Shown: piece after piece, positions 1-52,823 of the stretch
How the letters are laid out: every line of letters begins with the position of its first letter
Numbering within the stretch: position 1 is the first letter of the stretch
DNA from: an uncultured Bacilli bacterium
GTDB taxonomy: Bacteria; Bacillota_I; Bacilli_A; RF39; UBA660
Assembly (NCBI GenBank): GCA_944358825.1
Contig: CALVSA010000005.1
Coordinates: forward strand, 1-52,823
Length of the DNA stretch: 52,823 nt
Direction: 5' to 3'
The notes under the pieces: model-generated
The model's input: only the letters and a program-made list of their open reading frames with translations
Told to the model about the DNA's origin: nothing
Database searches by the model: none
Position numbers and translations under genes: made by a program

Positions 1-779
1 CATTTATAATTTTCATCACTATTTTCACTATCTGCTTTTACCCAGTTACTTCCATTATACATTACTGGTATCATATTATCTACGAGTTTCGGTGCATTTG
101 CTCCACTTGGATCCAAATTAATTATTTCTTCACTATTAGTAAGTTCAGTAGAAGTACTAGTACAAGTAGTAGTACAATATGTATTTTTATAGCCATTTTC
201 AGTTATTGTATAACACTCTTCAGTGCAATCACCTTCACCTACTAGTTCACAACTATAACTTCCTGCAGTTTCAGAATCAACCATATCTGTAATTAAAACC
301 TCTCCTTGTTCATATATAATATCACCTGGTTGATTATTATCATTATAATATCCTGTTCTTACCCCAATTTGTACAGTAATTGATTCATCAGTATTATTTA
401 TTATTACTAATGGAACAGTAATATTATTATCAGTTCCTGGTTGTATTGGTCCAGAAGTTGTGCTATTAGAAGATTCAGTTACTTCTGCTATTCTAATATT
501 GCTTGGTAAAGTACCAGGATTAATCATTTTATAATATATTCCATAAGAAATAGCAGATGTCATATCATTTTCTACAATTGCATTAAATCTTAATTTAGAT
601 CTTGCACCAATTGTAAATTCCTGATTAGAATTAATCTTAAAAGTATAATTTAAATCAGTATCCATAGAAATATCCCCAATTTCCACTGTTGAAGTAAACA
701 TCGCATATGTTGAATAAATTGCTAAAGTGAATAAACCAACCACAGCCACTAATAATAAATACATATTTTTTAACTTCAT
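1..779 (-). CDS. Secreted surface protein, N-terminal 259 codons (partial); likely DGR target
   Basis: An uninterrupted minus-strand frame starts with ATG at 777-779 and is still open at base 1, so the C-terminus is outside the window. The start follows a GGAGGG ribosome binding site. Residues 1-27 are a signal peptide or membrane anchor (MKLKNMYLLLVAVVGLF...). The next 200 residues are rich in Thr, Asn, Ile and Gly, like a beta-sandwich surface domain, with a Cys-rich patch (four or more Cys) near residues 190-215. The visible end, about DNMIPVMYNGSNWVKAD, matches what I remember of large surface proteins from gut Firmicutes that end in a C-type-lectin / formylglycine-enzyme-like fold. It lies directly downstream of a DGR reverse transcriptase, so its missing C-terminus is the likely variable region. 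Coding is directly visible; the target role is inference. Confidence 0.72.
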   Translation of the reverse strand, partial: MKLKNMYLLLVAVVGLFTLAIYSTYAMFTSTVEIGDISMDTDLNYTFKINSNQEFTIGARSKLRFNAIVENDMTSAISYGIYYKMINPGTLPSNIRIAEVTESSNSTTSGPIQPGTDNNITVPLVIINNTDESITVQIGVRTGYYNDNNQPGDIIYEQGEVLITDMVDSETAGSYSCELVGEGDCTEECYTITENGYKNTYCTTTCTSTSTELTNSEEIINLDPSGANAPKLVDNMIPVMYNGSNWVKADSENSDENYK

Positions 780-818
780 ATTCTCTACCCTCCTACTTCT
801 ATAATTACTTATATGTCA

Positions 819-847
819 ATTCTATCATATTAACTGACAATTTACAA
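819..847 (-). promoter_or_regulatory. Sigma-A type promoter of the surface-protein gene
   Basis: On the minus strand TTGTAA (842-847) and TAGAAT (819-824) are separated by exactly 17 bases, 40-70 bases upstream of the ATG at 779. The target gene therefore seems to have its own promoter, separate from the reverse transcriptase transcript, which meets a terminator just before it. Confidence 0.55.
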
Positions 848-897
848 CAAATTTTTTACAAATAAGAACATATATTGTTTTTCTTATTTATTTGCCT

Positions 898-924
898 AAA
901 AAAGAAGAAACTTAATTCTTCTTT
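898..924 (-). terminator. Rho-independent terminator downstream of the DGR genes
   Basis: A 9-bp perfect stem (901-909 with 916-924), a 6-base loop and a run of six T on the minus strand. It lies between the reverse transcriptase and the surface-protein gene and would end the msl-avd-RT transcript. Confidence 0.6.
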
Positions 925-1206
925 CATACATTCTTAATGTTCACATTTTGCTACTTACCAAGAATATATTATTTATGTATTTTATCTTTCGATAAGGAAT
1001 TAAGCTTCTACAATAATGCTACTGATAAGAATCCTTAAATACTTATAAACTAGAGCTTATTATATTGTAGTCTAGGCGCAAGCAAAGCCGCACCAGCCGA
1101 GAAAACACTAACCAAAAAACGACATAAATTACAACTTAATCCCTGTATAGATAAATCTATACAAGCTAACTATAGCATATATAAATTTATAATTGTTAAA
1201 AATTAA
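925..1206 (-). other. Non-coding stretch after the DGR reverse transcriptase; possible template-RNA region
   Basis: No gene is seen. The stretch contains a GC-richer, A-poor island on the minus strand (about 1060-1130) inside otherwise very AT-rich DNA, and a small hairpin at 1144-1163. One minus-strand frame through the island reads ...ALLAPRLQYNKL then stop, which resembles a protein C-terminus without a start codon. DGR template repeats often lie next to the reverse transcriptase and copy the 3' end of the target gene, so this is the best place to look for the template repeat or its 3' anchor. The variable repeat is off the window, so this cannot be tested here. Confidence 0.3.
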
Positions 1207-2253
1207 CTAACTAGAAATTATATTTTTATAATCAAATGCTATCTTTTTTAAAACACTTTGTTGTAATTTATAACTATTACAATGATTACTATGTGAAAGC
1301 CAAGAATTAATACTCGCCTCTACTTTCTTATAATCTAGTTTTTCATTATTAAAATACTTTTTATTCCATTTTTTTATCTTTTTTAATATCTTCTTTCTAC
1401 TACTTTTTCTAAGTAGACGATGAGTATTAAATATGCGATAACCACAAAAATCTACTCCTAAACTATTAGGAAAATATTTACTTTTAGAATTAAGAGTTAA
1501 TTTCAATTTATCTTCAATAAACTCTTCAATTTTTCTTTTAATAATTTTACACTCACTTTTACTATCTAAAAGCAAAACAAAATCATCCATATACCTAACA
1601 TAATATTTAACCTTTAACACATCTTTTACATAATGATCTAATTCATTTAAATATATATTAGCAAAATACTGTGATGTATAATTACCTATCGGTATTCCCA
1701 CTCTATCTTTATCATCATCAAAAATAATTATTTTAGTTAAATTAAGTAATTTCTTATCCGTAATATATTTAGACATAATATTAAATAAAATATCTTTATT
1801 AATTGAATAAAAATATTTTTTTATATCACACTTTAAAACATAATAATCAGGATTAATTCTTCTATATTTTTGCATATATTTTTGTATTTGTAAAACAGCT
1901 TTATGTGTTCCTCTATTTTCTATACAAGAATAAGTATCAGTAATAAATCTTTTAACAATAAAAGGCTTAATAAACTCACCAATATACCACTGATGCACTA
2001 CTCTATCTTTAAAAGGCAAAGCCTTAATTAATCTTTGTTTAGGTTCATATATAATAAATTCATGATATTTACCAGGTTTATAAGTATTAGTCTTAAGCTC
2101 ATTCATTATATTAATTAAATTAGTCTCTAAATCTAATTCAAATTTTAATATATAACTCTTATTACGCCTATTTTTACATATACGATAATAAGCATTATAT
2201 AAATTAATATAAGTTAGTTTATCATCAAAACAATTTTTAATTGTTTTGGACAT
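1207..2253 (-). CDS. Diversity-generating retroelement reverse transcriptase
   Basis: A 348-aa reverse transcriptase that in a DGR copies template RNA into adenine-mutagenised cDNA, which replaces the variable repeat of a target gene. Visible motifs: KCDIKKYF (about 141-148, first catalytic Asp), GIPIGNYTSQ (186-195) and YMDD (221-224, catalytic pair). The IGN.TSQ form of motif 4 is characteristic of DGR enzymes rather than group II intron or retron enzymes. No maturase or endonuclease domain follows; the C-terminus is a short basic thumb (about 285-348), the normal DGR length. Its start overlaps the end of avd by 17 bases, which implies translational coupling. Family assignment is strong; the active target is inferred. 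Confidence 0.9.
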   Translation of the reverse strand: MSKTIKNCFDDKLTYINLYNAYYRICKNRRNKSYILKFELDLETNLINIMNELKTNTYKPGKYHEFIIYEPKQRLIKALPFKDRVVHQWYIGEFIKPFIVKRFITDTYSCIENRGTHKAVLQIQKYMQKYRRINPDYYVLKCDIKKYFYSINKDILFNIMSKYITDKKLLNLTKIIIFDDDKDRVGIPIGNYTSQYFANIYLNELDHYVKDVLKVKYYVRYMDDFVLLLDSKSECKIIKRKIEEFIEDKLKLTLNSKSKYFPNSLGVDFCGYRIFNTHRLLRKSSRKKILKKIKKWNKKYFNNEKLDYKKVEASINSWLSHSNHCNSYKLQQSVLKKIAFDYKNIISS

Positions 2254-2593
2254 TACCTAACCACTTAAATAATAAATTATTTATATTTGTTAATTTTCTA
2301 GCCCAAGAACCATAGTTTTTAGCAGAAATATATTTCTTTTTATATGATAATCTAACTAATACTTTTAACATTTTTAAGTTAATATCTATTTCATTTAAAT
2401 AATAATGTTTTTTAGATCTAGAAACTTCTTTATATGCTTTTATAATTAAACGCATATTTTCAAAATTAATATTTCTTATATCTTTAACCAACAAATTTCT
2501 TTCTAATTTAGGAAATTTAGCAAGTAACATTTCAGAATAATATATAATATCAAAATTAGCTTTATATATAATTAAAGTCTCTACATCTTTCAT
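2237..2593 (-). CDS. avd: DGR accessory protein Avd (four-helix bundle)
   Basis: A 118-aa, helix-rich, basic protein with the bAvd pattern: an N-terminal L.IY.K.. helix, the FPK.ER motif (about residues 28-32), a central helix with IIKAYKEVSRSKK, a leucine-rich third helix with KVLVRLSYK, and a C-terminal K.Y..W...L..I..LL..W. Avd proteins form barrel-shaped pentamers that bind the template RNA and the reverse transcriptase and are needed for mutagenic retrohoming. It overlaps both the upstream MutS-like gene (4 bases) and the downstream reverse transcriptase (17 bases), so the three form one unit. The start has an AAAGGA site 6 bases upstream. Confidence 0.85.
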   Translation of the reverse strand: MKDVETLIIYKANFDIIYYSEMLLAKFPKLERNLLVKDIRNINFENMRLIIKAYKEVSRSKKHYYLNEIDINLKMLKVLVRLSYKKKYISAKNYGSWARKLTNINNLLFKWLGNVQNN

Positions 2594-2946
2594 AATAAAT
2601 CCTTTAATTTACTTAATATATTTAATGATTCAATTGGTTTTAACTCATTTATATTTAATTTTGATATCTTATCCAAATATCTTTCTAAATCACTCTTTCC
2701 TAAATATATTTCATCCGCTAGTTTTACATTCAAATTAATATTTTCAAAAATAGACAAATACTTATCTAAAGCATTATCTGGAAAACCACATTTTAACACT
2801 TCTTTACTATGATTAATTAATTTTAAAGTTGTATATTTATTAATAGTAATCGCATCTTCGTCTAAAAATATATAAAACTTTCCTGACTTAAACAAATATA
2901 ACGCATTTTTATTAATTTTTTTCAATTCTAAATACTTCTCATACAT
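2590..2946 (-). CDS. MutS domain-I-like DGR accessory protein (MSL)
   Basis: About 118 aa from the chosen start. I chose the ATG at 2944-2946 (MYEKYLELKK...) because GAGGTAG lies 6-7 bases upstream; a start 21 codons earlier is possible but has no site. The sequence KYLELKKINKNALYLFKSGKFYIFLDEDA resembles the mismatch-recognition domain I of MutS (substrate opens with a K....LLF..G.FYE.F..DA pattern), without the clamp or ATPase domains. Small MutS-like genes are a known accessory type beside avd in some gut DGRs. It is the first gene of the msl-avd-RT set. The MutS-like assignment is from pattern memory and is moderate. Confidence 0.62.
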   Translation of the reverse strand: MYEKYLELKKINKNALYLFKSGKFYIFLDEDAITINKYTTLKLINHSKEVLKCGFPDNALDKYLSIFENINLNVKLADEIYLGKSDLERYLDKISKLNINELKPIESLNILSKLKDLL

Positions 2947-3133
2947 AAATACTACCTCATACATAAGCATAACATAAAATAAATAGAAAATGTTAAAATT
3001 AACTACCAATTACCGTTTTTGTTCCTTATTTGTATAATAATTAACTAGAAAGTAACATTTTTATTACAAATAGTAATAGTAAAAATATAAAAAAGCTTAA
3101 ACCTTTTTATATAACTGGATTATCCCAATTATC

Positions 3134-3187
3134 GATGGTGTATAATCTAGTGTGCTTTTTAATTTACACACTAGATTATACACCATC
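3134..3187. repeat. 21-bp perfect inverted repeat with 12-base loop
   Basis: The arms 3134-3154 and 3167-3187 are perfectly complementary and enclose an AT-only loop apart from one C. It lies 30 bases past the lipoprotein stop and about 190 bases upstream of the MutS-like gene. Neither side has a T-run, so a simple terminator is unlikely. Both arms contain TATAAT. It may be an operator, an RNA structure or a mobile-element scar. Confidence 0.7.
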
Positions 3188-3217
3188 ACAAATTATAAAA
3201 AAGTCAAACAATATTTT

Positions 3218-3835
3218 TTAAATATTTGTAACTAAATAATCATCTTTTTCTATTTTTAATTTAGTAATATTACTACTACTAATTATATAAGTATCAATCC
3301 AAGTAGTATATAAATGCTCCATAAACTCATTTGAAAAATCAATCTGTTCATTATAAAATAAAGCCTGCATATTATCATTTAATCTAATAAAAACATTTTC
3401 TTCATTATTTAAAATATAAATATAATCACAATAGCTATAATCTCCATTTATAGATATATTTTTATCATAAACACAAAAATTTATATCACCAAATTCAAAT
3501 AATAACTTATCTATCTTACTAATCTTTAAACCATCTACCATAATACTACTACCATCTAATACATACCTATTTTCATACTCAATATCCGTAATAATATTAT
3601 CAAGTAATATTAAATTATCAACCTTATTAATTTCATTAGTATATATTTTATCATTATTTTCTAACTCCACTAAAGTACTTTTATTATCTAAAGTAAATAA
3701 TAAAGAAGTTGAAACATCATTTTTAATAAATAAAATAGAATTATTTTCTATTATATTATCCCCATTTATATACATAGATTTACACCCTAATAATAATAAA
3801 ATTAATATAATAAGTATTTTTTTCAAAAAAGACAC
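3218..3835 (-). CDS. Putative lipoprotein, unknown function
   Basis: A 205-aa protein with a classic lipoprotein signal: MSFLKK, a hydrophobic stretch and the lipobox LLLG-C (Cys about residue 18). The mature part is Asn/Ile/Asp-rich with alternating beta-type hydrophobics and no motif I recognise. It lies 5 bases downstream of the CCA-adding enzyme stop and is probably co-transcribed with it. The ribosome site GAGGTG is close before the ATG. Expected to be anchored outside the membrane. Confidence 0.7.
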   Translation of the reverse strand: MSFLKKILIILILLLLGCKSMYINGDNIIENNSILFIKNDVSTSLLFTLDNKSTLVELENNDKIYTNEINKVDNLILLDNIITDIEYENRYVLDGSSIMVDGLKISKIDKLLFEFGDINFCVYDKNISINGDYSYCDYIYILNNEENVFIRLNDNMQALFYNEQIDFSNEFMEHLYTTWIDTYIISSSNITKLKIEKDDYLVTNI

Positions 3836-3840
3836 CTCAC

Positions 3841-4935
3841 TTAAGAGTATGTCTTTTGTATATAAGAAATAATATCATCTTTATTATTATTTAACTTTTT
3901 ATAAACAATTTTCTTCTCAATATCATTCATAATTTCTTTCAAATATTTACCAGGCTTTTTATCCAATAAATTTGCAATTTCTAACTCACATAGCGCAATA
4001 TCTTTTCTACTATATATAGATAAATTATTATATATTTTAGTAACTTCTTTCTTATCAATACCCTTTATATCTGCACAAACACTATTGGAATATAACTCAT
4101 ATTTATATAAAATATAAGGATCTAAATTATCTTCTTTTAATAATTTTCTAATTAATTTCATCTGTTGCTTTTCTAATTTTGTAAAAGGATATAAACTATC
4201 AACTTCCAATTGCGCCCAAATACCAATTACATCATTACATAAAATAATAGAAGATAAATTATTAAGCTCTAAATACTTATCTAACTTTAAATCTAATATT
4301 AAACTTACCCCAGCTTCTTTATTAGAAGATAAAAATATTTTATTTAACTCATCTTTTTTTCTTTGATAAGACAAACTATTAAGTAATTTAGCATACTTCA
4401 TAATATAATGTTTAGTCTTATTATCAATCTTAAAATCCAAACTAGAAGCAAATCTAATAGCTCTTAAAATCCTAAGTGAATCTTCCCTAATTCGATAACG
4501 AGGATTGCCAACTGTCTTAATAATTTTATTATCAAGATCATCTTTAACATTCAAAAAATCTAGTACTTCTTCATTACTATTAATACAAAAAGTATTAATA
4601 GTAAAATCACGTCTTAATAAGTCTTTTTTTATATCTTTTATATATTTAATCTTAACAGGCTTTCTATTATCCTCATACTTTAATTCCTGTCTAAAAGTAG
4701 TAACATCATAAGTATAATTTTTATAAATAACCCGAACTGCTCCATATTGTACTTCACTACTAGTTGTAATATCAAAAATTTCCATTAATTCTTTAGGTGT
4801 TGCACTAGTACAAATATCAATATCGTTAGAATCTTTACCTAATAGTTTATCTCTTACATAACCACCGACTATATAAGCTTGATGTCCATTATCTTCTAGT
4901 AACTTCAATACTTCAATTGCCTTTTCATACATCAT
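3841..4935 (-). CDS. cca: CCA-adding enzyme / tRNA nucleotidyltransferase
   Basis: Class II nucleotidyltransferase that builds or repairs the 3' CCA of tRNAs. Residues about 18-45 hold GGYVRDKLLGK and the catalytic DIDI carboxylates. RRDFTINT and DSLRILRAIRFASSLDF follow (about 105-170) as the basic and nucleotide-recognition motifs. The C-terminal half is helical with no HD domain. I place the start at the ATG at 4935, with GGGTGA 6 bases upstream; a GTG three codons earlier lies inside that site. A TATAAT box lies just upstream (about 4954-4959). The tRNAs in this window already encode CCA, so repair is a likely main role. Confidence 0.88.
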   Translation of the reverse strand: MMYEKAIEVLKLLEDNGHQAYIVGGYVRDKLLGKDSNDIDICTSATPKELMEIFDITTSSEVQYGAVRVIYKNYTYDVTTFRQELKYEDNRKPVKIKYIKDIKKDLLRRDFTINTFCINSNEEVLDFLNVKDDLDNKIIKTVGNPRYRIREDSLRILRAIRFASSLDFKIDNKTKHYIMKYAKLLNSLSYQRKKDELNKIFLSSNKEAGVSLILDLKLDKYLELNNLSSIILCNDVIGIWAQLEVDSLYPFTKLEKQQMKLIRKLLKEDNLDPYILYKYELYSNSVCADIKGIDKKEVTKIYNNLSIYSRKDIALCELEIANLLDKKPGKYLKEIMNDIEKKIVYKKLNNNKDDIISYIQKTYS

Positions 4936-5068
4936 ACTATTCACCCATTTAATTATATCATTAAATTAGACTAATAAATTATTTTTTTTACATATATGTC
5001 AACTAAAAGTAAAGACATATCTTTTTATAAATAAATAATTAATTTATTATTATAATAGAAAAAAACAT

Positions 5069-5119
5069 AAGTTATTGACCAGTTTTAGCACTATTGTATT
5101 AAAAAGTGGTCGATAACTT
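5069..5119. promoter_or_regulatory. 13-bp palindrome overlapping the ATPase promoter
   Basis: Arms 5069-5081 and 5107-5119 are complementary at 12 of 13 positions with a 25-base spacer. The right arm covers the first two bases of the -35 box of the ATPase promoter. The region lies between divergent genes, so an operator is more likely than a terminator. Confidence 0.5.
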
Positions 5120-5146
5120 GTATTTTTCTTTAAAATAATATATAAT
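5118..5146 (+). promoter_or_regulatory. Promoter of the DUF4143 ATPase
   Basis: TTGTAT (5118-5123) and TATAAT (5141-5146) with a 17-base spacer, 25 bases before the GTG start. Confidence 0.6.
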
Positions 5147-5170
5147 TAATAACAAAGGAGATGAAAAAAA

Positions 5171-6406
5171 GTGGAAAAAATATACAAAAGAGAAAATTAC
5201 TTAAAAAAAATACGAAGTTTTTATAATGATAGTATAATTAAAGTAATAACAGGAATCAGAAGATCAGGAAAATCATATCTTTTAAAAAGTATTATTGAAG
5301 AATTAAAAGAACAAGGTATCCAAGATAAAGACATAATATATATTGAACTAGATAAAAAAGAATTTAAAGACATTAAAACACCAACAGAATTAGAAAAAAC
5401 AATAGACTCATTTATAACAGATAAAGATTTTAAATATTTATTTATAGATGAAGTACAAAATATCAAAAACTTTGAAACAATCATCAACGCTTATAAAGAA
5501 GAAGGAAATTATTCTATTTTCTTAACTGGATCAAATTCATATTTATTAAGTGGAGAATTAATTACCAAATTAACTGGCAGATATATAGAAATAGAAATAT
5601 TACCCCTAAATTTTTATGAATATGTTGATATGAAAAGATTTTTAAATAAAGAAGTTAATACCAATATATATCATGAATTTGAAGAATTTATAAGAAACGG
5701 TGGATTTCCAGGTTCTCTAAAATATGATAATTATGAAGATAGAATGTTTTATACCAAAAATGTAATTAATCAAATATTTGAAAGAGATATAAAAAATCAC
5801 AAGAAAATAAAAGATAAAGAATTATTTGAAGTAATACAAAAATTTGTTATAAATAACTTTGGATCAATTATATCAATTGGCAGTATATACACTTATTTAA
5901 TCAAAGATGCAAATATTAATATTGATAGAAGAACAATAAAAACATATATAGAATTATTAGAAAATGCCAAAATTATATATCCTTGTGATTTATTTGATAT
6001 CAAATCTAAAAAAGTATTAGATAGTGAAAGAAAATACTATCTAGCTGACTTAAGCATTTATTTTGCCTTAAATACAGATAATAGAATTAATTATGGTCCT
6101 GTATTAGAAAATATATTGTTTTCCTATTTAAAAAGCAAAAATTACAGTCTAAATGTAGGAAAAATAGGAAAACTAGAATGTAATTTTATCGCACGACGAC
6201 AAACAGATGAATACTTCTATATTCAAGTAACTAAAAATATAGATGATAAAAAAACAGAAGAAAGAGAATACAAACCATTTTATAAAATTAAAGAAATGTA
6301 TCCTAGATATCTATTCATTGCCGATTTAATCTTTCAAAAAAACGTAAATGGTATAAATAATGTAAATATAATAGATTTTATCTATAATCAAGAAGATTTA
6401 AAATAA
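5171..6406 (+). CDS. AAA-type ATPase with DUF4143 domain
   Basis: A 411-aa protein starting at GTG, with AAAGGAG nine to ten bases upstream; the ATG at 5161 is out of frame. Residues about 24-35 hold a Walker A loop (GIRRSGKSYLL), Walker B is LFIDEVQ (about 90-96), and a sensor-like FLTGSNS follows. The C-terminal third (about 210-400) is the DUF4143 type: a winged helix followed by a nuclease-like fold with E..L...L.. and IQVTK. Such ATPases are common, often in multiple copies, in gut Firmicutes and Bacteroidetes, and their role is unknown. It stands alone on the plus strand with its own promoter and palindrome. Confidence 0.82.
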   Translation: MEKIYKRENYLKKIRSFYNDSIIKVITGIRRSGKSYLLKSIIEELKEQGIQDKDIIYIELDKKEFKDIKTPTELEKTIDSFITDKDFKYLFIDEVQNIKNFETIINAYKEEGNYSIFLTGSNSYLLSGELITKLTGRYIEIEILPLNFYEYVDMKRFLNKEVNTNIYHEFEEFIRNGGFPGSLKYDNYEDRMFYTKNVINQIFERDIKNHKKIKDKELFEVIQKFVINNFGSIISIGSIYTYLIKDANINIDRRTIKTYIELLENAKIIYPCDLFDIKSKKVLDSERKYYLADLSIYFALNTDNRINYGPVLENILFSYLKSKNYSLNVGKIGKLECNFIARRQTDEYFYIQVTKNIDDKKTEEREYKPFYKIKEMYPRYLFIADLIFQKNVNGINNVNIIDFIYNQEDLK

Positions 6407-6410
6407 AAAT

Positions 6411-6438
6411 ATCAGAAATAAATTCTGATTATTTTTTT
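6411..6438. terminator. Terminator after the DUF4143 ATPase
   Basis: A 7-bp stem (6411-6417 with 6423-6429), AT-rich loop and a T-run 6432-6438 on the plus strand. The stem reaches the last base of dapA, which converges from the other side. Confidence 0.65.
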
Positions 6439-7313
6439 AAAGTTCTTTTTAATACCTTTTCTAATTTTTCTTGGTTAGGTTTAGATAATTCTACTAAAGG
6501 TAGACGAGGAATACCATAATCATAACCCATAACATTAAGCGCGTGCTTTACAGGAATAGGATTAACCTCACAAAATAACATATCAATTAATTCAATTGCA
6601 TTTAATTGCATTTTAGTTGCCTCTTCTTGTTTTCCATTAAAATAATTATAAACCATATCTTTAGTATATTTAGGCATTACATTAGATAAAACAGATATTA
6701 CTCCCTTACCTCCCAGTGATAAGATTGGAACTATTTGATCATCATTTCCAGAATAAATATCTAAATTATCTCCACACAAACTAGCAATTTTAGCAACTTG
6801 AGAAATATTACCACTTGCCTCTTTAATCGCCACTATATTATTTATTTTTGATAATTCTAAACAAGTCTCTGGTAAAACATTTACCCCAGTTCTACTAGGA
6901 ACACTATAAACTATTATAGGAAGAGACACACTATCAGCAATAGCTTTATAATGAGAAACTAATCCTTTTTGTGTTGTTTTATTATAATAAGGAGTAACAA
7001 CTAATAAAGCATCTGCTCCAACTTCTTCTGCATATTTAGACATCTCTATAGCCTTTTTAGTATCATTAGAACCAGTTCCAATAATTGCTTTTGTTCTTTT
7101 ATTAATCTTATTTATTGCAAACTTAATAACATTTTTCTTCTCTTCCATACTCATAGTAGAAGACTCACCAGTTGTTCCACATATAATAATTGCATCAATA
7201 TCGTTTTCAATTTGATTTTCAATTAATTTAGAAAAAGCATCATAATTAATTCCATTTTCATCAAAAGGTGTTGCAATGGCTGTTCCACACCCTCTAAATA
7301 TAGTTTTTTTCAT
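6429..7313 (-). CDS. dapA: 4-Hydroxy-tetrahydrodipicolinate synthase
   Basis: A 294-aa aldolase-class TIM barrel joining pyruvate and aspartate semialdehyde, the first committed step to diaminopimelate and lysine. Visible: GTTGESSTM (about 45-53), GTGSN (about 80), YYNKTTQKG, IVYSVPSRTGV (Tyr about 133) and the Schiff-base lysine in IVAIKEASGN (about 161). Length is typical. The start ATG lies directly next to the thrS stop and the ribosome site is inside thrS, so the two are co-translated. It therefore probably falls under the upstream threonine T-box, linking two branches of the aspartate family. Converges with the ATPase gene. Confidence 0.93.
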   Translation of the reverse strand: MKKTIFRGCGTAIATPFDENGINYDAFSKLIENQIENDIDAIIICGTTGESSTMSMEEKKNVIKFAINKINKRTKAIIGTGSNDTKKAIEMSKYAEEVGADALLVVTPYYNKTTQKGLVSHYKAIADSVSLPIIVYSVPSRTGVNVLPETCLELSKINNIVAIKEASGNISQVAKIASLCGDNLDIYSGNDDQIVPILSLGGKGVISVLSNVMPKYTKDMVYNYFNGKQEEATKMQLNAIELIDMLFCEVNPIPVKHALNVMGYDYGIPRLPLVELSKPNQEKLEKVLKRTLKK

Positions 7314-9077
7314 CTATTCTACCTCCATTTCATGATTTTCAATTTCTAATTTTAACTTATTAATAAAATCATCTAACTTCATTTCTTTAGTTTCTTTAGA
7401 ACCATGAATTCTATAACTAATTAAATCATTTTCTTTCTCATGATCGCCAATAATCAGAGTATAAACAATCTTTTTAGTTTGCGCCTCACGCATTTTATAT
7501 CCTAATTTTTCATCTCGATCATCAAGTAAAACTCGAATATGACTATTCTGTAATTTTTCCTCTATCATTTTACTATATTCTAAATGATATTCATTATTAA
7601 CAGAAATAATACATACTTGAATAGGACTTAACCAAAGTGGAAAAATACCTTTAGTCTCCTCAATTAAAAATGCTGTAAATCGATCAAAAGTACCAAAAAT
7701 AGCTCTATGAATAACAACTGGTGTTTGTTTTTCACCTTTACTATCAATATAAGTTAAATCAAATCTCTTTGGTAATAAAAAATCTAATTGACAAGTAGAC
7801 AAAGTAACTTCAGGTCCTACTGCAGGTTTAACTTCAACATCTAATTTAGGTCCATAAAAAGCAGCTTCCCCAATTGCTTCAAAATATTCAACACCTAAAC
7901 TATTTAATACTTCTCTTAATTTATTTTCAGCAGTATCCCACATCTGATCATCATCAAAATATTTTTCTTTATCAAGTGGATCTCTTAAAGATAATCTAAA
8001 TTTATAGTCTTTTATTCCAAAATCTTTATAAACATCTAATATTAAATTAACAACTTTTTTAAACTCATCACCAATTTGTTCCGGTGTTACAAATAAATGC
8101 GCATCATTTTGACACATACATCTAACTCTTTCTAATCCTTTAACTGCCCCACTAGCTTCATACCTAAAATCAGTAGCAAACTCTCCTATCCTAACTGGTA
8201 GATCGCGGTATGAATGAAGTTTATTTTTAAATATCAACATATGATGTGGACAATTCATCGGTCTTAAAACAAATTCCTCATCATCTACTTTCATAACTGG
8301 AAACATATTTTCTTTATAATGATCCCAATGACCTGAAGTTTTATATAAATCAACTGTTCCAACACATGGAGTATATACATGTTTATAACCTAATTCTTGT
8401 TCTTTTAAATAAATATAATTTTCCAACTGTTTTCTAATTATCGCTCCGTTTGGAAGCCATAAAGGCATACCAGATCCAACTAACGGATTATTCATAAATA
8501 ATTCTTGATCTTTTCCTATTTTTCTATGATCTCGAAGTTTAGATTCTTCCAAATAATTTAAATATTCAATCAAATCTTGTTCATTTAAAAAACAAACTCC
8601 ATATATTCTTTGTAACATTTTGTTTTTAGAATCGCCTTTAAAATACGCACCACTTACCTTAAGTAATTTAAAATACTTCATCTGTTTAGTACTATTTACA
8701 TGAGGTCCACGACACAAATCAATAAAATCTCCTTGTTTATAAGCAGTTATATTAGTATCTTCATCCATATTACTTATAAGATCTATTTTATACTCATCAT
8801 CTTTAAACATATCTAAAGCTTCTTCTCTACTTAATTCTATTTTATTAATTAATTTATTATCTTTAGATATCTTCTTCATCTCTTTTTCTAATTTAGCTAA
8901 ATCTTCTTCTTTTATCACATCATCGCCTAAATCAACATCATAATAAAATCCTTCATTAATAACTGGGCCTACCCAAAACTTTGCATGTGGATATAAATGT
9001 TTAATTGCATGCGCTAATAAGTGGGCACAACTATGATTTAGAGTATTTAATTCTAAATTTTCTTTAATATTTATCAT
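7314..9077 (-). CDS. thrS: Threonyl-tRNA synthetase, TGS-less form
   Basis: A 587-aa class II synthetase charging tRNA-Thr. It begins directly with the N2 editing domain ([13 protein letters not shown], about 15-27; later the C.GPH motif near residue 117-121) and lacks the N-terminal TGS domain of about 60 residues found in most bacterial ThrRS. The core shows [13 protein letters not shown] (zinc Cys), [15 protein letters not shown] (motif 2) and [11 protein letters not shown] (motif 3), and ends in an HGTP anticodon-binding domain. ATG with a strong GGGAGG site. Expression is controlled by the T-box leader at 9092-9286; dapA follows without a gap. Confidence 0.95.
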
Positions 9078-9091
9078 CTTTTACCTCCCAT

Positions 9092-9286
9092 AAAAAAATG
9101 ATACCACCTTGCCAAGGAGCAAGACGCGGTACCATCCTTGATTATACTTAATTTAGATAACGGTTTTAACCGGGAATCTCTTTCGAGTCCACACTAAAAA
9201 GGTAGTAAATATATACTAAATTATTAGTTTGCACCAACCACTAACTCTCTTAAAATTATCATATATATTCATGTCCTTTTTTGTTT
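9092..9286 (-). promoter_or_regulatory. Threonine T-box riboswitch
   Basis: A minus-strand leader with all T-box parts: stem I with the AGAG and GGTTGGTGCAAACTAA distal loop elements (about 9227-9255), a specifier loop with ACU (9204-9206) above a base stem AAAAGG/CCTTTT, the T-box core GGATGGTACCGCG (9125-9137) and the competing terminator with a T7 run (about 9092-9117). ACU is a threonine codon, which matches the gene behind it. Uncharged tRNA-Thr should stabilise the antiterminator and switch on thrS-dapA. Confidence 0.92.
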
Positions 9287-9325
9287 TACAATATTATTAT
9301 ATTATAAAGATAAAAACTTGTCAAC

Positions 9326-9850
9326 TTACTTTTCTACAAATGTTTGAGCCATTTTTATAAATTCATCTTTATAAGTATCTCTTTGGCTATATGTAGTCCA
9401 TGCAAATAATCTTCCATAATAGTTTTTAGTTTCAATTATATATACTTGCATATAGAAGTTAACAGATGAACCTTCTTCAGAAGACTTAAATTCAACATAA
9501 ATGCAATCATAATCTCCTATTTTAATATCTTTTTTTTCTTCAATTTGAATTTTGTATCTATCTTCAATATCACTAATCATATAATCTTTATACTCATCAT
9601 AAGATAAATCAAAATCCTCTTTACTCTCCATTAATGCCATAAAATATTTATTCTCATCATAATTAGCTATTTCTAAATTAGCAAGTTCATTTAATTCACC
9701 TTTAGTTACATTTTGCCAACTAGAAACAGTCTCAATACTAAAAGCTTCATCATAGCTGTTAAAAATCACTTTACTATCATTTTCATCTGATGAGGAACAA
9801 CCAACGAATAATAAACTAATCGCAGTTATTATAATTATTATTTTTTTCAT
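9326..9850 (-). CDS. Putative lipoprotein, unknown function
   Basis: A 174-aa protein with the signal MKKIIIIITAISLLFVGC and the mature lipid-anchored Cys at about residue 18, then an acidic linker SSSDEND. The mature domain starts F.SYDEAFSIETVSSWQNV, a pattern seen in small PsbP-like or LpqN-like surface lipoproteins that begin with a 'soft' beta hairpin and a Trp; this is only a resemblance. Acidic overall. It stands alone between the T-box leader and the tRNAs, with GGAGG upstream of the start. Confidence 0.7.
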   Translation of the reverse strand: MKKIIIIITAISLLFVGCSSSDENDSKVIFNSYDEAFSIETVSSWQNVTKGELNELANLEIANYDENKYFMALMESKEDFDLSYDEYKDYMISDIEDRYKIQIEEKKDIKIGDYDCIYVEFKSSEEGSSVNFYMQVYIIETKNYYGRLFAWTTYSQRDTYKDEFIKMAQTFVEK

Positions 9851-9962
9851 TTCTTCCTCCCATTCGTAAGTATTTTACCAAAAATATCAAAAAAAGTCCA
9901 ATTTTTTTATTAATAACTTTCTTTTATTCAAATGAATTTTTCATTTTTTTTATAAAAAAGTA

Positions 9963-9991
9963 TTGCTAAAGTTTTTTTTATATGCTATAAT
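9963..9991 (+). promoter_or_regulatory. Promoter of the tRNA-Ile / tRNA-Glu unit
   Basis: TTGCTA (9963-9968) and TATAAT (9986-9991) spaced by 17 bases, 21 bases before the first tRNA. Confidence 0.7.
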
Positions 9992-10012
9992 GAATGGGCA
10001 AAGCGAAAAAAT

Positions 10013-10089
<77 letters not shown>

Positions 10090-10105
10090 TTTTGTTATTA
10101 TATAT

Positions 10106-10182
10106 GGCCAGTTGGTGAAGCGGCTTAACACACTGCCCTTTCACGGCAGCATTCACGGATTCGAATTCCGTACTGGTCACCA
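10106..10182 (+). tRNA. tRNA-Glu (TTC)
   Basis: A 77-base cloverleaf with acceptor GGCCAGT pairing with ACTGGTC, anticodon loop CTTTCAC (anticodon TTC), T-loop TTCGAATTC and encoded CCA. It is 16 bases after tRNA-Ile in the same transcript. Confidence 0.95.
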
Positions 10183-10196
10183 ATTTGATATTTAAA

Positions 10197-10246
10197 GGGG
10201 CTGTCTCAAAATTAAGTGATTGATTTTGTATCAGTCTCTTTTTTTA
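10197..10246 (+). terminator. Terminator of the tRNA-Ile / tRNA-Glu unit
   Basis: A stem GGGGCTG/CAGTCTC, a symmetric 3x3 internal loop, a 6-bp inner stem CAAAAT/ATTTTG and a T7 run. The GGGGCTGTCTC start also resembles some insertion-sequence ends, but no partner end is seen. Confidence 0.6.
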
Positions 10247-10270
10247 TTATATTTTTTGTAATAAAAAATA

Positions 10271-10296
10271 AAACTCTTGATTTTTCAAGAGTTTAA
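10271..10296 (-). terminator. Terminator downstream of tRNA-Lys
   Basis: A 10-bp stem (AAACTCTTGA with TCAAGAGTTT) and a T-rich run on the minus strand, 11 bases past the tRNA. Confidence 0.6.
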
Positions 10297-10306
10297 ATTA
10301 CATAAA

Positions 10307-10382
10307 TGGTGAGCTGTTAGGGACTCGAACCCTAGACCCATTGATTAAGAGTCAATTGCTCTACCAACTGAGCTAACAGCCC
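10307..10382 (-). tRNA. tRNA-Lys (CTT)
   Basis: A 76-base minus-strand cloverleaf GGGCTGTTAGCTCAGTTGG..., anticodon loop CTCTTAA (anticodon CTT), T-loop TTCGAGTCC and encoded CCA. A TATACT box lies about 20 bases upstream. Confidence 0.95.
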
Positions 10383-10443
10383 GAAAAAATGAGCACATAA
10401 CAAGTATATCACAAAAAAACAAAAAAATAAATATATTTTAAAA

Positions 10444-10470
10444 GAAAAATCAAGGAATTTTATCCTTGAT
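10444..10470 (-). terminator. Terminator of the agmatine deiminase operon
   Basis: An 8-bp stem ATCAAGGA/TCCTTGAT followed by five T on the minus strand, 23 bases past the aguA stop. Confidence 0.65.
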
Positions 10471-10492
10471 TTATATATATAAATTATTAAAG

Positions 10493-11590
10493 TTATTTAC
10501 CAGCAGGTAATTGTTGAGTAATACAGTGAATATTTCCACCGCCAAGTAATATTTCTCTAGCATAAATTGGCTCGATTACACGATCCGGATATAACTCCTG
10601 TAATTTTTCAATGGCAAGTTTATCATGTGGATCATTAAATACAGGTAAAGCAACAAAACCATTTCCTACATAATAATTTACATAAGACGCTGCCATACGA
10701 TCTCCTTCTTCACGAGGTAGAGTACCATCGACAGCATCTACACCTAAAGATTCTTCTTTAGTAATTAAAATTGGTGTTGGAGTTAATAACTTATGAATTA
10801 CTAACTTTCTTCCTTTAGCATCAGTAACACTACTTAAATAGTTATATGCTTCCATGCTTCTTTGATATTGTGGATCATTTTCATCTTCTGTCCACGCTAA
10901 TACAACTTCACCTGGTTTAACAAAGTTGCACATATTATCAACATGTCCATTAGTCTCATCATTATAAATACCATTTGGAATCCATAAAACTTTTTCACAA
11001 TTTAGATAATTACATAAAACTTTTTCAATTTCTTCTCTACTCATATTAGAATTTCTTCCAGCAGATAATAAGCATTCTTCGGTTACCATAACTGTACCTT
11101 CACCATCGACATGAATTGATCCGCCTTCCAAAATAAAATCATCAAGTCTATAACGATCAACACGTTCTAATTCGCACATTTTCATAGCAATTTTATCATC
11201 TTGATCCCAAGGAAAATATAATCCATCAACTAGTCCACCCCATGCATTGAAAGTCCAGTCAACTCCTCTAACGTCGCCTTTATCATTAACTACAAAAGTT
11301 GCTCCACAATCTCTAATCCATGAATCATTATTACTCATCTCAACAACTCTAACATAATCAGGCAACATACCTCTTGCATTAGAATATTGCTCTTTGCTAA
11401 CACACATAGTAACAGGCTCATATTTACCTATAGTTTCTGCTACTTTAACAAACACTTCTTGAGCAGGTTTTCCACCTAAACGCCAATTATCTGGACGTTC
11501 TGGCCAAATAATATATGTTCCAGCGTGTTTTTCAAATTCTCCTGGCATCCTAAATCCATCTTGCTTAGGAATAGTTGTTAATTTTTTCAA
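10493..11590 (-). CDS. aguA: Agmatine deiminase
   Basis: A 365-aa peptidyl-arginine-deiminase-family enzyme converting agmatine to N-carbamoylputrescine and ammonia. Visible: [19 protein letters not shown] (about 19-37), [12 protein letters not shown] (about 87-98), the catalytic His in [10 protein letters not shown] (about 213-222), and the nucleophilic Cys in [11 protein letters not shown] (Cys about 356). Length is typical. It is the last gene of aguB-aguD-aguA, with the terminator behind it. In other Firmicutes the pathway yields ATP and raises pH in acid. Confidence 0.96.
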
Positions 11591-11605
11591 TATATACCTT
11601 CTTTC

Positions 11606-12994
11606 TTATTTTTTAGTTTCTTTTACACGAGATGCTAAAATTTCTTGAATAATTAATGAGACAATTACACCAACAATAAGTGGTAAATTACCTTCTATAT
11701 ATTCAGCACTAAAGTCTCCAAATAATGTAAAGATTATAGCCAATACTAATAATACCATTGGTATAATTGCAAACGCTTTAATAAAGCCATCGCTTCCGCC
11801 AACTTTATAAACTCTAGGTGTTTTATCAGTTTTACGAAGTTTTAAAAACGACAAGAATAACGGTACATAACTTAATAATAATGTAACTAAACTAAGTGAG
11901 AAGAATGTCCAGAATAAGTTACTTGCAGATTCTGATATATTTCCTAAAATAAGTCCAACAATAATTATTCCTGTAGCAACAATACCATTCATAATTGATG
12001 CCATATAAGGAACTCCTTCTTTATTAGTTTTACTAAAGATCTTTGGAAGGCCACCATCATCAGCACTATATTTTGCAACTGAATTAACGCCAAATGACCA
12101 TGATACAATATTAGCAACCATTGTATAAATAAACATTAAACCAACAGCAATAACAACAGCTCTAACTAAATCAGGATTAACACCCAAATTTGTAAGTAAA
12201 ATCATAAAACTCTCTGTAATTCCAGAAGCCTCAGCTTGCTCCATAGTCATTGCTATATTAATACCAGTAGCCGGTAAAATATAGAATAATGCCATTAAAG
12301 CACCACCGACAATTAAAGCCTTTGGAATTTCTTTTTTAGGATTCTCCATATCATCGGCAAATGTAGCAACTACTTCAAATCCTAAGAAGTTAAATATAAT
12401 AACTGATAAAAATGCTAAACCGGCAAGATCTAAACTTGGTAATAAATCGGATACTGAAGTTATAGGATTAGCACTTTCTCCAGTTTTTATAAATACATAA
12501 ATACCTAAAATACCAAGTCCTAACATAAATGCAATTTTAAAAAATGTTCCAATATTAACTATCCATTTACTCTCACCAATTCTCTTGGTGCCAAGAAATG
12601 AAACTAACCAAGTATAACCAAGTTGTAATACTAATAACCAAACAATTGATAACTCAATTTCAAAAATACCCGCTATTACATCCGTAACAGCAACTGCTAA
12701 TGATGCAATCCAAAGTGGGAAATTAATCCAATAATTCCACGCTACTCTAGATGCCCATTTTGCGCCAAATGCTCTTTTAACCCAATCATACATTCCACCT
12801 TCACTTTGATAAGTAGTTCCAAGTTCAGCTGAAATCATACCATAAGGAACACAGAAAGCAACAATTAGAAATATCCACCAAAAATATTGTGAATTTCCTA
12901 TAGCAGCAGTTGGCATAACAGATTCAGCAACTAAAGTTATACAAACAGTCGCTAAAACCGCATCCACTAAACGAAATTTCTTTTTTTTCTTCAT
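11606..12994 (-). CDS. aguD: Agmatine/putrescine antiporter
   Basis: About 462 aa, an APC-superfamily transporter with around twelve hydrophobic segments and the family's early AELGTTYQSEGGMYDWVKRAFG motif (about 56-77). Its place between putrescine carbamoyltransferase and agmatine deiminase makes agmatine-in / putrescine-out exchange the expected activity. I choose the ATG at 12994 (MKKKKKFRLVDA) with GAAGG upstream; a GTG four codons earlier is inside the site. It starts about 20 bases after aguB. Substrate is inferred from context. Confidence 0.85.
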   Translation of the reverse strand: MKKKKKFRLVDAVLATVCITLVAESVMPTAAIGNSQYFWWIFLIVAFCVPYGMISAELGTTYQSEGGMYDWVKRAFGAKWASRVAWNYWINFPLWIASLAVAVTDVIAGIFEIELSIVWLLVLQLGYTWLVSFLGTKRIGESKWIVNIGTFFKIAFMLGLGILGIYVFIKTGESANPITSVSDLLPSLDLAGLAFLSVIIFNFLGFEVVATFADDMENPKKEIPKALIVGGALMALFYILPATGINIAMTMEQAEASGITESFMILLTNLGVNPDLVRAVVIAVGLMFIYTMVANIVSWSFGVNSVAKYSADDGGLPKIFSKTNKEGVPYMASIMNGIVATGIIIVGLILGNISESASNLFWTFFSLSLVTLLLSYVPLFLSFLKLRKTDKTPRVYKVGGSDGFIKAFAIIPMVLLVLAIIFTLFGDFSAEYIEGNLPLIVGVIVSLIIQEILASRVKETKK

Positions 12995-13014
12995 AACTAC
13001 CTTCACTTTCTAAA

Positions 13015-14007
13015 TTATTTTTCTAAATTTTCTTTACAAACTTTTGCTGTTTCTTCCATCTTGCCCATAAAATATACTAATAATCCACGCATAGCAGTAA
13101 GTCTGTTTTCTGCTTGATCAAAACAAATTGATACGTTTGGATTATCCATTACTTCGTCTGTAACCTCCTCACCACGAGTTGCAGGTAAGCAATGTAAAAA
13201 CTTAACATGAGAAGAAGCTTTTTTTATCATATCCATATTAACTTGATATTTCGGATAAAAAATCTTCATTCTCTCTTCTTTAGGTAATTCTGATTCATAT
13301 AATCCATACCATACATCAGTATAGATAAAATCAGCATCTTTCAAAGCTTCATCTTCATTATCAGTAATTAAAAAACTACCACCACTAACAGCACAATTTT
13401 CTTTAGCAATTTCTAAATACTTACCACGAAGTTGAAACTCTTTTGGTCCATAATGAACAAAATGTCCTCCCATCTTAGTAATCATCATCATTAAAGACGC
13501 ACAAACTTGAGTAGCATCGCCAACAAAAACAACTTTTAAATCCTTAACTGTCTTTCCCTTTGGCATGTGCTCAAAGATAGTAATTATATCACCCATCTCC
13601 TGTGTTGGATGATTATAATCACTCATTCCATTTAAAACAGGTACAGTTGCATATTTAGCAAGTTCAGCTACAGTTTCGTGTTTTTGTACACGAGCCATCA
13701 TTACATCAACAAGTCTTGATAAAACAATTGATGTATCTTTCATACTCTCATGTTTTCCAAGCTGAATTTGACCTGGCGCTAAATACTGTGCATGACCACC
13801 TAATTGAGTCATAGCTGTTTCAAATGAAACACGAGTTCTTGTTGATGGTTGTTCAAAAATCATACCTAATGTCTTATGATATAAAACATTAAGTGGATAA
13901 CCAGCTTTGATATTCTCTTTAATTAACAAGCTAATTTTGACAATATCCATCAACTCTTCTTTTGTAAAATCTTCAGTTGTAATGTAATCTTTTTTGCGCA
14001 AAAACAT
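13015..14007 (-). CDS. aguB: Putrescine carbamoyltransferase
   Basis: A 330-aa transcarbamylase that splits N-carbamoylputrescine with phosphate into putrescine and carbamoyl phosphate. Carbamoyl-phosphate binding: STRTRVSFE (about 56-64); HPTQEMGD (about 133-140); [11 protein letters not shown] near residue 270. The motif [10 protein letters not shown] in the second domain and the C-terminal extension ([17 protein letters not shown]) are typical of the putrescine rather than the ornithine enzyme. Good GGAAGTGAG site. First gene of the agmatine operon, with a clear promoter. No carbamate kinase (aguC) follows locally. Confidence 0.92.
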
Positions 14008-14035
14008 CTCACTTCCTTTCCTATTTTACTATTAA

Positions 14036-14064
14036 AGTATATCATAACAATTTATATTTTTCAA
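14036..14064 (-). promoter_or_regulatory. Promoter of the agmatine operon
   Basis: TTGAAA (14059-14064) and TATACT (14036-14041) with a 17-base spacer on the minus strand, ending 28 bases before the aguB start. Confidence 0.7.
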
Positions 14065-14080
14065 TAATTTATTTCACAAA

Positions 14081-14110
14081 TAAAAAAAATTATTACATAC
14101 TTGCAATAAC
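14081..14110 (-). terminator. Terminator of the potABCD operon
   Basis: An imperfect stem TTATTGCA/TGTAATAA and a T8 run just past potD. It separates the transporter from the agmatine operon. Confidence 0.55.
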
Positions 14111-14114
14111 TTTT

Positions 14115-15134
14115 TTACTTAATTTCCGCCCAAATTTTATCATATTTTTTAATTGAAGTTCCTATATTCTTAACTAAAGTTGCTCTATTAAAATTATAAG
14201 TACTAATATTAGAAGCTTCATTACTTAAATAAGTATTATCAAGTATTTGATTAGTCTTTTTATTAACATTACAATAAGGATAGGACTCAATTACCTTCTT
14301 CATTACATCTTCTTCCAATAAATAATCAATAAACAAATAAGCATTATCTATATTTTTTGCCCCTTTTAAAATAGCATAATTATCAACACTAAGATTAAAT
14401 CCTTCTTCAGGATAAACAACTTTAATATTAGGATTTTCCTTCATTGCGATAGCAGCCTCTGCATTCCAAATTAAACCAATACTAACTTCTTTTGTGATTA
14501 GAAAAGACTTAGGACTATCACTATCAAATAATTTAACATTATCAGTAAGCTTTAATAACCATTGTTTAGCCTTTTCTAAAGCCTCATCACTAGTTTCATT
14601 CATATCATAACCAAGAGCCATTAAACTAGCTCCAATTATTATTCTCTGATCATCTAATAAAACAATTTCCCCTTTATATTTAGGATTTAATAAATCATTA
14701 TAAGAAGTAATATTCTCTTTAATAACTTCTGTATTATACACAATTAAGGTAGTAGCTGCTAAAAATGGTAATGAATAAAAATTACCTTTATCAAAATCTA
14801 AATTTAAATATTTACTATCCAAATTACCAATATTTTTTAACTTATTTTGATCAATAATTTCAAGCATCTTTTTATCTTTCATAATTTCAACCATATAATC
14901 ACTAGGAAAAATAAGATCATAAGTTCCCTCTTTTGCACTAGTAACTTTAGCAAGTAACTCCTCATTTGATGAATATGTAGAATAATTAACATCAATATTG
15001 TATTTTTCTTCAAAATCATAAATAACCTCATCAGGAATATAAGAAGACCAATTTAAAACATTTAACTCACTCTTATTATTATCACTACATCCAACAAGTA
15101 ATAATAACACTAATAAAACAAATACTCTCCTCAT
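14115..15134 (-). CDS. potD: Spermidine/putrescine-binding lipoprotein
   Basis: A 339-aa extracellular solute-binding protein with a lipoprotein signal MRRVFVLLVLLLLVGC (Cys about 16). The mature start LNVLNWSSYIPDEVIYDFEEKYNI is typical of PotD, as is SDYMVEIM (about 84-91) and the WNAEAA region (about 223-228). It delivers polyamine to PotBC. The start overlaps potC by four bases. It is the last gene of potA-B-C-D. Confidence 0.93.
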   Translation of the reverse strand: MRRVFVLLVLLLLVGCSDNNKSELNVLNWSSYIPDEVIYDFEEKYNIDVNYSTYSSNEELLAKVTSAKEGTYDLIFPSDYMVEIMKDKKMLEIIDQNKLKNIGNLDSKYLNLDFDKGNFYSLPFLAATTLIVYNTEVIKENITSYNDLLNPKYKGEIVLLDDQRIIIGASLMALGYDMNETSDEALEKAKQWLLKLTDNVKLFDSDSPKSFLITKEVSIGLIWNAEAAIAMKENPNIKVVYPEEGFNLSVDNYAILKGAKNIDNAYLFIDYLLEEDVMKKVIESYPYCNVNKKTNQILDNTYLSNEASNISTYNFNRATLVKNIGTSIKKYDKIWAEIK

Positions 15135-15913
15135 CTAGCATCACTTCCAATACTTCTCATTTGCATAAGTATATTAAATGTCAAAATTATAAACACAATA
15201 AGTAATAAAATACTACTTAAAGCATAAACATCGGGAGTAATCCCAGTTTTTATCATCGAATATATTTTTAAAGGCAATGTATTACTACTAGGTCCTGAAG
15301 TAAAATAACTAATAATAACATCGTCCAAAGATAAAGTAAAAGAAAGTAAAGCCCCAGCCCTTATTCCCGATAAAAGAGTTGGCAATGTAATTAAAAATAA
15401 AGTTTGAAAATTACTTGCACCTAAATCATAAGCTGCTTGTTCTATAGTATCAACATTTTTATTTATCGCACTACGAACACTAACTACAACAAATGGAATA
15501 CAAAATACTATATGAGATAACAAAATAGTATAAATACTAAGTTCAAGTTTAAATAAAGTATATATTGATAATAAAGAAATTCCTAATACAATTTCTGGAA
15601 TAACTATCGGAATATACAACAGCTTATTAATTGTATTTTTAAAAGGAAAATTATATTTATGAAGCCCAATTGCCCCCATTGTCCCAATAACAGTTGAAAC
15701 AATAGTACTAATAATTGCAATTAAAATAGTATTAGTAAAAGCTTCTATTAGCTGTTTATTGCTAAAAAGTTCATAATACCATCTTAACGTAAAATGTTCG
15801 AAAACTATATTTAACTCTGAAGAATTAAAAGAAAAACACACTAATACTATGATCGGTAAAAATAAGAAGAAAAACACTAATCCAATAAATATATTTTTTA
15901 AAACTTTTTTCAT
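15131..15913 (-). CDS. potC: Spermidine/putrescine ABC permease PotC
   Basis: A 260-aa inner-membrane permease with six hydrophobic segments and the EQAAYDLGASNFQTLFLITLP coupling (EAA) loop near residues 156-176 that docks on PotA. The N-terminal FIGLVFFFLFLPIIVLVCFSFN segment is characteristic of the PotC side. It overlaps potB by one base and potD by four. Confidence 0.93.
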   Translation of the reverse strand: MKKVLKNIFIGLVFFFLFLPIIVLVCFSFNSSELNIVFEHFTLRWYYELFSNKQLIEAFTNTILIAIISTIVSTVIGTMGAIGLHKYNFPFKNTINKLLYIPIVIPEIVLGISLLSIYTLFKLELSIYTILLSHIVFCIPFVVVSVRSAINKNVDTIEQAAYDLGASNFQTLFLITLPTLLSGIRAGALLSFTLSLDDVIISYFTSGPSSNTLPLKIYSMIKTGITPDVYALSSILLLIVFIILTFNILMQMRSIGSDAR

Positions 15914-16773
15914 TAAAATCCTCCCAAATCATCCATTTTTCCACCTATTTTTTGATATATTTTTACCAAGCCAAAAGTAATTAAAACCAAACTAATAGAA
16001 ATTGCTGCCCCAAATGGCCAGTTTCTTGCAGATAAAAATTGATTTTTAATTAAATTACCTATTAACATTAGTTTACCACCACCTAATAAATCGGCAATAA
16101 AGAAATAGCCAATCGCAGGAATAAACACCATAAGTGAACCATTAAATAAACCCACTTTAGTTTGTGGCACAATTATCTTAAAAAAAGTTTTAAATGAAGT
16201 TGATCCTAAATCATATGAAGCTTCAATAACAGATTTATCAATTTTATCAACTGCACTAAATAAAGGTAAAATCATAAATGGAAGCAACGTATAAACCATA
16301 CCTAAAATAATGCCAAAATCATTATAAATAAAAGAAATCGGTGAAGAAATAACATTAATATCTTGTAAAAAAGTATTAACTATACCTGTTTTACGAAGTA
16401 ATACTATCCACCCATAAGTTCTAATTAAAGAATTAGTCAAAAATGGAACCATTACTAATGTCATAATAATATTTTTAGTCATTTTCTTCTTCTGTGATAC
16501 AAAAATAACGAACGGATACGCAATACATATACATATAAAAGTACTAATGCCTGCGATTAAAAAAGATTTAATAAAAAGCTTAATATAAACTAAATCAATT
16601 AAATTTAGATAATTAGATAAAGTCAGTGTATTATTAATTCCCCCATAATAATCAGTAGTTAAAAAACTTAAACAAAAAATATATAAAAGTGGTAAAAATA
16701 TTAAAACAATTACATAAAAACTAATTGGTAATAATGATAAATACTTAAAAAATTTACTCTCTTTTTTCATCAT
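15913..16773 (-). CDS. potB: Spermidine/putrescine ABC permease PotB
   Basis: A 286-aa permease with six membrane segments and an EAA loop (EASYDLGSTSFKTFFKIIVP, about 185-204). Its LRKTGIVNTFL.. periplasmic loop is typical of PotB. Start and stop overlap potA (four bases) and potC (one base), which shows tight coupling. Confidence 0.93.
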   Translation of the reverse strand: MMKKESKFFKYLSLLPISFYVIVLIFLPLLYIFCLSFLTTDYYGGINNTLTLSNYLNLIDLVYIKLFIKSFLIAGISTFICICIAYPFVIFVSQKKKMTKNIIMTLVMVPFLTNSLIRTYGWIVLLRKTGIVNTFLQDINVISSPISFIYNDFGIILGMVYTLLPFMILPLFSAVDKIDKSVIEASYDLGSTSFKTFFKIIVPQTKVGLFNGSLMVFIPAIGYFFIADLLGGGKLMLIGNLIKNQFLSARNWPFGAAISISLVLITFGLVKIYQKIGGKMDDLGGF

Positions 16774-17828
16774 TTTACAAAACTACTAATATTTTTAGTA
16801 TTAAAACTAATAGTAATTTCTTCCTTCAAAGCAACTTTATCACTATTTTTTACATTAATCTTTATCTCTTTATTACCAAATAAAGCAATTATTCTTATAT
16901 TAGCTCCATTATAAATAAGTTCCTTAACACTAACTTCTAAACTATTTTCACTCAATCTATTACCAACAGTAATATTTTCTGGTCTAATCATTATATAAAT
17001 TTGATCTCCAACCTTATAACTCTTATTAATAATTCTTATCTTTTTACCTAAATCTATCTCAACATAAGCATAACGATCAATAACCTTTATAACCTTAGCT
17101 CTAAATATATTAGACTCCCCAATAAAATCAGCAACAAACTTATTATTTGGATTATTATAAATATCAATAGGACTACCTAATTGTTCCTCTTTTTGCTTAT
17201 TTAAAACTAAAATTCTATCACTCATAGATAAAGCTTCCTCTTGATTATGAGTAACATAAACAAAAGTAATTCCTAATCTTTTTTGTAATCTTTTAAGTTC
17301 CACTTGCATCTCTTTTTTCAACTTATAATCTAAAGAAGATAAAGGTTCATCTAACAGCAAAACTTTAGGAGAATTAATTAATCCACGAGCAATTGCTACT
17401 CTTTGTTGTTCTCCGCCTGATAATTGATTAGGATATTTTTTATTATAACCTTTTAATTTAACTAAATCTAACATTTTCTCTACTTCTTTTTTTATTCTAT
17501 CTTTATCTACTTTCTTCATTTTTAAACCAAAAGCAATATTATCTTCTACACTCATATGAGAAAATAGAGCATAATTTTGAAAAATAGTATTAACTTCTCT
17601 ATGTGAAGCACCAATATCTGTAACATCTACTCCATCTAATAAAATCTTACCACTACTAACAGGTTCTAAACCTGAAATCATTCTTAAAATAGTTGTTTTA
17701 CCACAACCTGATGGCCCTAATATAGTTAAAAACTCTTTTTCATAAACTTCCAAATTAAAATCTCTAATAATTGTCTTATCCTTATACCTTTTGTTAACAT
17801 TTTCTAGTTTAACAATCACACTTTTCAT
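16770..17828 (-). CDS. potA: Spermidine/putrescine ABC transporter ATPase PotA
   Basis: A 352-aa ATPase: Walker A GPSGCGKTT (about 38-46), Q-loop FQNYALF, signature LSGGEQQRVAIARGL (about 138-152), Walker B VLLLDEPLSSLD, and H-loop VTHNQEEA. A TOBE-type regulatory domain fills about 240-352. First gene of the operon, with a GGTGG ribosome site. Closeness to the agmatine pathway suggests shared polyamine physiology. Confidence 0.95.
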   Translation of the reverse strand: MKSVIVKLENVNKRYKDKTIIRDFNLEVYEKEFLTILGPSGCGKTTILRMISGLEPVSSGKILLDGVDVTDIGASHREVNTIFQNYALFSHMSVEDNIAFGLKMKKVDKDRIKKEVEKMLDLVKLKGYNKKYPNQLSGGEQQRVAIARGLINSPKVLLLDEPLSSLDYKLKKEMQVELKRLQKRLGITFVYVTHNQEEALSMSDRILVLNKQKEEQLGSPIDIYNNPNNKFVADFIGESNIFRAKVIKVIDRYAYVEIDLGKKIRIINKSYKVGDQIYIMIRPENITVGNRLSENSLEVSVKELIYNGANIRIIALFGNKEIKINVKNSDKVALKEEITISFNTKNISSFVK

Positions 17829-17849
17829 ATAACCACCTTTACTATATTA

Positions 17850-17878
17850 ATAATAACACAAAATAAAAAATAAAACAA
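17850..17878 (-). promoter_or_regulatory. Promoter of potABCD
   Basis: TTGTTT (17873-17878) and TATTAT (17850-17855), spacer 17, on the minus strand just before potA. It could also read through from murF, which ends at 17891. Confidence 0.55.
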
Positions 17879-17890
17879 GAATAAAACTAA

Positions 17891-19279
17891 TTATTCTTCC
17901 ATTTTTAATAGATAATTAACTATATTAGTAAGTCCAATTGCATGCGAAGATTTAAATAATATGACATCATCTTTTTCAAATAATTTATCTAATATTTCAT
18001 ACGTATCACTTTCTTTGTCAAAATGATATAAATTATCTTTAGAAAAATTTAGCTCAATTAACTTCTCATCAATATATTTAGAATAATTACCAATAGTAAT
18101 TACTATATCAATATCGTTATTTATTATCTCACTAGCTATTTTCTCATGCATCTCTTTAGTATAATCACCTAATTCTAACATATCACCTAAAACCGCTATT
18201 TTTCTTTTTCCTTTAGTATTTTTTAAAATATTTAAAGCAAGCTTCATCGAATCATAACTAGCATTATATGTATCATCAATAATAGTATAACCTTTTTTCA
18301 TACTAATTTTAGCTAACCTATTTTTAGATAATTCCACTGTTTCTATTCCTCTTTTTATCGCATTTTCATCCAAATTAAGTATACGACCAACAGCATACGC
18401 AATTAAGCTATTATAAACAAAAGGCGTAGCACCAATATTTAGATTAATGTTGATTAACTTATTGTTATCATTAACATTAAAAGTCATAGACTCATTCATT
18501 ATTTTTATATCTTGTGCCATATAAGTACTTTTATTATCAATACCAACAGTTAATATATTAGTATTATCTATTTTAAGATTATGTAATAAGTCATTATCAT
18601 TATTAACAATCAATATTCCATCTTTACTTAATCCTTCTACTATTTCTAATTTAGCTTTTAATATATTTTCTCTAGAACCAAGATTTCCAACATGAGAAGT
18701 ACCTATATTAGTAATAATAGCAATTGTTGGTTTAGCTATATTAGTAAGTAAACTAATTTCTTTAAAATGATTCATTCCCATTTCTACTACTAATACTTCT
18801 TCATCTTTTAATTTCAAAATAGTAAGAGGAAGCCCAATATGATTATTATTATTTCCAGAAGTTTTTAATACTCTATATTTTTGTGATAATACATTTGCAA
18901 CCATATCTTTAGTACTAGTTTTACCAACACTACCAGTAATAGCCACAACTTCTATATTATATTTACTTCTTTTAAAAGAAGCTAATTGCCATAAACACTT
19001 AATACTATCTTCTACTAATAAAATAGTTTTATCACTATATTTCTGATAATCAAAATTATTTAAATCAATATTATCTAAAATACATGCACTAGCACCTTTT
19101 AAAAAAGCCTCTTCATAATAATCATTTCCATCAAACTTTTCGCCTTTAATAGCCACATAAACATCATTTTCTAAAATAGTTCTAGTATCTTTAGAAAAAT
19201 TTACACATTCTAAATCAGGATTACCACATATTAATTTCGCATTACATATCTCAATTATATCTTTAACATAAATATTCAT
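17891..19279 (-). CDS. murF: UDP-MurNAc-tripeptide:D-Ala-D-Ala ligase
   Basis: A 462-aa Mur ligase adding D-Ala-D-Ala to the UDP-linked peptide. N-terminal substrate domain with FSKDTRTI and YVAIKGEKFDGNDY (about 28-53), ATP loop GSVGKTSTKDM (about 116-126), SGNNNNHIGLP (about 140-150), VEMGMNH, and the C-terminal DDTYNASYDSM (about 335-345). Length is typical. It lies eight bases after parC, on the same transcript. ddl, the enzyme making its substrate, is transcribed divergently just beyond parC. Confidence 0.95.
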   Translation of the reverse strand: MNIYVKDIIEICNAKLICGNPDLECVNFSKDTRTILENDVYVAIKGEKFDGNDYYEEAFLKGASACILDNIDLNNFDYQKYSDKTILLVEDSIKCLWQLASFKRSKYNIEVVAITGSVGKTSTKDMVANVLSQKYRVLKTSGNNNNHIGLPLTILKLKDEEVLVVEMGMNHFKEISLLTNIAKPTIAIITNIGTSHVGNLGSRENILKAKLEIVEGLSKDGILIVNNDNDLLHNLKIDNTNILTVGIDNKSTYMAQDIKIMNESMTFNVNDNNKLININLNIGATPFVYNSLIAYAVGRILNLDENAIKRGIETVELSKNRLAKISMKKGYTIIDDTYNASYDSMKLALNILKNTKGKRKIAVLGDMLELGDYTKEMHEKIASEIINNDIDIVITIGNYSKYIDEKLIELNFSKDNLYHFDKESDTYEILDKLFEKDDVILFKSSHAIGLTNIVNYLLKMEE

Positions 19280-19287
19280 ACTATCAC

Positions 19288-21813
19288 CTACTCTATATTA
19301 TTAAGTAAATCATCAATCGTCATAAAACGATCATCAACTTCTTTTAAAGATGGATTATTATTAGTATTAATTTTTTCTTCTCGTTTGTTATTATCTTCTA
19401 CAAAAGTTATAATATCATCTTTAGATATTATTAAAGCTTCTTTATAAACATTAACAATTCTTTCTTTTACTACATAAGATCCATTACTATAACGATCCAT
19501 AATTGGTATTTCATTTAGTCTAACTAATTTAGTATCTTTGATTGTTTTTACAAAAATCATATTTTTAGTATTTTCAATAAAGACATTTATAATTTTACTT
19601 GGATTACTCTTAATTTCTTTCATTAATAATAATCCACGATTAGCACGACTACCTTTTTCAAAATCACTTAATTTTAATCTTTTAGCTGTTCCTTTATCTG
19701 TAATAATTGTAATGTATTCTTCTAATTTATTAAATATGATACCCGCTACTACTTCATCATTTTTTAGATTAATTGCTTTTACTCCTGATGATTTAAGTCC
19801 AGTAACACTTACTTCACTTATATCATACCATAATCCATAACCATTTCTAGTAGCTACAAAAACTTCTTTTTCTTGATTATAATCAACACTTATAACTCTA
19901 TCGTCTGCCTTAAGTTTCATCATATTAATTGCTTTAGAATATCTTTGAACTTTAAAATCTATTAATTTAGTTCTTTTTACCATTCCATTTTTACTAAAAG
20001 ATGTAACATATATATCTTTATCAAAATCATAAACTGGCATAGCATTAATAATATTTTCTTCACTTCCTACATTAATTATATTACTAATATGTTTACCCAA
20101 TTCCTTCCATTTTGATTCTGGTATTTCATAAACTGGAACATATAAATAATTACCTAAATCTGTAAATACTAATAAAGTATCTAAAGTATTCATATTATAA
20201 ATACCTAATACATAATCATCCTCTTTTAATAATGTTGAATCGTTTCCTGCTTGTAAATAACTTCTTTTTGAAACTCTTTTTACATAGCCATCTTTAGTAA
20301 TTACTACCACTACATCTTCTTTTGGTATAGTTAGAGTAGTATCAATTTTAATCTCTTCTATTTGCTCTTGAATGGTTGTTAAACGTTCATGTGCATATTC
20401 TTTTTTTATACGACGAAGATCAGTTTTAATAACAGCATTAAGTTTTTCTGGATCACTTAATATAAGTTCTAATTCATTAATGATTAATTTTAAATTTTTT
20501 ACCTCTTCTTCCAATATTGTAATATCAGTATTAGTTAAACGATATAGACGCATATCAACAATTGCTGTTGCTTGTTCATTAGTAAATTGGTATTTAATAA
20601 CTAAATTTTCTATTGCATCCATTCGATCTTTACTAGCTCTAATTGTTTTTATAACTTGATCTAATATTGAAATTGCTTTAATTAAACCTTCCACTATATG
20701 ATATCTTGCTTTAGCGTGTGCTAAATCAAATTCACACTTTTTATAAGTAACTTCTTTTTGATGTGCAATATATGCATCTAATATTCCTAAAATTCCCACT
20801 AATACGGGACGACGATTAATAATAGTAATCATATTAAAATTATAAGATATTTGCAATTCTGTATTTTTATATAAATAATTTAAAACATTATCAACGTTTG
20901 CATCTTTCTTTAAATCAATTGCTATTTGCAAGCCGTTTTTATCCGATTCATCGCGTATTTCTACAATACCATCTATTTTTTTATCAATTCTTATTTCATC
21001 TATTTTCTTAATCAAATTAGCTTTATTAACTTCATACGGTATTTCAGTTATAATTATTTTATTTTTCTCAAGTTTAACTCGAGCTTTAACAACAATTTTT
21101 CCACGTCCTGTTTCATAGGCTTGTTTAATTCCATCAATACCGCACGCTATTGCACCTGTTGGAAAATCAGGACCTTTTATATAATTCATTATTGTTTCTA
21201 ATCTAGAATTAGGATTATCGATTCTAAATATTGTTGCATCTATTACTTCACCTAAATTATGAGTAGGAATATTTGTTGCATAGCCCGCTGATATTCCAGT
21301 TGTACCATTTACTAACAAATTAGGAAATTTAGCTGGTAGTACTGTTGGTTCTAATAATGTATCATCATAATTTGGAGCCATAATAACAGTATTTTTATCA
21401 ATATCTTTAAGCATTTCTCCTGCTATTTTTGATAATCTAGCTTCTGTATAACGAGAAGCAGCAGGACTATCACCATCAATTGATCCATTATTTCCTTGCA
21501 TATCAATGAACGGTTCTTTCATTTTCCAATTTTGACTCATTCTAACGATTGCTTCATAAATTGAACTATCACCATGAGGATGATATTTACCCATAACATC
21601 TCCAACTGCTCTAGCACTTTTCTTATATGGTTTATCAAAAGTATTTTTTTCTTTATACATTGAGAATAAAATTCTTCTTTGAACCGGTTTTAGTCCATCT
21701 CTAACATCAGGGATTGCACGATCTTGAATAATATATTTAGAATAACGACCAAAGCGTTGACCCATAATTTCTTCAAGGGAATAATCATATATTTTCTTTA
21801 GTACATCTTCCAT
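19288..21813 (-). CDS. parC: DNA topoisomerase IV subunit A
   Basis: An 841-aa type IIA topoisomerase breakage-reunion subunit. N-terminus RAIPDVRDGLKPVQRRIL (about 31-48), quinolone region KYHPHGDSSIYEAIVRMSQ (about 76-94), and catalytic Tyr in SRYTEARLSKI (about 122). The phrase MQGNNGSIDGD fits ParC better than GyrA. The C-terminal beta-pinwheel (about 495-800) lacks an obvious GyrA box (QRRGG.G), which also favours ParC. The partner parE is not next to it, as it usually is. GGTGAT site before the ATG; promoter at 21830-21858. Confidence 0.9.
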   Translation of the reverse strand: MEDVLKKIYDYSLEEIMGQRFGRYSKYIIQDRAIPDVRDGLKPVQRRILFSMYKEKNTFDKPYKKSARAVGDVMGKYHPHGDSSIYEAIVRMSQNWKMKEPFIDMQGNNGSIDGDSPAASRYTEARLSKIAGEMLKDIDKNTVIMAPNYDDTLLEPTVLPAKFPNLLVNGTTGISAGYATNIPTHNLGEVIDATIFRIDNPNSRLETIMNYIKGPDFPTGAIACGIDGIKQAYETGRGKIVVKARVKLEKNKIIITEIPYEVNKANLIKKIDEIRIDKKIDGIVEIRDESDKNGLQIAIDLKKDANVDNVLNYLYKNTELQISYNFNMITIINRRPVLVGILGILDAYIAHQKEVTYKKCEFDLAHAKARYHIVEGLIKAISILDQVIKTIRASKDRMDAIENLVIKYQFTNEQATAIVDMRLYRLTNTDITILEEEVKNLKLIINELELILSDPEKLNAVIKTDLRRIKKEYAHERLTTIQEQIEEIKIDTTLTIPKEDVVVVITKDGYVKRVSKRSYLQAGNDSTLLKEDDYVLGIYNMNTLDTLLVFTDLGNYLYVPVYEIPESKWKELGKHISNIINVGSEENIINAMPVYDFDKDIYVTSFSKNGMVKRTKLIDFKVQRYSKAINMMKLKADDRVISVDYNQEKEVFVATRNGYGLWYDISEVSVTGLKSSGVKAINLKNDEVVAGIIFNKLEEYITIITDKGTAKRLKLSDFEKGSRANRGLLLMKEIKSNPSKIINVFIENTKNMIFVKTIKDTKLVRLNEIPIMDRYSNGSYVVKERIVNVYKEALIISKDDIITFVEDNNKREEKINTNNNPSLKEVDDRFMTIDDLLNNIE

Positions 21814-21829
21814 TCTATCACCGTTACTA

Positions 21830-21858
21830 ATTTTAACATATTTTAAATGTTAAAACAA
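21830..21858 (-). promoter_or_regulatory. Promoter of parC-murF
   Basis: TTGTTT (21853-21858) and TAAAAT (21830-21835), spacer 17, on the minus strand 17 bases before parC. It lies back to back with the ddl promoter region. Confidence 0.5.
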
Positions 21859-21923
21859 GGAATTGACTTAAATTTGTCGGTTTAAAAATAATGTTTTATC
21901 ATATAATTAAATGGGGTGAATTA

Positions 21924-22913
21924 ATGAAAAAGGTCTTAATTTTATTTGGAGGACCATCTCATGAACATCTAATTTCTTGTAAATCCGCTAAAGGGATACT
22001 AGAAAACATTGATTATAAGAGATACAATGTAAAAATATGTGGTATTAGTAAAAATAATGTATGGTATGAATTTAATGATACTCTTGAGTTATTAGAAAAT
22101 GGTAATTGGTTAAATAGTAAAAACAATGCATATGTTGAAAATATTATTGATTATTTACGTAGTTTTGATATTGTTTTTCCGATCATTCATGGTGCTTTAG
22201 GAGAAGATGGGAAAATAGAAGCATTACTAGAAATGTTTGATATTAAATATGTAGGTTCTTCTTCTTTGGCCCATGCTTGTGGAATGGATAAATATTTGAC
22301 TAAAATTATTTGTAATTCCAATGATATTAAACAAGTTGATTTTATTTTATTAAACAAAAATGATAAGAAAAAATTTAAATATTACGAAGAAAAAATTGGT
22401 TATCCTATGATTATTAAACCAACTTCTAATGGTTCTTCTATTGGTATTAGTATCGCTAATAATAAAAAAGAGTTAGAAAAGGCTATAAAATATGCTTTTA
22501 AATATGATAAAAAAATATTAATTGAAAAGTTTATAAAGGCTAAAGAGTTAGAATGCGGAATTATTAAAGATAAAAAAATTATTGCTTCTAGTATTGGAGA
22601 AATCGTTCCAAGTAATGTTTTTTACGATTATAATGCTAAATATGAAAAGGAATCTAAAACTATTATTCCCGCAGATATTGATGAGAAATTAAAAGAAAAA
22701 ATACAAAAAGAAGCTATTTTAATTTTTGAGATTCTAGGTTGTAAAGATTATGCGCGAGTTGATTTTTTATATGATGAAAAAAACGATATTTTATATTTTA
22801 ATGAAATAAATACAATTCCTGGGTTTACAAAAATAAGTATGTTTACTAAGTTATTTGATTATGATGGTATAAATTATAAAAGTTTAATTTCAAAGTTGAT
22901 AGATAACTGTTAA
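21924..22913 (+). CDS. ddl: D-alanine--D-alanine ligase
   Basis: About 329 aa from the ATG at 21924, chosen because GGGGTG lies nine bases upstream and MKKVLILFGGPSHEH is the normal start. ATP-grasp ligase making D-Ala-D-Ala for MurF. Visible: GPSHEHLISCKSA, HGALGEDGKIEALLEMF (about 88-104), PMIIKPTSNGSSIGI (ATP loop), GEIVPSNVFYDYNAKY (lid, with the Tyr of D-Ala enzymes rather than the D-lactate pattern), and FNEINTIPGFT. Divergent from parC-murF, so wall-precursor genes share this interval. Confidence 0.93.
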   Translation: MKKVLILFGGPSHEHLISCKSAKGILENIDYKRYNVKICGISKNNVWYEFNDTLELLENGNWLNSKNNAYVENIIDYLRSFDIVFPIIHGALGEDGKIEALLEMFDIKYVGSSSLAHACGMDKYLTKIICNSNDIKQVDFILLNKNDKKKFKYYEEKIGYPMIIKPTSNGSSIGISIANNKKELEKAIKYAFKYDKKILIEKFIKAKELECGIIKDKKIIASSIGEIVPSNVFYDYNAKYEKESKTIIPADIDEKLKEKIQKEAILIFEILGCKDYARVDFLYDEKNDILYFNEINTIPGFTKISMFTKLFDYDGINYKSLISKLIDNC

Positions 22914-22931
22914 TTGTAACAGTTATTTTTT
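22905..22931 (+). terminator. Terminator of ddl
   Basis: An 8-bp stem AACTGTTA/TAACAGTT overlapping the ddl stop, followed by a T-run. Confidence 0.65.
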
Positions 22932-22942
22932 ATATTAAATAA

Positions 22943-22990
22943 CAAAAAAAGATAAAAAGCACTTACAAATATGTAAAATGATTTTTATCT
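22943..22990 (-). terminator. Terminator of the split LysM amidase
   Basis: A 9-bp stem AGATAAAAA/TTTTTATCT with a long loop and a T7 run on the minus strand; it overlaps the stop codon at 22985. Confidence 0.5.
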
Positions 22991-24106
22991 AATAATTAAT
23001 TTTTGTCCAACACTAAGTAAATTAGATGTCAAATTATTTAGTGTTTTTAATGCATCAACTGTTGTATTAAATTTTCTTGCTATTGAATATAAGTTATCGC
23101 CACTTTGAACTGTGTATGTAGTTGGTATATTATTAGTTGATGGTATTTTTAAAACTTGATTTATACTAAGCAAATTTGAAGTTAAATTATTTAGTGTTTT
23201 TAGTTCATCGACTGTTGTGTTAAACTTTCTTGCAATCGAATATAAGCTATCACCACTTTGGACTGTATAGGTACTATTATTTGTATCTGGTGATTCGTTA
23301 TCGCTATCTTCTTTATTGCTATTTATTTTCAATACTTGACCTATTTGTAAAACGTTGCTGGTTAAATTATTTAAGCGTTTTAATTCATCAACTGTTGTGT
23401 TATATTTATTTGCTATTGCATATAAACTATCACCTTTTTTCACTGTATATGTTGATGGGTTATCTGGGGTTGTAGGTTCTTCTATATTTTCACTTACTTT
23501 TAATACTTGACCTATTTGTAAAACATTGCTGATTAAATTATTTAAGCGTTTTAATTCATCTACTGTTGTATTATATTTGTTTGCTATTGAATATAAACTA
23601 TCGCCACGTTTTACAGTATATGTATTAGATGATGGAACTTCTTCGTCTTCAGATGGAACGCGTAATATTTGACCGACTTGTAATGTATTACTAGTTAAAT
23701 TATTTAGTGATTTTAGTTCATCGACTGTTGTGTTATATTTGTTTGCTATTGCATATAAACTATCACCTTTTTTCACTGTATATGTATTAGTCATTAAATC
23801 TGGTGGTGCTACATAGTTTATTCCTTTATAGCTAGCCACTGCTCTAATTACTGCTTCTGCTAATCTTTTATAATTATCTTCTAAAAATCTGACGTTTTCT
23901 GGTGTATCGTCTATAAATCCATATTCAACTATTATTGGTTCTGTTACACCGGTATTTCGATGTATAAAATAATAATCTTTACTTGTATCAGAAGGCAAGC
24001 GTCTTTGATAATATTTACGCATTGTTTGCCCTTCAGTGCCTAAATTATTCAAAACATTTCTCGATAGAGTATCAGAGTTACGCAGTGCATAAATTACTTC
24101 CGCACC
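22985..24106 (-). pseudogene. N-acetylmuramoyl-L-alanine amidase, C-terminal fragment with five LysM repeats
   Basis: This is the downstream part of the amidase whose N-terminus lies at 34931-35218. The frame opens at the element junction ([23 protein letters not shown]...), continues through the second half of an Amidase_3 catalytic domain ([33 protein letters not shown], with the catalytic Glu), and then has five LysM peptidoglycan-binding repeats of about 44 residues separated by Ser/Glu-rich linkers. No native start remains: a TGA at 24125-24127 lies just upstream in frame. The ATG at 24052 (MNNLG...) is internal, so the 355-aa product from it would lack the zinc-binding half. Excision of the element would restore the gene. 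Confidence 0.9.
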
Positions 24107-24134
24107 GGTACCTCCTGGTGATGGTCATTGTGTA
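24104..24134. other. Left attachment site of the element
   Basis: The minus strand reads TACACAATGACC, a 14-base spacer with GGAGGTACC, then GGT and the host sequence GCGGAAGTAATT. The 12-bp inverted repeat arm is 24123-24134. GGAGGT.CCG also occurs at the host side of the right junction. Confidence 0.75.
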
Positions 24135-24139
24135 GTTAT

Positions 24140-24757
24140 TTATATATATTTATTTATATCATTAATATACAATTTTAAAATATCATACGTTTTTATATTT
24201 TTATTTTTATAACCTAATTCTTTTCGTATAGCTAAAATTAGTTTTTCAATATATGGTGCTTCTTCTTTTATAAAAATTTCTGTTTTTTTATCTTTTGATA
24301 AATTAGAATTATTCATAACACTATTCATTGATATATATTTAAATTCAGACCAAGCTTTTAAAACTTTATCAGAAGCATATATGGTCATTAATTTTTGCTG
24401 TTCTTTTATTTCTTCTACTACATTACTATTACTTCTTATTTTTGCGTTTAATACATTATTTATTAACCACTCTAAAAAATTTATATATACAGTTTGTTTT
24501 TCTTTTCTTATTTGATTTTTAATTGTGTATCTATTCTCCAAAAACTTTCCAACAATGGCAGAAATAAAAGCTAAAAGTCCAGTTATTATGGCTACTGAGA
24601 TAGTAGTATAATTATCAAAGACTTTCTTTACTGCGATAATAAAGTAAGTTGCAACTATAACACTAATATATAATAATAACCCCAATAAAATAATACCTAT
24701 TATAAAATTAAATACATCTCTTTTTGATTCAAATATCTTCTTTTTTTCTTTGTTCAT
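24140..24757 (-). CDS. Membrane protein of the integrative element
   Basis: A 205-aa protein with two adjacent hydrophobic segments (about 16-43 and 51-68), a basic N-terminus (MNKEKKKIFESKRD) and a helical, charged cytoplasmic C-terminal domain of about 135 residues. I do not recognise the family. GGAGG lies five bases before the ATG. It is the last gene before the left end. Two-TM proteins with a helical tail occur as phage-defence effectors and as mobile-element orphans; nothing here decides. Confidence 0.6.
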   Translation of the reverse strand: MNKEKKKIFESKRDVFNFIIGIILLGLLLYISVIVATYFIIAVKKVFDNYTTISVAIITGLLAFISAIVGKFLENRYTIKNQIRKEKQTVYINFLEWLINNVLNAKIRSNSNVVEEIKEQQKLMTIYASDKVLKAWSEFKYISMNSVMNNSNLSKDKKTEIFIKEEAPYIEKLILAIRKELGYKNKNIKTYDILKLYINDINKYI

Positions 24758-24826
24758 TTATACCTCCACTTTTATATAAGTAGTTTATCTTTTATGTATC
24801 ACTTCTTCCCAAATTTGGAAAAAGTT

Positions 24827-26413
24827 TTAATTATTCAATATGCTAAATTTATAAATTATTTCAATATTTCTATCTTTATCTATAATAATTTTATCGATAA
24901 TCGTTTGTAAAAGCTCTCTTGTTGGATTTGCTATGTCAATTAACATTCTTATTTTTTTCTCATACTCTTTTAAATTGCTAGTTTTATTTTTGATTACTTT
25001 TTCTTCTTCTTTTAATTTGTCTATTTGTATTCTTAGTTTGATTAACAGTATTTCTGTTTCATTTGCAATTCTTTTATAAGTTTCTTCTGACACTATACCT
25101 CTAAACTTATCTTCATATAAAACATCTAATTTATTTAAATACTCTTTTTCTTTATTTTGTAATTCTGAAATTTTTTCATTATTCTGATTAGTATTTTTCT
25201 TTTTATTAGCTATTTTCTTTGATAATTCTGAAATATTTATTTGTTCTATATATTCTTTACAAGTTTTCTTTATAGTATCTAATAATGCTTCTTCTAACTT
25301 ATCATACGGCATGAAATGTGGTTCGCACATTCTTCTTCTAGGATCTCTTGAATATCTATTGCAATTAACTGTCCAATAGTTATGATTTTTTCTATATGAT
25401 ACAGTTAACGTATTACCACACTCTCTACAAAATATTAAATTCTCAAATAACCTTTTTTCACGCTTAGTTTTAACAGTTCTATTTACTCTTTTAACATTAT
25501 TTTGTACTCTTTCAAAAGTAATTCTATCAACAAGTGCTTCATGAGTATTTTTTACAATATCCCAATTACTTCTAGGAAGTGCTTTTTTCTTTTTAGATTT
25601 ATATGATACTTTAGTTTGAACGTTCTGTACCATATCTCCTATATACATTTGATTTTTTAATATTTTTTTAACCGATGAAATAGTCCATATAGGATTATAT
25701 TTAGATTTAGCATTAGGATTTTTTCTTTTAAGACTACTAGGTGTCTTAATATGGTTATTATTTAAATATGAAGTTATGTCAGATACACCAACACCATTTG
25801 AAGCCATTTCAAATATTCTCTTAACAACTAGTGCATATTCTGGATCTGGTATTAAATGACCTTTGTCTTCTGGGTCTCTCATATATCCATAACTAGGCAT
25901 ACTTCCAATAAATTTACCATTCCTTCTCTTATCATTTAAAACATTGCGAATTTTAATGGAATTTTGCTTACTATAATAATCATTACAAGCAATTATAAAT
26001 GTTGATGAATCGTTACTAGCTTGATTTACCGCATTATCATATCCTTCTTGTAAAGATATAAACCTTATTCCATTTTCTGGGAAAAAAGTCTCTATATAAT
26101 AACCTGTCATTATATGGTCTCTACCTAGTCTAGATAAATCTTTTACTATAACTAGATTTATTTCTTTATTTTTAATAGCTTCAATCATACGCTTAAATCC
26201 AGGTCTTTCAAAATCAGTTCCAGAATAGCCATCGTCGACATATTCATCTACAAAAATAAAGCCATTATCTTTTACAAACTTCATTAGCATATTTCGTTGA
26301 TTAAGGACACTCTCACTATCGGATTCGTAAGCTTTTCCTTCATCTGCTTCAGATAATCTTATATATATTGCTGCTTTAAAGACTCGATTTCGTCCTATTA
26401 AAGTGTTATACAA
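24827..26413 (-). CDS. Large serine recombinase (integrase of the element)
   Basis: A 528-aa site-specific recombinase. Resolvase domain: AAIYIRLSEAD with catalytic Ser about residue 21, SVLNQRNML, YVDDGYSGTDFERPGF (about 59-74), VKDLSRLGRDHIMTGYY (about 91-107). A Recombinase domain (about 165-290) follows, then a zinc ribbon with FCRECGN and a later CNR...MCEPH, then a long coiled coil (about 395-480). This architecture integrates and excises elements at short att sites without long duplications, as seen here. Translation starts at TTG (26413) with AAGGAG ten bases upstream. Confidence 0.93.
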   Translation of the reverse strand: MYNTLIGRNRVFKAAIYIRLSEADEGKAYESDSESVLNQRNMLMKFVKDNGFIFVDEYVDDGYSGTDFERPGFKRMIEAIKNKEINLVIVKDLSRLGRDHIMTGYYIETFFPENGIRFISLQEGYDNAVNQASNDSSTFIIACNDYYSKQNSIKIRNVLNDKRRNGKFIGSMPSYGYMRDPEDKGHLIPDPEYALVVKRIFEMASNGVGVSDITSYLNNNHIKTPSSLKRKNPNAKSKYNPIWTISSVKKILKNQMYIGDMVQNVQTKVSYKSKKKKALPRSNWDIVKNTHEALVDRITFERVQNNVKRVNRTVKTKREKRLFENLIFCRECGNTLTVSYRKNHNYWTVNCNRYSRDPRRRMCEPHFMPYDKLEEALLDTIKKTCKEYIEQINISELSKKIANKKKNTNQNNEKISELQNKEKEYLNKLDVLYEDKFRGIVSEETYKRIANETEILLIKLRIQIDKLKEEEKVIKNKTSNLKEYEKKIRMLIDIANPTRELLQTIIDKIIIDKDRNIEIIYKFSILNN

Positions 26414-26491
26414 ATTAATTATTCTCCTTTCTTGCTGTATAACAATTTAAAGCCACTTATAGCATACCATAAATTGCCAAATTTTACGAGT

Positions 26492-26587
26492 CTACTGTTC
26501 ATTATTGATCACACTTTTTATAAATTCATATACCAATTCAGTTAGATTAAGAGAATCCTTTTTAAAAGTTTCAGTTATATTAAACAT
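26492..26587 (-). CDS. Small 31-aa ORF upstream of the recombinase
   Basis: ATG at 26587 after GAGGTGG, reading MFNITETFKKDSLNLTELVY... to a TAG at 26492. Short genes of this SLN.TEL type lie next to serine recombinases in several clostridial elements as far as I remember, but their function is not known to me. It is 79 bases from the recombinase start. Confidence 0.55.
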   Translation of the reverse strand: MFNITETFKKDSLNLTELVYEFIKSVINNEQ

Positions 26588-26642
26588 AAAGCCACCTCAT
26601 TTAAATTTATGACTTTATTATTCATTTATTTACTTTCCTCCT

Positions 26643-27158
26643 TTAATCTCTAAATTCTTTTAATAAATTCTCTAATTCTTCAATTTCTTCTTGTGTTGCT
26701 TCTTTTGATTCAATTTTCTTTCCGTTCCAATACTCGTTCCCCTCTTCATCACGAGTATATATTTCATTAATTATATTTTTCTTTTTATTATTATATTTAT
26801 TATATTGGTTAAGGTTTTTATTAACACTAGTATTCATATTTTCTTTAATACTTGATATGATTTTTGTTAATGCCTCTGATATTTTAATTATACGTTTAGA
26901 ATTATTTTTTTCACTATTATCAAATTTTAACTCAATATAATTATTTTTAGATAAACTACTTATACTTTTCGATATTGTTTGCTTTCTAACATTAAATAAC
27001 GCTGCAAAATATTCATTAGTAGCCCAACAATATCCTTTCTGTTTACAAAGCGACAATATGCTTATTAATAACAATCTTTCTAAAGGTGTTATATTATTAT
27101 CTCCTAAAATACTGGTTGGTAATATTACATTTATAAAATTTATATTTTCTTTATCCAT
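26643..27158 (-). CDS. HTH_36-type replication/regulatory protein
   Basis: A 171-aa protein with a winged helix at about 22-90: TPLERLLLISILSLCKQKGYCWATNEYFAALFNVRKQTISKSISSL, a pattern found in HTH_36 proteins and plasmid or phage replication initiators. The C-terminus is acidic and low complexity. The ATG at 27158 has no strong ribosome site. The 250 bases upstream hold a perfect DnaA-box consensus and hairpins, so a local origin is possible. Confidence 0.68.
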   Translation of the reverse strand: MDKENINFINVILPTSILGDNNITPLERLLLISILSLCKQKGYCWATNEYFAALFNVRKQTISKSISSLSKNNYIELKFDNSEKNNSKRIIKISEALTKIISSIKENMNTSVNKNLNQYNKYNNKKKNIINEIYTRDEEGNEYWNGKKIESKEATQEEIEELENLLKEFRD

Positions 27159-27411
27159 TTCATATAAGAATATAAGATTATCTATACTTGTCCCTTATCC
27201 TCCTCTCTTTACCAGCTAGTTTTAGGAACACATAAAAAGAACTGGACATTTATCCACAATGAAAACAGGGAATACTGTTTTTCATTTGAATAATATGTAC
27301 ACAGTTCTTCAATTTAAAGACTGTAAAATGTGCAATTAGCACTATGTTTATATATGTATTAATAACTACCTTCCCTAGTAGCTATTATAATAATAGCATA
27401 ATTTTTATAAT
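27159..27411. other. Non-coding interval with DnaA box and hairpins, possible origin
   Basis: TTATCCACA (27250-27258) matches the DnaA-box consensus exactly. Directly after it, ATGAAAACAG (27260-27269) and CTGTTTTTCAT (27275-27285) form an imperfect hairpin. Further dyads follow at 27300-27330. The interval separates the HTH protein from the restriction enzyme. Origin function is inference. Confidence 0.35.
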
Positions 27412-30400
27412 TTATAAATATTTTTCTAACACTGTTTTTCTTAATATATTTAATTCTTCTATTTGCTTATTAAAATCATTTATATAATTTTCATATTTTT
27501 CTATATCTTCAACAATTCTATTCTGTTCTTCAATTGGAGGAATTTGAATATGCAAATCATAAACCTTATTTCTATTAAGTCCAGGTGCTCCAATACCATC
27601 TATATGTTTTTCTAATTGCATTTGTAACATCTGATAATACAAGAATTTCATATTAGTATCATGTATGGGCTTAACATAATATGTAGTATCAATAGGATAA
27701 CAATTCTTATCAAAATAATTAACCTTTCCCGCAGATCCTTTTCTCCCCACTATTATGCAAGGTGATTCAACTATATATTCATCATGCATTCCTATTATAC
27801 CATTAGCACCCGTAACATAATAATTTCCTTTTCTACGTGAAGACTCTTTCAATGCTTTTCCATACTCTAATGTTGCAATATTAGAAAACTTAGTAGAATA
27901 GTTCCTTATGCCTGAAATAATACTTTTAATTTTTTCTTCATATTCATTAATTTTTTCAGTAGCAACTTCAATTTTGTTTTCTATATTTTCAACTTCATTA
28001 ACCAACTGTATTTGAACATCAATAGGCATTAACGGAATCTTAACATCCTTTAAATTTGTGGAATTAAGTCCTCCTTGCGCTTGTCCTGTAATCTTACTTT
28101 TTAATACACTCTGACCGATATCAGAAAAAAGAAAAGTAAATAAGTATTTTTGCAAAATTTTGTCCTCATTTGCCCTAAGAATAAATACATGTTCATTAAC
28201 CATTGCATGTTCAAACTCAAAGGAATTAGGAATAGTACAAACTTTTCCTGTCAATGCACCATCTTTACAAACTAAAATATCATTATGTCGAATTTTTCCT
28301 TTATCAGCATTATTATAAAAACTTACAGGAACATATTTTAATTTATCAAGAAATAATTCACCATTATTTCCAATATGTTCTCCACCTAAACTTAAAATTC
28401 CCTCCGTAATGTTAGAAACACCACCTGTTGGACGACTACCACTTTCTATAGTAGTAACTAAATTTTCTAATTTTTCTAACTTATATTTACTAGATATATT
28501 TATTTTATTTTTTTTATTTAAGTTGATTTTTTTATCAAATTTTGCAGTTCCATATTCAAACAATGAACTTAAATTTACATATGATATATTTTTTTCTAAA
28601 GTTTTATCTATAACAGATTTTTTTTCATTAAATGCATTATATATATAACTATTTGCTTTTGTAACATCTAATTGATCATTTTCGTTATATAATTTAGTAC
28701 CATTTGGTAACCACTTTAATCCCTCATGTCCTCTTCTTTCACTAAATTCATAACCTAAGAAATTTTTCTCATCTTGTTTCTTTCCTGTTTTTACAATTAC
28801 AGATTCTTGTTCACAAGTTAATATAAAATATAACATTTTCTCTTTTTCTAGCTGCTTAATATTGTTTAAATTACCAACAAATTCATTATTATAATCTTTA
28901 TATAGTTCATGTTCTAGTACTTCGCCATTAATTAATTTAAGATAATCTTTAAATGATAAATCATCATAAACATTCATAACATATTTTGAAAAAGCATTTT
29001 CTATTCCTAAAACAGTAACATCTAAATTATCATCAAAGAATTTGTTAACAGCTCTTTCTACTTCTTTAAAATCATTGTCAGGTCTACGTTCCAAAAATAG
29101 AATTATAGTATTTGTTCCTGTTTTCATGAAAGTCCCTGAGCCAAGTTCAACTATAGATTTTACTCTAAAATACTTAAATATTATTTCTCTAGCTTTTGAA
29201 TGAATACCACTATTTGTTAAAATGGAAATAGGTAAAATAACACCTGCTTTACCACCCACTTTAAGTAATTGTTTCATTCTTTCAACAAATAAACATTCAA
29301 TTTCAGAACTATTATCAGTTAGATTATCATATAATTCAAAAGTTTCTTTACCATTCTTTAGAGTTGATTTAAATGCTTCTACACTATATGGTGGATTGGA
29401 AATCAATATATCAAATTGTCCATTGTTTTTTTTGTCAAAAGTTTGTGTTTCTTTTAATTTCTCAATATATTCATTTGATTTCTTAAAATTATCTAAACCA
29501 TTGGCCCATATAATATTTGCCTCTCCATCACCATTAAAAAATGCTGATACTTTTGCAGTTTTAACAAGCCTATCATCTAAATCTATTCCATACACATAAT
29601 CTTTTGCCCAAACAAATTTTTCGCTTTCAATCCATGTTTTAATTTTATTTTTGATAGTTGGCGAAGCAAATGATATGTCAATAGCATCAACTGCTTTATC
29701 TATTTCCTCTTTTGTCATGGACATACCAAATTTTTCTAATATATTTTGAACTTGTTCCATGTATTCAGTTAAAAAATGCCCACTACCTGCTGCATAATCA
29801 ATTACAACAGGTAAAATTTCACCCTCATTGTTTTTAATTTTGTCAATGATCATTTCTTTTATTGGCAAAGAACTAATAATGAATCTAGTTATAGGTACAG
29901 GTGTAAAATATTGTCCTGCCTCTTGTTTCATTGATGTATTTAATAACAATTCAAAAAAATCACCTAAAAACTGATGTTTTTGTCTATATCTGAATTTATA
30001 ACTCTGTAACAACAGTACAATTTCTTTTACAATTTTTGCATTAGCTTTAAATGATTTTTCATCTAAAACTTCTTTAAATGCAAAATTAGGACTTTTCTTA
30101 AGTCTGGTATCAATAAACATATCTTTAATTGTTTGTTTAAAACTTTCATCTGCATCAATTGACTGCAAAGCATTATTTATTTCAGTTTCAGAATAATCAG
30201 TTACATTGATATTTAAGAATCTCCACATTCCTTTTTTGTATAAATCATTCAATCTCATTTGTAATGATTCATCTGTATCATCATCTAACCATTGAAAATG
30301 TAATTCTTCTGTGTCATTTCTATCTTCATCTATAATTTTACATACAAACAAATTAAGTAATTTATTAAATGCATTTGGCTTATCAGAAACAACATTATGA

Positions 30401-31125
30401 CGCAATATTTCCATAATTTGATTAAATATTTTTCCACTATCCTCTTCTTTCAAGTCATCTAACATTTCATAAGTTAATGCTTTATGTTTTATATCATAAG
30501 GATCAGCATGTTTTTCAAATATACCATTATCTTTGAAAGATTTATTCCAATGTGTATAAATTTCTTTAGAAGTTGACAACGAAATCCATTCATCATCAAT
30601 AGAAACAATACTGTTTTTATAATCAATTTTTCCATTATCCAAAACAGATGCATATAAACACAAATATTTTGCATCCCTATCTAAAGCATAATATGTAAAT
30701 AGTTGGCCACCATCTTTTAACATTTTATTGATTTCTTTTTTATATTCGGTACCCCATGTTTTGCATTCAATCATTAAATATGCTTTTCTATTTTCATCAT
30801 AGATTAAAATATCTAAATTTCCACTATGCCCATGACCTGATGGATATATTTTCTCTAATTCTATATTTTGTGGTTTATAACCTTTTTCAAGCAACCTATT
30901 TACGCACTCTAAAACAACAAAATTTTCAGGCTTTGCAAAATTACATGTAGTAGTATTTCCAAGTTTAATTTTATTTCCATAATCGATTCTTTTATCATTA
31001 AAATCTAAAAATATTTCATACAACTCATTACCTATTTTATATTCTTTAAAATAAATATTACTAACACCATTTTTAGGTAAATAATTCATTGTTTTAATAA
31101 GTTTCTTTATATCATTTTCTAACAT
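27412..31125 (-). CDS. Single-chain restriction-methylation-specificity enzyme (type IIG / type I-like fusion)
   Basis: A 1237-aa protein uniting all R-M activities. Residues 95-125: PD-(D/E)XK nuclease (NLDILIYDENRKAYLMIECK; Asp about 105, E-x-K about 120-122). Residues 380-700: N6-adenine methylase with GQYFTP (about 404-409), motif I DYAAGSG (443-449) and NPPY (577-580). Residues 880-1237: two HsdS-like target-recognition domains, each followed by a helical stretch (VQIQLVNEVENIENKIEVATEKI and EEQNRIVEDIEKYENYI). It should bind a bipartite site and both cut and methylate. GGAGG precedes the ATG; an HTH gene lies two bases upstream. Type assignment is from domain order. Confidence 0.9.
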   Translation of the reverse strand: MLENDIKKLIKTMNYLPKNGVSNIYFKEYKIGNELYEIFLDFNDKRIDYGNKIKLGNTTTCNFAKPENFVVLECVNRLLEKGYKPQNIELEKIYPSGHGHSGNLDILIYDENRKAYLMIECKTWGTEYKKEINKMLKDGGQLFTYYALDRDAKYLCLYASVLDNGKIDYKNSIVSIDDEWISLSTSKEIYTHWNKSFKDNGIFEKHADPYDIKHKALTYEMLDDLKEEDSGKIFNQIMEILRHNVVSDKPNAFNKLLNLFVCKIIDEDRNDTEELHFQWLDDDTDESLQMRLNDLYKKGMWRFLNINVTDYSETEINNALQSIDADESFKQTIKDMFIDTRLKKSPNFAFKEVLDEKSFKANAKIVKEIVLLLQSYKFRYRQKHQFLGDFFELLLNTSMKQEAGQYFTPVPITRFIISSLPIKEMIIDKIKNNEGEILPVVIDYAAGSGHFLTEYMEQVQNILEKFGMSMTKEEIDKAVDAIDISFASPTIKNKIKTWIESEKFVWAKDYVYGIDLDDRLVKTAKVSAFFNGDGEANIIWANGLDNFKKSNEYIEKLKETQTFDKKNNGQFDILISNPPYSVEAFKSTLKNGKETFELYDNLTDNSSEIECLFVERMKQLLKVGGKAGVILPISILTNSGIHSKAREIIFKYFRVKSIVELGSGTFMKTGTNTIILFLERRPDNDFKEVERAVNKFFDDNLDVTVLGIENAFSKYVMNVYDDLSFKDYLKLINGEVLEHELYKDYNNEFVGNLNNIKQLEKEKMLYFILTCEQESVIVKTGKKQDEKNFLGYEFSERRGHEGLKWLPNGTKLYNENDQLDVTKANSYIYNAFNEKKSVIDKTLEKNISYVNLSSLFEYGTAKFDKKINLNKKNKINISSKYKLEKLENLVTTIESGSRPTGGVSNITEGILSLGGEHIGNNGELFLDKLKYVPVSFYNNADKGKIRHNDILVCKDGALTGKVCTIPNSFEFEHAMVNEHVFILRANEDKILQKYLFTFLFSDIGQSVLKSKITGQAQGGLNSTNLKDVKIPLMPIDVQIQLVNEVENIENKIEVATEKINEYEEKIKSIISGIRNYSTKFSNIATLEYGKALKESSRRKGNYYVTGANGIIGMHDEYIVESPCIIVGRKGSAGKVNYFDKNCYPIDTTYYVKPIHDTNMKFLYYQMLQMQLEKHIDGIGAPGLNRNKVYDLHIQIPPIEEQNRIVEDIEKYENYINDFNKQIEELNILRKTVLEKYL

Positions 31126-31127
31126 AA

Positions 31128-31313
31128 CTAAGCCTCCTTCTTATAATTCGTATAAGATTCAAGATATTTATTAATCTCTTTTTCTAGAATTCTCCATGAA
31201 CATCCAACCTTAGAGGCTTTTAACTTTTTATCATGTATCAATCTTATTACTGTTCTATCACTTACTTTTAAATGTTTTGCAACTTGTTTAACTGTATATA
31301 TATTGTTTTGCAT
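31128..31313 (-). CDS. Small HTH (excisionase/MerR-like) protein
   Basis: About 61 aa from the ATG at 31313, preferred because AGAGGTG lies eight bases upstream; a start seven codons earlier contains that site. The sequence YTVKQVAKHLKVSDRTVIRLIHDKKLKASKVGCSWRI is the HTH_17 / excisionase-type winged helix. It is two bases from the restriction enzyme, so it may be its control protein, or the recombination directionality factor of the element. Confidence 0.75.
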   Translation of the reverse strand: MQNNIYTVKQVAKHLKVSDRTVIRLIHDKKLKASKVGCSWRILEKEINKYLESYTNYKKEA

Positions 31314-31352
31314 ATCACTGCACCTCTCATACAAACTATTATATTCTATCTA

Positions 31353-31381
31353 ATTATATCTTATTTTTTTAATAATCTCAA
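31353..31381 (-). promoter_or_regulatory. Promoter of the HTH / restriction enzyme operon
   Basis: TTGAGA (31376-31381) and TATAAT (31353-31358), 17-base spacer, on the minus strand about 40 bases before the HTH gene. Two direct TTATGACA-type repeats lie just upstream (about 31396-31415). Confidence 0.6.
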
Positions 31382-31523
31382 GACAATTTATGAAAAATTA
31401 TGACATTTTATGACAACTCGGACAAATAATGGTTGTCAATGAAATCATCTTCTACCCTTAATTTATTATTTTTACTCAATAAAAATTTTTCATATAATTG
31501 TATTAAATAGTTATCATCTTTAT
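31382..31523. other. Interval between restriction operon and AbiE toxin
   Basis: No supported gene. One minus-strand frame (about 31420-31510, ...YLIQLYEKFLLSKNNK...) is open without a start codon and looks protein-like, possibly a fragment of a lost gene. Confidence 0.3.
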
Positions 31524-32378
31524 TTATACTGCGACAACTTCTAAATCTAATTCTTTGATTATATCTTTTAATAAATTTAATATTTTATTTATATCTATAC
31601 CCTTAGCATATGTATACTTATTGCTATAAATATTCCATAATTTTTCTAATCTTTCATTACCAATAATAGAATCAATAATTTGTTCATAATCATTTAAATA
31701 TTCAAATGAATCTCTTTTAGTGAATGTATTATCCACAGCCTCTTTTAAAATATTTATATTTATCTCTTTTCTTAATTTAGTTAAGAAATAATATATATCA
31801 TAAAAATCTTTCATTCTGCTATTAAACACACCACGTCTTAATACTGTTTCAATCTTCTCTGCTAATATTGTTTCAATATTATAACTACTAATCATTATTG
31901 TTCTGTCTTCGAATATTAAAGGATATTTATATTTTAATTCTCTCGGTGTGACTTTATCACCAGTAGATATATCAATTTCTAAATTAACTTTTAAACTTTG
32001 TAATTTACCTACAATATGATATTTATTTCCACCATACTCATCATCTTCTCTAATATCAGTTATATCTACTACATTAAATTTAACACCATCTTTTAAATTT
32101 ATACTTAATATTTCGTTTAGTACTTTTAACATTTTATCCTTTGATACATCTATCCCTGTAATTGTAGCATCCATATCTTTAGTCATTCTATTACCAATAC
32201 CAAACATAGCAGACAATAACAAACCACCCTTTAAAATAAAGTTATCTTGATATTTTGACACAGATATTCTTTCTAACACTCTTTCAAACATATATCTTTG
32301 TAATATTTCGTAATAATTAAGATCATATTTATTTTCTATTTCTTTTGCTAATCTTTTTATATCAGTTATATCTACCAT
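31524..32378 (-). CDS. abiEii: AbiEii-type nucleotidyltransferase toxin
   Basis: A 284-aa toxin of the type IV AbiE toxin-antitoxin system. Residues about 47-75 hold ILKGGLLLSAMFGIGNRMTKDMDATI, the K-GG plus D-x-D nucleotidyltransferase core; EIDISTGD (about 136-143) supplies the third acidic residue; ILAEKIETVLRRG.FNSRMKDFYDIYYF (about 170-197) is the conserved C-terminal motif. Related toxins block growth by modifying tRNA. Its ATG overlaps the antitoxin stop, so toxin and antitoxin are coupled. Confidence 0.88.
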   Translation of the reverse strand: MVDITDIKRLAKEIENKYDLNYYEILQRYMFERVLERISVSKYQDNFILKGGLLLSAMFGIGNRMTKDMDATITGIDVSKDKMLKVLNEILSINLKDGVKFNVVDITDIREDDEYGGNKYHIVGKLQSLKVNLEIDISTGDKVTPRELKYKYPLIFEDRTIMISSYNIETILAEKIETVLRRGVFNSRMKDFYDIYYFLTKLRKEININILKEAVDNTFTKRDSFEYLNDYEQIIDSIIGNERLEKLWNIYSNKYTYAKGIDINKILNLLKDIIKELDLEVVAV

Positions 32379-32959
32379 TTCATCATAACCTCCACAATTG
32401 TATTAACTTTTTCATAGATATTAAATATTTTTGAATACTCTAACAACAATTCAATATTTTTATCTTTACTATTAAAGTAATAATCTAATACTCTATTTTG
32501 AAGTTCTAAATCAAATTCTGTTTCAGATTTTAACATATCACAAATACATCTTTCAGCATTATATACTTTAACTGGATTACCAAGTGGACTAGTCGCTTTT
32601 ATAATACCTATTTCATAATAATTTTCTGAAACATAATGAATATTATAATGCCCCCTAACTTTTTTATTTCTTGGCACAGTTATATCAATTACAGATGGTG
32701 TCTTATTTGTAAGATTTAAAATATGTAATGCTGTATTATAGGAAAATATTGCACTAGGATAGTTTTTTTGTAAAATATAATATTCATCCTTAAAAGTCTT
32801 TGTACTCATGTATAAACCATGACTAACTTTTTCTATAATTCCTTTATCAATATAGAATTGAATTTGAGATTTATAAATATTAAGTTCTACTAATTCAGCA
32901 GTAGTAATATAACCATTATTTTTTTCTAAAAATTCTATTAGTTTTTTTTCATTATTCAT
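32372..32959 (-). CDS. abiEi: AbiEi-type antitoxin / repressor
   Basis: About 195 aa. Start chosen at the ATG at 32959 (MNNEKKLIEFLEKNNGYITTAEL) with GGGTGAT upstream; the earlier ATG at 32971 contains that site. The N-terminal winged helix (about 1-55) continues with YYILQKNYPSAIFSYNTALHIL and IDITVPRNKKVRGHYNIHYV, the AbiEi pattern. Antitoxins of this family bind inverted repeats in their own promoter; one is present just upstream. Confidence 0.85.
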   Translation of the reverse strand: MNNEKKLIEFLEKNNGYITTAELVELNIYKSQIQFYIDKGIIEKVSHGLYMSTKTFKDEYYILQKNYPSAIFSYNTALHILNLTNKTPSVIDITVPRNKKVRGHYNIHYVSENYYEIGIIKATSPLGNPVKVYNAERCICDMLKSETEFDLELQNRVLDYYFNSKDKNIELLLEYSKIFNIYEKVNTIVEVMMKW

Positions 32960-32970
32960 AAAATCACCCA

Positions 32971-33016
32971 TTTACTTTTGTACATACATTATAACACTTT
33001 GCCGAACGAAAGTAAA
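32971..33016 (-). promoter_or_regulatory. AbiE promoter flanked by an inverted repeat operator
   Basis: TTTACT (33011-33016) and TATAAT (32988-32993) with a 17-base spacer. TTTACTTT and AAAGTAAA (33009-33016 and 32971-32978) frame the promoter as an inverted repeat, one arm on the -35 box, the other just downstream of the -10. This suits autoregulation by AbiEi. Confidence 0.6.
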
Positions 33017-33240
33017 TATAATTTCCTTCAATTGTCGAAAATTATTTTTTTTATTTAATTTTTCAAGGGTTTGGGATTTCCCCATAAATTTGCAAATGCG
33101 GGAGTTCATTTGCAGTGCTGGCTAGGACAATATTTATAATATTAATTAAATACTTAAAAAATTAAAACTTCATTTTTAAAAAAATTCTATCAAAAAAACT
33201 CTATTCAATTTTAGACAATTAAATAGGGTTTTATAAAATT
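33017..33240. other. Interval with hairpins between AbiE and the XRE regulator
   Basis: No gene seen. GCAAATG/CATTTGC (33093-33114) forms a hairpin in an unusually GC-rich patch (33065-33125). An imperfect stem with a T7 run on the minus strand (about 33190-33235) looks like the terminator of the regulator gene. Confidence 0.4.
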
Positions 33241-33915
33241 TTAACAATAAGAATCTATTATTTCATTTAACTTTTTATATGCTTTTGTATAATCTTCATC
33301 AGTTGTTGGATTTCCATCGGGTATTGCTTCGAATCTATATGCATATGTTAATTTTCCATCATAAATATCATACAAATCATTGTAAATAAAATTACTTAAA
33401 TCAGTATAAATTTGTATTTTTCCAATAATAGGATATTCTTTTTTTAAAGATATCATTACCTTATCATGCTCTTTTTCTGCTATTTGCCATAAATTCTTTT
33501 CTCTTAACGAAGGTTCAATTTTTTCAAAATCAAACCACAAGTCATTAAAACCATTTGTTTTATAAAAACATTCTAAAAATTCAATTATTGATTCATATAC
33601 TCTTTTTACAGACAGCAACTCAACATCTGACATTTTTTTCATTTTTTCATCTCCTCCATTCTTACATAATAGTACATCTTTCTCATATCCAAAAAAATTT
33701 GCTATATCATTAATAAGCTCTAATCCATTAGGGCTATAAGTTTTATAACGCCAACTATGAACTGCATCTTTTGATACGTTAATAGCATTTGCTAACTGCT
33801 CTTCCATATCTTTAATCATTAATCTATTCCTATTACATTTTCTATTAAACATATCATTGAAAATATCATGATCAAAAAAGTAAAAAGAACCTTTGTATTT
33901 ATAAGTTTTATTCAT
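33241..33915 (-). CDS. XRE-type HTH regulator
   Basis: About 224 aa from the ATG at 33915, which has AAAGGAGGG directly upstream. Residues about 38-80 hold an XRE fold (MEEQLANAINVSKDAVHSWRYKTYSPNGLELINDIANFFGYE). The remainder is an acidic helical domain with SDVELLSVKRVYESIIEFLECFYK that I do not recognise. Likely the element's master regulator or the partner of a defence gene; only the DNA-binding part is certain. Confidence 0.72.
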   Translation of the reverse strand: MNKTYKYKGSFYFFDHDIFNDMFNRKCNRNRLMIKDMEEQLANAINVSKDAVHSWRYKTYSPNGLELINDIANFFGYEKDVLLCKNGGDEKMKKMSDVELLSVKRVYESIIEFLECFYKTNGFNDLWFDFEKIEPSLREKNLWQIAEKEHDKVMISLKKEYPIIGKIQIYTDLSNFIYNDLYDIYDGKLTYAYRFEAIPDGNPTTDEDYTKAYKKLNEIIDSYC

Positions 33916-33953
33916 AATCCCTCCTTTCATGTTACTATGATAAAATAAATTAT

Positions 33954-33983
33954 TAAAAAAATAAAGTTTGACTAAATCAAACT
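33954..33983 (-). terminator. Terminator of the DUF6414-like gene
   Basis: A 7-bp stem AGTTTGA/TCAAACT (33965-33971 with 33977-33983) and a T-run on the minus strand. It lies 79 bases past the stop. Confidence 0.6.
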
Positions 33984-34061
33984 CTATAAAATTTTATTAT
34001 ATATATTCTTTTACACTTTGACAAAAACTACCAAAATTAACATTAAGTTGGATATTAATTT

Positions 34062-34818
34062 CTATTTGTATATAATTATTGGTGTAATTTTCACTAGTGG
34101 TCCTGTTTCGTAAATTATTGCATCTTTTAATGATTCTTTCGGCATCTTTCTTCTAATTGCTCTATTCAACTTAAATACTTCCTTAACTAAGTCGTAAATT
34201 TCTATTTCTTCTTCTGTATTATATATTTTATCTATTCTTCCTATTATTGTTATTTCATTATCAATATTGTCGAAAAAATCATCTTTATTTCCAATTATAC
34301 AATCTTTTCTTAAATTGCAATTAAAAATGTAATCTGAATCAAGTTCTAACAATATTGGCACATTATCGCTTTCTTTAATATATGACATAGTCTTTTTATC
34401 TTCGTCTGACATTGCAACTACGTCAAACCAAGAAGTATTCCTAGCAATAGTATTAACCATTTCTATATTTTCGCTCATCTCTGGTATTGACATTTTGCCA
34501 TTAAGAACTATTAATTTGTCTTTGTCTTCAGTGTCTAGATTTTCACCATCATAATTAATTGCATTCTTTTCATCAAAAGTCCAATTTACAATTTGTTCCA
34601 ATGATGACGACTTCATAGTGTAATTTGTAGAATTTTTCTCTTTTACAATTGTTCCTGTTTTAACTAATTTAATGTCTAATCCACCTTCCACTTCTGTCGC
34701 TGTTTCATAACTTGCTGAAGTTACATTTTTATTTAATTCAGGTATTTGACTAATATAAGAATTAATTCTATTATCATCACAATAAATATAATCTCTAAAT
34801 TTTTGCGTATTATCGCAT
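34062..34818 (-). pseudogene. DUF6414-like protein with damaged 5' end
   Basis: The open frame with a formal GTG start at 34691 is 209 aa, but coding-like sequence continues upstream in the same frame: DNTQKFRDYIYCDDNRINSYISQIPEL..., the form of a DUF6414-type N-terminus (short F.YLD...V.S..SQ). That frame has no start and meets a TGA. An ATG at 34816-34818 with GAGGA before it is exactly one base out of frame; removing one base would give MDNTQKFRDY... So it is either frameshifted or starts at a weak codon. A TATAAT box lies 15 bases upstream. DUF6414 proteins are seen with phage and defence islands; function unknown. Confidence 0.55.
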
Positions 34819-34909
34819 CCTCAAATCCATATTATACACCTTTATGTAAAAAAAATTAATCTCTTTTTTTATTATACTCCAATAAATTAATATATTTTAT
34901 CTTTAATTG

Positions 34910-35218
34910 TTATACATTTGTTACACAATGACCTTCGGCACCTCCCGAATTCAAGTGATTAGAAATAACAATAACATTTGGATTATTACCATATGCATTT
35001 AATATCCTTTGAGTCCTCTCCGTTGGACTTAAAGTCTCATCAGTATCCCTTGTTAAAGTAACAGGAACCCCCAACTCATTAAATCTTTCAAACATATATT
35101 GAGAAATCATCAAAGTATAATCTTTTTCCTTTTTATCATTACCAACCGCCCCAGGATCACTACCTCCATGTCCTGGATCTATTACAACTCCCGTTAAAGC
35201 TCTTATGTAATTATCCAA
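34910..35218 (-). pseudogene. N-acetylmuramoyl-L-alanine amidase, N-terminal fragment
   Basis: 102 aa from a TTG start (35218) with GAGGTGAT five bases upstream. It holds the first half of Amidase_3: TGVVIDPGHGGSDPGAVGND (zinc His about 18), ...KDYTLMISQYMFERFNELGVPVTLTRDTDETLSPTERTQ, and VIVISNHLNSGGAEG (second zinc His). Seven codons later the frame stops inside the integrative element. With the downstream fragment at 22985-24106 it would make a complete amidase of about 460 aa with five LysM repeats. Confidence 0.9.
34922..34933. other. Right attachment site / inverted repeat arm
   Basis: A 12-bp perfect inverse of 24123-24134. The host side reads GGGAGGTGCCGAA before GGT (minus strand). 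Confidence 0.75.
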
Positions 35219-35284
35219 CTATATCACCTCTACATTAGTTTATGTTAAAAGATAAATTTGGTTAATTATAAGAATTTAATCAGA

Positions 35285-35425
35285 ACAAAGGAAACAAAAT
35301 AAATTTTGTTTCTTCCTTGTCGTTACCTCCAAGGTTTCCTACTTCATAGATAGTCTCTGACTAGTCTCCATAGGCTTAAATTCCGATAGTCGCTACCGTA
35401 TTTGTTCCTTTTTTTTGCTTTTTAC
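35285..35425 (-). ncRNA. Putative omega-RNA / right end of the TnpB element
   Basis: On the minus strand, downstream of tnpB, lies AATTTAAGCCTATGGAGACT followed by a GAAGTAGGAA motif and a strong hairpin GAAACAAAA/TTTTGTTTC at the very end. This is the usual place and look of a TnpB guide RNA scaffold. The first 93 bases are found again at 52731-52823 with one difference. Confidence 0.6.
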
Positions 35426-35439
35426 TATTTTAACATTAT

Positions 35440-35722
35440 TTACCTTTGATAATGTAATTTTAATCCCTCAAATAAGATGTTTATACTAGCATTTATATCT
35501 CTATCCAATGTTCTTCCACAATTCGTGCATTTATATTCTCTTATACTTAAATCTTTTAATTTAGGCTCTTTTTGTTCACAATAGGAACAAATCTGACTAC
35601 TCGGGTAATATGTATCTACTTTATAGTAGTACTTACCTTACACATCCAAGGGTCTTATGAATTAAGATTGTTTGTTTTTCACTAGGATATAATCTAAATT
35701 TATAAGTTTTATAATTCTTCAT
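35440..35722 (-). pseudogene. tnpB remnant, internally deleted
   Basis: The first 26 codons (MKNYKTYKFRLYPSEKQTIL..., to GCVR then stop) match the N-terminus of the copy at 44295-45032. After the deletion the last 60 or so codons follow: YPSSQICSYCEQ...EYKCTNCGRTLDRDINASINIL, that is the zinc ribbon and the last RuvC Asp. The catalytic core between them is gone. Confidence 0.88.
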
Positions 35723-35964
35723 AACGTATCACCTCGCTTGTAATTAAACTATAGCATACAAAACATATGTTTGTCAATACTTTTTTTAAAATTAAAAAGA
35801 TTATTTTGTTACAGTTCTCTATTCAGTTTTGTTAGAATTAAATCTGATGGGACTTTTTTGTTTGTTATTGAACGGAGAACTTTCCTATTTAATAAAAAAG
35901 AAATAGATAAATACCTATTCCCTTGACAATATATTATAACGTAGTTCAAATAACATATTTATTA

Positions 35965-37209
35965 TCATTTATTGTTATTTATAAAACTAAAAATTCTTTC
36001 CTTATTATTTTCTTGATATGCAGAATACATATTAACATTTAATAAACATTTCATTATCATTAATTCTTTAACATTAACTTTTAATAATTTTTTTAATCTA
36101 TTTACACTTATTTTCTTTTTAGAAATACAAGTAAAATAGTCAATTTCATCATAACAAAATAACGTTAAATTATCTTGATATTTTTCTTTAAGTTTATTTG
36201 CTATCAATAACCCTTCCGGATCAAAATCTCCATTATAATATAACTTATTATTGGTCTCTAACAATTTATCTATCAATAGATAAATACTAGCATTAGGAAA
36301 TCCACCTGATATAATTACAGCTACATCAATATTTTTCGATATTATTTCTGTTAATATCGATGGATTTTCAAAAATATATACTTTATTATTTTTAGTATAG
36401 AAAGAGTTTGTATTAATAATATTTTGAATATTTAATATTAATGATTCTTTATTTTGAGAAAACATATTTATATTTTTTTTATCCGATAATAAATTGTAAG
36501 TTAATACATAGTTCGACAAATTATCTATCTCAATATTACAACTTGATAATATTTTGATTTTTTCTTCCCTAGTATTTGGATAATCTAAATTTCTTATATA
36601 GCATATTGCATACAAAAACAAATTGCTATGACCAGTATCTAAATCTAGATAATGTGGATCTGCAGTATATGTTGATGCGTAGATTGATAATAATACTTTA
36701 TCTTTTGGCAAATTATTTACAAATGTTATTATATTAATAAGTTCTTTTTTTAAAGAAGATTTGTCTTTATTATACCTTTGATGAAGTAATTGATAAGGAT
36801 CTTTTTTGCTAGAAACAACTTCTTTTAACCATTTCTTTCCTATTCCAGTATTATTAATAATAATATTTTGATAAAAAGATAATTCTTCAAATTCATTTAT
36901 TTCTTTCATTTGCTTATTTGTAATTAATTCTACATTTAAATACTCTTTTACTAATGTATTGATATCAAAGTCAACATATTTAGAATTATTCATTATTGAA
37001 ACAAATTTTTTTATAGAAATAGATATCGTTTCACCTTCAATATAACTTATACCAAAAAATCGTGATAGATCTTTAGCTTCCGTTAAGGTTATGCTTTCTA
37101 ATTTGATGGTTCCAGAAAATTTAGCCATAGTTTTATATTTTATATAAAGTTTTCTTATAAAACGCTCAAATCCTGGTTTTTTTTTAAAATAAATAGTATA
37201 ATTATGCAT
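35965..37209 (-). CDS. jetD: Wadjet nuclease subunit JetD (type II)
   Basis: About 414 aa. I start at the ATG at 37209 (MHNYTIYFKKKPGFERFIRKLY), eight bases inside the end of jetC, as homologues begin with this Y..KPGF motif. The N-terminal part (about 1-215) fits DUF3323. The C-terminal DUF2399 / Toprim-like domain has VYIFENPSIL (catalytic Glu, about 298), ISGGFPNAS and YYNGDFDPEGL (D-x-D, about 328-335). In Wadjet systems JetD cuts closed circular DNA once the SMC-like motor has extruded it. Last gene of jetABCD. Confidence 0.85.
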   Translation of the reverse strand: MHNYTIYFKKKPGFERFIRKLYIKYKTMAKFSGTIKLESITLTEAKDLSRFFGISYIEGETISISIKKFVSIMNNSKYVDFDINTLVKEYLNVELITNKQMKEINEFEELSFYQNIIINNTGIGKKWLKEVVSSKKDPYQLLHQRYNKDKSSLKKELINIITFVNNLPKDKVLLSIYASTYTADPHYLDLDTGHSNLFLYAICYIRNLDYPNTREEKIKILSSCNIEIDNLSNYVLTYNLLSDKKNINMFSQNKESLILNIQNIINTNSFYTKNNKVYIFENPSILTEIISKNIDVAVIISGGFPNASIYLLIDKLLETNNKLYYNGDFDPEGLLIANKLKEKYQDNLTLFCYDEIDYFTCISKKKISVNRLKKLLKVNVKELMIMKCLLNVNMYSAYQENNKERIFSFINNNK

Positions 37210-40200
37210 TTTCAAATTGTTTATTAAATTCCTTTCTATCATTAATAATTTCTTTATACTTACCATTCCAACGATATCTTTCAACTGTTACTATTTGTGA
37301 GTTTTGCGGTCTTATTAATTCACAAATCGATAAATCATCTATAGTATCATAATCTCCCCACAAAACTTGAGAGTTAATAATAAAATCTATATCTAAATAT
37401 TTTAATATACCAAACATTTCTCTTATATTTGTATCATCAACACCTGCAAATGCCTCATCTAAAGCAATTATTCTTAAAGCACTAGAGGATGCTAGTAAAA
37501 GTTTTGCGTATACACTTGCAAATAATGGTATATACATACTTTTGGCTCTTTCGCCACCACTAAACTTTGAGAAAGTTTTATCTGTTAATTCTTTTTCATT
37601 CATTCCTTTTCTTTGATACAATAATTGAAATGTAAACCAAGAGCGATAATCAAGTATCTCTTCTACTATTTTATAAAAAGAAATGTATGAATCTTTATAT
37701 AATTCTTCTGCTTTCTTAATTTTACTCCTAAAGTGATTAGTTAATCTTTCATAATCCGTTTCTTTTAATAGTTTAGGATCCATCTTTAATATTTTAACTA
37801 ATTCTCTAGTATCCATTTCGTCCTCACCTTCAGCAGAAATGCTTCTCCACACTAGTTTAAAACTTAAAGCACTATTTTCTTGCATTTTAGACATTATATT
37901 ATTTATTTTTGCAACCCATTCATTCGAAGAGTTAATTCTATTTCTTATTTTTTCACCTACGGTGTTTAAGAGAATATCTTCAAATAAATGTCTATCTTGT
38001 TGACTAATTAACTCTTTATTCTCAAGAATATCGTTTTCTATTCTTTTAAATAATTCAATTATATTTAATTTTATACCTTGATACATTGCCGTTACGTCCG
38101 CTCTTGTATTACTTTCATATATTTTCTTTAGGTTCTCTGAAGTATTATTATAGTCATTAAACAAAACAATATTTTTTAAAGAATAATCATTTAATTCTAA
38201 ACGATAATGATTATAAGATGAATAAAAGTTATTCAAAGCATCATTTAAAGATATCTCTTTCCTTTCCTTACCATCTTTAATAATCATTTTAACCGTATCA
38301 TCTATATTAATTATTTCATCGCTATATACATAATTTAATTTATATTCTCTTAAGAATATTTCTCTATATACATTTAACTCACTTTCTGAAATAGTAATAT
38401 TAGAATCTAATTCCAAAAGATTATTAGTTTTATATTTTATATCAGTTTCTAATTTAGATATGTCTTTAATTAAAATATCTTTCTCTTTAGATAAATTAAT
38501 CAAATTTTTTTCAACATTTAATAGTCTTTCTTTCTGATCTTTATATTCTTTTGTTGACAATATTTCATTTATTGTATCTTTATTTTTTATATTTAATCTC
38601 AAAGATGTTTCCTTTTCTTGTTTATCAGCTTCTAAATATTCTATATTAGCATTAATATCTTCATATCTTTCTTTATAACTATTGTTTATTTCTAATTTAT
38701 TTAAATAGCTATTATGAGTCATCTTTAAGCTTTGTAAAACTTCACTAATACTTATAATAATTCTATATACTTGCTTATATGCTGATATATTAAGAGGAAC
38801 GTAAATACCTTGTTTACTAGCATTTATCTTTTCTCGTACTTCTTTTACTTTATTATTAATTTTTTCTATAATTTGTTCTAATCCTTTTTGCTTTTTATCA
38901 TTCCAATTTAAAGTAATATTTAATTCTTTAATTTTATCTAATAAATTATTAATAATATTGTTTGATGGAAAATTATCTATTTCCAATTCAATCGTAGTTT
39001 TTTTATCATTATTACTGGTAATTAAATTATTTATATTATTTATTTTTTTAGAAATTACTTCTATTTTTTCTGTTATTTCATTCATTTTTCTTTCCTTTAG
39101 TTCTTTTCGTTTTAAATAACCAATAAATGTTTGCTTATAATTACTATCAGCAATAGAATTTAAGACATCTATTTTAGAAATTCCATTTTCTTGAATACAT
39201 AAAGTATCGTTTGTATCAATACTGATTGATTCTAATATTTCTTTTATATATTCTTCTGTAATATTAATATCCTTATCTATTTTTATATTGAAATATTTAG
39301 CTATATTATTTTTCTTTTTATTTGTTTTAGTTAAATATAACAATTCTGTATTTAATGTAGGTATTTTTCTTATATCAGATTCTTTTATTATTTTAGCATT
39401 TAATATGTTTAAATCTAGTAATGAGGATTCAATATTATTCTTAACATTTTCAGGAACACTATCTTTAAACTCAATACACTTATATAAAGGAATATATTCT
39501 ATATTATTTTCTATTAATATTTTATCAGATTCTTCATTCAAAGATGGAAGTTCAATATCTTTAGATTCTTTTAATTTATTATATTCGATATCTAAATTAG
39601 CTAATTCATTTTGAAGATTATTCTTCTTATTTTCTAAATTTAAGTTATCTTCAATTATTTTATTAATAAGATTTCTAGCATTATTGATATAAAGATTTTT
39701 AGCCTTTTCGTAGCTATCATTTGAATAATTATTCATTAGCTCAAATATTTGTTTTTTTATCGGTTCTTCTAATTTTAAATATATATTATTATTAACTTTA
39801 TTAATAAAATCTTCTTGCCACCCCATAATACATTCTTTTAAATTACGTTCTTGATTAGCTATATCCTTTTCTAATATTTTATATTCACTCAATAATTTTT
39901 CAAATTCTATTCTTGTATTTTCACTTTCCATTAATACTTGTTCCTCTTCTTCTAATAATAATTTTATTGAATTAATTCTTTCTTGATATTTTTTTAAAGA
40001 CATTATTATTGAATCAAATGAAACATTAGTGTTAATATTTTCAAGCAATTCATCGACAAAAAAGATTATCTCATCAAAATAACTTTCTTCTGACAAGCTT
40101 TTTAAGTCCGATGTTATTTCTTCAATAGACCTTCTCAATTTATAAATTTCATTATCAATATTAGATATTTTTGTATTTATATCTAATCTTTCTTGATTAT

Positions 40201-41284
40201 TACTATCAATAGTTTGAGTTATTTCAGATATTTTTTGTTCAAGTACCGTAATAGTTTCATTAATCACGGATAATGATTCTATTTTTTGTTTTAAATCTTG
40301 ATTATCTAATTGTCGCTTTATCTCTTGATTATTCTTTATTTCTTCTTCTACTTTATAATATCTACTGTTTTTATCAGATAAATTTCCTTTTAAGGCCTCA
40401 ATTGCTTGTTTTAGTGAGGTACTTTCTGTTTTTAACTCATTATAAAGAGTATTTTGTTTTTGATAACTTCTAGCTTTGGTTAGAAGAATAATTTCATTAT
40501 AGTTTTTATATACTCTTAAAAAGTCTTTTAATGATTTGGCGTTTTTTTCTAATATTTCCACTTGTTCTTTAGTTTTATTCATTTGTTCTATAGCTTCAGA
40601 TAAAGGTCTTAAATCTTCTTCAGTTAGAGGTTGTAATACAGTATTTAAGACATTTATTAAATTAGTTGGTTTATAATCTTTTGATAATTTATTACTCCTT
40701 AATTGCAATAATAACTTAATAAATTCATCATATAAATCAATATTAGGAAATCCAAAAAGAAGCCTATTTACCATTTGTTTATACTCTTTCATTGTATCAG
40801 TAAATTCATTGATTGTCCCTAGACGTGTTCTTAATTCATTTTTTGTAAGAGGAATTTTATTCGTAGGATCTTTATATAAGTAAAAGTCTTTATTTACTCT
40901 TTTACCATCTTTTAGTGAAAATCCCCAAGATTCTACTGGCCTACCTTTTCGTCCCCTGAAGCCTAAACCAATAGTTATATATTTATTTTCTTCTTCATTA
41001 AATGTTTCCATATAAAGATAAGCAATTGCTTCTTCTTTCTGAACACTTTCAGAATCTCCTATTATATAGTCTTCAATTTTTCTTTCTTTAGATCCAAATG
41101 GATCTAATCTATCAGGACTTTTATTACCATCAAGAATTAATGGGATAAATGATTGCATAGTAACAGATTTACCACTGCCATTTGTACCTCTTAAAATCAA
41201 TTTACCACCATAGAAATCATATTCTTCTTCATCATAGAGCCAAAAATTAAGTAACCCTATTTTCGTTATTCTAAATCTCTCCAT
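37202..41284 (-). CDS. jetC: Wadjet SMC-like ATPase JetC
   Basis: About 1360 aa from the ATG at 41284 (MERFRITKIG) with GGAGGTGATAG upstream. N-terminal ABC half: Walker A GTNGSGKS (about 33-40). Two very long coiled-coil arms (about 270-620 and 740-1000) flank a hinge-like globular part (about 620-730). C-terminal half: signature FSGGERAKSM and Walker B IIALDEAFAGVDD followed by INSQVLWG. This is the TIGR02680 / SbcC-like form of the type II system. It extrudes DNA loops with JetA and JetB. Overlaps jetB by 14 and jetD by 8 bases. Confidence 0.9.
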   Translation of the reverse strand: MERFRITKIGLLNFWLYDEEEYDFYGGKLILRGTNGSGKSVTMQSFIPLILDGNKSPDRLDPFGSKERKIEDYIIGDSESVQKEEAIAYLYMETFNEEENKYITIGLGFRGRKGRPVESWGFSLKDGKRVNKDFYLYKDPTNKIPLTKNELRTRLGTINEFTDTMKEYKQMVNRLLFGFPNIDLYDEFIKLLLQLRSNKLSKDYKPTNLINVLNTVLQPLTEEDLRPLSEAIEQMNKTKEQVEILEKNAKSLKDFLRVYKNYNEIILLTKARSYQKQNTLYNELKTESTSLKQAIEALKGNLSDKNSRYYKVEEEIKNNQEIKRQLDNQDLKQKIESLSVINETITVLEQKISEITQTIDSNNQERLDINTKISNIDNEIYKLRRSIEEITSDLKSLSEESYFDEIIFFVDELLENINTNVSFDSIIMSLKKYQERINSIKLLLEEEEQVLMESENTRIEFEKLLSEYKILEKDIANQERNLKECIMGWQEDFINKVNNNIYLKLEEPIKKQIFELMNNYSNDSYEKAKNLYINNARNLINKIIEDNLNLENKKNNLQNELANLDIEYNKLKESKDIELPSLNEESDKILIENNIEYIPLYKCIEFKDSVPENVKNNIESSLLDLNILNAKIIKESDIRKIPTLNTELLYLTKTNKKKNNIAKYFNIKIDKDINITEEYIKEILESISIDTNDTLCIQENGISKIDVLNSIADSNYKQTFIGYLKRKELKERKMNEITEKIEVISKKINNINNLITSNNDKKTTIELEIDNFPSNNIINNLLDKIKELNITLNWNDKKQKGLEQIIEKINNKVKEVREKINASKQGIYVPLNISAYKQVYRIIISISEVLQSLKMTHNSYLNKLEINNSYKERYEDINANIEYLEADKQEKETSLRLNIKNKDTINEILSTKEYKDQKERLLNVEKNLINLSKEKDILIKDISKLETDIKYKTNNLLELDSNITISESELNVYREIFLREYKLNYVYSDEIINIDDTVKMIIKDGKERKEISLNDALNNFYSSYNHYRLELNDYSLKNIVLFNDYNNTSENLKKIYESNTRADVTAMYQGIKLNIIELFKRIENDILENKELISQQDRHLFEDILLNTVGEKIRNRINSSNEWVAKINNIMSKMQENSALSFKLVWRSISAEGEDEMDTRELVKILKMDPKLLKETDYERLTNHFRSKIKKAEELYKDSYISFYKIVEEILDYRSWFTFQLLYQRKGMNEKELTDKTFSKFSGGERAKSMYIPLFASVYAKLLLASSSALRIIALDEAFAGVDDTNIREMFGILKYLDIDFIINSQVLWGDYDTIDDLSICELIRPQNSQIVTVERYRWNGKYKEIINDRKEFNKQFENA

Positions 41285-42452
41285 TGCTATCACCTCCAAA
41301 TAAATTTAACTGTTCATGGTCATCTTTAGGTATATATCCTATTAATTTAGAAATCATTGGATATACTTTATAACCGCCACTACTTTCTCTTATAAAATCA
41401 TAATATTTTAAATAAGATATTACTTCTTTAACAAAACTATCAATTGTCATTTCTTTATATTTTTTGCTTAAATAATTATAATTCTCTTGTTTTATATCTT
41501 TAATTATTCTATTTAAATATTCTTTAGATAAAGATATTGTTTCATCATCATTTAATACTAGTTCATTATTACTTACTTTATTTAATACTTTGTTATTGAC
41601 TAATAAAGTAATATCAGAGATGACTTTGTTATTAGGAAAGTCAAACTTTTCTTTAGTTTCATCAGCAAATAACAAAACAGCCATATTTTTAGTTAATTCT
41701 AGTTCTGATAATGTGTATTTATTAAGTTCATTGTTAATACTACTTCTAAATTTTCTTAAGTAATCTATTTCAAATTCGCTTAAATCTTCTTGATACGCGA
41801 CTAATGAATATAATAGATGTCTATAAACTTTATATCTACGAACATCCCCAATATTTTCATTTTGATTATAAAATTCATCATTTATATAATCATTTAATGT
41901 GGTATATTCTAAAATATTATTTTTAAATTCCCTCACATAGTAGTTAGATAAACCTGTACTTTCATATAAAGCTTCAGCTTGCATATCCTCAGTGAATACA
42001 TTTTTTTCTTCAACAACTTTAATGATATACAATTCTTTTAAATGATTAATTACATTTACTAAACACTTACGATGGTGAAGAATATTCCAATTTGGTACTG
42101 TATTAAGTTCTAAAGTAGTTGCCATATTAGAAATATAATCGATTAAATTTGACAATATAAATTGTTCTAGTTTAGTTTTATCTTCTAGAAATACTAATAC
42201 TAACAATAATAATGTATATTCCAATGTATCAGTAAATGAAGATATTCCCATATAATCTTTAGGTACAGCTGGAATTTTTTCTAATTTGATAAAACGATCA
42301 TTTACAATAAGTCTACTTCCTAATTTAGTTTGAATAAAATCTTTATAATAGTCTAAATTATTTTTTATTTGGAAATAGATATTAGGATTTTGTTCTTTGA
42401 CGCACCAATAATTATTTAATAAATATTCTAATTCTTTTGTATGTATATTCAC
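41271..42452 (-). CDS. jetB: Wadjet subunit JetB
   Basis: A 393-aa, mostly helical protein starting at GTG (42450-42452) that shares one base with the jetA stop, with AGGTGAT upstream. The features YLLNNYWCVKEQNPNIYFQIKN near the N-terminus and YLKYYDFIRESSGGYKVYPMISKLIGYI at the C-terminus, a winged helix, fit DUF2398 / TIGR02678, the kleisin-associated KITE-like subunit. It bridges the SMC-like motor and JetA. Assignment relies on gene order plus this pattern. Confidence 0.78.
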   Translation of the reverse strand: MNIHTKELEYLLNNYWCVKEQNPNIYFQIKNNLDYYKDFIQTKLGSRLIVNDRFIKLEKIPAVPKDYMGISSFTDTLEYTLLLLVLVFLEDKTKLEQFILSNLIDYISNMATTLELNTVPNWNILHHRKCLVNVINHLKELYIIKVVEEKNVFTEDMQAEALYESTGLSNYYVREFKNNILEYTTLNDYINDEFYNQNENIGDVRRYKVYRHLLYSLVAYQEDLSEFEIDYLRKFRSSINNELNKYTLSELELTKNMAVLLFADETKEKFDFPNNKVISDITLLVNNKVLNKVSNNELVLNDDETISLSKEYLNRIIKDIKQENYNYLSKKYKEMTIDSFVKEVISYLKYYDFIRESSGGYKVYPMISKLIGYIPKDDHEQLNLFGGDSNGEI

Positions 42453-43912
42453 TATAAATCACCTGCAAATTCTATTTCGATGCTATCAAGATAAAATACA
42501 CCATCTTCAGAAATTATTCTACACTTGCCATTATTCTTCTTAATATTATAGATTAATCCAAATTCCGTTTCTTTTTTATTAGAAGAAGATAATAATTTTT
42601 GAATGTATCTTCTTTCTACTTTTGATAATTTGATTTCTCCTACCAATGTTATTTTTTTATCTTTTATTAATTTTTTTAATATTTGTTTATTTTGCTCTTG
42701 CTGATTACGATATTCTTCCAATAACCTTTTCTTTTCATTAGATTTATCAATAATTGGTGTAATTAAGTTACGTTCCCTACGCACTTTAGCACGTGAAGAT
42801 AGAGCAATTTCAATAGGAGGAATGTCATATGTATTGATAACAGCATCTGTATTTAAATTAGAATTACCTATAAAATGACAAACATTTTCGATCCCAAAAA
42901 TAATCGAAGCATATTTATTAGCAATATCAATATTGTTAAAGTTATCAAACATTTTACACAAATGCTTGTACTCTTCTTTTCTATTAGTCATATTCCCACG
43001 AAGTTCTACAAGCGAATTAGCGTACTTAGTTATTTTTACAATTATATTATCTGTTGTTTGCATCAATTTTTCGCCCTCACTCAAACCATAAGGTGTAGAC
43101 ACAAACCACTTAAAAATATTTTTAATTTTACCATTATTTATGTCTTTAAAAAGAATAAAATCAAAGTTTTTATTAAATATCGGTGTCTTTTTATAATAAT
43201 TATTTAATTTAGTTAAAAATTCTTCAATTAATTCTTCATTAATTTTAGATATGCTATCTTTTATATAATAAACGTTTCTTTGATAACCTCTAATAAATTC
43301 TCTTAAATATTTTATTATTTCACTTTTAAATTCTAAAAATAATGTACTTTGTAATAATTCTTCTGATTTAGGTTCATTAAACTTCTTTAGAAAGTCTTGA
43401 TAATTTTGATTCAATTTTGTAAAATCATCATTTAATTTTGTCCATAAATCATTTACATCTTCCTCATTTAACTGATCGATATTTTCTAAACTTGTTAATG
43501 ATATTCTAATTCGATCAAATAATTTTGGTTCTAGAGAAGATGCTTTTATTTCCATCTCTTCAAGAGAAATCGTTAATCTTTCTATTTCAGTTGCATATTC
43601 TGTTAGTTGATAGCGGTATTTCTTATTTTTGAATTCCTCAATTGATGTAGCATTTTTAGTATCTTGCATTTTAGATAAACTAAGCCACTCTGTTAATGTT
43701 TCTAAATCCCTTTCACATTCTTCAATAGTATAATTTTTAAATATATCATTGCTTTTTAGCTCATCATAAACATCTTCTTTATATAGCCAATACTCTAATC
43801 GTTCATAATGATAATAAAAGCAACGCATTATTGGCCGATATCGATAAGAATTTTCGGTAGTTAAATATTTAGTCTCGGATATTTGCTTAATTAACTTTTC
43901 ATATACTTCCAT
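42452..43912 (-). CDS. jetA: Wadjet subunit JetA
   Basis: A 486-aa helical protein fitting DUF2397 / TIGR02677: YRYRPIMRCFYYHYERLEYWLYKEDVYDEL (about 22-52), TIEECERDLETLTEWLSL, RYQLTEYATEIERL (about 98-111), then coiled helices and a C-terminal winged helix. It corresponds to the kleisin of the complex. Good GAGGT site; promoter at 43947-43975. First gene of jetA-B-C-D, all overlapping. The domain set marks this as the DUF2397-2399 (type II) class. Confidence 0.82.
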   Translation of the reverse strand: MEVYEKLIKQISETKYLTTENSYRYRPIMRCFYYHYERLEYWLYKEDVYDELKSNDIFKNYTIEECERDLETLTEWLSLSKMQDTKNATSIEEFKNKKYRYQLTEYATEIERLTISLEEMEIKASSLEPKLFDRIRISLTSLENIDQLNEEDVNDLWTKLNDDFTKLNQNYQDFLKKFNEPKSEELLQSTLFLEFKSEIIKYLREFIRGYQRNVYYIKDSISKINEELIEEFLTKLNNYYKKTPIFNKNFDFILFKDINNGKIKNIFKWFVSTPYGLSEGEKLMQTTDNIIVKITKYANSLVELRGNMTNRKEEYKHLCKMFDNFNNIDIANKYASIIFGIENVCHFIGNSNLNTDAVINTYDIPPIEIALSSRAKVRRERNLITPIIDKSNEKKRLLEEYRNQQEQNKQILKKLIKDKKITLVGEIKLSKVERRYIQKLLSSSNKKETEFGLIYNIKKNNGKCRIISEDGVFYLDSIEIEFAGDL

Positions 43913-43946
43913 TTTTTACCTCTTTCTCAAGTCAAATCATGCAACT

Positions 43947-43975
43947 ATAATACCATATTTTTATTAATTTTTAAA
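43947..43975 (-). promoter_or_regulatory. Promoter of the Wadjet operon
   Basis: TTTAAA (43970-43975) and TATTAT (43947-43952), spacer 17, on the minus strand 34 bases before jetA. Confidence 0.5.
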
Positions 43976-44012
43976 GTTATTATTTTAATACGATTTTGAA
44001 CTTCTTGATATA

Positions 44013-44242
44013 TTAATTATTTAATAATTGTTTTAACCCGTTAGAACAATAAATATTTATATATTCTAATCTTTCCTCTTCATTTATAATATTTAGTTTA
44101 TTAATTAAAATATCAATTCCTTTATAACAATAATTAGCAGTTATTTCGTAAGTATATTTACATTTTATCCATAAATTTCTCTATACTTTTCCATAACTTT
44201 TTTATTGTATATCTTTTTCAGTTTGCTTTTTATTCTATTCAT
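44013..44242 (-). pseudogene. Small frameshifted ORF upstream of jetA
   Basis: ATG at 44242 opens MNRIKSKLKKIYNKKVMEKY... and stops after 25 codons; the adjacent frame continues at once with ...WIKCKYTYEITANYCYKGIDI...INEEERLEYINIY and ends at 44013. Together they would make about 75 residues, broken by a single-base shift near 44165. No family recognised. Confidence 0.4.
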
Positions 44243-44294
44243 TGAAATCACTCACTTATCACTTGTTTTGATATATATATTATACACAAAATAC

Positions 44295-45032
44295 TTAATA
44301 TATCATTAGTTTTGTTTTATTATAGTTCTCACTTCCTTTTTCTCTTCTGGATAATTCTCTTTGCAGTCTTTTTAATCTTTTTTCATATTTAGTTATAACT
44401 TTTTGGTTATCATACTTTTCATAATCACTAGTTATTATTAAATCCTTTATTCCAAGATCAATACCAATAGCTTTACCAGGATTTACTTTGTCTTTAAATA
44501 AAGTATCTTCTTCAACTACGACACTTACATAGTATTTACCTGTTACTTCTCTTATTATGGTTGCATTAATAATTTTTCCAGTTATTTCCTTTTGATTACG
44601 ATATCCTCTTATATCAACTAATCCTAATTTAGGTAATTTTATTTTTTTATTAAGTAAATCTATTTTAATGTTACTGTATGTATTATTCTTATAACTACTT
44701 ACAATACAGTTAGTTCTATAACTTTGGTAAGTTCTTTTGTTTTTAAAAACGGGATAGTTCGCTCTTTTAGCAAAAAAATTATTATAAGCATCTTCTAAAT
44801 TAAAGATAGCACATCTTAAAGCACAACTATCTACTTCTTTTAAGAATGGTTTTTCTTTTTGTAAGTATTTTAAATTATTACAATTAGTAAATGCTTTTGT
44901 TATTCCTTCTTCTTGCTGTTTTGCGAGGTAATAATTATATACTAATCTTACACATCCAAAGGTCTTATGAATTAAGATTGTTTGTTTTTCACTAGGATAT
45001 AATCTAAATTTATAAGTTTTATAACTCTTCAT
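44295..45032 (-). pseudogene. tnpB copy B, 3' truncated
   Basis: 245 aa of TnpB: the N-terminal MKSYKTYKFRLYPSEKQTILIHKTFGCVRLVYNYYL, the wedge and first RuvC part GKAIGIDLGIKDLIITS (catalytic Asp about 192), then RLQRELSRREKGSENYNKTK before an abrupt stop. The zinc ribbon, the last two RuvC carboxylates and the whole right end / guide RNA are missing. It cannot be active alone. Upstream left end at 45033-45194 is nearly identical to that of relic A. Confidence 0.9.
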
Positions 45033-45194
45033 AAAATACCACCTCGCTTGTAATTAAACTATAACATGTAAAACATATGTTTATCAGCATTTTTTTTAAA
45101 ATCAAAAAGATTATTTTGTTACAGTTCTCTATTTAGTTTTGTTAGAATTAAATCTGATGCGACTTTTTTTTGTTCTTGAACGGAGAACTTTCCT
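45033..45194 (-). repeat. TnpB element left end, copy B
   Basis: About 160 bp that match 35723-35885 with a few changes, running from the tnpB start to GGAGAACTTTCCTAT. Both contain an inverted AGTTCTC/GAGAACT pair near the outer end, likely the left-end hairpin. Confidence 0.75.
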
Positions 45195-45225
45195 ATCCAA
45201 TAATAAAAATACTTTGGTTAAAAAG

Positions 45226-45263
45226 TATCTTATTGTAGTTACTATATCTTATTGTAGTTACTA
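45226..45263. repeat. 19-bp perfect tandem repeat, two copies
   Basis: The unit TATCTTATTGTAGTTACTA occurs at 45226-45244 and again at 45245-45263, just outside the TnpB left end. It may mark an insertion or slippage event. Confidence 0.8.
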
Positions 45264-45311
45264 TTAAATTATATAGATTATCATTTACTACAACTAGTTG
45301 TATTTATATTG

Positions 45312-45395
45312 GATTTAATCTCACTCGTATGTCCTAGATCTATGTCAACTCCAGTTAATGATCTTAACTTACTATCAATTGTATCATCTCTACAT
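45312..45395 (-). pseudogene. Degenerate copy of the amidase 5' end
   Basis: The minus strand has GAGATGATACAATTGATAG... and a frame LRSLTGVDIDLGHTSEI that aligns with the amidase start at 35218 (IRALTGVVIDPGHGGSDP). The start is frameshifted by one lost base, the zinc-site Pro is Leu and the Gly-rich loop is lost. About 85 bases are recognisable. Confidence 0.7.
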
Positions 45396-45674
45396 TTAAA
45401 TATTTAAAAATGACTAACACACCAAAAACATCAAAATAATTATAAATAATCTATATATAATTTAATATCTCCTTTTAACACATCAGTTAGCTATAATCAA
45501 CATTTAGCATTTCAACTAATAATTAAAACAACTTTAACACTTAAAATATTAATTTATCAAAGCAATAAAACCATCAATTAACACAATTAGTCATTTTTTT
45601 TACTATATTTAACCAATATAATTACATATTTTAAAATTTTATGTTATACTAATCATCAAGAAAGGGATGAACTC
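45396..45674. other. AT-rich intergenic stretch
   Basis: No gene seen. The end holds TATACT (about 45646-45651) and AAAGGGATG before the next gene. Upstream of that I see only AT-rich DNA. Confidence 0.4.
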
Positions 45675-46502
45675 ATGAAAAAACTAATAAACGCAATATT
45701 AACAATAATACTAATTCCTATGATAACACTTTTAATATTAAGCTTTAACTTACAAACAATTATCATAGATACAATATCAACATCAATAGTTAAAGAAGAA
45801 ATTGCCAATAATATAGATGAAATAATTACAGACGCCTATAATATAAATAATGAACAAATAAATAAAGAAATAAAAGAAAATCTAGAAAATAGCAATATCA
45901 CACAAGAGATAACAAACGAATATTTAAACAGCATAATTAAATCATTAGAAAGTAATGATAAAAATCCACCAAACATCAATAACTATATCGAAAAAATAAT
46001 TGATGAAAACGAAGAAACCTTATCCAAACATAACATAACATTAAACGAAGAACAAAAAAATACAATCATAGCAGAAATAAATACTACAGTAATAAACGAT
46101 ACATATGAAAAAATAATCAACAATTTAGATACTAACATAACAAACCAAAATAACAATATCATCAAATTATACAATATACTCATTTCAAATACATTTAAAA
46201 TAATATTAACCATACTAATCGCTATTGATGTATTAATGATTGCAATTATAAAAAAATCATTCTATAAATGGACATACAACCTTGGTATTGCTGGCATAAT
46301 TAATGGAATTGGTCTTGCCATCATCTATCCATTATCCAGCGAAATAATAACAAATTATTTAAACAAGACAACAACATATAATTTCAACATTAACAACCAA
46401 TCAATAACAACAAGCACATATGCATGTATAACATTAAGCGTAATTTTACTAATAATTTATTTTATATGTAAACAAATAAATAAAAAAGAACAAAATAATT
46501 AA
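45675..46502 (+). CDS. Membrane protein, unknown function
   Basis: A 275-aa protein: N-terminal hydrophobic segment (about 7-29), an Asn/Glu/Ile-rich, probably extracytoplasmic helical domain (about 30-165) with several EI..NI.EI patterns, and three C-terminal hydrophobic segments (about 170-192, 200-222 and 248-266). No family recognised. ATG with AAAGGGATG eight to nine bases upstream. Codon use is markedly A-rich on the coding strand. It stands alone on the plus strand. Confidence 0.65.
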   Translation: MKKLINAILTIILIPMITLLILSFNLQTIIIDTISTSIVKEEIANNIDEIITDAYNINNEQINKEIKENLENSNITQEITNEYLNSIIKSLESNDKNPPNINNYIEKIIDENEETLSKHNITLNEEQKNTIIAEINTTVINDTYEKIINNLDTNITNQNNNIIKLYNILISNTFKIILTILIAIDVLMIAIIKKSFYKWTYNLGIAGIINGIGLAIIYPLSSEIITNYLNKTTTYNFNINNQSITTSTYACITLSVILLIIYFICKQINKKEQNN

Positions 46503-46564
46503 TTAAACTTTATATTTAAATAACCTTATATAAACAATTATACACAATATTTTACATTTCAATA

Positions 46565-46593
46565 TTGTATATAATTAATTTTCACGATATAAT
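46565..46593 (+). promoter_or_regulatory. Promoter of the XRE regulator
   Basis: TTGTAT (46565-46570) and TATAAT (46588-46593) with a 17-base spacer. The start codon is 120 bases downstream, leaving an unusually long leader. Confidence 0.65.
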
Positions 46594-46607
46594 AGTGCAC
46601 ATAAAAG

Positions 46608-46708
46608 CGATTTTTCAAAACTACTACAACGTGTAGTATCTAAAAATCGGTTAAGTGTAAGATAATTATTACAGTGGGTGATGAAAAGATATTATTATAG
46701 TGGGTGAT
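46608..46708 (+). promoter_or_regulatory. Structured leader with hairpin and duplicated ribosome-site repeat
   Basis: CGATTTTT/AAAAATCG (46608-46615 and 46642-46649) encloses a second stem ACTAC/GTAGT. Then an 18-base direct repeat, ATTATTAYAGTGGGTGAT, occurs at 46665-46682 and 46691-46708 with one difference. The second copy supplies the ribosome site of the XRE gene; the first precedes a tiny ORF of eight codons (MKRYYYSG). Confidence 0.5.
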
Positions 46709-46712
46709 TATA

Positions 46713-47003
46713 ATGACAAAAACAAAAGCAAGAAAAGTAAATAGAAATAGTGAAATTTATATTTATGAGTTAGTTAGTCAAAACGTAAAAAAATACAGAA
46801 TGATGAGAGGACTAACACAAAGCCAATTAGCGGACCTAGTACCTTACAGTTATTCTACCATTATTTCCATTGAAGGCAATTATCGTAACAATTTTTCTCT
46901 TGCCGTTATTGGATCAATAGCAAAAGCTCTAAATATAAAAATGTATCTACTTTTCATGGATGAAGATGAAACTAAAGATTTTTTAGAAAAACAAAATAAA
47001 TAA
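46713..47003 (+). CDS. XRE-family transcriptional regulator
   Basis: About 96 aa from ATG 46713 (MTKTKARKVNRNSEI), chosen because GTGGGTG lies upstream; the GTG at 46704 is within that site. Residues about 20-80 are an XRE helix-turn-helix: VKKYRMMRGLTQSQLADLVPYSYSTIISIEGNYRNNFSLAVIGSIAKALNIKMYLLF. Its own structured leader suggests autoregulation. Target genes unknown; neighbours on both sides are chromosomal. Confidence 0.8.
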   Translation: MTKTKARKVNRNSEIYIYELVSQNVKKYRMMRGLTQSQLADLVPYSYSTIISIEGNYRNNFSLAVIGSIAKALNIKMYLLFMDEDETKDFLEKQNK

Positions 47004-47034
47004 CAAATAGTTAGTTAATTCTAATCCATCTTTC

Positions 47035-47058
47035 AAACTAGCTAAAAGCTAGTTTTTT
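47035..47058 (+). terminator. Terminator of the XRE gene
   Basis: Stem AAACTAGCT/AGCTAGTTT with a four-base or shorter loop and a T-run. Confidence 0.7.
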
Positions 47059-47064
47059 TGATGC

Positions 47065-47094
47065 AAAAAAACTTATCACTATTTATGATAAGTT
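47065..47094 (-). terminator. Terminator of the rplI-rlmH operon
   Basis: A 9-bp stem AACTTATCA/TGATAAGTT (47070-47078 with 47086-47094) and a T7 run on the minus strand. It overlaps the last codons of rlmH. Confidence 0.7.
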
Positions 47095-47513
47095 TCATTA
47101 TTTAAAATCTTAAAAGACCTATAAATTTGTTCTAATAGCATAACCCTAAAAAGTTGATGAGGAAAGGTTAAATCTGAAAAAGATAAACAATAATTACTTT
47201 TATTAATAATATCTTGATCCAAACCATTTGAACCACCAATAATAAAAGTAATAGTCGAATTAGTAATAAAAGTAGAATCTATCTTTTTTGCTAATTCTAA
47301 AGAAGAAATTTTATTGCCACTAATAACCAAAGAAATAATGTAATCTTGTCTATTAATATGCTTTAAAATTAGCTCTTTTTCAGACTTAATATTACTATCC
47401 TCTAACTCAATCAATTCAATCTTATGATATTTAGAAATTCTCTTATAATAATCTAAAACTGCATCTTTTAAATATTGTTCTTTTAATTTTCCAACACATA
47501 TAATCTTTATCAT
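47079..47513 (-). CDS. rlmH: 23S rRNA pseudouridine-1915 N3-methyltransferase
   Basis: A 144-aa SPOUT methyltransferase acting on helix 69 of 23S rRNA. The start MIKIICVGKLKEQYLKDAVLDYYKRISKYHKIELIELED, the SAM loop FIIGGSNGLDQDI (about 89-101) and the end FPHQLFRVMLLEQIYRSFKILNNETYHK are diagnostic. A shortened first loop keeps it slightly below the usual 155-159 aa. Overlaps walJ by four bases; last gene of the operon. Confidence 0.95.
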   Translation of the reverse strand: MIKIICVGKLKEQYLKDAVLDYYKRISKYHKIELIELEDSNIKSEKELILKHINRQDYIISLVISGNKISSLELAKKIDSTFITNSTITFIIGGSNGLDQDIINKSNYCLSFSDLTFPHQLFRVMLLEQIYRSFKILNNETYHK

Positions 47514-48268
47514 AATTTAATAAGCTCCGTTTCCTCATTTTGCTTACAAACAATGATATGATCAACTAATTGATTATTTTCTTTTAACTTGTTTACTAAA
47601 GTATTATAAGCAAGCTCTGGTTTATTATTTTCTTCACTCAAATGAGCAAGTAAAATATACTTAGTTTTATTACCAATAAAATGAGACAAATATTTAGAAC
47701 TATCAACATTAGATAAATGTCCTTTATCACCATAAATTCTCTTTCGAAGTTCATAAGGGTATTTTCCATTATTAAGCATTTCAATATCATGATTACTCTC
47801 CATAATATATAAATCACGATTTTTTAACATATCAAAATACTTTCTATTAATATACCCAGTATCAGTTATATAAACAACTGAACTATCATTATTATTAATA
47901 ATATAACCATTAGAATCAGTAGCGTCATGAGAAGTTTTAATAACCTCAATTTTCATATCTTTAATATTTATAACATCACTATTAATAAATTCATAATTAG
48001 TAACATAATCAATATCATTAAACATAAGCTTCGAACAATATACTTTAGGATTAAACTTATTACAAAACACCTTTAATCCTTTAACATGATCACTGTGAGT
48101 ATGAGTTATTAAAATACCATCTAAATCATTAGCATCCACACCTATATTAGTCAACTTTTCATTTATATATTTGCAACAATTACCAGCATCAATTAATATT
48201 TTAGCCTTATCAGTTTCAACATAAGTAGTATTCCCCTTACTACCACTTGATAAAACAACTACTCTCAT
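47510..48268 (-). CDS. walJ: Metallo-beta-lactamase-fold hydrolase WalJ/YycJ
   Basis: A 252-aa MBL-fold protein: N-terminal SSGSKGNTTYVE, ILIDAG, the metal motif THTHSDHVKG (about 54-63), HDATDSNGY (about 114), VVYITDTGY and the late LLAHLSEENN. YycJ/WalJ proteins are 5'-3' DNA exonucleases tied to genome upkeep and cell division and usually lie near rlmH. One base shared with the M23 gene stop, four with rlmH. Confidence 0.88.
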   Translation of the reverse strand: MRVVVLSSGSKGNTTYVETDKAKILIDAGNCCKYINEKLTNIGVDANDLDGILITHTHSDHVKGLKVFCNKFNPKVYCSKLMFNDIDYVTNYEFINSDVINIKDMKIEVIKTSHDATDSNGYIINNNDSSVVYITDTGYINRKYFDMLKNRDLYIMESNHDIEMLNNGKYPYELRKRIYGDKGHLSNVDSSKYLSHFIGNKTKYILLAHLSEENNKPELAYNTLVNKLKENNQLVDHIIVCKQNEETELIKL

Positions 48269-49779
48269 TAGTATAACCCCAACGGATTAATAGTATATCC
48301 ACCACGATAAGGCACGCCTATATAAATTGAAAAGTCAAGATGCGTCCCAGCATAAGGACTATAAGATGATGGAGATGGAACAACATAGCCTGTATTACCC
48401 ATTTTAGCTATATGTTGCCCACGCGCCACAGTTTGACCAACAGATACATCAATAGAAGCCAAATGCATATATTGAGAATAATAACCACCAGCATTATGAT
48501 TAATAATTATATAATTGCCACGTCCACCATTACATCCTGAATATCCAGGACTACAACCACCTTTAGCTTCATAAACTACTCCATTATTAGCCGCATAAAT
48601 ATCTGAACCATAACCAGTACCAGCAATATCAATAGCACTGTGGAAGGAACCCCAACGATACTCATAATAAGTTGTAATTACATAAGGACGATTAGTTGGC
48701 CATGCCCAATACGATAAATCTGCCACTTCAGGAACATATTTATCACCTTTTACCAAAACCTCATTAACAGCGGGCTTTAACTCAGTAGAAGAAACAGTAA
48801 CTGTATCTTCCAACTGTCCATTAACATATTGATATTTTCTTGTAACTGAATAAAGACCATTTTCCCCTTGACGCTCAACTTTTTCATAACCCTTTAACTG
48901 TGTTTCATCGTATTTAATCTCTACCTCATAAGGTCTTTCTTCCTCTTCTACACTATGATACTCTACAACTACACTAATAATTGGATCAATCAAACCAACG
49001 ACAACTTCTTGTGATTCATAAAGCAAATTATTTTCACTGTTAAACTGTGGATTAGCAATCAAAAATTCTGCTACATTTAACTTATTATTAGCTGCCACTT
49101 CTTCGATAGTATCTCCTTCTTTAACAGTATAAGTTGCTTGTTTTTCTAAAGTTCCATATAACAAATATTTACTTAATTCATCAACATCAGTAAAAATCTT
49201 CTCATCGACATTAATTAAATCAGTTCTATATGTAACTTTTTCCTTAATATCAATATTTTCAATAATTCTTCCTGTATCCTCAATTTCAGCTTGTGCTCCG
49301 TTCAAAAATGATTGATACTGTTCACTATCAACAAAAGCTTTTATTGTATTCTCTAAAGCTTCATCAAAAATTTCTTTTGATAAAACATTAATAACAATAT
49401 CTTCCGCTTCCTCATCTTCATTATCGATAGTTACTTTAACTCCTTTAATACTAAAATTTTTACTTTCAGTTATTTTATTATATATTTCCTCATCAGTACT
49501 AACATCATCATTATAAGTAGTTTCCTTTCTAATTTCTACCCCTTTAGGAGGATAAATAGTATCTACTTCATACACATTACGAATGCTTTGCTCTTTTTCA
49601 TTAATATAATCATCAAATTCTTCTTCAGACTTAATCGCACCTATCTTTTGGCCATCCAAATAAACAACATAAGAATCGATTGGATTAGCCTTAAGGCGAT
49701 CAGAAAATCCAAATAATAATATCGCTAATGATAAAACAACCACTAAAGATATCAAAGAAAACGACCATTTACTTTTCAC
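48268..49779 (-). CDS. M23 metallopeptidase with LysM and G5 domains, HLD variant
   Basis: A 503-aa membrane-anchored wall hydrolase. One hydrophobic segment (about 6-24); an extracytoplasmic region; LysM (about 209-258, ATYTVKEGDTIEEVAA); G5 domain (about 262-342, VEYHSVEEEERPY...); M23 domain (about 375-500) with the zinc His/Asp in FHSAIDIAGTGYG and the GGRGNYIIINH, YMHL steps. Oddity: the last motif is HLD, not HLH, so one zinc His is replaced by Asp. It may be inactive, a regulator, or an altered-metal enzyme. Operon position between dnaB and walJ. Confidence 0.88.
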   Translation of the reverse strand: MKSKWSFSLISLVVVLSLAILLFGFSDRLKANPIDSYVVYLDGQKIGAIKSEEEFDDYINEKEQSIRNVYEVDTIYPPKGVEIRKETTYNDDVSTDEEIYNKITESKNFSIKGVKVTIDNEDEEAEDIVINVLSKEIFDEALENTIKAFVDSEQYQSFLNGAQAEIEDTGRIIENIDIKEKVTYRTDLINVDEKIFTDVDELSKYLLYGTLEKQATYTVKEGDTIEEVAANNKLNVAEFLIANPQFNSENNLLYESQEVVVGLIDPIISVVVEYHSVEEEERPYEVEIKYDETQLKGYEKVERQGENGLYSVTRKYQYVNGQLEDTVTVSSTELKPAVNEVLVKGDKYVPEVADLSYWAWPTNRPYVITTYYEYRWGSFHSAIDIAGTGYGSDIYAANNGVVYEAKGGCSPGYSGCNGGRGNYIIINHNAGGYYSQYMHLASIDVSVGQTVARGQHIAKMGNTGYVVPSPSSYSPYAGTHLDFSIYIGVPYRGGYTINPLGLY

Positions 49780-51110
49780 TATTTTATCCCCTCTTTCTTT
49801 ATTGATAAAAATGTTGATGTTTTTTTCTTAAACAACATATCAATTGTTGCCGTAGGACCATTACGATGTTTTAAAATAATCAACTGAATAGGCGATGGAA
49901 TATTATCATCACTACCTATTTCTACTTCTGGAGCATGTAAAGCCGCAACAATATCAGCATCTTGTTCAATTGAACCTGATTCTCTCAAATCACTTAACAC
50001 TGGTTTTTTATCTTCTCGCTTTTCTACATTTCTTGATAATTGTGATAAGGCAATAACTGGAACTTCTAACTCTAAAGCCATAGTTTTTAGAGAACGAGAT
50101 ATTTCAGATACTTCTTGTTGTCTAGAACCAGAATAACGAGCAGAAGAATCAATTAACTGCAAATAGTCGATAATTATTAAGCCTAATCCTTCACCTTGTG
50201 TTGCCAAACGTCGACATTTAGCTTTTATTTCCCCAGCTGTAATTCCTCCCGCATCATGAAAGAAAATATTAGTATCTGAAAGCTGACTTATCGCCTCATT
50301 TACGCGACGCCAATCATCGGTTTCCATTTTACCAGTTTGCAATTTTTTATTATCAACTTGCCCCAAAGAACTAATCATTCTCATAACAAGTTGTTCAGCC
50401 GGCATCTCCAAAGAAAAGATTGCAATATTCTTCTTAGTACTCTTTGCAGCTGCACAACCAATATTAAGCGCAAACGCAGTTTTACCAACAGCAGGACGAG
50501 CCGCAACAATTATTAACTGAGTTGGCTTTAATCCTTCTGTTAAGTTATCCAAATCAATTAAACCTGTAGTAAGACCAGTAACTCTTCCTTTATTTTTAGA
50601 AAGCAACTCTAAATCTTCTTGTGTTTTTGAAAGTACATCTTGCACTTTTCTAAATTCTGTAGTTCTACGTGTTTTAGAGACATTTAGAATAGATTTTTCT
50701 GCCTCTTCAACACAACTTACAACATCAACTTCTTTTTCATTAGCAACTTTAATAATATTAGTAGCAACCTCGATCATTCTTCTTAAAGTATACTTCTCAA
50801 TGACTAAGTTAATATAATATCCAACATTAGCGCCAGTGGCTACACTATCAGTTATTTCACTTAAATAACTAACTCCACCTACAGCATCAATTAGTTTCCT
50901 ATTAACAAGTTCACTAGTAAGTGTATTAATATCAACAGGCTGTTTATTGTCATATAAATATTTAATAACTTCAAATATTTTACTATGTGAATCTAAATAA
51001 AACATCTCTTTGTCAACTTCTTCACATGCTTTTTGTAAAGATTCATATGACCAAAAAACTGAACCTAATAAACCTTTTTCAGCTTCAATATTATTAGGTA
51101 GTCCATTCAC
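49779..51110 (-). CDS. dnaB: Replicative DNA helicase
   Basis: A 443-aa hexameric fork helicase. N-terminal domain PNNIEAEKGLLGSVFW, Walker A ARPAVGKTAFALNIG (about 208-222), FSLEMPAEQLVMRM, Walker B LIIIDYLQLI (about 308-317), and the C-terminal LSQLSRNVEKREDKKPVLSDLRESGSIEQDAD. Eight bases after rplI, one base shared with the M23 gene. This rplI-dnaB order is common in Bacilli. Confidence 0.97.
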   Translation of the reverse strand: MNGLPNNIEAEKGLLGSVFWSYESLQKACEEVDKEMFYLDSHSKIFEVIKYLYDNKQPVDINTLTSELVNRKLIDAVGGVSYLSEITDSVATGANVGYYINLVIEKYTLRRMIEVATNIIKVANEKEVDVVSCVEEAEKSILNVSKTRRTTEFRKVQDVLSKTQEDLELLSKNKGRVTGLTTGLIDLDNLTEGLKPTQLIIVAARPAVGKTAFALNIGCAAAKSTKKNIAIFSLEMPAEQLVMRMISSLGQVDNKKLQTGKMETDDWRRVNEAISQLSDTNIFFHDAGGITAGEIKAKCRRLATQGEGLGLIIIDYLQLIDSSARYSGSRQQEVSEISRSLKTMALELEVPVIALSQLSRNVEKREDKKPVLSDLRESGSIEQDADIVAALHAPEVEIGSDDNIPSPIQLIILKHRNGPTATIDMLFKKKTSTFLSIKKEGIK

Positions 51111-51118
51111 AATATCAC

Positions 51119-51562
51119 CTACTTCTCTTTTAAAACAATCATAAGTTTTGCCTTAACTTTTTTGTGTAAACTAACTTCGATAACGTGAGAACCTAAAGTA
51201 TTAATAGGATCATTAATAATTATATCTTTCTTATCGATTTTATATCCAATTTCTTCTAACTTATCAACAATTTGTTTAGAAGAAATAGAACCAAATACAC
51301 GAGAGTCTTTCCCAGTCTTAACACTAAATTCTAATTTCTCTTTTTCTAGTTTATTCTTTATTTTTTCAGCATTAGAAATTGCTTCTTTTTCCCTTTTTTC
51401 ATCAGCCGCAATTTCATTATTTAAACGATTTAAACTTCCTTTTGTATAAGCAACAGCATAACCATTCTTAATTAAAAAGTTAGTTGCATAACCATCTTTA
51501 ACTTCTTTAATCTCATTAATTTTTCCTTGATTTTTTAAATTCTTTATAAAAATTACTTTCAT
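51119..51562 (-). CDS. rplI: Ribosomal protein bL9
   Basis: About 147 aa. Start chosen at the ATG at 51562 (MKVIFIKNLKNQGKINEIKEV) with AAGGGTGG upstream; a GTG three codons earlier lies within that site. The N-terminal rRNA-binding domain KDGYATNFLIKNGYAVAYT (about 26-44), the long connecting helix (about 45-75) and the C-terminal domain with GKDSRVFGSISSKQI are all present. First gene of the rplI-dnaB-M23-walJ-rlmH operon. Confidence 0.96.
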   Translation of the reverse strand: MKVIFIKNLKNQGKINEIKEVKDGYATNFLIKNGYAVAYTKGSLNRLNNEIAADEKREKEAISNAEKIKNKLEKEKLEFSVKTGKDSRVFGSISSKQIVDKLEEIGYKIDKKDIIINDPINTLGSHVIEVSLHKKVKAKLMIVLKEK

Positions 51563-51583
51563 AAGCACCACCCTTGCTATATA

Positions 51584-51612
51584 ATTATACTATATATTAA
51601 AAGGAAAGTCAT
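51584..51612 (-). promoter_or_regulatory. Promoter of the rplI operon
   Basis: TATAAT (51584-51589) with ATGACT at 51607-51612, spacer 17, on the minus strand, 22 bases before the rplI start. The -35 match is moderate. Confidence 0.5.
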
Positions 51613-51614
51613 TA

Positions 51615-52661
51615 CTAAATAAAAATTAATTTAACAAAATCTAATACTAATTTTCTAGTTTCTTTATCAAGATTTCTAAAACTAGCAAATAAATCAAAAA
51701 ACTTTTTCAAATTTATTTCACGCAATAGCTTTATATCATTATCCTCAAAAATAGAAAAAATAGTCTCAACAGTTCGAGCACGATCTACAGGACTTAATGT
51801 CTCTAAACGCTCATTTAATTTTTTCCCTAGATTTTTACTCTTGTTACTTAATTTATCGACAACAAAAGTACTATCACCGCATACCCAAGTAAAAGCATCA
51901 TGTTGAAAAATTCCTAACTTAGTACTTTTTACTACTAAATATTCTACTTGATGATAAAGTATCATTCCAACAATACTATCTTTAGGGACAAACATCTTTA
52001 TTTTAGGTGATATTCTTTTATACTTAATAGAATTTATCTGTTCTTTCAAAAAACCAGGTCCATCATTATTATAAATAGCAACAATCTTATTTCTAACAAA
52101 AAAATTACATCCCATTGCAGCACTTATTGCAAGATTTCCACCTTTTGAATGTCCACCTACTCTAACTATTTTATCATTTATTCTTATCGCACGATTTAAA
52201 TACTTAACTGATAAAAGTTGGGATGCTCCAGGATAATTACAAGCCATAATAAAGTCTTCTTTCCATCCTACTGTTGTATTATCAGTACCCTCATAAGATA
52301 TATATACACTATCATCATTTAAACGAATTGATAAAGCACCAAATTGTTTATGATCATCAACAATATTTACATAATTATATAAAATAGCATCTCCATATCT
52401 CCTACTAGCAGCCATTTTATCAAGTAAATTAGAAACTTTAGGTATTAAATACCATTGTTTTTTCAAATATTTATCATCATATTTAGAAAAATAACGTAAA
52501 CTCACTTCATATAATGTAAGTCCCTTTTCATACATAGAAGGAACTATTCCTGCAAGAGGTAAATAAGAAAGCTGAGACAAAATTAAATTATCAATATCAT
52601 TAAATGGATATTCACGAAAACTTTTATCTTTATGTTTTTCCAAATAACCTAATATATCCAT
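51615..52661 (-). CDS. Mbeg1-like (DUF2974) alpha/beta hydrolase
   Basis: A 348-aa hydrolase-fold protein. Nucleophile elbow VGGHSKGGNLAISAAMG (Ser about 170), an oxyanion-side ISYEGTDNTTVGWKEDF (about 124-140), and a late His in FQHDAFTWVCG (about 256). The start FNDIDNLILSQLSYLPLAGI (about 20-40) is the typical Mbeg1 opening. Probably cytoplasmic lipase or esterase; substrate unknown. ATG with GGTGAT. It ends 3 bases before the rplI promoter region. Confidence 0.85.
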   Translation of the reverse strand: MDILGYLEKHKDKSFREYPFNDIDNLILSQLSYLPLAGIVPSMYEKGLTLYEVSLRYFSKYDDKYLKKQWYLIPKVSNLLDKMAASRRYGDAILYNYVNIVDDHKQFGALSIRLNDDSVYISYEGTDNTTVGWKEDFIMACNYPGASQLLSVKYLNRAIRINDKIVRVGGHSKGGNLAISAAMGCNFFVRNKIVAIYNNDGPGFLKEQINSIKYKRISPKIKMFVPKDSIVGMILYHQVEYLVVKSTKLGIFQHDAFTWVCGDSTFVVDKLSNKSKNLGKKLNERLETLSPVDRARTVETIFSIFEDNDIKLLREINLKKFFDLFASFRNLDKETRKLVLDFVKLIFI

Positions 52662-52687
52662 AATATCACCAACTTATCTGTATTTAT

Positions 52688-52716
52688 ATTCTAACATTTT
52701 TTTTACATATTTACAA
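52688..52716 (-). promoter_or_regulatory. Promoter of the Mbeg1-like gene
   Basis: TTGTAA (52711-52716) and TAGAAT (52688-52693), spacer 17, on the minus strand 27 bases before the ATG. Confidence 0.6.
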
Positions 52717-52730
52717 CTTTCAATCAAAGG

Positions 52731-52823
52731 ACAAAGGAAACAAAACAAATTTTGTTTCTTCCTTGTCGTTACCTCCAAGGTTTCCTACTTCATAGATAGT
52801 CTCTGACTAGTCTCCATAGGCTT
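52731..52823 (-). mobile_element. Right end / omega-RNA of a third TnpB element (partial)
   Basis: 93 bp identical at 92 positions to 35285-35377, including the terminal hairpin and GAAGTAGGAA motif. It runs off the right edge, so a tnpB gene on the minus strand should follow there. It lies 14 bases upstream of the Mbeg1-like promoter. Confidence 0.85.

Follow-up and report, generated by a model that had tools for sequence, protein, structure and literature searches.

It is not yet fully understood how, in the cycle of diversity-generating retroelements (DGRs), the mutated cDNA enters its target gene (PMC12875486); mismatch surveillance should oppose this step. What, then, is the place of a MutS-like protein (MSL) in a DGR? 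The question is raised by a gene cluster of an uncultured small-genome Bacilli bacterium that probably lives in the gut. The window, i.e. the whole stretch of DNA analysed here, comprises 52,823 nucleotides, and all statements on the host refer to one genome assembly of about 1.27 Mb. The presence of a MutS-like accessory had been put forward in a first-pass annotation. The idea is not new: PMC10053308, with reference to Wu et al. 2018, includes such a protein (MSL, PF01624) among the accessories of DGRs.

A DGR-type gene cluster in the window

In the sequence, the genes of the reverse transcriptase (RT), of Avd and of MSL form a single cluster on the minus strand, whose three reading frames are open and of full length. 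They are followed by a match to the RT-14 RNA, which lacks a template repeat (TR), and by a gene for a surface protein (Table 1).

Table 1. Features of the window and the evidence for their assignment
Feature	Position	Strand	Evidence
MSL, 119 aa from ATG 2949 (139 aa from upstream TTG 3009)	2590..2949	(-)	PF01624, model match, tail profiles
Avd accessory protein, 118 aa	2237..2593	(-)	PF22296 and PHROG Avd
DGR-type reverse transcriptase, 348 aa	1207..2253	(-)	PF00078 and phrog_1423; IGNYTSQ, YMDD
Element AGGGATTAAGTTGTAA	1129..1144	(-)	Similar element 5' of TRs in some related loci
Template-repeat remnant	1076..1128	(-)	Comparison with contig C51 TRs
RT-14 RNA match, read as DGR spacer RNA	926..1055	(-)	RF02921; P1 covariation
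Terminator-like hairpin and T run	898..925	(-)	Direct sequence reading
Signal-peptide-type surface protein, N-terminal part	3..779	(-)	Paralog identity; runs off window

The RT matches PF00078 (E 1.3e-16) and the reverse transcriptase family PHROG_1423 (E 3.5e-119), and both the DGR form of motif 4, IGNYTSQ, and YMDD can be read directly. Avd contains FPKLER and is matched by PF22296 (bAvd, E 7.9e-14, above the Pfam cut-off) and by the PHROG family "Avd protein of DGR" (E 2.4e-20); the NCBIfam model DivGenRetAVD gave an E value of 6.3e-15, yet with 55.4 of 80 bits this match stays under the model's own cut-off. The first-pass assignment of both proteins, which was based on these motifs, is therefore correct. 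The length of 118 aa given there for the MutS-like protein is that of Avd.

Among the NCBIfam and PADLOC matches of the RT are also families of group II introns, retrons and RT-based phage defence (DRT). One might accordingly assign the RT to one of these systems and ascribe the variable repeats (VRs) of the genome, which are described below, to another, unassembled DGR. The group II and retron matches are far under cut-off, however, and the best named DRT family reached an E value of 1.4e-26, as compared to 3.5e-119 for phrog_1423; the RT is thus not closer to a DRT family than to DGRs. Moreover, Avd and the RT-14 RNA adjoin the RT gene, the motif is IGNYTSQ, relatives with an RT identity of 43-60% possess adjoining TR/VR pairs, and no second full-length close RT was found in the genome. 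An origin outside the DGRs is hence hardly credible.

MSL combines MutS domain I with the MutS tail

MSL exceeds the cut-off of PF01624 (MutS_I, E 1.7e-11), and its structure model matches domain I of MutS/MSH proteins with Z values of up to 13.1. The proposed domain I was thereby found, whereas its description as a lone domain is incomplete, because the last ~25 residues correspond to the C-terminal tail of MutS, which is the tetramerisation region. A tail profile built from Bacilli MutS retrieved 54 MSLs and no other ORF (E<0.01; 3,011 ORFs searched). A profile of MSL tails recovered the 860 aa full-length MutS that the host also encodes, at residues 833-856 (E 2.2e-7). A profile of just seven MSL tail sequences yielded no match to MutS in the PDB; the relationship emerged with the larger profiles given above. 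The tail contains a TP/KP motif, whose Pro is equivalent to P839 of E. coli MutS. Domains II to V are missing, which means that MSL has no connector, clamp or ATPase. Judged by its sequence, MSL is a miniature MutS, in which domain I is joined to the C-terminal tail.

In MutS, Phe36 stacks on the mismatch, and Glu38, which makes the hydrogen bond, is thought to relay the signal (PMC3848065). The intercalating Phe (F25 in MSL) is invariant in all 39 MSLs of the clade. The position of Glu38 is occupied by Ile in 37 and by Leu in two of them, so that of the Phe-X-Glu motif only the Phe is present, in a retained fold. The Glu does occur in L067, L099 and L101, which are divergent MSLs and not among the 39. 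With respect to the tail, tetramerisation of MutS is important for the suppression of homologous recombination (PMC3848065), and the tail mutant D835R forms no tetramers (PMC4521584).

MSL accompanies DGRs in relatives

A DGR RT is located within 6 kb of MSL in 71 of 80 relatives. Avd is present at 67 of these 80 loci, the order MSL-Avd-RT at 57, and an adenine-biased repeat pair, in a few cases a weak one, at 46. The distances between MSL sequences correlate with those of RT (r 0.58; reached in 0 of 2000 permutations) and of Avd (r 0.61). MSL is nevertheless dispensable in some relatives: at locus L063/G010, Avd and RT occur and MSL was not detected. No MSL could be confirmed in viral contigs. 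In several Clostridia, the MutS motif is still present in the host MutS, but the MSL tail has diverged from it, which speaks against a pairing of tail and MutS as a universal mechanism.

The gene order had been regarded as unusual, which is partly right. Close relatives are arranged as target-TR-RNA-MSL-Avd-RT; in the window, RNA and target follow the RT gene.

The RT-14 RNA directly follows template repeats

The RNA match at 1055-926, which is absent from the first-pass annotation, scores 53.6 bits with RF02921 (gathering score 48.1). The arms of its helix P1 reach to about 1070-1063 and 1015-1008, and P1 covaries across 13 sequences. A fold of the single window sequence is not clearly more stable than shuffled sequences (z -0.9), and the minimum-energy fold lacks P1. 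The structure is based on covariation and on Rfam. We found no paper on the RT-14 RNA in the literature. In relatives, it lies directly 3' of AAC-rich TRs, next to RT, Avd and MSL; contig C51 of the host contains two identical tandem TRs, each followed by a relative of this RNA. As deduced from these comparisons, RT-14 is a structured RNA directly after DGR template repeats, and we read it as the DGR spacer, i.e. the 3' scaffold of the template RNA. It may thus be used as a search model for templates located away from an RT, which are missed by RT-centred surveys.

A TR had been expected at 781-3217, and is not there; it resides on contig C51. Beside the RT gene, the template survives only as a remnant of 69 bases, which is adenine-poor and has lost the body of the repeat but retained the constant 3' end CTCGGCTGGTGCGGCTTTGCTTGCGC (1076-1101). 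A motif similar to AGGGATTAAGTTGTAA occurs in 15 of 41 windows upstream of TRs, as compared to 11 of 1600 random windows. A candidate TR/VR pair formed by 1101-952 and C51 was rejected, because its mismatches show no specificity for adenines and the RT-14 RNA accounts for this region. C51 starts just 3' of a target gene and matches the 3' flanks of the targets on contigs C36 and C12 at 98-99%. It could continue the cut-off target of the window, or not. Because the assembly has no TR beside the RT gene except for the remnant, the RT is linked to the C51 repeats only by the shared RNA and the shared genome, and we do not claim a TR acting in trans as certain.

Variable repeats in dispersed surface-protein genes

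VRs were identified in ten surface-protein genes on ten contigs. Compared to the C51 TR, these repeats differ at 193 of 373 adenines and at 81 of 1042 other bases; for single VRs, the adenine bias is significant with p values down to 8e-15. The existence of such adenine-specific TR/VR pairs in the genome supports its interpretation as a DGR host. With 21-24 adenines changed relative to the TR, but just 1-2 other bases, the VRs on C3 and C19 are considered recent; those on C13 and C29 are degenerate. The VRs on C12, C36, C30, C27 and C15 share non-adenine differences, which suggest a second type of TR.

The surface protein of the window runs off the contig end (779 to <3, minus strand), as had been noted before. 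Over its first 120 bases, the gene shares 80-92% identity with parts of paralogs, and several of these paralogs have a VR at their end. It is thus a probable DGR target, whose VR would lie past the contig end. The lectin-type fold expected of the target is weakly supported by FGE-sulfatase matches: the best E value is 1.1e-4, seven of 11 targets of relatives match at E<0.1, and the first member is under cut-off. The structure model is poor (pLDDT 48.6), and the sole match of a profile search in the PDB is an uncharacterised protein (E 0.007).

The TR remnant next to the RT gene, the degenerate VRs on C13 and C29, and the decayed relatives in genomes G210 and G032 would also fit a cassette in decay, which has already lost its local TR and whose VRs record past activity alone. 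This is improbable given the full-length open frames of RT, Avd and MSL, the recent VRs on C3 and C19, and the intact copies of TR and RNA. We consider it very likely that the cassette encodes the proteins of a chromosomal DGR, including an MSL that is MutS-derived in its make-up. Within the approximately 1.27 Mb of this genome, one diversifying machine apparently serves ten or more surface proteins whose genes are dispersed.

A possible role of MSL

From DGR biochemistry, the following cycle can be envisaged. The RT-Avd complex would bind the spacer RNA and copy the TR, making errors at its adenines; the resulting mutated cDNA would then replace the VR of one of the dispersed targets. MSL may act where this cDNA pairs with the old VR, shielding the transfer from heteroduplex rejection and mismatch repair; this is the least certain of our proposals, and we make it tentatively. 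As it retains the intercalating Phe and lacks the signalling Glu, MSL could hold or mask the mismatched heteroduplex, and/or its tail could cap the host MutS, such that heteroduplex rejection and mismatch repair would fail to undo the transfer.

MSL might alternatively be a structural component of the complex of RT, Avd and RNA, in which the fold of MutS domain I and the tail bind the spacer RNA or an RNA/cDNA hybrid and oligomerise, while mismatch repair is left untouched. The overlap of the MSL and Avd genes, the covariation of MSL with both partners, the loss of the mismatch-specific Glu and the drift of some tails from the host MutS argue for such a subunit; on the other hand, most MSLs keep both the MutS tail and the intercalating Phe, neither of which would be needed by a general RNA-binding subunit. 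We regard this role as possible, if short of probable. Evidence against the shielding proposal comes from E. coli, where the BPP-1 DGR repaired an 18-nt insertion equally after deletion of mutS (PMC12875486), although the insertion in this reporter is not a base-mismatch substrate.

Taken to its end, the shielding proposal makes MSL a naturally evolved anti-MutS, which would have kept the mismatch-contact and tetramer-tail surfaces, lost the signalling parts, and locally switch off heteroduplex rejection so that heavily mutated cDNA recombines into the targets. This reading is doubtful as it stands; still, the retention of just those two ends of MutS turns the vague label "MutS-like" into a testable hypothesis.

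Comparison with known systems

MSL shares with MutS (mutS1) the C-terminal tail motif and the fold of domain I, for which comparisons to bacterial MutS gave Z values of about 11-12.6, but differs by the missing domains II to V, by the replacement of Glu in Phe-X-Glu with Ile or Leu in the 39 clade members, and by its length of 119 versus 860 aa. The covariance model RF02921 (RT-14) matches the window and its relatives; what is added here is its assignment as the 3' scaffold that immediately follows the TR in the template RNA of DGRs. To our knowledge, no MSL is known from the DGR of Bordetella phage BPP-1. That system likewise has a DGR RT, Avd and a structured spacer 3' of the TR, which recruits RT-Avd (PMC12875486). 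Its TR is, however, located between avd and the RT gene (PMC12875486), whereas the gene order is different here and the targets occupy dispersed chromosomal sites. The remote-target DGRs of Thiohalocapsa PB-PSB1 (PMC10907252) and of cyanobacteria (PMC7517822) also combine several dispersed variable-protein genes with incomplete loci and an inferred action in trans; they belong to other hosts, and in our case the unit of TR and spacer is itself tandemly duplicated. Similar in composition are the DGRs with MSL of Wu et al. 2018, as far as they are described in PMC10053308: RT, Avd and a PF01624 protein adjoin, and TR/VR pairs are adenine-biased. In contrast to these, the TR beside the RT is reduced to a remnant in the genome studied here, and at least ten targets are dispersed. 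To the label of Wu et al. 2018, as it is given in PMC10053308, the present analysis adds the MutS C-terminal tail of MSL.

A DGR with dispersed targets and a displaced template

The contig (C5) belongs to a genome of 1.27 Mb (53 contigs, 91% complete). At its start, the genes for a MutS-like accessory protein (MSL), Avd and the reverse transcriptase (RT) of a diversity-generating retroelement (DGR) form an operon-like cluster with overlapping gene ends. Family searches upheld the RT, Avd and MutS_I identities.

Features of the window
Feature	Position	Strand
MutS-like protein (MSL), 119 aa	2949-2590	-
Avd	2593-2237	-
Reverse transcriptase	2253-1207	-
RNA	about 1075-926	-
Terminator-like hairpin	925-898	-
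Surface protein start	after gap beyond hairpin, exits contig at base 1	-
Near-perfect inverted repeat TATAATCTAGTGTG...CACACTAGATTATA, upstream of cluster	3134-3187	
Putative lipoprotein-like gene without family match, upstream of cluster	3218-3835	-
Short repeat, noted with right end of window	35282-35377	
Repeat related to that at the TnpB gene	35639-35840	
ORF, in our reading an IS200/IS605-type TnpB gene	45032-44295	

Animal miRNA models match the inverted repeat upstream of the cluster at sub-threshold level only.

A search of the own genome located a constant 15-mer at eight places. Two of these are on contig C51, where the AAC-rich template repeat (TR) stands in tandem as two identical copies; further places are the ends of surface-protein genes. 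One target served as query for a protein search; with alignment to the TR, this revealed ten clear variable repeats (VRs), on C12, C36, C30, C11, C27, C42, C15, C21, C3 and C19, and degenerate ones on C13 and C29. In the pooled ten VRs, 193 of 373 TR adenines are changed, against just 81 of 1042 other bases, which bears out the DGR proposed in the first-pass annotation. For example, the C3 VR differs at 22/38 adenines and 1/107 other bases (p 8e-15). Because C12, C36, C30, C27 and C15 have much of their non-adenine differences in common, the sequences suggest a second TR type that is missing from the assembly. Inverted repeats lie 3' of several VRs, e.g. GAACCAC-GAA-GTGGTTC after those of C12 and C3.

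The same annotation had expected the TR near the RT. However, no complete TR was found there in the window; the intact copies are those on C51. Beside the RT (1144-1076), the TR body is lost, and what is left is a 5' element, AGGGATTAAGTTGTAA, together with the constant 3' end, CTCGGCTGGTGCGGC..., whereas close relatives have the order target-TR-RT14-MSL-Avd-RT. The first bases of C51 come just downstream of a target gene's 3' flank. As that gene could be the one truncated in the window or a different one, the TR-to-RT distance is either about 2 kb or many kb; in both cases most targets are remote from the RT. One repeat, located at the TnpB gene, is common to the distal end of C51 and two sites in C5. 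This repeat recurs where contigs C51 and C21 end, so breaks in the assembly are probably due to mobile elements. The system is a DGR of the type that carries MSL; its templates are displaced, and its large set of targets is dispersed.

In locus L219 (genome G032, contig C7), a TR-like repeat has the 5' element GGGATTAAATTGTA, but its adenines are few and the RNA is truncated; this is apparently another decayed template. In the own genome, contig C10 (about 4791-5147, L070) encodes a 129-aa piece of another RT; nearby is one more surface protein, similar in its N-terminal half. Some target or neighbour proteins (L144:3822-5480, the target of a relative; L036 2369-3313) have a type IV prepilin-like N-terminus, and the L144 protein has pilin matches in the PDB, so pili may be where the variable domain is displayed.

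MSL accompanies DGRs and resembles both ends of MutS

The relatives found in the collection scan are MAGs labelled Bacilli, Tenericutes, Erysipelotrichaceae or Clostridia, many of gut-sample origin, as judged by their names. No MSL relative was confirmed in the viral collection. Of 80 MSL loci, 71 contain a DGR RT and 67 Avd; 57 have the order MSL-Avd-RT. Our detector found an adenine-biased repeat pair in 46/80, a few of which are weak and probably not TR/VR. MSL distances correlate with those of RT (r 0.58) and Avd (r 0.61), values reached in 0/2000 permutations; the Avd-RT correlation is 0.89. In L137, L162, L167, L169, L181, L188 and other loci, no RT was detected in the retrieved flanks of MSL, which reach up to 6 kb; MSL is possibly an orphan there.

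The MSL profile matches MutS structures (E 3e-8). The predicted model (pLDDT 88.5) superimposes on domain I of MutS, MSH3 and MSH6 with Z up to 13.1 (1.5 A, 81 residues); the next unrelated structure entry reaches Z 5.6. All of the 39 MSLs compared have Gly23, Phe25, Tyr26, Asp32 and the CGFP motif. Where MutS has Glu38, 37/39 have Ile and 2/39 Leu; more divergent MSLs beyond these vary at this position, and three have Glu. Furthermore, an MSL-tail profile, searched against the own MutS (860 aa) and 1,126 background ORFs, hit MutS residues 833-856 (E 2.2e-7; the runner-up had 0.045). In the reverse direction, the C-terminal 32 residues of 28 MutS proteins from the class were made into a profile; among the 3,011 ORFs of the 80 loci, this found 54 MSLs and no other ORF at E<0.01. 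Because domain I matches and the tail profiles match reciprocally, MSL consists of both MutS ends and lacks the part between them. The domain I assignment of the first-pass annotation thus stands, but the domain is not a lone one. We are highly confident of the DGR-with-MSL identification and of the MutS-derived make-up.

In E. coli, the tetramerisation region includes the counterpart of the tail; the MutS mutant D835R forms no tetramers (PMC4521584), and tetramerisation is reported to be important for suppressing homologous recombination (PMC3848065).

RT-14 as a probable spacer and a possible role of MSL

Rfam RT-14 (RF02921) matches window positions 1055-926 above the gathering score. It occurs in 18/243 genomes of the family, five above the cut-off. 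In most fetched loci it lies directly 3' of an AAC-rich TR, usually beside RT, Avd and MSL, and in a separate set the TR 3' flanks of MSL loci align to the RNA. Helix P1 has 13 double-changed cells and a covariation score reached by 0/500 shuffles. Between the window and C51 copies, compared by eye, helices are kept by compensating changes (P2 G-C to T-A; P3 T-A to A-T; two pairs in P4). Given its location 3' of TRs, the P1 covariation and the compensated helices, RT-14 is best read as a DGR spacer.

Genome G210 has identical RT-14 RNAs on two contigs (L097, L098): one follows VR and TR with no RT nearby; the other stands between a VR, which it directly follows, and a broken MSL, and no RT was found.

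As established for DGRs, RT and Avd would bind the TR-RT-14 RNA and make adenine-mutated cDNA, which would be delivered to any target gene. This cDNA would have to pair with a VR differing at many positions, and MutS-dependent rejection opposes such pairing; the own genome encodes a full MutS. Having the Phe that contacts mismatches and the tetramer tail, and lacking the ATPase, MSL could shield the heteroduplex or cap MutS. We propose this step tentatively and consider it somewhat doubtful; that MSL is instead a subunit of the RT complex is about equally possible. In several MSLs from Clostridia the tail motif is gone while the host MutS retains it, which speaks against MutS capping as a role of all MSLs.

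As a gene type, MSL is not new, since PMC10053308, citing Wu et al. 2018, already records it as a DGR accessory. The tail and its implications were not found in the accessible literature; as far as this literature shows, the miniature-MutS make-up and the placement of RT-14 as DGR template scaffold are new points. RT-14 can be likened to the spacer of the BPP-1 DGR, which folds and recruits RT-Avd (PMC12875486).
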